Positions 1 to 64,000 of a stretch of DNA of 64,000 bases are shown here, one piece after another (position 1 is the first letter of the stretch; every line of letters begins with the position of its first letter). This DNA is from Mycteria americana (lineage: Eukaryota; Chordata; Aves; Ciconiiformes; Ciconiidae): positions 33,527,661-33,591,660 of the forward strand of contig NC_134366.1 in assembly GCF_035582795.1 (NCBI RefSeq). The letters are read 5' to 3'. Position numbers and translations under genes: made by a program. The notes under the pieces were generated by a model. The model was given only the letters and a program-made list of their open reading frames with translations. It was not told the origin of the DNA and did no database searches.

Positions 1-145
1 AACACTCCAATTTCTGTTTATAGAACTGTTTGGTCTGTGTTTGTAGCTCAATATTGGCTTGTGTATGTGATTTGACACCACCACATTTTTTTGAATAAAT
101 GGCTTTTATATCTTAGTTTCGTGGTGTTAGTGTGTATGTTTTCTA
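1..145 (+). other. Probable 3' end of an upstream plus-strand gene (polyadenylation site)
   Basis: AATAAA lies at 94-99. It is followed about 20-40 bases later by a GT-rich stretch (about 120-140, GTGGTGTTAGTGTGTATG), the standard layout of a vertebrate cleavage and polyadenylation site. No open frame or splice site is evident before it, so it would be the last part of a 3' UTR. In human and other amniotes BZW2 lies directly upstream of TSPAN13 on the same strand, so BZW2 is the likely owner. That is a synteny inference, because no BZW2 coding sequence is in the window. Confidence 0.4.
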
Positions 146-149
146 AATT

Positions 150-1848
150 TGGTTTGCCAAAGTTTTTATGATTCTTCAAGTGAAAATTACACAAGAATGT
201 CAAGAGACTGTTTTCATACTTTTTAATCACAAAATCAGCATCCGTAGTTAACTGGGATCACTGTCTAATCTTTATTCCCATATATCCATATAACTTTGGA
301 CAGATTAACCAGATTCCATAGCAAATGTTGATTCATTCAATTTATTAATTCAAAGAAAATGTACAGGAACAAATCTGTGAAGTCCCAATTTGCATCAATT
401 TTGTACATGCAAAATGATAAGTAGAATAATATGCTGTTCTCAGTTCAGACCACACTCAGTTATTGGTGATGGCTAAATTTTGCAAGAAAAAATATCTCAT
501 TTTAGAAGCATTAGCTTCAAAACATGCATGACTAGAAGTCATTACATGTGAAATCTGAAATTTATTTACATCAGCATGATGTTACAATTCGATATTTGAC
601 TGAAATACATAAATGAAAATACAGACTTCTCAAGACCCATCGTACTTTCTTTACTATTCCCCTTGTGCCTTGATGTGATGCCATTTACAATTCCAGTGCC
701 TGGAACCTGGTTAGGATGTTGCATAAATAGAGCCAATGTGCAGGTTTGTACATGCACGCATGTCTCGAAACCCAAGCCCAGAGCTAGAGGTCTGACGTTG
801 TGGGAATACTCAGCCAGCACTCGGGATCAGAGTTCTGGGAATCCTGTGTTGTGCCTTGTGGATGTGAACTCAACAGCAAAGGTCCAGTGCAGCACCATCT
901 TCCAACCTGCACTTTTTTTCACACAGCAGTTCATCAAGTAACAGTTGCTGCCATCTTATTTCTCACAGGTCCAGTTACTTTGGAAGTAGTCTTCTTCTGC
1001 CCCACTCCCCCCTTTGCTGTCTATGCCTCTGACCATGCTGGTGGCCCAGAATGACTAGGGCAGCAAGTCACCACTCCAGTTCATCTTCTCTTTAAGAATA
1101 CGTTACTTAAAACACTCACCATCCTTCCCTTTAAACATAGAGTTAAATCCACAAGAAATATGAGTGATTGAATTAGTAAGGTTTAGAATAGACAGGCTTG
1201 TATTCTTACAGGGGAAAAGCATGAAAGAGCATAATTAACTAATGAAGTGGTGTATTTTGTCATTAGAGACCAATAAGCTAACAGATAGTACAGATTTTTC
1301 TGTGGAAAAGTCACCACCATGCAAACCACGAATCATATGGTTGTAAATGTCTTGTCTCAATATGTATCTAGCTTTACTGGAAACGGCAAAGAGCAAGTGG
1401 AAATCAAGTGCTGTTGAATGCCAGCTTTCCATCTAGAACAGCATTTATTTTTGTAACATGTATTGATCTTTGGAAGGGGAAATATGTCATGTGGATATTT
1501 CCAGTAACGTAGAGGAGACAGTAAGATAGTCATACTATCAAGCAGAATTGATGCATTAGCTGCATGCTCTCCATGTCAGTCTCTGTTACTACAGAAAATA
1601 AATTTGCCAGGCACTACTGACCTGGGACCCTCTGCTCACAAACTCTGCAAGCTGTGAAGTTGGTAGGAATGAGTCCTCACTGATATGGAGCCACTATTGC
1701 TGGAAACATTTCAAATTCAAAATTGCAGTTCTCTAAGGTACTAATGAATATTCAGTTGGGTGTATGTAAAACTACTTTTCTGTATAATCTCAAACTCAGA
1801 CTGATCGCAAAGGTGCAGATCTAGAATACCATGCAGAGGACACCATGA
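150..1848. other. Intergenic DNA, nothing recognised
   Basis: Unique-looking AT-rich sequence. The open frames here are short (under about 105 codons), overlap on both strands and resemble no protein family I know. There is no CpG cluster, RNA gene or clear repeat. Confidence 0.6.
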
Positions 1849-1849
1849 A

Positions 1850-1958
1850 ATGAGGTGCTTAGGGACATGGTGTAGTGGTGGTCTTGGTAGTGTTAGGTTT
1901 ATGGTTGGACTCGATGATCTTAAAGGTCTTTTCCAACCTATACGATTCTGTGATTCCG
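1850..1958 (+). mobile_element. CR1 LINE, 3' end fragment
   Basis: This is the terminal part of a 5'-truncated CR1 retrotransposon. It has the CR1 tail wording (GGTTGGACTCGATGATCTTA, then TTTTCCAACCTATACGATTC) and ends in the short ATTCTGTGATTC-type repeat that closes CR1 copies. It is nearly identical, in opposite orientation, to the tail of the copy at 6,723-7,145, so both belong to one subfamily. Non-functional. Confidence 0.92.
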
Positions 1959-2191
1959 TACCTGCGGTGAGACTGCCAGGGCTGGCCAGACAGGGCTGGC
2001 TGCGGGCTGGCTGGGCCATCTGCTGGAGAGAAAAGTCATTGTCAGCAGGAAGCACTTTGTGGAAAAAGGCAGCAAGTCTTGGACACCTGCTGCGTCTGTG
2101 CTCTCAGCGTACAGCAGATACAAGCAAAACTCTTTCTCATGCTCAGTGGGATCTGCTTCACTGAAGTTCCGGTACCAGCAAGCCAGGCACC

Positions 2192-2256
2192 CATCGAGTT
2201 AGACTCGATGACCTTACGGGTCCCTTCCAACTTGAGATATTCTACAATTGCTGACA
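2192..2256 (+). mobile_element. CR1 LINE, very short 3' fragment
   Basis: Only about 60 bases of CR1 tail remain: GACTCGATGACCTTACGGGT, then CCCTTCCAACTTGAGATATT and a decayed terminal repeat. Its wording differs from the copy 240 bases upstream (GGGTCCCTTCCAACTTGAG rather than AGGTCTTTTCCAACCTATA), so it comes from another subfamily. CATCGAG just before it pairs with CTCGATG inside it, giving a 7-base stem (2,192-2,198 with 2,204-2,210) at the truncation point. Confidence 0.85.
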
Positions 2257-2259
2257 CAG

Positions 2260-5200
2260 TTGTCCCAGGCTCCCTTTATACTTGTTGTGTTGGAGAGAAA
2301 TGGGTGTTTTTAGGACAGGGCTGCTAGCCAAGCTGGGACTTGTGATTTAGAGCGGGGTGAGGAGTTGCATTTTGGACTGGCAGTAGTTGTCCAATTTTCA
2401 GGCACGCACTCCCAAAACCTAACATCTTCTGTGTTCGTATCGTGTCTAATGTATAGTTCCTGGGAGCCCCTCTCAGCTTGCCCTCCCCCAGCAAAATGTT
2501 TGTTATTTTCTAAGTGTTTCTGAGTCTAGTTTTCAGGAATTTTCCCCACTTAATCTTTGAGATCAGTTCAGATGGGGACTTTTCACACACATGTGTATTT
2601 TCATCCAGCATTTCACATATATGCTGGGAACTGAACTAGGCAGGGGCATGAATACAAATAGACCTGGTTTGCATCAGGCTGAATTTCAGTACAAATGCAT
2701 GTAATGATTAGGCTTTTCAAGAAACCTGTGGTTTAGAAGCTGCGCAGGGCTTTTGATGTGACTCTCTTCAGGCAAAGTACCCTTCCCTGGAAGCCTTCAC
2801 AGAGTCTGCGTTTCAGTTAAAAATGTCCGCAGCCCAAAGCATGTCTTTAACACAACCCTTGAATTAGTATTTCTCTGCTAGAGAAATGAAAGTTACAGTC
2901 AACACTAAATATATTCTTCAAATCTGGAGTCAGTTGTCTTATAAAAATAAAAAGATACTTCATAGAAAATGTGCTTCACATAATATATTGCATTTAATTT
3001 TGAAACATTAGTGGAATCTAAAAGTCAGAACTGTACGTGTATCTCTTACTCAACAATAAATTGCAATAGGATGCACTTTAAAAATGGGGATTACTGAATC
3101 TGAAGGTGATTCTTCCCTCCTGGCCATTCCCTTCTGAAATCATGCGGAGGTTTTAACTGAGACCCATTTATATTGCTTTAAAACATTCTTCTGGCATGCA
3201 GGTGCTCTCCAGGAGAGGGACCACATCTTCCTGGGGATGCAACAGTGAGTTAGGTTTTTACAGGCTCCTCGGTTAAAGAGCACAGGTTAGAAATCTGAAA
3301 GGTCTTGATACAATTTCTTCCTGCTTCTACTACCTAATTGCATTGCAGGTGTGTCAAACTGTGTCAGTCCCTATACAAAGGGGGCTCCCACCCCCGAGCA
3401 GTTAGTAATCCTACAGATCACAAACCGTCGTCGAGTTGAGTGACATCGTCGAGTGACACTCCCTTCAGTGATTTCAGCAGCAATCCTGCTTTCACCCTTA
3501 CCACGTTTTGGCCAATAGAGATTTACCCCCAGGACACATGGTGATGACCTTCCACGCCAGCATCCCTCTTCTCTGCTTGGCCAGCACATCTCAACCCCAG
3601 TGGCCAGAGCCATGCCAAAAGGAGCGGTGGAAAAGTCCCTGGGGCAGCTGCAGGCTGCCACTTACTGCCCAGAGAAACCAGCTTCTGCCAGGCAAGACCC
3701 TCTGCAGGGTCCCAGGGTCCAGTCTGTTGCCACGCTTGGGAGAGGGAGGGATACGTCAGGTGTGGAGGGGGGATGGTTAAGATTTTTACACAAAAGTGGT
3801 TTGTGACAATTCTAGCAATTTATTAACCGATTGGAAAATTAAGGATTTAGCTCTTCTCTTTGTTCAGTCTTACACATGTAAGTGGTTTTCTAACAAACTA
3901 ACCATACGTCCACTAGTTACGTATATTAAAATAATGGCCAGTTACTCTCTTAATATTTAAAAATTTCAGAACATAGGAGATATTGGTGAACTGATGGATA
4001 TGTTCATTCAGCAAAGAACCCTGAACTCTAGCAATGATTTCTTTCTAATTAGGGCCCTGTCCATTGATGCTGTTGTCAAAACAGATTTAAAAATGAAAAA
4101 CTATTTCTGAACATTATTTTTAATTTTAAATAATATATTAAAATGCTTACTATAGTATGTCCAATAGAAATAATATATAATACTGCTAAATATTATACAT
4201 ATTTAGAATCCATGTGACATGCATTATATTTAAATATATAAATAAAAATATATAAAATGTAAAATTTTTTTTGAAGAAAACTATTTAAAATGTACATATG
4301 TGAGAAAGTCACTGCACTAGTACAAGATGTGTGCGCAATACTGAAGGGAAGATAATTAGACACAGAGTGTTTGACTACAACTCAGTTTCAGTCCATAAGA
4401 GTTCTTTCTAAGCAAATAAACTAGTTTGTAACTTCAAAACTCTTGGAATATATTTTAGTTTTGTTGAGCGGTTTAGTAGCTTTACTCAGAAAGGTTATTT
4501 TTAATAAAACTGTTCAGAATATTCAGAGCACTGGGATTTTGAAGTGTTGTTCATACATAATGTTTTTAGCCTGAATGCAATCGCTTGCTGCTTGGAATTT
4601 ACCCTACTCTGTACTAGTGACTGAGGTGAGAACCAGACAAACAAGGGATTCAGCCTTCTCCCTTCCTGTGCTGTAAGAAATGGCTGGGCAACTACTTCGT
4701 TAAGAAAACACACACAATTGATCATCTAGGTATTAAAATTTATTTTAGATTCCTTTTAATAGCTCTAAGCTATGGATTATTTTACCTCCGCAGCTTTTCA
4801 AATTAAGAGATTTAAAGTCTATTAAAAATCTCTGAAAAGATCAATTCTTATCTCAAGCATAATTCAAGACATGCTATTTCTTAACAACTTTGTAATGTAG
4901 GAATGCCTTGGAAGCCTAGTCATGGCCCAGGGCAAACTGTGCTGTATGGATGCACGTATGTGCAGGAGAAGCTTCTATTCTTACCAGTTCTTTTTAGGAC
5001 CTGAGAAACATCTTCCAGAAGGGTTCCTATTCTTCATTACGAGATACGAGGCAGTGGGTTCTTCTGTGACCTATCTAGCCACACTCCTGCGTGGCCTTTT
5101 AAGTACCAACCACTTCACGCCTGTTGTTTGGCATATAACGGAGAGCTGGGCACATAAACAGAAACAAGTGAGCAACTTGCATCATTGTTTTCCAACTCTT

Positions 5201-6720
5201 GACAGCAGGCCAAAAGGGGTTAGCAAGCTTAAGTATAAATACAGGGAAGTGGTAAAACATAAAAAGCATAAACTATGCTAAACAGTGCTACAGCATAACC
5301 TCTCCAAGTTCTCAGTACTACCCACACCAAACACACTCCTTGGCAATAGTAGAGTTCAGCTTTTCTCGCACTCCCTGGGTTCACATTAGCTAGCTCCCAT
5401 GATTTTCATCATTTTCATCATTTCAAAAGCTAGGGTTTTGTTTTTCTTAAGTCCTGTGCAGTTATGAAAAATTTTTTGCTGAAAACACCAAAATCCTTCC
5501 GTTTCTTGAATTGTCACTTGCCACCCAAATCAAGGGTTTAAGTGACAAGGAGCCACTTTCTCAACTTTTTAAACCCCCAATCCATTTAAAGGCAAAAGGA
5601 AATGTTAAACAAGGTCTCATAAATGTGTGTGTGGGGGGGGTCATTTTGCGTTTACCTGCAATGCCATAATTCACAGTTTAAGACACAGAACTTTGCTCAA
5701 ACACCCATGTGCCAACCTGGGCGGCACTGATGGGACTGATGGCTGGGAGAGGGATGACTGATGGACAAGAGAGGGATGGAGGCCCTTCCTTCCCCTGCAG
5801 GTAGCACTCAGGCTTAGGGTCCCTGGTGCAGCGCATCGCAGGGCTCCAGCTCCCAGCACAGCTCTGCTGCTTCCGAAGGGTGGTGCCTGGGGCAGGCAAC
5901 TGGCAGGCAACTGCGGTACTGCACGAGCAGCATGAAGCAAGCTTCTTAGCGTCTTGTATTTGGCACAATTTTATTTCAGGACAGCTTGTACATTAAGCAA
6001 TGAGAGACCAGCACTTCAAGAGGAGCAAAGAGAGCAAGAACCTCTTACTACCAATCCCTTACTTCCAGTGTCGGGAATGGTGTGAGGGTGCTGAACTCTG
6101 GTTTCTGTTTTGAAGACCACCTTCAAAATCTGAACTTTCAGAACCAGCGGGTTCAGCCCTAGAGCAGTGGTGAATGTGAGGCACACAATGATTCAGCCTC
6201 ACTGGGTTTGTCCGAACAGCACGTGGAGAAGAACAAAACCCATCGCTCTCAAAAATGCCCATCCTGAGGCACTGGTAGACTGCCTGGTAATTGTAACGGG
6301 TCTCCTCTGGCATCTCAAAGGCTTTACTTTAGGTTCCCATCGTGTTCATGGACAAGCATAACTACCTTTAAAATCACATTTGCACTTAAAAATGGGGCTT
6401 TTCATTATCTAAAATAAGGCTTGTAGGCCAAGACAAAACTGCCCTTCCTCAAAAAGAAGCACAAATAGTGTTACACAGGTTAATTGCAGCCAACCATCCG
6501 GTGCTGGCTGAGCTGTGCAGGTTATTAAGAACGAAAATGAGGACAAATTATGTAAGTATACCTTTTCCAAAAAAAGCCACATCTTTTGATTTTTGAGGGG
6601 GGAAAAGGCAAATCTTCAGGGTTGGCTTCTTCCACTTCTCCACTAGGCTTTTGGTTTTATGCTATGATATTTAAGGAAAAGTTAATTCCTGCTCCTTACC
6701 AGCCACATGGGCCTTTAGAG
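2260..6720. other. Intergenic DNA with an AT-rich block, no gene recognised
   Basis: No coding exon or RNA gene was recognised. A very AT-rich block runs from about 4,080 to 4,290. A 119-codon open frame at 4,922-5,281 is the longest here, but it has no recognisable domain, no upstream promoter signal and ordinary intergenic composition, so I treat it as chance. A short GT/G tract lies near 5,625-5,640. Confidence 0.55.
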
Positions 6721-6722
6721 CT

Positions 6723-7145
6723 TCACAGAATCAGAATCACAGAATCATATAGGTTGGAAAAGACCTTTAAGATCATCGAGTCCAACCATAAACCTAATAC
6801 TGCCAAAACCACCACTACACCATGTCTCTAAGCACCTCATCCAAACGTCCTTTAAATACCTCCAGGGATGGCGACGCAACCACTTCCCTGGGCAGCCTGT
6901 TCCAATGCTTGATAACCCTCTCGGTGAAGAAAAATTTCCTAATATCCAGTCTAAACCTCCCCTGGTGCAACTTGAGGCCATTTCCTCTTGTCCTATCACT
7001 TGTTACTTGGGAGAAGAGACCGACCCCCACCTCGCTACAACCTCCTTTCAGGTAGTTGAAGAGAGCGATGAGGTCTCCCCTCAGCCTCCTTTTCTCCAGG
7101 CTAAACAATCCCAGCTCCCTCAGCTGCTCCTCATAAGACTTCATG
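6723..7145 (-). mobile_element. CR1 LINE, 5'-truncated copy with end of ORF2
   Basis: On the plus strand it begins with the reversed CR1 terminal repeat (ACAGAATCAGAATCACAGAA) and continues through GGTTGGAAAAGACCTTTAAG. Read on the minus strand it encodes the C-terminal part of the CR1 ORF2 protein in one open frame (about 6,840-7,130). Typical CR1 wording includes ELGLFSLEKRRLRGDLIALF and HWNRLPREVVASPSLEVFKG. The frame being still open suggests a comparatively young copy. The 5' side is cut near 7,145, so there is no reverse-transcriptase core and it cannot move. Confidence 0.95.
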
Positions 7146-7149
7146 TAAA

Positions 7150-10100
7150 TGCAAACAAATCTAGGGAGGGGATGTTGTGCCAACACCTGCAGAAGACACG
7201 ATTCAGGCAGGCAAGCACTCCCAGGCTGTGCACAGAACCTATATTTGGTCCTTGGCAATGCTGCTGCACTGGTGTCCCGGATGACCTGCTCCCTTGCTAT
7301 TTTTTCCTGACAGAAATCCAATTACCAGCACGATGGTGGCCATGGTTTCCTCCCATGGTCTGGTAGCTCATGTCACCCCACACACTAGCAGGGGTTTCAG
7401 ATGCTTGGCCCCTTCTGGGTTTCTCCTTTCCAGTTTACCCATGTTATTCTCTGACGAGAAAGAAGTCCTGAGCTTACAAGGGACCTCAGGAGCTTCGGTG
7501 GGAGCTGTGCAGGTTGGAGTCTCATCTCACCACTGCTCCCTGGTGCCCTGTGGCATCAGGAGCCATACTGGGAGAGCAGTGTCCTTAGTACCTACCCATC
7601 CAAGGCGATCCAGACAAGGAGGAGAGTGAAGAGTACGTGCTTGCTTTCCCACTCCCTCTCCCACAAGGGATGCAAGAGAGAAATGCACTTGTCGGTCTCA
7701 GCCATCACTGAGTAGGACCACATGGATGGCTTCATTTTGCAGACATAGAGGACACGTCCTCTACCCACTAGAGAGGTGTTGGTGGACTGTATATGCCACC
7801 ATCATCTCCCAGTCAGCAGGAGGAAAGAGGCCAGTGCTGGAACTGCTAATATGACACAGCTGCAGACTGACAGGTAACATTTTGGTACTTGGATCTGTCA
7901 TTCCCATGGCTGCTGGCTGCCAGAAACTCAATTACCTCAGTCCAAGCGTCTCATTTAACAGTTCAACGTTAACGACTGCCACTGCCTCTTACACTCATCG
8001 CTAGCACTTCTGTTGATGGCATTACAAGACTTGAGTGTCTGCTTCCATACCATCCAGCACCCTTCACCCTACGGGACCGCCCGGAAACTGCAAACTGCTC
8101 TGGAATTCCACTAACAGGGAGAAACACACCCATGAACACTGAACTTCTCTGATTTAGGAACACACAGGAATAAAAAAGAAAGATTCGACCCAGAATGAAC
8201 AAATGACTGTATCATGGCAACTTCATAATCAGATGCATTTGCGTTGCAGTCTCTTCCAGTACATCAGTTGCCTGAGATTTTTCTGTTTATTTTTCCCTGA
8301 TGAAGTTTAGGAACATTGCTGACAGGCCAACATAACTCTCTCCATATCATTACTAGTTATTGCTAGGATATTTGCATAATGCTGACAGCCATAAATTATG
8401 CCAGAAGAAATAACAAAACAGCATTGTTTCCAAGTATCCAAGGATATGACCAAAATAAGGTTTGTAGGCAGACCTGTGTTATTAGACCCACTAGTCTAGC
8501 TGGGAAAAATCAATAAGCTTTCAAGTACCTCAGTCCTTCTCCAGGTCCAAAATAGAAGCAGCAACCTTGAAAAAATAAAAACCAATTGAGAACAACTGTG
8601 CTAAAATTTAGTTGGATTTGTATCAATATGACCACCCAAGAGAAAATAGATGGTATCTGCGATACTGAAGGATATTCTAAAGGGAAGTGGGCAGGCAGAT
8701 AATTTATAGTTTGTGGAATAAGTAGGACATGTCAGTGGAATAAAAGGTTAAAAGATGCCACAGAATCTCTCTCTTTTACTGTGCTGATGACCTAAAGTTC
8801 AAATATAGGAGATTCAGACTTTTCCACCTTTACTCAAGGGTCACAGACGGCACTACACTAGCTGGGAAAAAATGGTATTTACCATGTGGCTGGGTGCCCA
8901 TCCCTGCATCAAGTCTGTCCCTTTCTGTCCCTACGGTCCAGGCCCTTGGGATAACGCCAATGCAAAGACATCTCCTGAAAGAGCCTGGAGATGAGACTAT
9001 ACTTCCACAACCAGAAATTTCTCTTGTGTCAACAGATGGAAGCAGTGTATGGATAGATCACACTTTTCCCACCTTTTGAATATAGAAACGTTTTTCTGTG
9101 GTTTTATTGAGACAGTGGGATTCTGGGATTAACAGAAACAATGTTCTATTTCTTCTTGCTATCACAGACTTTGTATCTCCTGCATTTTGCTTTGACTCAA
9201 GACCTTAGTGAATCCAGAAACCTCTGACCCTGTAAAGCTGTTCCAGAAGAAACCATTAAGGCTGATTTCTAATCAAAGGGTACCTCATCCTGTACCCAGC
9301 TGAGAACATCCTGCATTCTCTCTGCCCTCACAAAACACACATAATTCAATAAATCCAACATGGAAACGCCTTCTGCTCCCAGACAGATCACCTCTCACTT
9401 ACTGTGGTATCTCACCTTCCTCTCCCTCACAAGTTGGCCCAGGTCTCCAAAAAGACCGCAAAAACATTTTGTCACCCTCGACTCAACCTCTGGACCTGCA
9501 ATCAAAGCCATCTGCCCTCCCATGCTGCTGGCTGCCGAAGCACCCGTGCAGCGGCACCTCCTGCAGCCCCTGGCCTGGGGGAAGGAAGGGGGATTCCCCC
9601 TTCCCCAGGGGCTGGGGCAGGGACCAAGCACCATTGGTGCCCATCAGACACCCCTGGGTGCCCCTCCAGCCTGCGCACAGCCTCCCTGCTGGGCCCAGGG
9701 GAAGCAGAGCGCATGAATCGCATCTGCTGGCACAATTCCTCTGCTCCTCAGGGAAATCTGCGTCGAGTGCTAAAATAATCACAGCAGCTAGATTTGTAGG
9801 GATGCAGTCTCTAGAGATCCCAAATAGGCCAGCAGCTTGTCAGGGGAAATGCCAGCACCTGGAAACACTGCAAAGACAGAGAGAAAGGAGTATTCAGGAC
9901 CAGTCCCGAGAGAAGTACGGGATACAAAAAACAGGACAGGAAGATAATTTGGAATAACTGCATAAATCAAGGTCACATGCTGTCACTTCTGCACCAAATA
10001 GCACATATGTACTGCTCTCTCACATGCTGCTGCTCTTCCAGTCATATTCAGGTCCTGTTACAGTCAGCAGAGATTGCTTTATCTCTGTTTCTTTCCTTTT

Positions 10101-13100
10101 ATTTCAGCTTTCAAGTACATTTTGTGCATATTCACATTCACAGTTTCCTTTACATGTTTTCTTACTTTTGTTTGTGCAGGTGAGTTTTAATATTTTTATA
10201 ACAACTGATTATAGTTTAGGAATTCATGTAGCATCTATGTAATTATATTTATGTTATAATTTACTGGCTGTCACAGCAACTGAAATTACTTTTTTTTTTT
10301 AAAGAAACCTTCCTGAAACAGCAGCTGATGGTGCTCCTTTAAATGCAGAATTCTAAGGGCAAAATGCAGCTCAAATGATAGAGGCACATATCTGAATGAT
10401 TTATTTAAACTTAAATAGCACAATCCTCCCTTCAAGGACTAGAAAAGCAAATGGCCACTTGCTTATGCTCTGCCTATGTGCAAACTCACCTTTATACATT
10501 ACTAAACTTGAGTAGGATAGATGAAATGAAAGAATCAGATGCAGACAAGAAGAATCAGCATGGATAAATCAAAGATATATTTATATATCTACTAAAGAAG
10601 TCCTAAAGCAACTGGTTCTCATGACCCTAAACTCCAAATGGTTTCCACAGGGTCTGGGAGAGGTCTGAAAGCTGTAAGTGGATATATGGACAACTGACTG
10701 AAGAGGAACACATGGTGGTGCTCATGTTGCAAAGCATCCCTGAATTTTTAACATCAAAATAACACAGAGGAAAAGTGTGGTCTTCTTGGGAATACTAATC
10801 CTGAGATTTAAAAAAAAAAAAAAAAAAAAAAAAGACAGTGTCTTCCCATATCAAGGGAAGAATCCACTAGGGACAACTTTAATAATATAGTTGGGAACCT
10901 AAAATTAAACTAGAGGAAAAGCACAAAAGCACTGCCTTCTACCAACATAAATGAGAGAGTGACAGCAGAGCAACAACCTGCCAGTTGAAGCCCTGCAACA
11001 GTGGGAGGGTCTGAACAATGCTGGAGATGACATTTAAGCTGGGAATTTGTTTCCATGATGAAATTCATGCTAGCTGTTCTCACAAGTCACTTAAAATATC
11101 AGGAACCCAGAGATACTCTGGAATTCCCAAGGGTTCATTCTCCACCCCATAAAATGGAAGTATTGGAAACCCAGATACTCCACCAAGAGGCAAGCATCGG
11201 AAGCAGAAACTCCTTCCAGTTTGGGAGAAGGTATTGAACCTATAATTATGGTACTGACCCACCTCTCAGCAGCCATCTTTCACTGCCACGCTAGCCAGTA
11301 ATGTGCAGAAATATATCCTCCTTCAGACGCAAACAAAAAAAAATGCCAAAACCAGAAATCACCCAGCTGAGTAAAATAGTATTAAATAGATCTGACAAAG
11401 CACTGTGAAAAAAAACCCAACTATTGACTAAAAATATCAAATAAATGTGCTCTATTTCCCAAATGCATAGATGCCTACATCATTTGGTTAGTGCAGGTTA
11501 GTTCCTTTGACACAGGAATGTCAAATAAAATAGAGCATACAATTTAAAAGAAGAACTGTCTTAGCAGCTTCTGTAGTTAAGGATTTACCCAGTCTTTCGA
11601 GTAAACCCTGTACTTTTGAGGGATCTTCGGCTTTGTTCTGTCAGATCTGCGACCTTCCTGTCCCTTGGCTCAGAGGCACAGATGACACTCAAGGCAGACA
11701 TGGAAATACCTGGAAATACTGCATGAATTCTGACAGCAGAGACTTATGTGGATGAAGCAGTGGAGTTTCAGCCCCAGCACAGATATAGGAATGAGAAGCA
11801 GATGAAAGGGACCTGAAGCTCACTCCTACTGGTCATCTCAGACACAAACTTCTTAGCACCAATAGCCAGAATTGAGACTGGAAACAAACACTGGCCTGCT
11901 GCTGACAGGGAGAGGGCTATAAAGTCTACCTGGCTTTTGTTGGCCTCCTTCTGTTGTAATATCACCTGTAATAGCTAATACCACTCATCACATCTGTTAT
12001 CACTCGGGTCAGCAATTGCATTGAATGGCTGCAAAGGAGCACAGCAGTGCACTCACAGGTGGTCAGTGCTCCAGATCTGTCTGCTCCTAATACAACTGAT
12101 TGCTCGCTCTACCTAAATTACATGAAGAAATATTTCTTGGGGAAAAGCAGCCTTCAAGAGCACTTTATTTTGAGTACATCATATTCGTTTAAGGCTGGAT
12201 CCTTTAAAAGATAGGTTCATATTTAAAATGGTTTGCTACTGCTGAAGTAGTCTTGTTTTTCAGCAGCATCCCAGTTACTGCTTTGTCAGCTGCTGTGTCT
12301 CTCTCAGTGGCATCAACAAGGCAAGCAGCACCAAGTATACTTCAAGCTGCCATGACTTGGGCTGCTCCAGGGAAACTGTGCCATCAAGTTTTAATACACT
12401 TCTAGAAGAAAAGCTACTCCTGTGGTAACAGGCTGGCAGCTTCCAGAGCTGACATTTCTCACTCATACATAGAAGGTGGAAATAAAACACAAGATGGTGT
12501 CCAAAACACTTTCCAGCTCATACTGGGAAGGAAACTAATGATTTTTAACTTGAGAATCCACCATCATTTAAAATTCTCTGCAGAATTAAGTTTAGATTTA
12601 CATTTACATTTGCTTGGAATTCAGTGTACTTTTTGTAAAGCACAGTCACTGCAAATTCTCTCTCATTTTGGGATTCTTCACTCATTAATTTTCTTAAAAA
12701 AAAAAAAAAAGAAAATAGAACAGCATGAAACCCACTGTGTCCTTCCTTCATCCCTTACTGTTTGCTTCTCTTACTCTCTTGCACAAGGGTTCTTGACCCA
12801 TGTGAAAGTATACAATTAAATGGAAACTCTATTAGCACACTGGCAGAACACTCTTCTCTTTGACTGTCTAAACTGTATAGAAAAAAGCAACTGCATTGAA
12901 AAAGTGAACAAACCAAATACCTGGCCAATTCATATCAAACCATTTTCGACTGATGGCTGTCTCATCCAGCACCGACTAGAAACATGAGAAACCACAGGTT
13001 CAAAAGTGTGAACCCTAAATCGGGAATGCAGGCTGGCAAGCCAGACAACAGAAAGAGGCAAGTCTTGGGACTCCGAGAAGAAACTTTGGTGAAAGATAAG

Positions 13101-14465
13101 CCATGCCCTATCACCTTTATCTTTCTTTTAGGGAAATAGTACCAAGCAAATTCAACTGACAGAAAATTCCTGTGTGCTTAAGGGATTAATTACTTATTGC
13201 AGATATCAGTACCTGTCAGCTTGTGTGATGTCCCTAATGCAGATGTCTGGGCACTGATAGCAGAAAGCACTGACAGTAGACTCGATAAGCAGCTAACCTG
13301 TAGGATAAAATACGAAGCTAAGTTTAAATACATAAGCCTATATATTGCTTAGCTTGCATCAAGTCAGAAACGCACTCCACACCAAGACAAACAGCCTGAT
13401 TTTCACAGTGATATGTCTGCTACTGTACTGGAGCTGGACATATAGCTGAAGAGTAAAGCAGCAAATTCAGAATATGCATGAGACTTTAGGGTTTCACTGT
13501 CAAACTCTGGATATCACCTGACAATCCAAGTAACAAACAAGGTTTGTTTCTTCTATTTCATAGTTACTAGGTACCTATCTCACTGTTAGTGCCATCTGCT
13601 TGCAAGAAGACTACTGGAAAACAGAGCTGTGCTCATAGATGAACATACTCCTGAGCACTCATGTTGCTTTACATTTTTATGCAAGGGCCTGATACTCTTT
13701 CAGTGCTTTCAAGGGAAAAGACCAAATGATGAAACTGCTTCCCTGCTTGTCCCCAGCTTGCACACAGATGATGGTGGTGATGCAGCAGAACTGGCTAACA
13801 GCAGCAGGTTGTTTTCCTAACTAGAGGAAAGAGTCATAGCTTTTTCTATATGCTCGTCATGCATGCTCAAAAGTACTGCATTCACATTACTAGCAGCTCA
13901 TGGCTGTAGGTCTTCTCTTTGCAAGAAAGAAGCTAGGCTGTTCTAATAATGAGATATTTTAAAGAAAGATTAATTGCTAGGGGAACATAGCATTATTACT
14001 GAACCAACTGCTTCAAAATGCATGTCAGGTGTCTAAATTAGTTATGATGCTGGTTTAAGATTTGATATTAGGAAAGAAATGAGGTTCTTTAAATCTACCT
14101 TCTGAATTCTGAGCCATTTACTGCTCATGTTTTCAAGGTTTTGCTCACAACTAAGTTGTCCATTTCTGAAAGATTGTCACATCATCACAGGACCGCAGCA
14201 GCTAACTTTACTACAGATAAGCCATGCCAGTGGTGCAGTGTGAGAATACTGACTGTGCTTTACAGAAACCACAGAAAGAAACAACAGATACACCAAAATT
14301 TGGCATTCTGTCTTTCTCTTCTTCCTGTGAATTTCTTTCACCTGGGGATTGCTGGTTTGGACCAAACATCTCTATTCTCTCACAAGTGATCTATCCCACT
14401 TTAGCAGGAAGTCAAAGGAAAATACCAGCTCATGACATCACAGGGAAAAAAGCTCTGGCTCCTGG
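7150..14465. other. Intergenic DNA with simple A tracts, no gene recognised
   Basis: Several overlapping open frames near 9,360-9,960 (up to 162 codons) sit in a locally GC-richer patch. They overlap on both strands and match no family I recognise, so they read as chance frames. A run of 24 A lies at 10,810-10,833 and a shorter one near 12,697. No transposon tail could be named in front of either. Confidence 0.55.
10810..10833 (+). repeat. (A)24 homopolymer
   Basis: An uninterrupted run of 24 A. It could be the tail of a decayed retrocopy, but the preceding 250 bases show no open frame, AATAAA or known SINE or LINE end, and no flanking target-site duplication was found. Simple repeat is the safer call. 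Confidence 0.9.
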
Positions 14466-14469
14466 ACCA

Positions 14470-14865
14470 CATAGGAATGATGCTGGAACTGTGTTTATTT
14501 AACCTAGATAAAAGGAGGCTGGGGGCAGATCTGACTGCAGTCTTCCACTCTCTAAAAGGAGTTAGAGCAAAGACAGAGCCAAACTCTTCTCAGAGGGACA
14601 CAGCAAAAGAACAAGGCAATAGCCACAAGTTGCAACAAGGTTAATTCTGATAACAGAAAAGTTTTCACAGTGAGTGTACTCAAATACTGGAACAAGTTGC
14701 CCCAACAGGTTGTGGCCCTCCATCCTCAGAGATGTTCAAAACTTGACTGAACGTCTCCCTGAGCAAACTGCTCTGGCTCAGGAGTTAGCCCTACTTTGAG
14801 CAGAAGGTTGGATCAGACGGCCTCCGGGATGCCTTCCAACCTGTGCTCTCCATGGTTCTGGGACA
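14470..14865 (+). mobile_element. CR1 LINE, old 3' fragment
   Basis: Forward CR1 ORF2 end. The 14,432-14,644 frame contains FNLDKRRLGADLTAVFHSLK, the decayed form of the usual CR1 stretch. It then runs through the finger-like region (TACTGGAACAAGTTGCCCCA) to the tail (GGTTGGATCAGACGGCCTCC, CCTTCCAACCTGTG). Stops, indels and the missing terminal octamers mark it as older than the copy at 6.7-7.1 kb. Confidence 0.88.
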
Positions 14866-14869
14866 GACA

Positions 14870-17800
14870 CAACTTTTCACACAGCTCACGTGCACAGGAT
14901 GAACAGTGACACAGTCAACAGACAGACCTGGTGACGAGCACTTAGCTAAGTAGCTTACATCAGAACCTTGGTGCTCCAACTTGCTTTGTGATGCACAGCT
15001 TTTCTCCCCACCCTTCTGCTCCCACAGTACAAGGTCTTGCTCAGACCATCCTCTACTGTTCTTCTACGTACTTGTAAACACTTCGGATTTCTGTTTCTTA
15101 GCATATGATGCCCGATTACTTCAGGATTTCTTGGAACCTTCCCAGAGAATCACCTGGGAGGGCATTCAGTGGATGGTATCCATTTTCCCTTCAAACCAAA
15201 ACCAAGTGGTGATGGTTTCCACCTGAAACTGATAAAGAGGAAATCTTTGGGATGTGATGGTAATGAAAACCTGCAGCAGATGTAAGACCAGTAAAAACTG
15301 CAATTAATCTGAAAACTATTTATTGTCCCACTGCTTACCCCCCCCGTTAGTCCACAGGCATTAAGACAATAACTCTGTGATTAACAGGACATGTTAACTT
15401 ATATTTACTGTTGAAGTTTGCTGGGTTTATTTCAGCCCTGAAGAACAGATGTGACAGTGGATCAGGTGCCAGCACGCTGCACTGATATACTTCCCATGAG
15501 AACAGAGTATGATAAACACTGTCACCAAGAGGCTACCTTCCCAGCAGTTATCCATCTCTCCAGAGAGACACACAAATGCCTTATACATAACAGCACAAGT
15601 AAGTTTGGATTTGGCTGCAGGAAGCATTAGACCACTTCACTGCCTGGATCTAGAATTCTGCCTTTTTCTCTTCCAGACTTAACTAAAACCAGCCCAATTC
15701 CAGGACATCCCTGAATCCTGGTCTTGAACAGAAAGGACTGGGCTTTGGGTCAAGCCTTTCATGTGCAACTATTCAAAATATCATTATACTACTATTTTCA
15801 GCCTCCAGTTGTTTCTTTAATACATTAGATGCAACAAACTCTCCTTATCCTAATCCTCTATCAGCTTAATTCAAAATGGATTTTAAATGTGCCAAAAGGC
15901 AATTCTTACAATTAAGATAAGATCTTCAGAAAATCCCAAGAACTAGCTTCTGAACCTATAAAATGAGTATTTGCCTTTTTTACTATTTTTAGAAGGCTGA
16001 CCTCTGAAATACATTTTCCCTTTAAAGTCAGAGTCCTGGTGCTGTTTTAGTTCTTTGGTTCCTTCCCCCCCCCTCCCCAAACATTAGAGGGAGAAACTTC
16101 ACCAAGTCTATCTTTTGTCTGGCAAGCGCTATTCATGGGATGATTCAAAAGACGTGGGCATCAACTGAATTACCAAGTAGACATGCTATTGTTACCCTAC
16201 AATGTTATTTTCACCCACTGCATGGTAGATCCAGTGGGAATTATAAAGAACGGCTTAAAAAGCGAGGCTGGACATCCAGCCACTCCATCCAGAACAATGG
16301 CTTCACACTTGCCTGTAGCTGCTTTTGCTTGGAAAAAGTCTCTCTTCTAAGTAGTTTTCTAACAGCAATTTAACTTTCCAGGCTTAATCCAAGAACTTTA
16401 TGCCATTTTGATTTTGGTCAGAAAGTTTCTCAAAGAATACATTCAGCATCTGTCCTTCTAAGAGCAAAGATGAACGAACCGTTATTTTTTCAGTAGTCAT
16501 TTGTAACCGCTTGTCAGATTTATTAAACTGAACATTTGCTATGTCTTTGTGCTTTTGGAGGAGCTAATTTCTGACCTAGTTGTGGGTTACTCTAGTCACT
16601 GTACTTAAATGGCCTATTTTCCTGTCCTAATTTCTCTTTCTCAATCTACAATGCTCCACTTCACTAAAAATAAATAAATAAAAATGCCAAACACTTTTGT
16701 ATGTTTTTTATTCTCTGCAGAGAAGAACCTCTGATCCAAACAACACAGACAAGTTTATTCTGTATGCCAGAATCGTCTTTCCCTCTTGTCTGGCTCATAA
16801 TGATCATCAACATGAAACCACAACACCTTGTGTGTCTACCCATAAGACAGCAAAGATCCATGCAACAGCTACACCTACTTCTGCTACTCCTTACTGCCTG
16901 GTGCCAGAAAGGGCTTCTTTAAGGCTGGGGGTGGAATGGCACGAGTGCAATAGCACTGCCAAGGAACTGATTTTGTTCCAGGAAGTGGAGAGAAATTCAT
17001 GGCTGCATGCAAACACTGTGGCACAGTCAATGCATTACTAAACAACTCAGTGAATAACTGGGGTATGTCCACAGGACATTTGCACTGAATTTAGCTCTCG
17101 AAAAATCTCGATTGTTACTGCAGGTAACATTTTAAGTGTATGTTTTATTGACTCCATATATTCTACCTGCTGCGTTACTGATAACTAAGGTGACTAACTG
17201 ACATGACTGAATAACTGAGGCGGTTCAGGTGACCAAGATGACTCCGATTTCCCTTTTCAGTGACGCAAGAAATGGCTGGACATTGGAACCTCTACTTTCA
17301 ATGGAGAGACACGGTTGATCATAAACAGCATTTTACTTCACAGACTTCGTAGACCCTAACACAGATCCTACAGCTGTCATCAAACTTCAGACACGCTTAA
17401 TGGTCCAAGCGCAGGAACGTGCTTTAATGGTCAACTGCCAAGGCAGGATAAGCCCTTTATTTACTCCAAGTTAAGCCAGCTGAAACCCTGTCCCTTTGTG
17501 CATATTCACTATGCACCTCAATGCTAACATTTAAAAATGTCAACTGTATACAATAAAAACTTTGAAAACAATTTAGACAGCAGGTGCTTGGCTTGGTTTT
17601 AGGGCTGATGCAGTAAGCTTTAAAAACAATCCTATGGGACCTTTTTTGCATACATAAAAGGAAAATGAGAAATTCCCTAGATGCAGCATCATCATAGCAA
17701 CAAGTACAAATTACTGATTTTAACAGCCATTTGCAGTTTTCCTATAGTGTCTTAAAGGAAGCAAAAAGACTGATGCTAGGCTTTAAAAAAACAACAACAA

Positions 17801-20800
17801 ACCAAACAGAAATACCAAGACAAATGTAGCCAGCGAAGAAAATTGTGCAAGGTGCATTCCAAGTTTCTTTAAAATCCCAATGGAATTAGCACTGGTTTGA
17901 ACACACCTGATTGTCTTGCAATGGAGTTCATACAATTTAGACTCATTATGTTTATTTTTCCTACTGTCACAAGTATTTTCCTTATACATTTAAGAAGAGA
18001 AAGTCAAATTAAAGTCTAACTTTAATAATTACAAGTACAGAGACTGCATGTGGCATTCCTACTCCTGGAAACAACTGGCTTTTTTTAACCCTGTTTTTCC
18101 CCTCCCCGATTTTGATGTGCATGAGAGACTTTAGACAAACAACAGAGGAAGAAAAATGACTTTACAAGACAATGAGCAAAATGAACTACTCAAAGTGCTG
18201 TCAACAGCTCATTGTAAACCTGGGAAAAATAAAGCGATAAAAATCAATTTCTGCAAACAATGTTTTACTTACAATGTTTTAGACACTGCACAATAGTAGA
18301 GAGTAAGAAAAAAGGTCACACTGTCTTAAAATTAAGACAATAGTATATACTTTAAGAGAACTTTGTATATACTTAAGCCTTCCCATTTCAAATTTGTGCC
18401 TCAGAAGTGACACAGTCCTTTAGATTTCAGGCACATAATAAAATAACATAAACCAGCAGCAATAATGTGGGATCGGAGCCTACAGAAACAGAAGAGATTT
18501 GCCTACAAGCCGTGTTCGCATTCAGAGTGTTTCAGCAGAAGGCCCCATGCAGAAAACCTCCTGGAAACAACCCCAGCTGACATGAGCTTTACAGGGAAAT
18601 GAAGAGTAAACTACCCAAACGGCTCCATTTGAAGCTCTTCTGACTAGCAAGAAGCATGCCAGCATCGAGCCCCAGTAACTCTGTGTTTTCACTCCTCCCT
18701 CTCCTTTGCAGGAGTGTTTCCCCTGCATACTTTTGTACTGTCTGTAAGTGCACGTCAGCAGCATTACAAGTGCCCAGTGTACTCTTCCCCCTGCCACAGT
18801 TTCCCATGAAAGAACGACTAATTCACACTGTTCATAGCTCCTCCTTTATTTGCCAGCAGTGCCATTGAAAGCACCAAAGAATGGTAAGAGAACAAAGACT
18901 GTGCAAGGAAGCGGAGAATAAGCGTCAGAAAAAAGCGAGGGAAGAAAAGGAAAAGGCATATTCTGCTTTTGGATACGTCTGGCAGCTCTGGATTCATGTA
19001 ACAGATGGAAGTGCAGAATTTGTCCCCTATAGAGACAAACAGTGAGGGACAAATACTTAGGATCCTCACTTGGACCAGCTATTTAAATAAACTTAAAAAA
19101 AAAAAAATAAACAAACACTATCTATGCTTTCCCTACAGAGGAGAGATTTCCCTCCAACTGCAAGAGAGCCTTTTTATAACTAACAATTTGTAACCATCCA
19201 TTTAAAAGAATTAAGCCAATTTAGTTCTAGCCAGAACAAGTGAAGTTCTGCAGCCTGACAGGGAATAGGAGCACAGATGTACTCCTGACCACTACCAGAA
19301 ATTACAGCAGCCAACACAGACAAATGCTGTAACAGCAAAAGTATTACTCTAAATCTAAACCATATTATTCCAAGTTTGTACTATAACTTGTGAACAGAAC
19401 TGGAGGGGGAAAAAAAAAAGAAAGAACGAACTAGACCCCAGCTACCTTCATTTGTCATAGCTCTGTTTACTTAACTGAAGCCTCTGATTATTTATACCAG
19501 CTGAACTGTGCCCCAGAGTTTATGGTCAGAGGTGGATACAAACCAAGTTTCATTAGTCATGGTTAGATGCCTACCTGAATCTGAAGAAGTAAAACCTGTA
19601 GTAGGTAGTTCTCACCCACAAAGGAGTGCAGGAGCCGGGTCCCTTAACAAGAAACACCAACATTAATTAAGAAAGTGGAGGTACACCTTTTAATAATTAA
19701 TAGTGAAAGAGATCTTCTTAGAAGGGCAGTGGATGATAATATTGAATAATTCAGCAAAGGAACAGTGGTACAGTAACTATATATGTGAGCATTTGCAACA
19801 AAACCCAACAAAAAACATTCGATATGCTGATGGCTTCTTGTGTTCAGGACAGGGTATACATTCAAGATACTCTTTCCTATTGAGAGGGCATCAAACAGTT
19901 TCTGAAAACAGTCTTCACAACAAAATTAAAAGCAGCTGGTAAAATTGCACTGAGGCAAGTGACTTTATACCGGGCTTACACTCTGCCAGACCTGGGCCCA
20001 AAACATCAGAAGCATGGCCCAGTAAAGGCAGTAGCTCCAGTCAGTAAATCTGCATTCCCAATAGGCCAAATTGGCCACAACATCATCAGTTTGATGAGCA
20101 AGGGGGAAAAAACACAACAGATTTTTCACTCATCCTGTCACTTCACAAAGCTCCAGCAGTAGGGATAGTCTGTGTCTGTCAAGTTTAGAAACAAACAAAC
20201 AGAAAGCTTCAGCAGCTGTTGAGCATTCAGATTTAATTTGTGGTCACAAATATTGGAGAATTTTAATTTGTTGCCTGGCTAGCAGCTGAGAGGTAGATAT
20301 ACATCAGTAAAAAAAGCAAGGAGTCTTTTTTATTGCATGAGAAAAAAATGTGTATTATATTTAATTGCAGAAGTCTGGCAAAATATCAAAGAGCATGGAA
20401 AAAAGATGTTAAAAAAAAAAAGAAAAAAGATCTGAGTGACAGACCAGGAAAGACAAAGCCTGCTGCTGTTCAGTCTCTTTCTGTCTCACTGCTGGCAAGG
20501 ATTATTAGCCTGCTGCAGCTTCCCGTAGCAGACAGAGGCCAGCCAAATTACATAAAACAAAATGCTTTTGGAATTTCCTTCTTAAATTGTTTTGATGACA
20601 AGTTCCTATTAAGAATTGTTGTGAATTCATCAGAAAGTAGATGCAGCTTCCTCCACTTACTAGGAACTGACCATCACAACTTCTTCTCTGGCACCAAAGC
20701 CTGATGAAGTAAAACTACTGCACTACACACCCTTACAGACATCCCAAGGGAGGTACATATGTCTCCTTGTCTCTTTGTGAAGCCCAGCAAAAAGATAAGA

Positions 20801-21400
20801 AAATAGCTTGGACACTAATCCTGCAACCCGTGTACACCCTGAAGTAGCTGGCAGTTATTAGATTTGTTGTATTTATTATAAAGCATCATCCAGCAGAGTC
20901 CAGCCCATGGCAACTGTAGAGACAGGATTTTGGAGGGTACAGGCAAATTGGGACACTGTTCCAGCCAATTAAAAACAGTAACAAAAACTTGGTAGTGACT
21001 AGTAGGAAATTATTGATACAGATGGAGGATTTCATTTGACTACCTGTAAGTAAAAATATTTAACCCTGAAACTGAGGAAATATACAGGTGTAAATACATA
21101 AGAGGCACAGTGGAAACATGACTGTTCACACAAATTTTAAATAAAAATTTTAAAAAGAGAAATAAAAATACAGATGAATAGCTGGTAAAACTGTAACAGT
21201 ACTCCAAATACTTTAATGCCCTGGAAAAGTAAATCCCTGGATGTTTCCTTTTGATTACACAGGGGACTAGGTCATCGATTATAGACACCTACCATCAGGG
21301 AAGACAGGAACAAACAACAATCTCAAACAACATTTCGTTGTTCCTTGAACAACAAAATAACTGAGGAGATGACGAACCTCCTCCAGCCACCCATAGGTAA
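14870..21400. other. Intergenic DNA upstream of TSPAN13, no gene recognised
   Basis: AT-rich sequence with an (AAAT)n patch at about 16,668-16,684, C runs near 15,340 and 16,065, and small A tracts near 19,100 and 20,410. Open frames reach 123 codons (20,333-20,704) but carry no recognisable motif. Distal regulatory elements of TSPAN13 could be here and cannot be identified by eye. Confidence 0.55.
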
Positions 21401-21957
21401 GGCCCCAGCAAGTTTCCCTCTCCCCACCTCACCTCGCAGGCACAGCACACAGCCGGGGCCACCCATCGGCCGCCTCCGGCAAGCGGGGCCGGTGCCCTGC
21501 GCCCGGGCGGGGCGACGGGCAGCTCCCAGCAGGCCAGCCACGTTCCACCGCCCCAGCGCGAGGCGGAGGGGATGGGGCGGGAGCCCCGGCGGCCTTCGTA
21601 AGAGTAGAGGGGGAGAAAGGGGTGCGGGGCCGACACCCCCCCATGAAAGCTGCCCGGAGGCCGGGCCTGCTCCCTGCGGCGAGGACGGGGGCAAGGCCCA
21701 GCCGCCTGGTGCCGGCAGATAACGGGTGACGGGGCCGGCGGGCAGAGCCGCCGCCAGCTCTCCCAGCACCCTCCGCGCCTCCACATTTGCATATTTTTAC
21801 CTTTGCGCCCGGGAGCAGCCAATCAGCGGGCGCGGCGGCGGGCGCCGCTCACCTGCTGCTGTCGCGCCCGCTCCCTGGCAGCCGGCGGGGGGCGGGGCGG
21901 CGGCCTCCTGCTGCGCGGTTCCCCGGCGGCGGCGGCGGCTACGGTGCCTGCGGCGCG

Positions 21958-22020
21958 ATGGTGTGCGGGGGCTTCGCCTGCTCCAAGAACTGCCTCTGCG
22001 CCCTCAACCTGCTCTACACG
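21958..22020 (+). CDS. TSPAN13: TSPAN13 coding exon 1
   Basis: Codons 1-21, [20 protein letters not shown] then T. Donor GTGCGT at 22,021. Intron 1 follows and is 12.4 kb, by far the longest in the window. Confidence 0.96.
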
Positions 22021-25000
22021 GTGCGTGGCCGCCGCGCTGAGGCGAGGCGGCGGGAGGGGCGCGGGCTGCCCGGCGGGGTCTCCCTCGCCCGGCGGGTTCT
22101 GCCGCCGGGTGGGGAGGGGAGGTGGCGGGGTTCACTCCGGCCTGAGGCGGCGTCCCCTCGGCGGGCTGGTGCTGAGGGGCCGGGGGGGGCTCTGAGCCGG
22201 GGCCGCCGCTCGGTCGCGGCCTCCGGCTGGGGGGGGGGGGGGGGTGGCACCGGTCAGGCCGGGCTTTGTCACCGCGGGGACGTGGCTCCCCAGGATCCAG
22301 GGCGGTCCGGGAGCGGGCGGCACGGCGAGCGCTGCCCGCTCGCGGTGGGGTGTCTCATCTCCTGCGTTCCCCCCCGGCGGGCCGGGCCGGGCCGGGCCGG
22401 GCTGGGGAGGGGGCGGCCCCGTGGCGAGGGGAGGCCCGGCCCGCCGGTGCCCTTTTTCCCTGTCTGGAAAGGTCGCTGCGCCAACTCAGGCGTGAATGAG
22501 GAAGGGTTTATTTTGTTATTCCTCAAGGAGCGGCACTGAAATAAGTGCAGTTCGGTGAGTGACAAGTGTCATGTCGGTGTATTGGGCCCTACAAGACCCG
22601 TCAGGCCAAAGCACATTGGAGAGGGAGGGGGTGCGCTGGAGAGGCCCCCAGCCTCCTGGTAAGCAGGCTTCCCTGCTCTCCCCTGGGATGGACCAGCGAG
22701 TTACAAAGTCTGGCTGCTTCAGGGTGGTGGGAACGTGGGGGGGGAGGGGGGGAGGGGGAAGTAATATGCTAAACTTAAATAACTGAATTGCTGGGGAGCT
22801 CCAGGCAGGTGCCTGCTTTTGTTCGGGCAAGTTGGAGTACCTGTTTCCAACAGAGAACAAGAAAATCTCCAATTGTGGTAGAGCTGTGGGGTCTTTTCCT
22901 CATTATCTATTTTAGAATGACACAGAAATAGCAAGAAACAAGACTGTGTAATGGCTTCCTCTCACAGCACTTCTGGAGAGGTAGTATGTCCTCTAATGTT
23001 TCATGTTAACTATTGTGCTTGGGGATGGCTTTCAGCAGACTGAAATTAGGGTCAGCCAGTGCTTACAGGCAGTTGTATCAGTGCTTTTCTGAAAGCACTG
23101 CCTGATCTCAAACGAAGGCAACACAGGAGAACAAACAGGTCTAATGCTGTTCTTCGGAACAAACAGTTCTCGTAGCTGGCGATTACTGGACCTAATGGTA
23201 ATCACCAGGACGGAGCATGAATGGATGTAGCAGTGCCTGTGCTGAAGCCAGAGTTGCTTGTTACTATATTCTTTGGTGCATGAGGTGACCCTCGTTCCTC
23301 AGAAAAGAGCAGAACAGAAACTTTAATATAGGAGAGGCTGTGCTATTGCATGTGCTTCCTTGGAGGAGCTTGCAGAGTAGAGTGTGTCCCTGAAAAAGTC
23401 TCTGGAGCATGCTTAGGGAGCCCAGCCTACCCCCTGTGAAAGTCACCCGGAATCCCCGTGGTGCTGTGTGTTGCCCATGCTACCCTTGGCCAGAACAGAG
23501 GGGAGCAGGTAGGCATTGCCTCGTTTGGCATCTGTAGTTGGAGGTAAGTGTAGTGTATGTAGACTGTCATGATGAAGGTAACTTAGAATCATAGAATAGC
23601 CCAGGTTGGAAGGGACCTCAAAAGATCATCTTGGCTAACTTTTCGTGGGATTGCCCTATCCCAACAGATGAGTTATATGTGAATTGTCCCATCCCAATTT
23701 CTTTTTTCAGTAAACCAGAGGTTAATGCAAGACTTATTTTTGTTATTGTTATTATTATTTCTTGAGTGACAGAAAAGTGAGAGAAATCTGGATCTTTCTA
23801 ACATAATACATGCACAAATCTCATTTTGATGTCATGTGGACAGCAGGTGTTTTTTCTGAATACACCATCACTTATTCCTACGGCCATGTATTAACCAGGT
23901 GTAAGGGGTCTGGTAGGTCTTTTGGGTGCATTTGGCCTCAGCAAGGGTGGGTTGATCTTTGGGACCTCTGTAGTTCTGTTTGTGATATCTGTACAATGCA
24001 CCTATGACCTCAGTCTTGCTCTGATGTCTTCTTGAGTAGAATTTACTTTGTGGGTGTCACCTGGTATTCTTTCATCTGACCTCTGCAGAACATATGTTTT
24101 TGCTGAAGGGAAAGAATGACTTCTTTGAATTATAGTAACTGGAATATCCGATTGTTACTGTTTGTGTTGCTTATTAATTGTAGGAAAATTACAAGACTAA
24201 TGCTTTTAAATTCTGAGTTGCAGAATTAACATTTAAGGTGTTTAGCTGGCCTGGTGGAGTTGATGTAGCAAAATGTGTGGGCTTCTCTTGTTCCTTGGTT
24301 AGGCAAAAACCTGACAATATAAGACTTGGACAGCAACAATAAATGATGGGCTTATTTTTTCCCAGCTGGGAAAAAAAAATACAGAAGACAACTAGAGCAA
24401 GAACTTCATCATCATCTTTTTAAACAATGTTAATTCACAGTAATAATTGGTGGGAAGGGAGTGGTGGGAGTAAGAAGGGATATAAGGTCAAGTAGGTAAC
24501 GCTTCTTGAGTGTTTTTCTACCTAGCATTATTGTGTCTGTGTCATGTGCTTTGAATGAAGTAACCCTCAGAACTGTATATTGGGGGTTACAGTTTATATT
24601 CTGCTTTTCTTTAAAACACTCCTAGAATAGGATATTGGAGCTTGATTATTTTTTTTTTTAAATGCTGTCTTGTTTTACTTTTTATGGTAGTACACCAAGA
24701 AAAATGTATGTCCTGGCAGTAGTAATCAGTTACTGGTTTAACGCAAGAAATCAGAAACCCACTAACCTAATTGCTCACTTAATGTTCTTTTCAGATGGTA
24801 CTTTGCTGATGACTTTTGGTTATTCTCTGGACTAAGTTAATGTCCTTAGGCCTTGATTCTATTTTTAAATTTATTTTATATGAGTAATTCTGGCATCTGT
24901 GCTGAGTCTTGCTGTCTTCAGTATGATTCCTTATGGGTATTGGGAGAGTAGAGAAAAATAATTGAGACTATTTGTTGACTCAGTGTATATGTAATGACAT

Positions 25001-28000
25001 GTATTGCTGGAATAAAGTCTTGCATGGAAGAACTGTCTGCATACAAGGACCTTTAAAATACTAGTTTTGGGTATCTGATCAATTTTGTCTTTATTTATTC
25101 AATTATATTTACATTTCCCATCAAATGGCAAACCAATACAAACTCTTTAAAATGTCTGTCCACAGCATTCAGCCAAATTGAAGGATGTGTATGTAACTCA
25201 AGACTTCTAATCTTCCAGGTATGAGAACCCTAGATGCTGGCTCCACCAATATTTACTCACTTTAACCAGACAAGGATTTCCTTAGGTAGAGAGTGTGCCT
25301 TCCAAGGAAGTCTTGAGTAATTGTGTTGAAGTGTGAACAGTTGATATCTTATTTCAAATCAGGTTCTCAGAAAGGAAAGGGAAATTCCTAAGTCCTAGCT
25401 AGTGATGAAAGATTGAAGTAGTAGCTGGGCCTCAAGATTAAATATTTAAAATAATAATAAAAAAATACTGACAGTCAGTTCGTTTGGATGGTGTGTGCTG
25501 TTTTTTTTCACCCAAGCAGCTACTTAATTATTGCTGCAGCAGCAAACATGAACTGTTTGTTGTCAGTATGTAAAGCATCTTTCGTTTGTTTTGACAAGCA
25601 GGCTTTCAGTTTTTCTTACACCTAGAGTGGCCATTTGATTTAAAGTAAAACATACGGTACCTTTACCATTAAAAGTGTGTATTTTTTAGTAGCACAGAGT
25701 TCATTCCACAAGAGCATCCATGTTTCCTCTTAACACTAGAAAGTACTTTTATCAAAATCATTTACTTTTTATAATACTTTGCTCTCTGAACTTGTTTTCT
25801 AGACTGCCTATTAAGTGTCCTGGTTTTTGCATCACTTTCCAAAGCACTGTATTTGAAAGGGTTTTTTCTCTGTTGCTGCCTGTTGTTCTCTGGGTGCAGT
25901 ATTTATTGGAAGTGTAATTAGTGCATTTTTGCCCTCTTTATCAAAATTGCTTTTCCTGCATTATGGAAGTATGCAAAGATGAGGCCAGAAATTCTCAGAT
26001 TTGGACAGCACATGTTTGGCATGGTAGGGTTTTTAATAGCGTTTGTCTTAGTTGCAGCATTCCCAACACAGAGAGGTGAGTATGTGGCATCTTCCGCGCA
26101 GATCTGCTAGCTCCATCTCCCTTCTCTCTGCATAGGGGAAACCTGGTGTTAGAGGCAGACTGAACATCTGGATTTTCCTAGGGAAAGGGAATGTGACTGT
26201 TTTCTGTGTTTTCTGATAATTCCTGACCATTGTAGTGGCTATGCAGAGCCAAGTACTAGCAAACAGGAATTAGAGAAGCACAGTTCTTGCCTCATGTGGC
26301 AATTTCTTTCACAGTGGTAAATGAACCTGTGATCTCGTCATTCAGTTCCATTTTGGTTTGTATAAGTTTCGTTTGTTCAGAAGTGACCAGTAAATAGCCT
26401 GCTGTTTGCTGTGTCTGATGGCCTTCAGTCAGCATTTAGGAGTGCAGCGTCAAGAGTTTGCCTCAGTACCAGCCTGTGCTGGGCTGGTCTAGCTCATCGT
26501 CCGAACTGGATGCTCAGCAGATGGAACAGGTTGCCTTGGAGCCAGTTCTGTCATTCTCAAGGACATTTTGAAGGCAGCAGTATAAGCTGTGCCTAGTCTT
26601 GACGTGTAAATAAAACAGTGGTACAGAAGCTCCCAGGTATGTGGCAGGGAAGGTTAATGTTGGTCATATCAATTTAGTCTCGGTGTTTTTTGTTTGCATT
26701 GGCTTTTGGGGAAGGTTTCTATGGTCATGCTTGAGAACACAGAAGAGTGACTACAGCAAAAATATAGATATATATTTTAAGACTTTTCATCAGTGCTTGG
26801 GAATGCCTTCAGCTATACTGTGTGTCAATTTATAGCCAATGTGACAGGGGGTTGTGGTAGCAGGTAAGAATTGAGACGTGCTGTGTCTGTAGATCAGGTA
26901 TGAGCGGGTTTTGTTTTTTCACTTGTCTTGTGCAGAGTGCATAGTGGCATTTGGAGCTAGGAAGGCAGATTGTGTTTAGTGAAAGAACTGGAGAATGACA
27001 GGGCACAGAAGAAGGAGGCTGTATGGAGCATGGTATGTTTTCAGCCATCCTAGCAGTGCAGGTGGACACTTTAAAACCATCACAATTATCGAGAAGCCCT
27101 TTGAATGCCCTGTAGTAGCCTTGTAGCTTAAATTATTAGTTGCGTTCTTTGTACTGGTGTTTTCATGTTAAGGGAGGTGTATGTGTGGAAGAAGGATCTG
27201 TGGGATCACCGAGCTTCCTGAAAACATTTCACAACTTCTTAAAAAACAATGAACAAACAAGCAAGCAAAAGTAAACATTTCAGAAGATAGTTGTTCCTGC
27301 TACACAGCAGAAAGCTTGTATTTCCAAAGACTAGGGAGTATAAAACGGGGGTTAAATCTCACTGCCATTTTAACATGAAAGAAGCTTGTCACATGGTCAA
27401 AACCAATTTAAGCCTGATTATTGGCCAGTAATGTGAAGAACTCTGAACTAGGCCATCAAACTGAAAGAACTGACTTTCGTGATAAGAGATAGGAATGCTG
27501 CCTTTCACATAAATTGCTTGTTCCACATCATGTGTCTCAAGGCTGTTCAGTAACCAGACTACTGATCACTCCTCATTTAAATAAGTCGCCTAAAGGTGGA
27601 AGATTTTGCTTTCTGTTAGAAATCCTTTGGAGGTACCCAGAGCTTTCCTTACTGCTCAGCCTTTACTGTGCTCTTAGTAAAGCTGAAGTACTGTAAGGAG
27701 ATAAAAGTTGCTTACAGTTTGGCTAGGTTACAGCTATGATGGAAATCAATTTAGCTTAGTTTTAGCTTACTAAAGATGCACCACTATATACTGCCTGTTG
27801 TTTTAACGTGTTTATAGATGAAGTGCAGTGGACCAGAAGAATTGTCTTCTAGATTCTCTATGGCTGTGCAGAAATGGTTGGTCAAGTTGAAGGGGAGGGT
27901 GGGTAGAAATATCTACCTTTAAAGTTTAAACCTCAAATGGCATATATTTTGAAGTCCCCTTAAAAGAAGTGAAATATGAACTTATATGTGGAGAGAGAGG

Positions 28001-31000
28001 CTAGGGAGGATGTGTTTCATCATGTGTGTAATCTCTCTGGTTTTAGTTCCTGTTCCATATCCAGCCTGACAGCTATTCTGTAAATATTTCCTTTGCTGAT
28101 ACCAGTGTAAATGCTGTATTATCTCTTTACCCAGGGAATGGTGAGGCTGTATTTCTTTAAATTTAAGTTCTGAAATGCAGTTTTTACTAACTCCTTTTTG
28201 GGCTGAGGCTACAAGAAAACAGTGAGAACACTAACTTCTGCGTATGACTTCCTTCCTAGCAAGCAGTCCAAGATAGCTGAAATGCTGAAAAGTTGCTAGT
28301 TAGTGAAAACAGCAGATTTACTTGTGGCTTGCTGTCAAAGAAGGAACTGGTTTTGGCATTTGAGTTGTTTCTTGGTGGCATTGTCTAGAGAAATCATTTG
28401 TCAGTATCTTGGTTTCTTTTTGTAATGTAGACTGTAAGCTTGTGGATAAGTATACAAGGGGTAAATGTGAAGAGAAATACATTTTTCCAGTACAAGAGTG
28501 AGGGAAATGAGCAGCTATGTGCACAGGAGAACTTGGCTTTAAAGAATAGAGCAAATTAGAAGTTTAGGGGAGGGTTTTGTTTTTTTTGGTTTTGGGGTTT
28601 TTTTTGGTAGAAGTAGTAATTTATGCAGCAGTAATGGGAAAAAAACCCTAACAAGTACTGTAAAGGCTAATTCTTTAATCATGTTAATAAGAAGTTAACG
28701 GGAGAACAGGACAATCAAACTTGTGATCACTTTACCTCTGTTACATTCTTCTTTGTCTAGAAATTGTTATTTTTGAAACATCTCTGAAGTTCAAATGTGT
28801 GCATATATGTATAAAAAAATATAATGGAAGTCACTTAAAGTGGAGTCTGATCCATTCCACTGATCTTGAACTTACAATCCCTAAAAACTTTCCTATAGAG
28901 ATGCTGATATTGGAGTAACATTTTGTCTATTGGTTAGATGCTTGATTTTCTTAATTTTTTTTTTTTTTACTTAATAGAAAAAGTACTCAATCTCATAGTG
29001 AAAACTACTGATATTCACTTAGGATTTGTGCTACCTATAGGTTTATTCTGGTAAAGCATTTACTTAATTTCAAATGGATGAGTTTATATATTGGATTATG
29101 CTAAGCCCATATTTGCGTGATTGCTTTTTAAATAAGGTTGCTAGAGTTTGTGTTGATGGAGAAGATAGTGTATAGTAAATGAGGATATTAAATGAGCTGT
29201 CACCTCCACACATGCACACTTCCCATGGCTCTGTGTTGCTTTTCTGGTTTGTGGACAGTATGTGCTTGTAGCATCTTTCTGTGAGACAGATTGCTCCAGC
29301 TTGAGATTGTAATAAATTCTTTGCTCTTAATGCCTGTTGACGTTGTATGTAAACATGCCTTAAATGAATGGGACCTTTTAAATCACTTCTGAGAACAAGT
29401 CTTGTTCTTGTGTTTTTGAAGCTGTGTAAGTACTTCTGAAGAATCATTCATTGTTTTTTTTATTGAGAGACCTTCTTACGCTTGTAAGAAGGTGTTTTGT
29501 TGATACGGCCTTTAGGAGCTGGTGGTAGTCTCTTTTAATGAGCTAGATAGTACAGAAGAGTCCTTGGTCAGTACTAAATTTGTCCCTTATCTGCCTGTTA
29601 AAACTGATTTTTTTGATGTGGAGAGTGGCAAAGTTTCCATGGTGGAAAAGCTGGCTGTGGTGTGTGGGAGTGTTGGTTGGAAGGGACTTCTGCGGCTCAT
29701 CTGTCCAGTCTCCTGCTCAGAGCAGGTTTATGAATAACACTCATTTGTCAGCTGTGGCTTTGTCTACTGAGTCTTGAAAACCTGCGAGAACAAAGATTAT
29801 CACCTGAGTACGACACCAAACCACCTTGCAGAATTTTTTTCTAATGTCCAGTCTGAACCTCCCAAGCCATTATTTGTGGGTTTTGCCTCTCGTTTTGTGG
29901 TCAGTCAATACTGAGAAGAGTTTGCCTCCATTGCTTTTGTAATGTGCCTTCAGCTTCAGTTGCTATTAGATTATCCCTAGGCTGCCTCTTCGTCAGACTA
30001 AACAAACCCAGCTCCATCACCTGCTTCTCAAACATCATCCTCAAGGCTCCAGGCCATTTTGGTGACTCCAGGTTCTCAAATTCCTTTTCGACCTGGGGGA
30101 CTTGAAATAGGACACAGTATTTGAGCTGCAGTCTCACCAGCGTTGAGTTTCCTTTGATTGTACTCCTCTTGGCTTTCTCTGTTTGCAATGAGAGCAGACT
30201 CTTGGCTCATATTCAACTTGGCAACCAGTGTGATCCCCAGATCTATCTCAGTAAGGCTGTTCTTCAACCAGTCTGTTCCCAGGCTCCACTGAAGCACCCC
30301 AGGAGCAGAATTTTGCACTTCATGAGGTTCCTGTTGGCTTATTCTTCAAGTTTATCAAGGTCCATCTGAGTTGAATCTCTATTTGGAGAGTCAATCACTC
30401 TTCCTTGTTTAGTATCAAATTTTCTGAGGATTCATTCTGTCTTATCACCCAGGTTGTTGATGAAGATCTTGTGTAATACTGGCCCCAGTATCAGCCTTTG
30501 TGGTGCTCCTTACCTGCTACCAGCAGGATGCTGAGCCATCAATTACTACCCTTTAAGCTCAACCATCCAGCCTGTTGTCATTCAGTCTTAACAGGCCATT
30601 TCTCCAACCCATGCCTTTTCACCTTACTAGTGAGACTACTGTGGGAAAGCGGATCAGTCCTAATCACTAAAAACTGGGCTGTGATTTCATATGCTTCTGA
30701 TAGATTTATCAAGCAAACATTTGAAGTGTTAGTAACCAAGGCTAGCTTTATGTAAGTAAAGTCATGTAGGTAAAATGGAGTTTCACATGTACTGCAGTCT
30801 TCCAAAGATGATGCTGTTTTCTTTGGGGGAGTTCTGGTGCTGTGAAATGTGGTTTCAGTAAAATGAAATGTGACATTCAGAAGCTCTGTAGAGAGTCCTT
30901 TTTCCTTTATTTAACAGAAATAGGTGACTTTTTTATAAGTAAATGAAGCTTGTACATTTAGAATGTACATATTACTCATTTAAAAGTAGTTAGGGTCACT

Positions 31001-34000
31001 AAGTAATTTTGTTTCAGGTATGTTTTACTACAAAGTTTTAACAGCTTCACTTTTAGAAATATTGCATCTAAGTCCTTTTGTTTCAAAACACTGGAATAAG
31101 CACTGTTGAGTAGTCATTTTTAGTGGCTAAACAGTGCCTAATGCTACGAGCCTTGCATTGTTTTACAGACTTGTAAAACCTCTTCCCAAAAAAGCTTAAG
31201 TTCTTTTTCCTGTTTGTAGTAGTGTACGTTTACTTTAGTTTTTCACATTATGGCACAATAAAATTATATATATAAATAAATATATATACTTTTATTGCTC
31301 AACATTCAGATAGTCCAATCCAAACCTGAAAATGAAGGAATAACCATATTTTCATCTTTCAGTCAACATGCAGAGGAGTCAGGAACTTAATACTAAATCT
31401 GTTTCTGGAATGGTTTGTAAACCTGGAGTCTCCATTTCAGTTTTGAAACACAAAGTCAGTTTTCCACAATATTAAGTGGCCAAAATTGGAGTAGGCGATA
31501 GTTATTTTGATCCAAAACGTATATCTGCCTGACTGGATACAGCATTTTCACTTAGCTTGCCAACCAGAGCCCAGTAGCATGAATCTGTGATCATAGTGAT
31601 ATTTCCAGATGTTTTAAGGAATTAGACAATGGACAACTTTGTCATGTGAAAAAAGAGAAAATATAGCCTTGATATTATGGAGGTAAAGCTTGAAAATGAG
31701 ACTGATGGCTCTAAAACTAGAATGTGATCAAAAGAGAAACGAAACTATTTTATGTTACTTAATTTTTCAAAGCCAGTCAACTCATTCGTGAACATCTAGG
31801 GTTCAACAATGGGTTTAAAAGCCAGAGAAGCTTTTTTTCCACTTGAAGACCATAGCAGTTCTAGATTCAGTATGTGGCTGTTCCTACCAGAAAAGCTTTT
31901 TGGGCCAGGGGGTCATGGTAATAACTTTTAGTGTCATACACACTAATTTCATGTACGTATCATCAGAATAATGGAAGCTGAGTAACAGCAGCAAGAAGTA
32001 ACCGGTACCCTGCAGCTCACACACTGTGTTTATCCAATAGGAGTTTTAGGCACAGATTTTGTTTAGGTCTCTTCTTTTGATTTTGATACTTTAAGAATAA
32101 AACTCATTTCATCTAATTGTTTTAGACCTCTTAGGAAATGAGCAAAGGGCTGAACAAATACACATTTTGGTATCCTGGAGGCAGATTGGTGAAAATAAGG
32201 ATTTGCAGTCATAGCTCAGGCAGGGCGAAGAAGTATTGGTGAAAATCATTAGGAGCAAAGTTTCTTCTGCTTTTCTTTGTGAAATAAATTTAAATTTGAC
32301 ATTGCCTTTGAGATTTTTTATGAGATAACACTTTGAAGAGCTGTGTAGTGGCAGTGTGAATTCAGTGCTTAGAAGTTGATGCAGAGCATGGGACATCAGC
32401 CAGTGCTTTCTCATTGGAAATTGGGTTATGGGATTTCTTTTGTTGTTCATTTCTGACGCTTATGTGGAAAAATAAATCTTCCTGGTGGTATGAGACAATG
32501 AAATAAAGTGAATGGACATAGATCAGAACAGGTAGGTCTTGCACTTAACTGTCTGATTAGCAAGGCTAATTTTTAACGTGAGAACATTAGGAAGTTTATA
32601 GCCTTGTGCAGCATGCATTCAGAAAATCTGTCTGTGGCAGAGCCAAGGCTTTCTTTTGTTTTATTTTTTCTTCCCCGCTGTCTGTAATTTAGATTCATGA
32701 CATCTTGGCCAGGTGTTTTGGTTTTAACTAAGCATGGTGATTAAGGCTTTTTGTTTGAGAAACAAAGACAAATGTGAATTAATTCTAAAACTCTACTGGT
32801 ACTGAACAATTCCTTTGAATTTTATGGCATTCTTTTGTCTCTTCATGTGGTAAGAGAGAGGTGTAGGTATGGCAAATACCCTCCTTCTTGCAGACTCTCT
32901 TAAATGTCTCCTGTGCATTACTGGCTTTTGGTAAAAACATTTTTTGAGGTGTATTCCTGTGTGAACACATGAAAAAATCACCCACCGTGTTTTGATCTTG
33001 ATGAGCATCACTACTTGTTTTACTAGCTTACTTGACGTTATCTTAGATTTCCATGTTTCAAAAGCAGCATTACATAGGTCAGTCTTCTAAAAGGTACTTA
33101 AGCTGAAAAAATATACAGATGTGTTTGGTATTAAAACCAACAAAAATGCCATGCTCTACAGCAAGTATACTGAAATGATAGATAAGTTGGAAATTTCCTC
33201 TTATCCAGAGGGGTGAAAATAATTAAATATAAGCAGTAAAACGTCATGAGGTATGTCATTTGAATGGAAACTGGTGAAAAAGTGTAAGTGCTTGCTCTGT
33301 ATTTGTTGTCAAATAAAGCCAGGTAGTCGGACTAGACTAACCGCTTACTGTTTGTTTTGTTTTGTTTTTTAATAATGATACAACTTCTGGGTATTTTTTA
33401 GTGAGGTCAGGGTTTTTGAAATTTAAAACTTACATGTTGAATTGGTGTGTAATTTAACAGAGAACGTAATGTGTTACACATAGGTCTGTTTCAAACAAGA
33501 GTGTTAGGTGTCTTGTGTATTGGACATCTGGGTTGGCTTTGTCTGCTGCTTCCCTCCTGCTGTACCTCATTACAGGTTTCTCTGCAGCTTTTCATGTTAG
33601 AATTTTTTTTGTTCTGTGTTTTTGCCATGGAAACAGGAAAGGCTGGAGCTTCCTGCCCATATAAACAATAAATCCCAGTAAACTAACTGGGACAGATTCT
33701 GCCTGCCTTCCCTGAATACCATCTTTAAAAGGAAGGAAACAGCATAAGAGCGTTTTGGGTATTGAAATAGTATTGACTTCATAGTAGAGCTATTTTCTTG
33801 GAGAAATACGTAGCGGAGACAGGGCACCTTTATTGTTTTACTACATGAAGTCCTTGAGATACAGATCTAAAAAGTATTTTTGTGTGACCTTGTTAACTAT
33901 TGTGTTATATCACCAACTACATAGAAGCTTCTCTCATTAATTAATACAGCTGTATTCCTGATTACAGTAAGTTTTGGCAAAGTGCACTTTTTTATGTGTT

Positions 34001-37000
34001 CAGAGCTGTGGAGCGCTATATCCTATTTTCTTTAAATACACTGCCTGTGTTTCAGAAGACATCTGGAATTTTCATTCTTCTTCCGTTCTGTGAATTAAAG
34101 CCGATGATTTTAGCTTATTTGTCAATTCTGTTATAATCCACACACAGTTCGGTGTCTCTAGTCAGGCACAGATAATGCAACATGGCTCGACTTGTAGGTA
34201 GATTAAGTTGTAACAGCTCCACATTAACAGTGTTGAAGAATGTGTGCCTTAAAACATCCGGAACTGAAGTGATCTCTACGATGAAGTGGAGGATTGGTTT
34301 GTTTAGGGTTGAGGTTCTTCTCTTTGCACTGGAAAGGAAAATTGTATCTTTCTAAAAACAACTTTAATGTAAAGAATGAAGCTGTGTGTAGGTTAAGCCT
34401 CTTTTAATATGCAGACTAACTTTTTGTTTTCTCTTCCCTCCAGCTGGTAAGCCTGCTGCTGATTGGAATTGCAGCATGGGGAATCGGCTTCGGCCTCATC
34501 TCTAGTTTCAGAGTTGTTGGAGTGGCAATTGCAGTAGGAATCTTCCTCTTCCTTATTGCCTTAGTCGGATTGATTGGTGCGGTGAAACATCATCAAGTAT
34601 TGCTATTCTTTGTATCCTTCTAATGTATTACAGGGATCGCAACTTGGCTCAAGCTATGTAAACAACCTGCTCTGTCAGCTGAGACTGATGTGGAAGGTGC
34701 TTCAGAAACGGAACAGAAATTCACAATCTTATTTCGGTCAAGTGCAGTCTAAATTAAACTTCCTTCCCATTTAACTTTATTCCAGCTTCCATTTTTCTCC
34801 CTTGTTTGTGCTCTGAAGACAGAAGTGTTCACGTCTCCTCTTTTTGAAAATTAAAATATTTTAATTTTGAGAGCTTTTTACAGTGGGTCACTGTGTCACA
34901 GGTGCCTCTTACTGCGTGTTCAACCCTACACCATGCTAGAGTGTGTGAACTATTAATGTTTAACAGTAGAGAAGGGTGATACTTCCAGATAGCGAGCTGG
35001 TTGTAGCTGGCAGGGGAATGCATTGTGGGTAATACAGGCTGTCAAGAAGCACTTTCTTTTCATACCTAGTCTTTAATTGCAAACCCAGACTAGAAATGAG
35101 CACAGGCCTTCTCAGTGTGCTTTGCTGCCCCTTTATGCCTACTGACACTGTAAGCAGTCTGTGGTGGTGCCTTGCATAACAGAATTGATCTGTTTGGATG
35201 AGAAAAGAGGTTCATCCGATAAAATTCTTAGTTTCTCGTTACGGTCTATGAATAAGTAGTGACCTCCACTTTACAAACAGTTTAGAAGACAGTGCCCAAC
35301 TTTCAAAATGTGATCTTTAGTATCAAAGTTTGTTCTTTTTGTTTTATAGTGTTTCCAGATGCATTAGTCCAAAAGTGTGTGAGGCTATGTTCCAAAAGCA
35401 ACTCTCACTTTTTTTTTAACCTAGGCTAAAGTTATCTTTTGTAATTAATTACAAGACTATGTTGCTGAAGAAAAAAAGGTCTGAATGTGCAATACCCAGA
35501 AAAATATTTTCTTTACTACTTTATTTAAGTGAAGTATCTTGAAATAACAACATGAATCCCTAAAGCTGGAGAAACTGATGGTAGATTTTTCTCTCTCAAA
35601 GCTCCTTTTATTAACCTCTCTGCTCATGTTGTCTTGCTAGGCAAGAAACACCTAACCCAGAAATACCAGCTATGTATAGCAGTAGCTAAAAAGAGATAAT
35701 ATATGGTGATTGAGTTCTGGGAACATTATTTGGGTCATCTTTTCCACATCCAGTCAGAATTTACTTCTGTAGTTCTTTTGTATTGAAGGACCTATTGTTA
35801 TCCAATGAAATAAGGAATGCCATTAGGCATATGTGTTATAAAAGCAAAATTAATTTGAGAGCATATCCTTAACTACTGTTTCCAGTACATGATTATTCTT
35901 TTGCTAGTCTTTATCGTCCAGTTTTCTGTCTCCTGTGCCTGTTTGGCACTAAACAAGGAACAGCAGGTAAGAAAAGTTTCCTGACTTCTCAGTTAATTTA
36001 TAGCATAATACTATAAATATATATGTACATACACAGACACACACCCATATTTATATATAGTCTTCCACAAAATGGGGAGAGCATATTTTAAGAAAATCGG
36101 CATTATCCTTTTAAATAAGGACTAGACCTTAGGCAGTGCTTGGCTCTGGTAGCTAGAAAGAAATACATCTAGGTCCTAAAATGACTTTCACCTGTCTTTG
36201 TTTGTTTGTGTGTTTTTATTGTTTTTTTTTAATTATTATTATTGTTTTGGTTTTAAGCTTCCTGTCTAAGTTTATGGTCACAAGTGTAGCAGCGTGATAT
36301 ATTGACTGTATCATGTGTTCAGCAATTCCAGATAAGCTGATGAAATCTACAGTAATCACAATGTAAAGATGATAAAGCCACTGAATTGTTCATGTGTAAC
36401 TGAAAAGGTCGTAACTACATTAGGAACAGAGGTGACCCTGAAGTGTGAAAGTAAAACCAGCTTCCATGGGGTATGGAGACTAATTCTTACTAGATAAGAA
36501 GCAGGCAAGGGTACAGTGACTAAATAATCAGCTTTTACATGTAAGTGCACTTTTTGTTAAAAGTCTGAGCAGTCCCAGTTAGATTAGTTGCATGTCCCTA
36601 GTGCTCTTGTCGGGTTTAGGAAAAAGAAAGGAAAAAAATTAATTATAACCATGAGTGTGCTGCTGCTAGGTGCTGCTGTTTCATTAGCTATACAGGCTGT
36701 TTGAACATTCAAGTCATTCTTTAATATATTATCCTGTTAGACTTCAGGATCTGAAGGTTTTAGTTAGGGAATTATCAACTTGGCCTAGTATATTGGTTTC
36801 CAATGAAATGCAAAAGAGTTCAGTTAATGTAATATGTATTTGCTTATGCCTTCTAGAGTCAACTTCTAGAGGTGGGATGGAATAACACTAACAGCGCGAG
36901 AACAGATATTGAGAGAAATCTGAATTGTTGTGGATTCAGAGTTTTTGATCCGAATGAAACCTGCTCCTCTGTAAGTTCTTCAAGCATGAAAATACTTAAA

Positions 37001-38709
37001 ACTTTATTGTGTTTGTTCAAATATGTACAACTGTTTTCCTAGGTGCAGAAAGCAGAGTTTTGTAAGAAATGCATAAGGTAGTTGTTACAATGATACTAAG
37101 CTCTTTAGTTAACTTATTGGAAACATAACCACACAGCACCCTGCAAAGTTTGTACTCCATTGTCATTTATATGCTTGCTTTTTTGGAGTCTTTTAAAACT
37201 GATGGAGTTTTGTCTGTGGCTGGCAGCCTTTTATAGAGCTAACTAGATGCTTTCAATCGATGAAGTGTCATCAGAAAACAGAGTGCAATTCTCTGTTTGT
37301 ATCTGCTACAGGATTGTTTTAGAAGTCACCAGTGTCAACCATGTGCACCAATAATAGAAGAATATTCTGGAATGGTGCTGAGATTTGTTGGAGGCATAGG
37401 ACTCTTCTTCAGTTTCACAGAGGTGAGTGAGTAGGATGTTAGAAAATTGAGTGCTTTTTCCCCACTTTTAAGGCTTTGTTTGGTGAAACAATTAATTTTA
37501 GGGGGTTTATTACAGGAACTCTCAGTACTGTCTCAGGAGTCAAAGAATTAATTAGGTCAAATTTTTCCAGACTATCAGCTTGCTTAAGTCTGCCAAAAGG
37601 AGGGCCTGTCTTTATTCAACACTGGGAGTTCTTGCAGCTTTGTTATTTAGACTACAAACTGCAACTAGACACCACATTAAAATGTGGTGCTGTAAAGTTT
37701 CAGTTTTGCAGGAAGTTAGCTATTCAGGTTTACCATTCTCCAAAGTAATAAAAAGAGTGCCGTTGCTTTGTCTTGTTCCCCTGTTCTTCCTGCCTCCCTC
37801 CACCCGCGCACACACACAGTCTTTGGGATTTTTTGGGTTTGGGATTTTTTTTTTTTGTGCCTCCTGTAGTGCAAAGATACAGGTTCATGATGAGCGAACT
37901 GTATTTTAAACACCAGGTTAAAAAGGTCTTTGGCTCTTTGCTTTAGTATCCAGATGATACATATATTTGCTTTTTGATTGGTGGATAAAAATCATCAGAC
38001 CAGATCTTTCATAACTCCACAGTAGAGCATATGAAAATACTCCTCCTGCTGCTTAGTGCAGTTTTCAGAAGGTTTGTAGATATTACAGCAACAGGAGAGA
38101 TACAGCAACTTAAACAGAATCACTCTGACATCTGCCCTCCATTTCTCTGCTAAAGATGTGAAGCACCTGGGAGCGGGGAAGGTGGTTGCGGGGAACGACA
38201 AGACTGGAAAATGTACTAGAAAAATAGCCTTAGAGTTAAGTGGTAACTGTAAAATGAAACAATTTGGAGGATTTGTTTGTCATTATGCTAAAAACAGGTT
38301 TATGAATATTTATCATTTGGGGAGGGAGTAGAAAAATTTAACACTAGACATGCCTATGGGAAATATTTTGCATTGCATTGCAGATACAGTTTTAGCTTTT
38401 TTCTTTTGTTCTTCTCTCTGTTGCTACATGTGAATTCTTTCTGAGAAGGTGCATCCTTTTTTCTAATTAAAAAGCTGGTGTGTGGTTGCACAATTTTAGC
38501 AATAGTAAAATATTCTAAACTTGAGTACTGGAAATTCAGTGTCAGGATTTTATGTTTAAAACAAATTTTGTAAAACTGATGGAAGATGGGGTGGAGACCC
38601 TCTGCTTAATAATATCTTTGGCTTTTGTTTTCAGATTCTGGGAGTCTGGCTGACGTATAGATACAGGAACCAAAAGGATCCCCGTGCAAACCCTAGTGCA
38701 TTTCTTTGA
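21958..38709 (+). CDS. TSPAN13: Tetraspanin-13 (six coding exons)
   Basis: Join of 21958-22020, 34444-34611, 35886-35966, 36857-36970, 37312-37422 and 38635-38709: 612 bases, 203 codons plus stop, against about 204 in mammals. TSPAN13 is a four-pass membrane protein that organises partners in tetraspanin-enriched plasma-membrane domains. The N-terminus has cysteines 3, 8, 12 and 14, likely palmitoylation sites. Membrane segments lie at about 16-37, 44-66, 78-99 and 164-187. The large loop (about 100-162) carries the diagnostic CCG (128-130) and cysteines 140, 144, 150 and 153. Sequons are N113-N-T and N137-E-T. The tail ends in NPSAFL. All introns are phase 0. The start is the first ATG of the recognisable protein, with G at -3 and G at +4. 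Promoter type suggests broad expression. Identification rests on near-complete agreement with the known vertebrate protein and on synteny with AGR2. Confidence 0.97.
22229..22244 (+). repeat. (G)16 homopolymer in TSPAN13 intron 1
   Basis: An uninterrupted run of 16 G inside the CpG island, 209 bases after exon 1. Its length may be an assembly or sequencing estimate. Confidence 0.85.
22381..22405 (+). repeat. (GCCGG)n short tandem repeat
   Basis: Four exact GCCGG units followed by one variant (GCTGG), within the CpG island part of TSPAN13 intron 1. Confidence 0.9.
22737..22758 (+). other. G-quadruplex candidate in TSPAN13 intron 1
   Basis: Three long G runs (8, 7 and 5) separated by single A bases, on the sense strand about 720 bases after exon 1. 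The two longer runs can each supply two G-tracts, so a four-tract quadruplex is possible. Formation is an inference. Confidence 0.6.
23585..23670 (-). mobile_element. CR1 LINE, short 3' fragment in TSPAN13 intron 1
   Basis: Plus-strand reading AGAATCATAGAATAGCCCAG, then GTTGGAAGGGACCTCAAAAG: the reversed terminal repeat and tail of CR1. Only about 85 bases are kept. It sits in antisense orientation to TSPAN13. Confidence 0.9.
23671..29669. other. TSPAN13: TSPAN13 intron 1, middle part
   Basis: Unique AT-rich intron sequence. Small T/G tracts lie near 28,575-28,610 and a T run near 28,958-28,970. A perfect 10-base stem with a 4-base loop lies at 29,470-29,493. No internal gene was recognised. 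Confidence 0.7.
29470..29493 (+). repeat. Perfect inverted repeat (10-base stem, GCTT loop)
   Basis: ACCTTCTTAC at 29,470-29,479 and its exact complement GTAAGAAGGT at 29,484-29,493, with loop GCTT. It is too short for a microRNA precursor and lies deep in TSPAN13 intron 1. Confidence 0.85.
29670..30735 (-). mobile_element. CR1 LINE, about 1 kb old copy in TSPAN13 intron 1
   Basis: Antisense CR1. The tail starts near 29,670 (GGTTGGAAGGGACTTCTGCG). The ORF2 end is visible on the minus strand ([20 protein letters not shown]). Further in are recognisable CR1 blocks: AGTATTTGAGCTGCAGTCTC, CTTCATGAGGTTCCTGTTGG, and the reverse-transcriptase neighbourhood near 30,460-30,520 (GTTGATGAAGATCTTGTGTA). 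The boundary near 30,735 is uncertain. Many substitutions and frame breaks make it one of the oldest copies here. Confidence 0.85.
30740..34443. other. TSPAN13: TSPAN13 intron 1, 3' part
   Basis: AT-rich intron with a TA-rich patch at 31,260-31,292 and a TTTTG repeat at about 33,350-33,370. It ends in a good polypyrimidine tract, CTCTTCCCTCCAG, before exon 2. No other feature recognised. Confidence 0.75.
34444..34611 (+). CDS. TSPAN13: TSPAN13 coding exon 2
   Basis: Codons 22-77, covering the rest of membrane segment 1, the small loop, all of segment 2 and the intracellular turn ([12 protein letters not shown] at its end). The acceptor is a normal CAG. The donor is GTATCCTTC, which fits the minor (U12) spliceosome and not the major one. 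If the intron is retained, the frame adds V-S-F and stops at 34,621-34,623. Confidence 0.97.
34612..35885 (+). other. TSPAN13: TSPAN13 intron 2, U12-type (minor spliceosome)
   Basis: Donor GTATCCTTC at 34,612-34,620 matches the U12 consensus RTATCCTTT in its first eight bases. The major consensus GTRAGT is not met beyond GTA. The 3' end has TATCCTTAACTAC at 35,864-35,876, which fits the U12 branch-site consensus TTCCTTAAC. The branch adenosine lies about 13 bases before the AG, within the 10-16 base spacing known for U12 introns. The polypyrimidine tract before the acceptor is short (CTGTTTCCAG), also usual for U12 introns. Length 1,274 bases, phase 0. Confidence 0.9.
35886..35966 (+). CDS. 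TSPAN13: TSPAN13 coding exon 3
   Basis: Codons 78-104: [20 protein letters not shown] and the start of the large loop. This is membrane segment 3. Donor GTAAGA. Confidence 0.97.
36857..36970 (+). CDS. TSPAN13: TSPAN13 coding exon 4
   Basis: Codons 105-142, the first half of the large extracellular loop. It holds EVGWNNT with a glycosylation sequon, the tetraspanin signature NCCG (127-130) and a second sequon N-E-T (137-139). Donor GTAAGT. Confidence 0.97.
37312..37422 (+). CDS. TSPAN13: TSPAN13 coding exon 5
   Basis: Codons 143-179: the rest of the large loop with cysteines 144, 150 and 153 (CQPCAPII), then most of membrane segment 4 ([13 protein letters not shown]). Acceptor ACAG, donor GTGAGT. 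Confidence 0.97.
38635..38709 (+). CDS. TSPAN13: TSPAN13 coding exon 6 (terminal)
   Basis: Codons 180-203 and TGA: the end of membrane segment 4 and the cytoplasmic tail, [20 protein letters not shown] then SAFL. Confidence 0.97.
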
Positions 38710-39360
38710 TAAGTTTATAAAGGACTGAATCTTCTCTTTGCACCCTCTACTTCAAAATACTGATTCTCCATAGTTTGGTATTTCTCCATAATAGGGATTC
38801 TACATGTACCCAAAAGAAAACTTTATTTCCATAAGAAATTTGTAGTTTTCATATTTAATTTCCCAGTATTTTTCTTCTAAGAATCTCTGTCTTGAGGTAG
38901 ACTGGTGCATTCAGTAGCTGGGCAGAGTCAGACTGCTGCGCTGAGCTGGTTAAATAACTGTTAAGACTTTGGTAATTGATGTGGTGAACTCTATACAGTG
39001 AGTTTTATAGCACTACTGGCTTCTCTGGTGTCCAGAAATGCCAAAAGTATTTTCTGCTGTATTCCTTGATCACAAAAATTCACATGATTTCTCATTAAAA
39101 TGATAAAAATATATGGTGGATGGTTGGACTGTATGATTTGATTAGGCTTTAGGATGAACGCTAGTCAACTTCTTTGTCTTAATAATGGTCTCCCACTTTC
39201 CTGTTAAGGTAAAAATAGAAGCTAAAGATGTTATGTTCTGTAGTGCACATAAGTGTATGTTAATGACTACTGTAGTCTTTACCCCTCCCCTTCCCTGTTT
39301 GTTTTTGCTTTCTGGTAGCTTTAGAATTCTGTTGAGAATAAAATAATTCTTTACTTTTTA
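38710..39360 (+). other. TSPAN13: TSPAN13 3' UTR with polyadenylation signal
   Basis: AATAAA at 39,337-39,342 predicts cleavage near 39,355-39,360, giving a 3' UTR of about 650 bases. A second AATAAA at 40,632-40,637 could give a longer form. Between them lie two A tracts (about 39,657-39,671 and 39,708-39,725). The exact end needs transcript data. Confidence 0.65.
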
Positions 39361-40631
39361 ATGGATATCTTCACTATGAGAACAATGATTGAAGAAAACC
39401 AGGAGAATGTAATCTGCAGCTGATTAACTTGAAACTTTTTTTTCTTTGACAAGTGAATGAAGTTTGGTGTTTGCACAACATCAGAATCAATAGTGGTCTG
39501 TCACCTTTAATGTAAGAAACTTAATGTCTGGAAAGTTGTTGTACAGCTATTTTTTCAGGTGGTGTAAAATTATTGTTGTAATAACTCAGCAGTGTATATT
39601 CCTCTGTCATCCAGCTAACAGTCTTGATTTCATGAGAGATTGAATGATGTGTGGAGAAAAAAAAAAAAAAGTGAAAAAGTGATGGTTTCCAGTAGTTTGG
39701 TTTTTTTAAAAAAAAAAAAAAAAAAGAAAATAATTAAAGTTAGAACAGTACATTATCCATGTAGTAAGTGTTGTCGGAGCTGAAGGAAAGCATAGTCAGT
39801 CTTCCAACCTGTAATAGAAGGGATGCATCAGCTGGAACATCAGACATCTAAACACCCAAGGTGCATAATGTTCCAGTTGTTTCTAATCACACTGAATTGC
39901 AGACCTGCACTGCACCTTTTTTTCATTTAGTTGCTGCTTCTGGTGTGGTAGGCAGCTGCTCTAGCCTGAAAGATGTATCTGCAGGAAGAAAAGGGGAAGA
40001 GTTAAGGCCAATAAGGCCATCTGCCAAGGACTACAGCAGCTGAGCAAGGTGGAAAGGAAGACAGTGAGGGCAGGCAGAAGTAGGTTCTCATACAGTCTCC
40101 CTTTACTAGGGAGATGCCTCCTTGCTCCTGTGGCAAAAAGAAGTTGAAATACATGCCCATCAGAACACTTTTGGACTTTCATGTGCCCAGTGCTCCTAAA
40201 GAAGGGATTGTCTTGAGGTTTTGAAGGGGAAGAGTTGAACCTGAACACAGAGGGATGTCAAGAACCTGCTAAAGACAGCTTCTCTTCAGGTGTAGCTGAT
40301 TCTTCAACATCTGCTGTCTCCTGGTGTTTGGTCTGTGAATTACTGCTTCATATGTCAAGAAGTATTGGTGTCTGTTTCAAGCACATACTTGTACCTTCAG
40401 TGTAAGAGCTTACTCATGTACTGAAAGACCTTAAGAGCCTTCAGACTATTACTGAAGTATAATGTAAATGTATGCAGCTTCCCCCCTGCCTCCCCCTCCC
40501 CCCCAAGTGCTGTCCTGTTTAAGTGAGCCATCCTCAATACATGTCAAGAGGACGATGATCATCTCATGGCTGTCTTTAGCAACAGTTAATTTTCCTAGTC
40601 TAGACAGGCTCTGTATTTTGTACATTACTGT

Positions 40632-40637
40632 AATAAA
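40632..40637 (+). terminator. TSPAN13: Possible distal TSPAN13 polyadenylation signal
   Basis: AATAAA in TGTAATAAATTAAGG, followed by a GT-containing stretch (GAGAGGGTGTATG). Use by TSPAN13 would lengthen the 3' UTR to about 1.9 kb. Unproven. Confidence 0.3.
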
Positions 40638-40649
40638 TTAAGGGAGGAG

Positions 40650-43490
40650 TCTTATGGAGAGGGTGTATGAAGCTTAAAGTAATGCCACATTGCTGCTTCA
40701 ATTTTGACTTTTTTCCTAATTGTTTTTAGTGCTTAGTTTTGGGTGGGTCTGGCTTCATAAATATGGTGGGTGATATTGGAGTGTAAATGTGCATCACAGA
40801 GAAAATACTGAAAATGTTACTACTTTAGAAACTCTCATGTCTCAGAACCCTTAGTGTGAATTTGTTTTAGTAGTCAAAAGACAGATCGGTGGATCGTATG
40901 GTTTGTTTGAAGTTTTTCTATCATATTAATAATACTTTGTCTCTTTAATATTGTGATTTAAAAATAAAAAACCCCACAAACCCTGAAATTCACATCAGAG
41001 AAGTGGATTCACTTTCAGAACCTGATTCTTAAGGGGGGCAATAAAACACATTGAGTCTGACTTTGTTGAGGGGGGTGGAGGGGAAGAGAATAGCCTCCCT
41101 CAGGAGAGGTCTGACCTCCATGTCAGTATACAAGGAATGTTCTGATGTGTTGAAATAGAGAATAGAACTTTTTTTTTATTTATACCTATTCTTGGTGGGT
41201 TTTGTCTTTGAAGTTTACTTTGTTCATTGCTTTGTCTTTCTTCTTGAGAAAATAGTTTTGGTCATAAAAAGGTGTGTTTTCTTTGGTTTCTAGAGAGGCA
41301 TTTTAATTTGACTGCTTGAGAGTTGGACTTAATTGTAACCAGATTTTCTAGAAGCTATTTATAGCAGCAGAGTATCAAAATAACAAAGCGGTTTAACTTG
41401 GAGCATTCTTAATGCTTACATTAGATGTCTTTTGACCTTAGTTATGTTGAAATGCTTTCTTAAAGGTGGTTATTCTGGAAAATGTAGAAACCTGTCTTGA
41501 CTTCTTTCAAGACACCTACACATTTTTATCACATAAAAATAACTGGCTGTAAAATAATAAAATATAATTCTTCTGCATCTGTGTAAGAAAGTGAATCCAG
41601 ATCTTAACTAACATGCTGATACCACTGCACAGCATCCAACTCCCCTCACATGAAAATATCTATTTATTACAGAAAGAAAAAGATTGCATAATTTGAATTG
41701 ATACCTGTAAAAATGTAGCTTAAAATCTATAGCTGATAAGTTAATAGGAATGTGCTAGTGTTATTAGCTTGCATTATTATTTTTAGGCTTAATTATTTAA
41801 AGGTTGAATGGTAGTGGAATTCTGGAAACCCCATTCATCCTGTGCACTTCAAGTTACTGAGTATATATACTTCAGAAATTTATTTTCCCAGGTTTTCTGA
41901 AGAAATTGAAAGGTTTTTCGTTTTGGTTTTTTTTTTTTTTTTTTTAGGTAACTCTGCTTAGCTTGATGCCTCTGTAGACCTAAATAATCTGTATTTAGAG
42001 GAGAGAATGAAAAGAGCAGAATTAAGTTGACCATTTACATGTTAAGATTCTTGAAAATTTGGCTGAGGTGTAAAGCAAACTATAAAAACATAGCATTGAG
42101 TGCAAAAAGTTAATTTTAGATTAGAAAATTAATTTCTTGATACTTGCCTTGCAGGCTGATCTAGCTTGTGTATTTGCATCTGCAGCATGTAGAGTACTAG
42201 ACCCTTGTAGAATATGCCTTATATCCATTTGCTGGATATTATCCGTAGCATCAGTACATTTGCTTAAGAAAATGTTGCTACTTCAGTAGGGTTATAAAAA
42301 CAGACTTATATATAAAAGTGATTGCATTGGCAGAAGCTTTTGTTTTATATCAGATACACAGCTCTAGCAAGTGAACTTTGGGTTGAGTAGATAAAGATGA
42401 TTCTGGTAACCAATTGCTCCAGCTTCCCTCTGTGCTGTCCCTCTGCTCAGTGGTGTAGACACCCTTTTTGCTTTTTGTGGCTGGTAGCTGCTTCTAGAGA
42501 ATATTTTTGCCCCCGCTGCATCCTATTTTTTCCTTATCTTCTGCTTGGGAGGGAAGGGAAAGGCCTTTCTGCAGCAAGGAATTTCCTCATCACAATTAAA
42601 CGATGCTGCAGTAGAAAGGAGCAACTTAGTGAACTGCTGAAGGAATACTCAATTGCATGTCTGGGGCCATTTCCATGTACCACCTGAGATTTTCTGGTTG
42701 GTAGGGTTCACATAGCTTGCCAAAGGTGTATCAGCAGATGCCTTGCTTCTGATTTTGTTGAGCAATTCCCTTGAGCTGAAACCCTTGCTTCTCTTGCCTG
42801 TCCTACCCTCTCAAGTGTATTTGTCTATTGTCATTATCATCGTATCTGGTAGTGGTAGCAATGCTTATAATGGCTGACATTGCCAAAAAGCGGAGAAGAT
42901 AGTGCAGGTATAGTCCTGGGCAAGGTGCTTCTCACTGGTGCTGCTGCTGAGTTCTTAGGTATTTGAGGTTGGACAGTCTGCTTTGGCCTAAGTCTTGGAG
43001 TGGTGTGTGCTCACATGGTGTTCACCTGCAGAGTGTCTTAGTTCTGACTTCTCTTGTCCCATTTGGGCTTGTAAATAAGCAACCACAAGCCGTTAACACA
43101 ATCATGAAACCATATACTCTATACAGTATCATTTCTATTAATCATCTCAAGGCTTTACTGAATTCTGATGTAAGCAGGAATCTTTTAAGGGAAGCAGTTT
43201 TTATCTTTAAAAAAAAATTTCAAGTAGATAAGGTGATCCTTGGATCACTTCAGAATGCAGCCAGTTTAAAAAAAGAAACAAAAAACCCATATAAACAATC
43301 CCATCCTCTAGTCTCAAGTACTTTTCTGTAAAAGGTTTGCACTTCTTGTTATCTAACTGTAAAGAAAGGGCTGATGATGAGAGCGTAACATAGGTTGGTG
43401 CTATGAGAAAATAAATGGAGATAAAGCAGGCTGAGCAATACAGAGTTTAGCTAGTTACTGAAACTTGAAATAAAAAGTTGCTTTCCTCTA
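40650..43490. other. Gap between convergent genes, nothing recognised
   Basis: AT-rich unique sequence with a T run of 19 at 41,927-41,945. The 122-codon frame at 42,963-43,331 has no family resemblance and is likely chance. Confidence 0.6.
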
Positions 43491-43491
43491 C

Positions 43492-44080
43492 TGGATTTGG
43501 CTGGGATAGCGTTAATTTTCTTCATAGTAGTTTGTATGGTGCTATGCTTTGGCTTTGTGACCAAAACAGTGTTGATAACAGAGGGATGTTTTAGTTATTG
43601 CTGACATCATCAAGGCCTCACACAGAGTCAGGGCCTTTTCTGCCTCTCACCCCACCCCACCAGCGAGTAGGCTGGGGGTGCACAAGAAGCTGAGAGGCAA
43701 CACAGCTGGGACAGCTGACCCCAACTGACCAAAGGGCTATCCCACACCATATGCCATTGTGTTCAGCCATAAAAGCTGGGGGAAGAAGGAGGAAGGGGGG
43801 TGTTCAGGGTTGCAACGTTTGCCTTCCCAAGTAACCACAGCGGGTGACAGAGCCCTGCTCTCCTGGAGATGGCTGAACACCTGCCTGCCCATGGGAAGGA
43901 GTGAATGAATTCCTTGCTTTGCTTGTATGCGCGGCTTTTGCTTGGCCTATTGAATTGTCTTTATCTCAAGCCACGAGTTTTCTCACTTTTACCCTTCCAG
44001 TTCTCTCCCCCATCCCAGCAGGGGAGAGTGAGCGAGCAGCTGCATGGGGCTGAGCTGCTGGCTGGGGTTAAACCACAACA
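43492..44080 (+). mobile_element. Solo LTR of an avian endogenous retrovirus
   Basis: 589 bases bounded by TG (43,492) and CA (44,080). The start reads TGGATTTGGCTGGGATAG and the end GGGGTTAAACCACAACA, a wording I recognise from a very common avian LTR family. In this orientation a TATA-like CATAAAAG lies at 43,768-43,775 and a decayed polyadenylation signal near 43,949, in the correct U3-R-U5 order. No gag, pol or env sequence and no second LTR lies nearby, so it is the product of LTR-LTR recombination. The flanks (CTTTCCTCTAC before, GCCTTTCTCC after) give no exact target-site duplication. It lies antisense to AGR2, about 135 bases beyond that gene's predicted 3' end. Confidence 0.88.
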
Positions 44081-44214
44081 GCCTTTCTCCTTCCAAAGTG
44101 CTTAGATGTAAAATTGCAAGCTGTGGTCTCAAGCAAGACAGTGATTTTACTCTTTCTAATAATGGTAGATGATAATAAGGAAAAAATACAAAACATAGCA
44201 ACATTTTGTATGTA

Positions 44215-44482
44215 AACACTTGAAACGGATTTATTTTTAAAAAAAATCATTTTTACAGTTGGATCATACAGTATTCTCCTGTACACCTTAAATTAAAAGC
44301 CTCCAGCTTTTAAAAATGCTGCCCAGTACAAAAGTGCTAATGTAAAACTGTAGTGTTTATGTATATAAACCAGTACTATACATCACTAAATGTCACCCTA
44401 AATAGTCTCTTCACCAGTTTCAATGAGTGGAGAAGAGATGGAAGATCAAACTTCATAGTATTTAAGGGCTTCCTTCTTCGCC
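44215..44482 (-). other. AGR2: AGR2 3' UTR with polyadenylation signal
   Basis: On the minus strand AATAAA occupies 44,235-44,230, about 250 bases after the stop codon. A GT-rich stretch follows, so cleavage near 44,215 is expected. Confidence 0.7.
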
Positions 44483-44532
44483 TTACAGTTCAGTCTTCAG
44501 GAGTTTCAGCGCTTTCTGCATATTTGAAAGCA
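44483..44532 (-). CDS. AGR2: AGR2 coding exon 7 (terminal)
   Basis: Codons 156 (part) to 171 and [19 protein letters not shown]. It ends in the ER-retention motif KTEL. Acceptor TTTCTAG. Confidence 0.95.
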
Positions 44533-47500
44533 CTAGAAATGAAATATTCATACATGTTATTTTTGTTGCAACTTCCCCTGCCAGTGACTACAAATACTGT
44601 AGAGAAAATGTCATTATTAAAGCTTTTGCCCACATGCCTATTGCTATATGGATTCTGATGCACTGCGCTCTACAGCCTCTTCCAAGCATTTTGTGACCAC
44701 CATCTGTTTAATTTTGACTGGTGAGAACATACATCCCTTATTGCAAACACACGGGCATTTGCAGGGGAGAGATGGGAGCGGTGACTGTGGCACCCAACCC
44801 TTCCCTGCTCCCAGGTTTCCTGCCCTGGCCTGGCAGGGCTCCTGTGCAAGAGTTCTCACCGTTGCTTACAGTGAATGCTGCTGAATTATGCAAGTTCCTA
44901 CTGACATATGCTTTCTTTTAAAAGAGATGGATGTTTAAGGCTCCAGGGCTCTGCCATCATTCTTTTCACCTCACTGAGTTTAAGTCTAGCATCCTGTTTA
45001 ATTTTAATCCCAGTTAACTGTCTTTCAGCAAGTACTGATTGCTTAGGTCTGTAATGCCTGGTGTTATTCTTTGTCACATGAAAAATGTGACTTCTTTCAG
45101 AATATTTTCAGAATATGTCAGAATACGCTACTTACACAATGAAATGTCAGAGGGCTCGTATGCATAGAGACGGTTTGAGTATCTTCCAGTAATATCTGCT
45201 CTCACAGTCAGGGAAGGATCTGGAAAAAAAGGATGACAGAAGTTGTAGAGGACAGGATTAACCTTCAAGCAGAAGGAAATAAACCTTTCTGCACCTCCGC
45301 TTGCTTCCTAAATGTTTCTGCAAGACACATCTGCTTCCACTAACAACCAAGAGATCGTTCTTCTACACAGTCACTGACATTTCCATTTGAAGTGTTGTGT
45401 TTGCAGGTTTATTAGGAAGGGGATAGGTTTAATTCTGATCGATGCTGATCAGCCTTGCACCCTGTGCCACTGCATAGTACCTCAATTAACTCTATGAGCT
45501 GAGGCGGCTTTCAGGCTACAAATGTTATTAAAAAAAGAAATAATAAAGGGAGAGATAATATGGCAGTTGCTTTGGTCTGTTGAAAATGGTCATTGTGACC
45601 TCGATTGATCAAGGTACGTGTTAATGATGCATGGTGCAGTATGTGAGGCTACGTATCTCTTCTGGGAGAGGGAATACCTGGATGCATGCGTGGCCACTGA
45701 TACACCTCCAAAACAGAAATGCTTTGGAGGGGTTTGGGCAGGTTAGTGGGGCACAGAACTGAGTACCGAGCTTTGAAAATTGGCCCCTGAAGCACCCTGG
45801 GTCACTGCTGTTCCTGTGACGTCCGCGATTGTGTTACAAAGAGAAACCTGTCAGTTTTACAGTATTTCTAGAGACAGGAGGATGAGCAAGGCTGAGCCAG
45901 TGCCTACCCATTCCAGGGACTGTGGCATCATGTCATTTCGATGACACGATGGAAGAAATTACATCATCTGTGGAATCCTAGAGGGAGGAATGCTAGACCT
46001 GTGAAGCTAATGACCCAGCTGGGGTTGCTTTGAAATTGCATCCAACAAAACCAACTAGAAATTTTATATTTCACATGGAATAAATTCCTGTTAATTAGCC
46101 CGAGGATTTGAGATTCATGGCACAGCAGGGACTTCGATCTGAGGTCAGCTTTGATGCTTGAGATACTCACCTATGAACAAAATCCGAGGGACATACTGGC
46201 CGTCAGGTGAAAGATTCTTGTCTGTAGTTTCATACTTAAAGAAAACAGATCAGGTTCCCAGTCAAGGAGGGCATGTTACATAAATCTTTTTCTTCTTCAT
46301 TGTACTTTGTGTTATGAAATAGAGCTTAAATAATACATTTTGCAGTGTAAGAAATTCACTGTCTAGGATGCAATCTTTTAACAGCTGGAGTTGCAAATCG
46401 ATAACAATAGTTAATGTTATTATTAAACTTTAAATTCCCTCATATTTTGAAGTTATGATAGCTACAGACAAAAGACACATTACTAAATCTATTATGCTTC
46501 AGCACTGGCTATTTTCCTAGCCAACCCTAGCTATTAAAGTGACTTATTATAGCTAGAGAAGCCGTAATTAAAAATAGAACTTTACTGCTTTCACTTAATG
46601 AAGTGTAAATGGGAAACTTACCACAAGGTTCAGGAGAATGAATTTTTCAGCCAATTTCTGTACGTCTTTATGTTCAGCAAAGACCTTCTTGAGTGCTAGA
46701 GTGGAAACAAATGGGAATGAAAGGAGAATCAAATTGAGAATTCCCAGTTTACGATTGCAGCAAATGAAGATTTTAAGTTCATTCCTCTGGAAGATGATCA
46801 ACTCATTTATATTCTGTGGTAAAGAGTAAGTGTAATGGTAAAAAATGTCCCTCCCTCCGTCAGATAGTGCCGCTCTCAAATTTGTCTGCTCGAGCTTGAT
46901 GTTGAGCATTTGACCCTTTAAACCTCCTAGTCTGCTATTGCAGTTTCGGGCTCCAGTTCTTAAAGGCACAGAAAATTCAGTACAGAGGCGTAGGACTTCA
47001 GCCTGAGATGTTTGAGAGGATTTTAATGCTTGTACAAAGATTCTTCTGGAGTTACTGGAGCTATGGATGGATGCAAAGGTCTCGCCATGTGGAGGAAGGG
47101 CCCTTGGGTAAATTCAGAAACACTGGGAAAAGGGCAGTCCCAGTTACCAGAAATCCCCCAAAAGCTCAGTTTCAGCCTGGTTTGACTGAGTTCCTGGCTG
47201 GATTCAGTCTCAATCATCAGCGATACTGAAAGCTGAGTACGTCCTTTCCAATAAATGACTGTTTTTCACTACTCCTGGTCTTGCTATTGGTTTTGGCTGA
47301 TTGTGACGCAAACCGAAACCAGATTTGCCACAGGTCAAAACCTGCTGACCTGTCCTCATTGCTGTATGCTTTCTGTATCATGTAATACCGAATTGCCATT
47401 GCTATTTTATTTCTGCGCATTGGAAAATACCTACGCGGGACAGCGACTGGAGCACTCCGCGTCCTTGTGCAAGTTAGCATTTCGCTAAGGCTTACTCAGC

Positions 47501-48264
47501 AAGCAGAATGGTGGCTGCCTGGTTGTTCGGGTTTTTTTAAGCAGCAACCAAAACCCGGATTATTTTCTTTTTTTTTTTTTTTTTTTTTTGCGTGCAAAGG
47601 GATTGATTACCTTGGCTGTGTGGGCAGTCGTCCAAGTGGTGGATAACCATCAGGGGCTTGTTGCTGGAAAAGAAGAGTCCTCGTTAGCGCCTCGGGGGGG
47701 CGCCAGGGGGCGCTAGGGGGCGCGGAGCGGAGCGGGGCGCGGAGCGGGGCGCGGAGCGGAGCGGGGCGGGGCGGTACCTGTGCTTGGAGCGGAAGAGGGC
47801 TTCCTCGTACGTCTGCGTCCAGATGAGCTGGTCACCCCAGCCTGCGGGGGAAGGACAGGCGGCGCGTTATAAGCGGGGCCGGCGGTGCGCGGGTTCGCGT
47901 CCCGCCCCCTGCCCGCGTCTGCCGGGAAGGGCTTTGAACAGACGCGCTGCCAGGGGGCTTTAAATCAGGGATAAAGGGGGAGGGGGTGCTAGGAAATACT
48001 AGAAAATGTGTTTGCAGAATGAGTTGCAAGAAAATTAATTTATTACAACAGCATAGGATTCAAAACTTTAGCAGATTGCACTTCTCTTTTAATTTGGGTT
48101 GGTTTTTTGTGGTTTTTTGTTTTGTTTTGTTTTTTACCTCTAGAGAGCGTCTGAGGCAGTTTTGGTTTAGCGGTAGTCTCCTTTGTCTCCTTGCCCACAT
48201 CCTTTGCCAGAGCACAGGAGATGGCAACGAGCAGCAGGAACATGGGCACGTAACTCTTCTCCAT
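44483..48264 (-). CDS. AGR2: Anterior gradient protein 2, PDI family (seven coding exons)
   Basis: Minus-strand join, 5' to 3': 48264-48138, 47841-47778, 47663-47611, 46695-46622, 46234-46171, 45219-45136, 44532-44483. This gives 516 bases, 171 codons plus stop (human 175). AGR2 is an endoplasmic-reticulum disulfide isomerase-like protein needed for mucin folding in secretory epithelia; it is also found secreted. The signal peptide is about residues 1-20 ([20 protein letters not shown]), followed by a Lys/Thr-rich disordered stretch to about 42. One thioredoxin fold follows, with a single-cysteine active site CPHS (77-80), the conserved EALF dimer-contact region (56-59), the cis-proline stretch YVPR (120-123) and the ER-retention tail KTEL (168-171). 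All junctions are GT-AG and codon phases close exactly. A separate non-coding first exon lies at about 49,934-49,985. AGR3 was considered; the KTEL tail and PKLPQTLSR stretch favour AGR2. Confidence 0.97.
45136..45219 (-). CDS. AGR2: AGR2 coding exon 6
   Basis: Encodes [20 protein letters not shown] then YEPSDISL, the most conserved block of the AGR family. Acceptor TTTCCAG, donor GTAAGT. Confidence 0.96.
45926..45951 (-). repeat. Inverted repeat in AGR2 intron (11-base stem, one mismatch)
   Basis: CATCATGTCAT, TTCG, ATGACACGATG on the plus strand. In the AGR2 transcript the loop would read CGAA. It lies between coding exons 5 and 6. Confidence 0.8.
46171..46234 (-). CDS. AGR2: AGR2 coding exon 5
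   Basis: Encodes [20 protein letters not shown] then I, including the cis-proline loop. Acceptor CTTTAAG, donor GTGAGT. Confidence 0.96.
46622..46695 (-). CDS. AGR2: AGR2 coding exon 4
   Basis: Encodes [20 protein letters not shown] then LLNLV, the helix and strand after the active site. Acceptor CACTCTAG (weak pyrimidine tract), donor GTAAGT. Confidence 0.96.
47611..47663 (-). CDS. AGR2: AGR2 coding exon 3 (active site)
   Basis: Encodes [18 protein letters not shown] with the single-cysteine CPHS motif. Only 53 bases. A run of 22 A on the sense strand (47,589-47,568) starts 21 bases after the donor GTAATC. Confidence 0.95.
47680..47935. promoter_or_regulatory. Small internal CpG-rich patch around AGR2 exon 2, with CTCF-like motifs
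   Basis: About 250 bases of very high GC and CpG content in an AT-rich neighbourhood. At 47,703-47,723 CCAGGGGGCGCTAGGGGGCG contains two tandem copies resembling the CTCF core (AGGGGGCGC). Next to it is a tandem array of GGAGCGGGGCGC-like units (47,722-47,775). An insulator or internal promoter role is inference. Confidence 0.5.
47778..47841 (-). CDS. AGR2: AGR2 coding exon 2
   Basis: Encodes [20 protein letters not shown] then H. It is noticeably GC-rich (TACGAGGAAGCCCTCTTCCG) and lies inside a local CpG-dense patch. The donor GTACCG is weak. The intron to exon 3 is only 114 bases. Confidence 0.95.
48106..48136 (-). repeat. (TTTTG)n simple repeat next to AGR2 splice donor
   Basis: Several TTTTG-like units on the plus strand (CAAAA on the AGR2 sense strand). 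They begin within a few bases of the exon donor. Confidence 0.8.
48138..48264 (-). CDS. AGR2: AGR2 coding exon 1 (second exon of the gene)
   Basis: Codons 1-42 and one base of codon 43: signal peptide and the charged linker ending PKLPQTLSR. Eight bases of 5' UTR (48,272-48,265, GAGCAGCC) precede the ATG, after the acceptor CTCTTCCAG. Donor GGTAAAA. The frame stays open upstream of the ATG, but the acceptor site and the family's N-terminus fix the start. Confidence 0.95.
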
Positions 48265-48272
48265 GGCTGCTC

Positions 48273-49933
48273 CTGGAAGAGATGAGAGAAACTTCACGTG
48301 CCTCCCAAGCTGGTGCTTGCTTTGAGGTGGATAAGGACGGGTAGAGCAGCAGGTCAAGTCACAAGTATGCAGCCGGGTGAGTCAGGGCTGAAACGGACTG
48401 CTCCAGGCAGGGGCCTGGGTTTGGGGCAACCTCAGGGAAGTGTGAGGTTTGCTTAGCAAATTGCCATGGAGGACCTGGCTGCTTTCTACTGCTCTGTTTG
48501 TGCCGTTGGGCCGTGGTCCTTTTAAGATGGACACTTATGTATTAGTTTCTCTCTCTTCTGTTTACATATACTGAATTTGCTCAGTAAAACAACTGAGTTT
48601 TGGCAATTCCAAAAGTACTTTCAAGTCCTAGTAAGTTCACAGTTATACCTCGATCTCCCAGTGTTACCATAACCAAGTACTTTAGCAGCCCAGGTGCTGA
48701 AAAATTAACTTGTCTCATCTCTTCCTTCATTTTGCAGTGGGAGCAACTCAAATGAGAAGTCAGAATGTCAAGCTAGGCTTTACAGTGAGCCATTGGCATA
48801 GGCACAGCTTAACGCTGTTGTTGAAACTTCCGATCCTGTCTTCTCCCTTAAAAGTATCATCTAATCCTTAAAGATAAAACCAGTAGAATCTATAATAAAA
48901 AGAGTGGGGAGGAGCTGCTGTGTGGAACAGTGAGAACTGAAATGCAGTTTGCCAGTTTAAGCAACACAAAGCAGAGGGCTTTTCCTGAGCTTGGCTCTGG
49001 GGCGTGGAGATGGAAATGAGACATGTCTGATGGGAAGCTCCTCAGCATTTCAGCTGGGATGCTTCTTTGAAGGGGGAAAACACTTTAGCCTATTATGACC
49101 CTATGTTTTCTCATTAAATTTCCTCCTAGAAACTAGAACACCAGTGTAATGGGTACAGTAGAAAGACCTAAGATAGTCCAAAGACAATTCAAAAGATTCA
49201 TGCAAAAATTACAACAGGCTGACAGTTTTTAAAATTCAGACAATGGAAATGAAAGTCTAGGGAAATAGAAGCATTTTTCTGGGCAGGAACTGCAGGAGGA
49301 GGCATTAGCTGAGTTTCCATCAGTGGTACAGTGCGCTCTCCTCCTGGGATGAATGATAGACCTCAAGACCAAAGAGTCACTGTTTCAAGGGCATGAAATA
49401 TGACTTTTGCAGCAGACTGCTTTTCTGCCCTAAGAAAAGTCTCCTTGGCAAGGAAGAAAATTGCATAAAGTAAAATTAGACCCCGTGGATTTTCAGGGTT
49501 CCCTCAAGAGTTGTTTTGGCTAGAGCTGTATAGCAGAAGTAATGCTTCTCTAAAAAAAAAAAAAAAGAAGGTGGTATGGGACAACCAGGAAATCAAAGGC
49601 CAGGCAAATTTTATGCTGTTGCTGATATAGAATGCAGAAAGCAATGACAGAGGAACATTAAACCTGCTCTTTAAAAACTTCGCCTCTCGAAGGCTATGTG
49701 CACTTTGCTAAGTTCTTCAGCCCCCAAAAAACCCCCACCTCTCCTGGCTCTTTTAACCTGCAAAGCCAACATTTCACTACACAATTTTTCTCCAGAGCAA
49801 GCTGTGCTGAACTGTGCCTACGTTGCTGCGGTCTTTTCTTTCCGTTGATCAGCTGCCCCAGCCCCAGGTAACGCGGGCTCACAGCTCCCCCAGGTACTTT
49901 CTAAAGCAGTAAGCGTGCCGCGCCGTGCCTTAC
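48273..49933 (-). other. AGR2: AGR2 intron 1 (5' UTR intron)
   Basis: Predicted intron between the non-coding first exon and the first coding exon. It holds an A tract near 49,552-49,566 and no other recognised feature. Confidence 0.65.
48295..48300. promoter_or_regulatory. CACGTG E-box in AGR2 intron 1
   Basis: A palindromic CACGTG about 25 bases upstream of the AGR2 coding exon 1 acceptor. It is a binding core for bHLH-ZIP factors and overlaps the ACGT core used by XBP1 and ATF6. A single 6-base match is weak evidence. Confidence 0.25.
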
Positions 49934-49985
49934 CTTGTTTACTCTCCCAGATGCCTGCCTGGGTGCGAAGGTGTTCCCGGTTACA
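49934..49985 (-). other. AGR2: AGR2 non-coding first exon (predicted)
   Basis: On the minus strand a donor AAACAAG followed by GTAAGG sits at 49,933, and a TATA-like box lies about 30 bases beyond the assigned right end. The mammalian gene also has a non-coding first exon and eight exons in all, which this would match. The start near 49,985 is placed by TATA spacing only. Confidence 0.6.
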
Positions 49986-50010
49986 GTGTGAACACTGCCC
50001 TTCCTACTGC

Positions 50011-50020
50011 CTATTTATGC
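50011..50020 (-). promoter_or_regulatory. AGR2: AGR2 TATA-like box
   Basis: Minus-strand GCATAAATAG. It lies about 80 bases upstream of the predicted exon 1 donor. A TATA promoter without a CpG island fits a tissue-restricted epithelial gene, in contrast to TSPAN13. A forkhead consensus TGTTTAC lies at 49,937-49,943, relevant because FOXA factors drive AGR2 in mammals; the functional link here is inference. Confidence 0.6.
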
Positions 50021-50380
50021 AGCTTCACACACCCCAACTCCACCCACAAGATTTGAATTTGAATACTACTTCCAAAGAGCTAAACTTTCCAGTTTTTTCC
50101 CCAACAAAACATTCAAGGTTAAGTTTGTAATTCAGTAACATTACAATTTCCTGTCAGACACCGCATCTGAAGCTCAGAGACGTTTCTATAGACTTTTGGG
50201 ACATTTTTTGAAAGGCAATTTTAAAATATTGGCAAAGATCCAAGTCCAGGTAAGCTTAAGTCACGACTCCTGATTTGCCTGAAGAGTGATTTGTCTTTTT
50301 TTGATTGGTTGGAAAATCAATATGGGTTGCTGTTCTTTTAGTCCTCTGAAAAAGTTAAATTGACGACTCAGACTTTAGAT

Positions 50381-50398
50381 GTTAATTAGATAATTAAC
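50381..50398. promoter_or_regulatory. AT-rich palindrome upstream of AGR2
   Basis: GTTAATTA, GA, TAATTAAC: a perfect 8-base inverted repeat about 400 bases upstream of the predicted AGR2 start. It contains two TAATTA homeodomain cores and HNF1-like half sites GTTAAT and ATTAAC, but the half-site spacing (6 instead of 1) is wrong for a standard HNF1 site. Confidence 0.35.
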
Positions 50399-50399
50399 T

Positions 50400-53300
50400 A
50401 TGCACGTTATACAGATATGTGTGTATACATGCACATATAACAGCGCATAGGAAAATTGTAATAAAAGAAAGTTTGTAAAGATCTCCACAAAAATGTATTT
50501 GGAAGCTATAACAAGAAACCATGTTCATAAGCAGAGGTCTAAATAAACATTTAATTCCAAGTCCATGTTTAATTAGTTGTTAACATGTTTTATTTTTAAC
50601 TACAACATGAAAATCAACCATTTTAGGTTTCAGATACGTGTGTAATATAATGCAATGTTCAGGAAAATGAGACTTTTTTAGGTGGCTGGAAGGCCATCCC
50701 TACTGTCGTACTGACTGCAGATGGTCCTTCCTCAGAGGTCAATGCGATTCTGTCCTCAGCAATATATGTTGAAACTACAGTATGTTCTCCTTCGTGCATG
50801 CCTCATATATTTCAGTGAGATTAAAATCACATGTTCACGGGCAGTGAACACTTAACATTACTCAGTTGGGTAGATTAAATCTGTCAGATATGGATTTTCC
50901 TGTTGGAAATTCACAGTGTTCTCTGATGGCTGCTAACAGCGCCCAATTTTAATGAATATGCTTAAGAGAAAGAGAATGTAGTGCTTTGGATCATGTTTTT
51001 CTTTTTTTTTTTTAATCTTTCATAAATAGTAGTTAGGAAAACAAGGTGCAGAAGCAAGATGGTGAACTCAAGCAAAAAAAAAAAAATAATGCTGTTCCTT
51101 ACAAATGTACAGTAGTACCGTGCTTTGCTTAGATGCTTGACTTACTAGAAGGGTGAAACCAAAGCTTCCAGGGAGGTCAGTCATTTTAACTCCTGTTTCT
51201 GTATGTTTCATGATAAATGTATGTTTTCCTGATAAAGAAATGAAATGAGAGAGATTGTGTATGAATCTCTGCTCCTCCTCCAGCACTTCTCCCTGAAGAT
51301 TCAGAGATGTATTTTGTTAGCTTCTATATTGTGTATCCAAATCACGTCCACTCAGATTTTCTTCTAAAACATATATCAAAATAAGTTTCCAAGATCCATA
51401 CTGGGCACGCGAGCGCTCACTTTGGACAATCAGGTTACATCCTTAATCCACTTCAGTGTAGATGTAGGCGTCAAACATTAGGTACCCATTTCTGAAATCT
51501 TGGTCTCAGCTCAGGCAATTCATAATTGTAATTCACAATTGTAACATGCTCTTGCTGACTGTCTTCTCAGGTCACACCTAATAGCATTTGGTAGTTTTAA
51601 AGCCTGTAAAAGGAGTTCTAGTTGCTCTCTGGTTACATGAAGAGATAATAAGCAGGTAGGCTCCCACTCACACACTTTTTTTTAAAAATTGGGTTTTGTC
51701 TAAAAATGCATTCTCAAAACTAAGCCTCCACGCACTCCTTGGCTCCTGCCTTAGATGTATTTCCATTTAATTTGCACCTTTGCTTTCTCCTGTTTTCAGG
51801 AGATGCACTTACCTTAGCCTATTTCCACATAGCTTTGCGCTGGTCTGTAAGAATTGTTTCCTACAGGAAACTCAATAATTCCAATAGAGCTACTCACAGG
51901 GACTTCCCTGTCAGCTGAAACCCAGTGATCTCAACGGAGGTAGTTGAACATGTCTGTAGACCATCCTTGTCTCTAAACCTTGTGCCTTGTTAATGAAGAG
52001 AGAGGGGAGTTCAGGCTTTCCCACAGCTCCCTGCTTGGGTCCTGAGACTGTACCTAGCCGCTGAGTTAGTGTCTGGCTGTTTATCAGGGGCTACTTTCTC
52101 TACCTCAGTGACTAAATCCTGCAGGAATTGCCCCAGAAGAGCTTGGAACAAAATAGGACTATCCCAGAAGGTTTTCCTCTTTTGCTATAAAGATCTGGTA
52201 GACCCCATTACCGTTAACGTTTAACATCTTTACAAAACTAGTCATTGGATTTTTCCTTTGATTTTCATTTCTCTGGTCTGAAGGTCCCTTTGTTCATTAT
52301 GTTACACAGAAATCAGCACAGCGTCAGGTGACTGATGTCATGGCTGTTTTGAAGGCATTTTCTGAAGCGCTTCATTTCTCCTCGCGTTTTGTAATACATG
52401 TTTTAGAATTCAGCCATTTCTCCTAATTTCATAACAAACACATGCTTTCAAGTCTGGTGACCTACTGCACAGAATAAATAGCAAAATTTTACATTGGAGG
52501 AATAAAAGTAATGAATGAAATGTATAGTCAGTCCCACACTAGCAATGCTCTGAGTCAAAGCCAGAGACAGCCATATCCGGGAGTCAGCGAGCTTCCAGTG
52601 CTGTTAAAGTAGTAGTATATTGTAAGACACAGTGGTTGAAAGTAGAATACATTCATTTGAGAACTGGTCAAACTGCTTTTGTCAATGCTTTAACCGCATG
52701 AACTGAATAGTAATTTTTTATCACCTGAAAGCTGCTTGGATGAAATTTGCCTCATAATTTTTCTGGAAAGCCTTTCACCCCAAAATTTAGGAGCTGAGAC
52801 ACCTCTGACACCTACGGCAGATGCAGATCCCATTCTGTTTCCTTCTTGCCCTGAAATAATTCAAATCCTTATCTTGAAGATTATAGGTAGGTGCTCTCTG
52901 GATTGGGATATGGCATGACGATTGATGTCCTCAGTCGCTCATGTCAAGACTGTTTCTTTTTGTATAGTAGTCATTTATGCTGGAGCAGGTACCAGACCCC
53001 AGATACCCCACTTCCCAGCTTGGTTGTTGGTCTGTTAGGTAAGAAACTGATTTTTCTCACATTGGCTCAAGAAACTTTTGCTAATACATGCAAATAGAGA
53101 GCACTACTAAAGGAGAGACTAGGAAGGACTTGGTATCTTATAAGTGGTCCAGACATTGTCCTGAGAGTTGGAAGACCATGGTTCAACCACTCTCCTGTCT
53201 ACTTTATTTTCAGTACAAAGCCCCATTTCAATACAGAGCTGGAAAGTCAGAAGTTCAGCAGATTTCTACTGCTGAACACTTAAAGCTGGTAACTGGAATT

Positions 53301-55540
53301 CAGGTAAATATCTGGTAAGGATCTGGTGATTTGTCTTGAAGGATGATGATTTTCCAAAATATGTCAGCCCGATACTTTCCTCTTCTTTGTTGAATGAATT
53401 ACACAAGTAACTTGCAGTACCTACAGTTTATTGGTAATATTTTTCAAATTGGATAGCAGAAGAGATGGTTAGGATTTAAAATATGACATTCTGACCCTTT
53501 GATCGCTGCTTTCAAAACAAAAGACCAATCCATCAGGATTTTGATATTTCTGAAGACATTCTTTCCCACTTGCATGTGCACATTTATAATACAGATAACC
53601 ACCACCTGATATAAATTGGCAAGCTGGAATGCAAGTATGGAGCATCCTTTACATAGCTTCAGATAAAGGTGGGGATTACATTTATCATGTAACCGGTTCT
53701 TATATGTTACTCTGTTTTGAGCTGTGAAGTACTGGGATGTCTGGAAGGCATTGCTGAATGACGTGTTTTAAAATCAGTAAGTCATTTGAACACCCATAGT
53801 AAATATACTTGCTCTTGTATTGTTTAATGCCCTTTTTCACAACAGTAAGGAAACTATCATGATCTGTTACACCAAGGAGTGTCAAGGTTTTCAGCATATG
53901 TGGGACCTAATTGCTCAGCTTGTGTTTGGTAAGAGAAAGCCTGATCCTGACAACATTTAGATTTAACTTTGAAATGTTTTGTTCAGTCCCAGAGGGAGGC
54001 AGTGAATGAGTGAAGAGGGATTCTTTGATGAGAGGGATTGGGAAGCTGGGGGTGTACCACAGCCTGCAGAGAAGACTGTTTGGTCTTCTTAACTGGGCAA
54101 GTCGGTTATGATCAGCAAGGCTTCATGCCTGCAATTCTTGTACTGAAGTTTAAGTAAATGCATTTTAATTAATTGAAATAACTAGCTGTGTTTAAAACCA
54201 GAAAATCTGCTGTACGTCAAGATTAAAGCCAATGACTCCTCCCCTGTCTGAGCAACTGATATTCAATTGTCAGTATTGCTCGAAATCTATAAGCCAGCAG
54301 TTTCCTATTTTTACTATACTGTAATATATGAGCATGATGGGAAGACCTTTGTGTTTTGGACAGCTTAGTTTTGTACTTAGTATCACACGGAGAGTTTTTA
54401 ATTAACCCTTTTCTGTTAATATAACTTGTTTATAAAACCTGCCTCCCTTGTTCCTTGGATGATAAACTCTATTATGGGTAAGTAGCTGAGCCACAATGTC
54501 TGTAATTCAGCGAGTCTCCCAGAGCTGCCACCTTACAGTGATCTTTCTGTGTGCCTCCTTGTATTCACTGTTCTTATTTCAAATTTATGTTTGGTTGTCT
54601 GTAGCCCAGACCCTCTCAGTTTTCCTAATGCTTTACCTCAAGGATCAGAAAACTTTGGCTTCTAGTGAGTATCAGTGACATGATGCCAGCTCTGACTCCC
54701 AGAACTGGTCCCTAAGTAGTAAGGGACAGGATTCTCTTTATTCTCTTTATTCTTACTAACTTACCTGAAAATTTACAAAAATAAAGGATTCCATCCTGGT
54801 CATTTTTCATTGTTTCATTTATTTATTTATTTTACATTTTTAATTTTTTATCAATGAGCAATAAATACTCAGTGAAATTCCAGCTGAACCCACTGACACA
54901 GCTGCTTTCTTAGCCCCACTGCTGCTTGTGCGCTAATCTCACAGTATTTAATATTGCTGTTGCTTCCAGGCCAATATCCTAATCAGCATCACCTCTGCAA
55001 TGAAGTGTATTTGTTCTGCTGAGTTTGTCTCTGTTACTGGTAGTGTTGGTCTTTTTCTCCAAGCTGTGCAGACTCTTGTGGTATTGACACCTTCTGGCCT
55101 GCATGATGTGCTCCACAGCACCCTCCATCTTCTCCCAAATTCTTGACATTGCCTTGGCTTGTGTATTTGTCACAGAATGTGCAGTTTTAGGCAGTCACGC
55201 AGACTGCACAGTTTTAAGGGACTCCAGCGTTGAAGTTCAGCTGCCTTTCTGCAGCAGGTCTCACAGCTGTCATGTCTTAGATATTCCACCATGTCCCAAC
55301 CATGTCCGCATCACAGTACTGTTTTTTCTCCCCTGACTGAACTGGATGAGGGTCTTTGCTTGGACAATTCCAGTTGCCTTGCCAAGATTAAAGCTGGGAT
55401 TTAGCAGTCTCATTTTCTGAGTCGGATTTCCCAGATCCTGAATATAATGTATTTTTTTATCCAGGCCTCAGCCACAAAGTTGTAAAACTGACTCTCCAAA
55501 TTTAGATCAGTGATAAACTCCTCTATGTTTTCACCTTCTT
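50400..55540. other. Intergenic DNA beyond AGR2, nothing coding recognised
   Basis: AT-rich. A 13-base near-tandem (ATTCATAATTGTA, ATTCACAATTGTA) lies at about 51,519-51,544. A (TTCTCTTTA)n patch lies at 54,732-54,755 and an (ATTT)n patch near 54,815-54,835. I looked for AGR3 exons, especially the conserved SPDGQYVPR and DPSLTVRAD blocks, and found none. Confidence 0.55.
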
Positions 55541-55544
55541 ACCT

Positions 55545-55598
55545 TCTTTTTTTTCTTTTTTTTTCCTTTTTTTTCTTTTTTTTTTCTTTTTTTTTTTG
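55545..55598 (+). repeat. Polypyrimidine (T/C) tract
   Basis: About 54 bases of T with scattered C, followed by GGTGGGGGG. The strand asymmetry (all pyrimidine then G-rich) is of the kind that can adopt triplex structures. Confidence 0.85.
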
Positions 55599-55689
55599 GT
55601 GGGGGGAATTTTTTCTCTCCCCCAGCCCCGAGTGCCGTACTCTAAATTTCTGTCTAATGTCACAACTGACCTCCTCTACTAAAATTCAA

Positions 55690-55950
55690 GAAGTTGGCTG
55701 GGCTTGTCTAATCTGTCAAAGAGGAGGATAAGGGACTATCTAATAGCAGCCTGCAACTATTTGAACGGGTGCTACAAAGATGAAGGATCCAAACTATTCC
55801 ATCAGTTTGAGGACCAAGAGCTGTGGCTTTGGAGGTTCATAGGGGACATCAGGAAAATCATCTTCATGAGGAGGATAGTATAGCACTGGCACAAGTTACC
55901 CAGAGAGGTGGAGGGACAACTCTGCTGTCAGGTTTCCAAGAGTTGGTTCA
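55690..55950 (+). mobile_element. CR1-like LINE fragment, old
   Basis: Forward CR1 ORF2-end wording: GGACTATCTAATAGCAGCCT, then GCAACTATTTGAACGGGTGC, TACAAAGATGAAGGATCCAA and GGCACAAGTTACCCAGAGAG. Decayed, without the 3' terminal repeat. Ends are approximate. Confidence 0.75.
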
Positions 55951-56894
55951 ACAAAGTTTGAATCTTAATGTAATGATTCAGCGATCATGCAGGGGGATGG
56001 GGTGGGACAGAATACCTTCATCCTGTGCCTGACCTTCAACTATTTAACGTTTTGTAACACAAACTTTGAAATAACACAGCGGCCTGTTCCAGCTGGTTCA
56101 TACGGTGAGGTAGTTCCTAATGCAAAATGCTGAATGTACTTCTGAAGGCTTCTCACTACAATTCTTGTCTGCAAATATTGACATAATATAGTTCCTTTTG
56201 TTACACAGTATCTTAATGATGTATTATAGACCACTGGTTTGTCTTCCCATTGCATAAAGTAATTCTATTGCAGAATGCCTCAAACTTCACATTTTCCTTA
56301 GTTTTTTTACTTTTAGGTTGCCTATATTCTATGCTATGGTGATATTCAGGGTCCTAAAATAATCTTTTATTTGCCAATATAACAGAAATGTTAGGGATGT
56401 ATACCTTTAAAAGGTCTTAAACAAGATCACCTTTAAAAATCCCTGTAGAGCTATAGAACCTGACATAGTCCCAGGACAGAATTCTTCTTCTTTTTGCATT
56501 CCATGATTGTGTGAGTATAAAGTTTTGCTGTGTTCTTTTCAATGTTCCTCCTGCCTAAACCCTGCTTACTGCAAAAATAGCCCGTGTCACAGCGTTGAGA
56601 ATCTTTCCCTCTATTTCTTTGAAGAATAACATTTTACTGCTAATAATCTCTTAGCACACATTACCAGTAAACTACTCTGAGTTTCTTGCTAAAGAATGTG
56701 TTTGTGCAGAAAGCTGTCACAGGAGCAAGATCAATGATGGTGGCTTCTCAAAGATCATCTGTCTTGAAGGAACTGGGCTGTTTTCTTGGTCAGGGAACAT
56801 ATCACAACACATTGACCTTGCATGAGAGAAGATACATCTCCCATAACATCCCCACAGAAAAACTGATAAAGTATGGACTAAGTAAGAGGAGAGT

Positions 56895-57885
56895 AACATG
56901 GACTGCCAGGCTGAAAGCGTTGTCACTGGAAACACACAAGCTGGACGCTAGTAACTAGTGGCGTACCCCGGGGGTCTATACTGGGGCCAATATTATTTAA
57001 CATCTTCATTAATGGATGGAAAGAGTGCACCCTCAACAAATCTGCAGGTAACACAAAGCTGGGAGAAGTGGTTGATAAACCAGATGGTTGTGATACCATG
57101 CAGAGGGACCTTGACAGATTGGAGAAGTGAACCCCATGAACTTCCACAAAAGGCAATGCAAAGTCCTGCACCTGGGGAGGCACCAGTACATGCTGGGGTT
57201 CACCCAGGTGGAAAGCAGCTTTGCGGAAAATGACCTGGGGTTCCTGGTGGACAGCAAGTTGGACATTAGCCAGTAGCACGCCCTTGCGGCAAAGGCGACC
57301 AACAGCCCCTAGGGCTGCATTAGGCAAAGCATCGCCAGCAGGACAAAGAGAGTGAGGCCACATGCAGAGCACTGGGTTCAGTTCTGGGCTCCCCAGTACA
57401 GGAGAGACATGGACATACTGGAGCAAGTCCAGCAACGGGCTTTAAAGATGGTGAAGGGATGGAGCATCTGTCACTCGAGGAGAGGCTGAGAGAGCTGGGA
57501 CTGTTTACCCTGCAGAAGAGATGGTTCAGGGAGATCTCATCAATGTGTATAAATACTTGAAGCAGGGGAAGTAAAGAAGACAAAGCCAGACTCTTCTCTG
57601 ACATCAAGTGACAGGATGAGAGGCAATGGGCCCAAATTGAAATTCAGGAAATTCCATGCAAATGTAAGATAAAACTTTTTTATATAATGTGAGGGTGATT
57701 GAAGACTGGAACAAGATGTTCAGAAAACTTGTGGAATCTCCATCCTTGGACATATTCAAAACCCAACTGGATACAGCCCTGGGCAACCTGCTGTATGTAA
57801 CCCTGCTTTGAGCAGGGGTGTTGGACTAGACAATCTCCAGAGATGCCTTCCAAATCCAACAATTCTGTTATTTTGTGATTCTGCA
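56895..57885 (+). mobile_element. CR1 LINE, about 1 kb copy with decayed reverse-transcriptase region
   Basis: Starts near GTGGCGTACCCCGGGGGTCT and runs to a complete 3' end with TTCTGTTATTTTGTGATTCT. The reverse-transcriptase active-site block is visible around 57,040-57,070, but its aspartates are lost: the frame reads SAGNTKLGE where the family has a double-aspartate motif. A stop (57,127-57,129) follows, and several frameshifts break the rest. Tail wording is typical: GGGTGTTGGACTAGACAATC. The 5' boundary is uncertain by about 50 bases. Confidence 0.92.
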
Positions 57886-57889
57886 TATG

Positions 57890-60800
57890 TAGCATATATG
57901 AAAGAAAGGTTAAATAGCACAAAGGTGAACTTATAATTGAACCGACACATCCCACTCTCAGCTACAGCTGACCTGTTGCCATATAAAAGCCAAATTAATG
58001 AAAAGATGCCATACTGTGGTCACAGATTAGGATATTATTGCTGGAACAGTAATGAATGGTTATTAACTTTTACCCATGAGATGCTTATGTTTCACCACCG
58101 TGTGGGTCATACACTGTACAAATACAGTTGTAACATCCCTATCAGAATAGTTAGTTGGCTATTTAAACCAATTAGAGTGACTTAAGGCAACGTGTACTTA
58201 AAGTCTTGTTTAAACGTTAGGGCCTGGAAATGGTAAGCACACTCCCTCAGGTGGTGACACTAAATAAGCAGTATCAGTCACAGGGAGCTGATAGGAGCGT
58301 GGGTGTTCCCACTTTCCTGCTGGCCCGGTTCCAGCCGGTGGTGTGATGACAACGTGGCTCTATCTTGGCATTCAAATGCACAATGCTCCTTTAAAACGAC
58401 ATTTTTTGTAGCTGGCATAAGCAACGCTACCCCAAATCTTGTGAAATACTGAGTTTATAGTGGTCCAATGGCTGAGATAGATATGTTTCAGCTATGCTTA
58501 GCATCGAGACTCAGAAGCTGGGACAGAGCAGCCAGCTCTTATTTCCCCTCCCTCCCCATAAGGTCATTGCGGCAGCTGAGAATGGCTGAAACAGAAGCGA
58601 GCTTAGGCAATGCCGTCTTTTTGCATCCAGCTGTTCCCTGTATCCAGCCCTGGGAGGCAGGGAATTCCCACATAGTCAAGTCACAGGTGGTCTAATTTCT
58701 GTATGGCAATAAAAGTGGGTGGAAAAGATGGAGATGGGAGTGTGATCTGAAAGTAGGCCACTTAAAACTTCATGAGGAGTCATACATATGTAAAAATGCA
58801 CATACTAGAGTTGCTATGTCAATGGTCTGTTAGGAGCCATTTCTGCTTTTAACATGTCTGAATGGAAAAGATGAAATGAGGTGTCATTTCTTGTTTTCTG
58901 TTGAAAGACCTGTAGCTATCCTACTTTGACTAGCTAAGTTTTCAGAGTTTAATGTGTTGAGTCATTACAAATGCCAGCAGGCTGGGGCTTCAGCTCCTGT
59001 ACTCCTATTTCCTATCATGCAGCTGCTGGAGCTGCAGAGCAAACAGGCAGCTCGGGGAGAGCTGCCTGCAGCCAGCAGCCTGCAGCATTCTGCAGGTGTT
59101 GCTGGGCAGAAATAACCTGGGGCCAATTGGTAGCACCCACCTGCTTTCTGGCACGGGTGGAGGCAATATAAATCATCAGTGCAGGAGGAATGAGGGTAAT
59201 GTCCATCTTTGCTTGGTTAATGTGAAGCTCTGGGGTCTGCTGCTTTGGTGTATGGGCTAGCAGTGCTGAGATCCAAGTTGCTAACTCAATGCACAGTGCT
59301 GCTCCCTCCATTGACTCTAAGTTTTAAACGTCCAATATCTTACTAAAAAGCTAAGCAAACTGAAGGTAATGAATAGCAGTCAGGTAGATGATGTCAGTTA
59401 CCTGGACAGAAGCAAATAATCTATGCTATACTCTTCAGTAACGTGCAACTGTGTAGGTGCCACGTGCCAACAGGCCATAGGCATGGGAGCCCATAAGTAT
59501 TACTATTATTTTCATTAAAGGTTTATATGATAGATGTTACTTTCATCTGTCTCATATGATGATCAAATAATAACCTGTAAACAGCCGCTAGGCTCCACCA
59601 TCTGCTCTAATTCCCTATACTTTCTATTTTAAAATCCTAAAAAGAATAGGCAGAGATGTCATCTAAAAGCTAAAAATGATTTGCAGCTTTAGATGAGCTT
59701 CATGTGGATGCTTGGATGTTGCAAATGTCACGCTTGTGTACTTGCGAAGCTGTTCTCTATGGTTAGAAGTCAGGACCTTTGGCATGGTCTCCTATAAAAT
59801 CTTTCTCTTCTCTCCTCTTTTAGAAGAAAATGACAGTCTATCAGACAGTGGGTCCAACTAAGGATGCCTTCATCGTTTTATGAGAGGTGTTCATTATACT
59901 CGGGTTTCTTCTTTGACCAGTAAGATTGTTGCACCTGTATTTCCTTGCAAACTTCCTGGTTGTTTTGTGCAATATATCAGCATCTAGTTTGCTTGACTTT
60001 GTCTCTCATGTAGGTGTTATGCAGAACCAGTCCCACTTTCTGTTCTTACTGTCCTGGCTCAGCCCTAAAAAAATACATAGCATTCTTATAACTGGTTGAT
60101 TAGAGTCATCATAAAAGCCTAAGAATTGATGTAAGCAGTAGCAAGCTGCATCTTGTACTATGAGACCATCCTTTTGGTGATTGACACTGCTATGTCAATG
60201 AAACTTAAGCATGAGTGCACCATTATAATAGCAATTTTCCAACTGTCTCTCTGAGGCAGTCAGATTGGTTTTGAAATAAAACCACCCCATTGCTTCTGTT
60301 AAATACAGGAAATGTAGGAATATAAAACTCCTAATGCAAGTAGCTCTGCCTTTTAACTATTTCAGCTGCAGGCTGTAAGAACTTCTGGGAGCTGCCGTAT
60401 TGTTTGAATCTATCTGTATGAGCTGGGACTGCTCGAGCCTGTGCTGTGAAAATGTGCTGTGCTACACACCTTGTGAGGTGCTCCAGTGAAGTTCGTGGGA
60501 CTATTTGCCACGTGCATTTGGCTAGCAGAGCTCAGGTCTGAATTACTCACAGGCTTTTTAGTTCCTTCTGATTCAGGAAATGAGGGACAAAAAGAGTTTA
60601 ATTTAACAAATCTTTTCCAGATAACTGATATGTGCCTTGGAAGACTAAAGGTACTTAAAGATGTTAATATTAAAAGATTAAAGATCTCCGTTTAAGGGAG
60701 GAAGTGTTAAATTCACAAAAGTGTGGGAAAAATGAAACTGGTGCTTTGTGTTTACAGATAATTTAAACTGAAGAGAAAAATTAGTCCAGAGGTATTATTT

Positions 60801-63800
60801 TTACTGCATGATCATGAAGTTTCTTCCTGTCACTAACATTGCTCACGTAAAGCAGAATGACTCCTTTTGCTCTGCAGCACCAGGTTCCGTTAGCAAGGTG
60901 AAGCTGTTAGCAAAGACCCCTCCAGGAAAGTCACGAGTTTTGCCTTCATGAGAGCACATCGTGCTGCCATGTTTTTTTCCTCTTGCCTGTTTGGTGAGCA
61001 AACCAACCTGTGAGTTCATTCAGTGACCCAGTTCATACTAAGCAGAGAGATTTAAGCTTCCAACTTCTCTATGCAACTCCCTCTTAAATCTGTCTTAATG
61101 CAATTTCTAAAAATTGTTAGGTTAAAGCCAAGCTCTGTTGCTGACCACTTCTCAAAAGATCATTTTTGTAAAGGAATGCTGCCGTGGTGGTCTGTTAGGG
61201 GACTTGAGCCTGAAAACGTCTCCATTTTTACAGGTCAGCCCTTGTCAAGTGAATCTCAAACTGAACACCCCTTGCTTTTTCTGACTGCATCAGCTGGTAT
61301 AATAAATTAAGTCACCTCTCCTTTCAAACTGGTTTATATAGAAAACTTGCTTGATAAAATGCTTTGGTTCAAGTGGAAGATACATTGTGGCAGGAGCTGA
61401 ATTCTGTGAAACCTTCTAGCCAGTTGCATGACAACTGGCTGCTGCTCTCCAATTTTCTTTGCTTCACTGAATTCTGCCTGGTGAAAGTCTCGCCCAGGAC
61501 GACTCACGGAGCTGGCGAGCAGGAATCCCTAATAGCAGCAGCTCTGGATGTTGGCTCTTTGCTGTATGGCACCATAGCAATTTGGGAGTGGCTTTGTTTA
61601 ATTAATAATCAAAATACTCTACTTGCTGCCTTTAGTTTTATGAGGAAAGGCGGGGGGCGGGGGGAGAGTGTGCACCTGTGGCAGTAGTGAGGTTTAAATG
61701 TTATGGCAGCTAAATGGTAAAGACTTTTTTTGATCCATGGAGGATGATATAATTTTCCTTTCTCTTTGTGTGTTTTATGCAGGATGGTATTTCATTCTGA
61801 ACATGCTGGAGAGGGCATCCTAATGCAGGAATGCAGTTCTCAGTCAGCAAATCTGAGATGGCTAAAAGTTAATGCTGGGTTTATTGTGCTGGCTAAACAA
61901 TGGCTTGCAGCTAAGTTGTACAAAGAATGTTACTGCAGATTTACTAACAGGAAGTGAATTGGATATAAAACTAAATGCAAATAAAAGCTCCACCCTACAA
62001 TTTTGGAGGTTTTTTTGTTGTATCTTTCTCCATTTTTAAGGTTGCATTTTTCTCCAGTTCATGCTAAGTCAATGTTAAAGATATTAATGAAAGACCCAGC
62101 AACACTTCTTTCCCCATTAGCTGCAGGTGCCAGCACTGATATTTTGGAAGATAAATGCACATTTGGAGGCTGTAATAATAGCACTAGTTCTTTGTTTTAG
62201 TGACGATACCCCCCGCCCCATGGCCTATTCATAGATTCTGCACCATGTCCATCTTCAGAATAACAGTGCAGTCAGATTCAGGGCACTTCTTTCTTTCATT
62301 CATTTTTCATTTCATTCAAACTGTTGTAGAGGGATCAAAACTATGACTTCGGCAATCTTTTTGAAAGGGCAGACTGGAGATCCGAAGAGTTATTTTCTGT
62401 CAACCAAACACCTTTAAACTACTACTAATAAAAAAATCCCAACAAAGCTTCCCAGTACTTGCCTCACAGTGTAGAGCTACAGTCTGAAGCATAACAACTT
62501 TACAGTGGTATCACTAAAGTGTTTTGAGAAATGCTAATGTTTTTGTGCCCAATATTTGAGAGCCTCATCAAAGAATAGGGTTTTTGTTGTATCAAATTGT
62601 AATTTTGGAAAAAAAAATCTGTTTGGGAATGAAAAGTAAGACTTTTTCAAAATTTCTCATGCAAAAGAAATAAAAATTGTTTAGAAAAAGAAATTATTTT
62701 GGCTTCATTTCTCAAAATGAAATTGTGTTGCAGAGAATTGCCTGTGCTGCCTCTAACTTGTGGAGATCCAATTCTTACACACGGTAGTGTGGAGAATGCT
62801 TTAAGTGAAAGCATGAATCAGTTACAAAGTCAGCATTTTAGAAAGGATTTAACCAGGTGGACAGTCTGGTGGGAGATTGGTTAGATGAAATAGGTTAAGT
62901 CATAAGAAGATGGTGGGGAAAAATGTGACATGACAGACGAAATAAGTAGTTCTTCACAGGAGTCTTCCACTCTTGGTATAAAATAGGATAGGGGAATTTT
63001 GCCTTGTGGAGTAAAATGGAGAATCTAAGTGCTCCTTCAAGTTCAGCGAGGCTTTTGAAAATATTAGAGCAAAAGATAAAAATTTTTGAAGTTGTGATTC
63101 ATTCAACCTGCAACTCCAGGACAAACGGTCCCTGAAATTTGAGCAATTTTGGACTCAGCACTTGGGTCCACAACCCAGTTTTGCGTCTGGTGCCCACTGT
63201 TACTGAATTTACTCAGGACTCTCTACTTAGTCACCCTCATGTCCTTGCTGATTAGAAACACTTTGTTAAACTTGGGTTAGATGTTTAGCACTGCACAATG
63301 ACTACAGCTTTTACATTTGTGGAGGAGTTTGTTTTGGATATGAACCTCGGTCATTCCAGAGTTCTTGTTGGGCGTCTCAGTATGACATCTACAGCTTGGG
63401 TCCATTTTTTCTTTAAGGGACCTCTACCATTTATGCTTCCAAAAAGGAAAGCAAATAACCAACAGTTATAAACATATAAAGTCATTCATATAGATCAATT
63501 CAGTTATGAAACTTGTACTATTATAATAACAAAAAGAGAATTCATATCAATGGAGATGTGAGAGCACAGAGTGCTTGCGAGGTTGATGGTGTCACCTATG
63601 CCAGGGCTACCAGAGCAGAGCGATGTTATAAATGCACACAGCAGTGAAGGAATCAGCAGGTCACATCATAGCTATGTGAATGTTTGGAAAAGCTTCTGCT
63701 TTTGAGTGGAAAATTGTAGCTTTTGTGACATGATACCATGAGATATTTTAATCCCCGAAGGAATAAAATTGGCCTATGCAGCACTGCGGTGCCAGCATTA

Positions 63801-64000
63801 GCCAGGTGCCTTCGTTCCTATACCATTCCTTTCTCTCAGACACTGGAGAACTTCACCTTTCTTCTTGGGTGAGCTTTGCTATATTGCTGAATATCCCTTC
63901 CTTCACCAGGACTATATGAAGAGTTTCACTTCCTCCAGACATGGTTTTAAGGTTAAGCTAGCTGAGGGATGCCCATATGTCATGTGTAAATGCTCAGTTA
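57890..64000. other. Intergenic DNA at right end, no gene recognised
   Basis: Mostly AT-rich unique sequence. One compact GC-richer patch at 59,015-59,110 is dense in CAGCTG and CTGCAG motifs. Open frames reach 107 codons (61,364-61,687) without family resemblance. No AGR3 or AHR exon was seen. Confidence 0.5.
59044..59068 (+). repeat. Perfect GC-rich inverted repeat (10-base stem, GGGGA loop)
   Basis: CAGGCAGCTC at 59,044-59,053 and its exact complement GAGCTGCCTG at 59,059-59,068. It sits in a patch with repeated CAGCTG and CTGCAG hexamers. Confidence 0.85.

Follow-up and report, generated by a model that had tools for sequence, protein, structure and literature searches.

The question raised by this locus is whether the second intron of the gene TSPAN13 of Mycteria americana is removed by the minor spliceosome, the initial annotation having read this intron as U12-type. 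The signals found in the window (the whole stretch of 64,000 nucleotides that was analysed) and the published orthologues support this reading. With a probability of about 0.97, we consider TSPAN13 intron 2 to be an ordinary U12-type GT-AG intron that has been conserved since ancient times, because of the presence of both U12 signals at the right spacing, the poor major-type donor, the complementarity with the snRNAs, the signals of the paralogue TSPAN31 and the class published for the human and fly introns.

The TSPAN13 model built from the window contains six coding exons, all with lengths that are multiples of three, and encodes 203 amino acids in an unbroken frame. The product matches the Pfam family Tetraspanin (3.2e-20). 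The names TSPAN13, TSPAN31 and AGR2 are presumed from the initial annotation and from the human sequences, Pfam confirming the families only. The features of the gene are as follows (exons from the window exon model).

21958..22020, plus strand: TSPAN13 coding exon 1
34444..34611, plus strand: TSPAN13 exon 2, 168 nt, ending in ...VLLFF
34612..35885, plus strand: TSPAN13 intron 2, probable U12-type GT-AG intron, phase 0 (between codons), 1274 nt (exon model and intron scoring)
34612..34620, plus strand: U12-type donor GTATCCTTC (consensus match)
35866..35873, plus strand: U12-type branch site TCCTTAAC, with the branch A at 35872 (consensus match)
35884..35885, plus strand: acceptor AG of intron 2 (sequence)
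35886..35966, plus strand: TSPAN13 exon 3, 81 nt
36857..36970, plus strand: TSPAN13 exon 4
37312..37422, plus strand: TSPAN13 exon 5
38635..38709, plus strand: TSPAN13 exon 6, with the stop

The U12 class was assigned by matching the consensus sequences [AG]TATCCTT[TC] for the donor and TCCTTRAY for the branch site. The scoring covered 11 introns of the window, namely the five introns of TSPAN13 and the six of AGR2. The donor of TSPAN13 intron 2, for which a match over the first eight bases had been claimed, follows the U12 consensus exactly at 9/9 positions. The branch site was also correctly described: it matches the consensus at 8/8 positions, and its A is separated by 13 nt from the last base of the intron. 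This short distance fits the optimum of 11-13 nt reported between branch site and acceptor in U12-type introns (PMC6717393), which supports the U12 class. One characteristic of the intron is a point against it, namely the phase 0; this phase is under-represented among U12-type introns (Moyer et al. 2020, PMC7367187).

A good major-type donor is absent at the junction of exon 2. As had been said of its fit to GTRAGT, the donor is poor, with 3/8 positions of the major donor, and its U1 duplex reaches -1.3 kcal/mol versus -5.4 to -12.5 kcal/mol for the 10 other introns of the window (values calculated with a piece of U1). In the interval 34444-34900, two GTs only, at 34447 and 34697, reach at least 7/9 to the major donor. 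These observations weigh against the explanation that the major spliceosome removes the intron despite its U12-like ends (a hybrid or converted intron), as does the U12 class given to the human and fly orthologues (PMC2831892). Two features speak for such an explanation, the GT-AG termini and a pyrimidine content of 0.76 ahead of the acceptor, which is fair and usable by a U2 acceptor; we regard the explanation as very improbable.

The other gene modelled in the window provides a comparison for the two signals.

44483-48264, minus strand: AGR2, seven coding exons, product of 171 amino acids with a thioredoxin-like domain (exon model and Pfam; name presumed from the human protein)
46261-46268, minus strand: motif TCCTTGAC, identical to the U12 branch-site consensus, in AGR2 intron 4, 27 nt from the intron end (motif scan)

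The window also contains, at 6818-7321 on the minus strand, an open frame that resembles the terminal part of the reading frame of CR1-type retroelements.

The co-occurrence of the hallmarks had been claimed for one intron only, and indeed no other intron modelled in the window, among the remaining four of TSPAN13 and the six of AGR2 (10 introns), displays both U12 signals together. Taken separately, each signal is less informative. On the plus strand of the window, GTATCCTT[TC] occurs once; on both strands, there are four occurrences of the looser [AG]TATCCTT and six of TCCTTRAY. In the genome of 1.35 Gb, GTATCCTTC is found 3614 times on one strand and 3636 times on the other (7250 in total), a count below that of its reversed control (5666 + 6052). 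TSPAN13 intron 5 contains a branch-like word at 7/8, located 25 nt before the intron end. In AGR2 intron 4, the exact branch-site consensus accompanies the donor GTAAGTTTC, a plain GTAAGT with 7/8 positions of the major donor and 6/9 of the U12 donor, and is most likely due to chance. From the genome count and from this AGR2 motif, it follows that a single motif is weak evidence and is not diagnostic. One may ask whether the U12-like motifs of TSPAN13 intron 2 themselves coincide by chance in an intron that is ordinary in other respects, each of them being able to arise alone in this way. Under a first-order model of the window, the probability is 1.4e-4 for a GT donor with the full U12 motif and 9.3e-4 for an exact branch site with its A at a distance of 9-18 nt, hence a joint chance of 1.3e-7 per intron. 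The coincidence is moreover already contradicted by the orthologues (PMC2831892) and by the paralogue TSPAN31, whose donor is identical in sequence and place, and we hold it to be the least probable of the explanations, with hardly any weight left.

This paralogue was found in the same genome (TSPAN31 intron 2 at L053:1321-1752; G000:C220:2391200-2394200). Its intron 2, of 432 nt, also looks U12-type: the donor is GTATCCTTC (9/9), at the same exon end as in TSPAN13 (...LFF|), and the branch site CCCTTGAC matches at 7/8 with its A 14 nt from the end. The pair of U12 signals is absent from the four other introns of TSPAN31. In both genes the end of exon 2 corresponds to position 78 of the Pfam Tetraspanin profile, the single exons scoring below the family cut-off.

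The genes of the minor snRNAs are present in the genome above the Rfam cut-offs, with one match each for U11, U12 and U4atac and three for U6atac (best U6atac match at 134 bits in a search of the 1.35-Gb genome). In a fixed register, the donor of TSPAN13 intron 2 forms 5/6 pairs with the AAAGGA of U6atac and 4/5 pairs with the 5' end of U11, and the donor of TSPAN31 intron 2 displays the same counts. The other 14 of the 16 donors scored form at most 3/6 pairs with U6atac and at most 3/5 with U11. The base +9 of the TSPAN13 donor is a C, mismatched to both U6atac and U11, and this constitutes a point against the U12 reading. The branch site forms 7/7 pairs with the U12 snRNA encoded in this genome when one purine is bulged out; the branch-like motif of AGR2 intron 4 also pairs at 7/7, so that U12 pairing alone does not discriminate. 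The U11 duplex energies (calculated with the 5' end of U11) do not single out TSPAN13 intron 2 (-4.0), stronger values being obtained for AGR2 intron 2 (-8.3) and TSPAN13 intron 1 (-7.0); they are non-discriminating and were therefore dropped as support. The U6atac duplex energies are -5.1 for TSPAN13 intron 2 and -5.4 for TSPAN31 intron 2, and the remaining 14 donors range from -4.6 to +3.1. The U6atac energies thus separate the U12-like donors narrowly, and the fixed-register pair counts separate them better.

U11/U12 would recognise the donor and the branch site of TSPAN13 intron 2, and U6atac would then take the place of U11. The minor spliceosome would remove this intron and the major spliceosome the other four. 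A failed removal would lead either to a truncated frame of 80 amino acids by retention, or to exon 1 being spliced by the major spliceosome to a site in exon 3 or beyond it.

The first of these outcomes agrees with the three residues and stop that had been predicted, since the retained intron adds V-S-F-stop and gives an 80-aa product. It had further been proposed that TSPAN13 output could depend on the minor spliceosome, a dependence that is supported for the fly orthologue and may hold for Mycteria americana. In ovaries lacking Miso, a U11/U12-associated protein that acts as a minor-splicing factor in the fly, RNAs with retained minor introns increase for the 14 minor-intron genes measured, and 8 of the 12 detected proteins of minor-intron genes decrease, including Tsp97E, the fly orthologue (PMC12084885). 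The available text of the same study gives no retention figure for Tsp97E itself; it reports more cryptic splicing in this gene, from the donor of intron 1 into exon 3, at either of two sites (PMC12084885). A dependence is thus favoured by Tsp97E under Miso loss, and a strong effect at the RNA level is opposed by the fly U6atac mutant, where none of the five Tsp97E array probes changed (0/5; PMC2952598). In that mutant study most of the 19 genes were little changed on arrays, and RT-PCR revealed an increase of unspliced U12 introns for the tested genes of each category (PMC2952598).

Because the fly shows cryptic splicing from exon 1 to exon 3, simple retention is not the only failure to be expected in TSPAN13. 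Exon 3 contains five AGs, its own last two bases included. The two that end at 35907 and 35921 are preceded by the stretches richest in pyrimidines (0.68 and 0.74, moderately rich), which makes them candidate cryptic acceptors. Exon 1 joined after the AG at 35921 would be in frame, and joined after the AG at 35907 would be out of frame. A joining of exon 1 to exon 4 would remain in frame, all six coding exons being multiples of three, and would give a product of 120 amino acids without exons 2 and 3.

The initial annotation had left open whether the intron was already catalogued as U12-type. It is: intron 2 of human TSPAN13 and of fly Tsp97E is listed as U12-type GT-AG by Lin et al. 2010 (Table 2, PMC2831892). 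Gene, intron number and class are therefore all in the literature, and the intron is a known minor intron, not a new finding. In the same work, 156 of the 180 vertebrate intron clusters are U12 in all eight lineages, in a set that includes chicken, and the main text as available displays no bird entry for TSPAN13, chicken included (PMC2831892). The word TSPAN is absent from the main texts of PMC7367187, PMC6717393 and PMC6865273. In the literature search, no match linked TSPAN31 with U12; TSPAN31 may well be listed in supplementary tables or in the databases U12DB, MIDB and IAOD.

What this genome adds to published knowledge is solely the contrast within the tetraspanin family. Besides TSPAN13 and TSPAN31, which were found separately, the genome contains at least 30 Pfam tetraspanin matches, and a donor of exon 2 was readable in 15 of them at about the position of TSPAN13 intron 2. 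All 15 donors are in phase 0, and a U12-like donor is not among them (they match 2 to 6 of 9 positions for U12 and 5 to 8 of 9 for the major donor). These 15 matches (L014-L017, L019, L021-L025, L027, L030, L033, L037 and L038), in which the donors only were read, are known by family and not as named genes. Eleven are above the family cut-off, and the remaining four (L030, L033, L037 and L038) fall short of it, at E < 0.001. In L017 and L019, where the match continues beyond the boundary, the donor position was set by visual inspection; in the other 13 the donor lies at most 6 nt from the match end. The matches of L017 and L038 contain a stop. The matches left out are L009-L013 (five), which run through the position, L018 and L026, with an unclear boundary, and L020, L028, L029, L031, L032, L034, L035 and L036 (eight), where later parts of the profile are matched.

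Garcia-Espana et al. 2009 (PMC2650405) count intron 2 among the phase-0 positions that are ancient and shared by the tetraspanin groups. According to the same authors, TSPAN13 and TSPAN31 belong to one group with introns 1, 2, 4a and 6, and 3a in tunicates and vertebrates; we infer that the five introns of TSPAN13 in the window fit this pattern. The word U12 is absent from the available main text of that study (PMC2650405). If the position of intron 2 is homologous across tetraspanins, the class has changed at least once, and the minor signals of TSPAN13 and TSPAN31 versus the 15 major-type donors suggest an old class switch within the family. Phase-0 U12-type introns have been proposed to convert preferentially to U2-type (Moyer et al. 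2020, PMC7367187), and this proposal, with the phase-0 bias, would fit a conversion in the other tetraspanin branches. Tentatively, and at somewhat short of an even chance, intron 2 of the ancestral tetraspanin may have belonged to the U12 class and converted to major in the CD63-like and TSPAN15-like branches, TSPAN13 and TSPAN31 being the relic. If true, this would represent, within one family, the U12-to-U2 conversion proposed for phase-0 introns. One more genome confirms an intron listed as minor-class in human and fly, and two minor members versus 15 major ones, in the same phase and at a corresponding position, offer a compact case on how, and in which direction, the class of an intron changes.

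Compared with known systems, TSPAN13 intron 2 of Mycteria americana is identical to that of human TSPAN13 in gene, intron number, termini and class, in another species (PMC2831892). Drosophila Tsp97E (CG6323) provides an orthologous gene with an orthologous U12-type intron 2 (PMC2831892, PMC2952598, PMC12084885); it is listed with four introns, whereas TSPAN13 of Mycteria has five. TSPAN31 intron 2 resembles that of TSPAN13 in its exon end, phase and nine-base donor, and differs from it by its length (432 nt versus 1274 nt) and by one mismatch in the branch site. The failure products of Tsp97E in the fly include the use of cryptic sites in exon 3 (PMC12084885), the exon that carries the candidate cryptic acceptors in TSPAN13.
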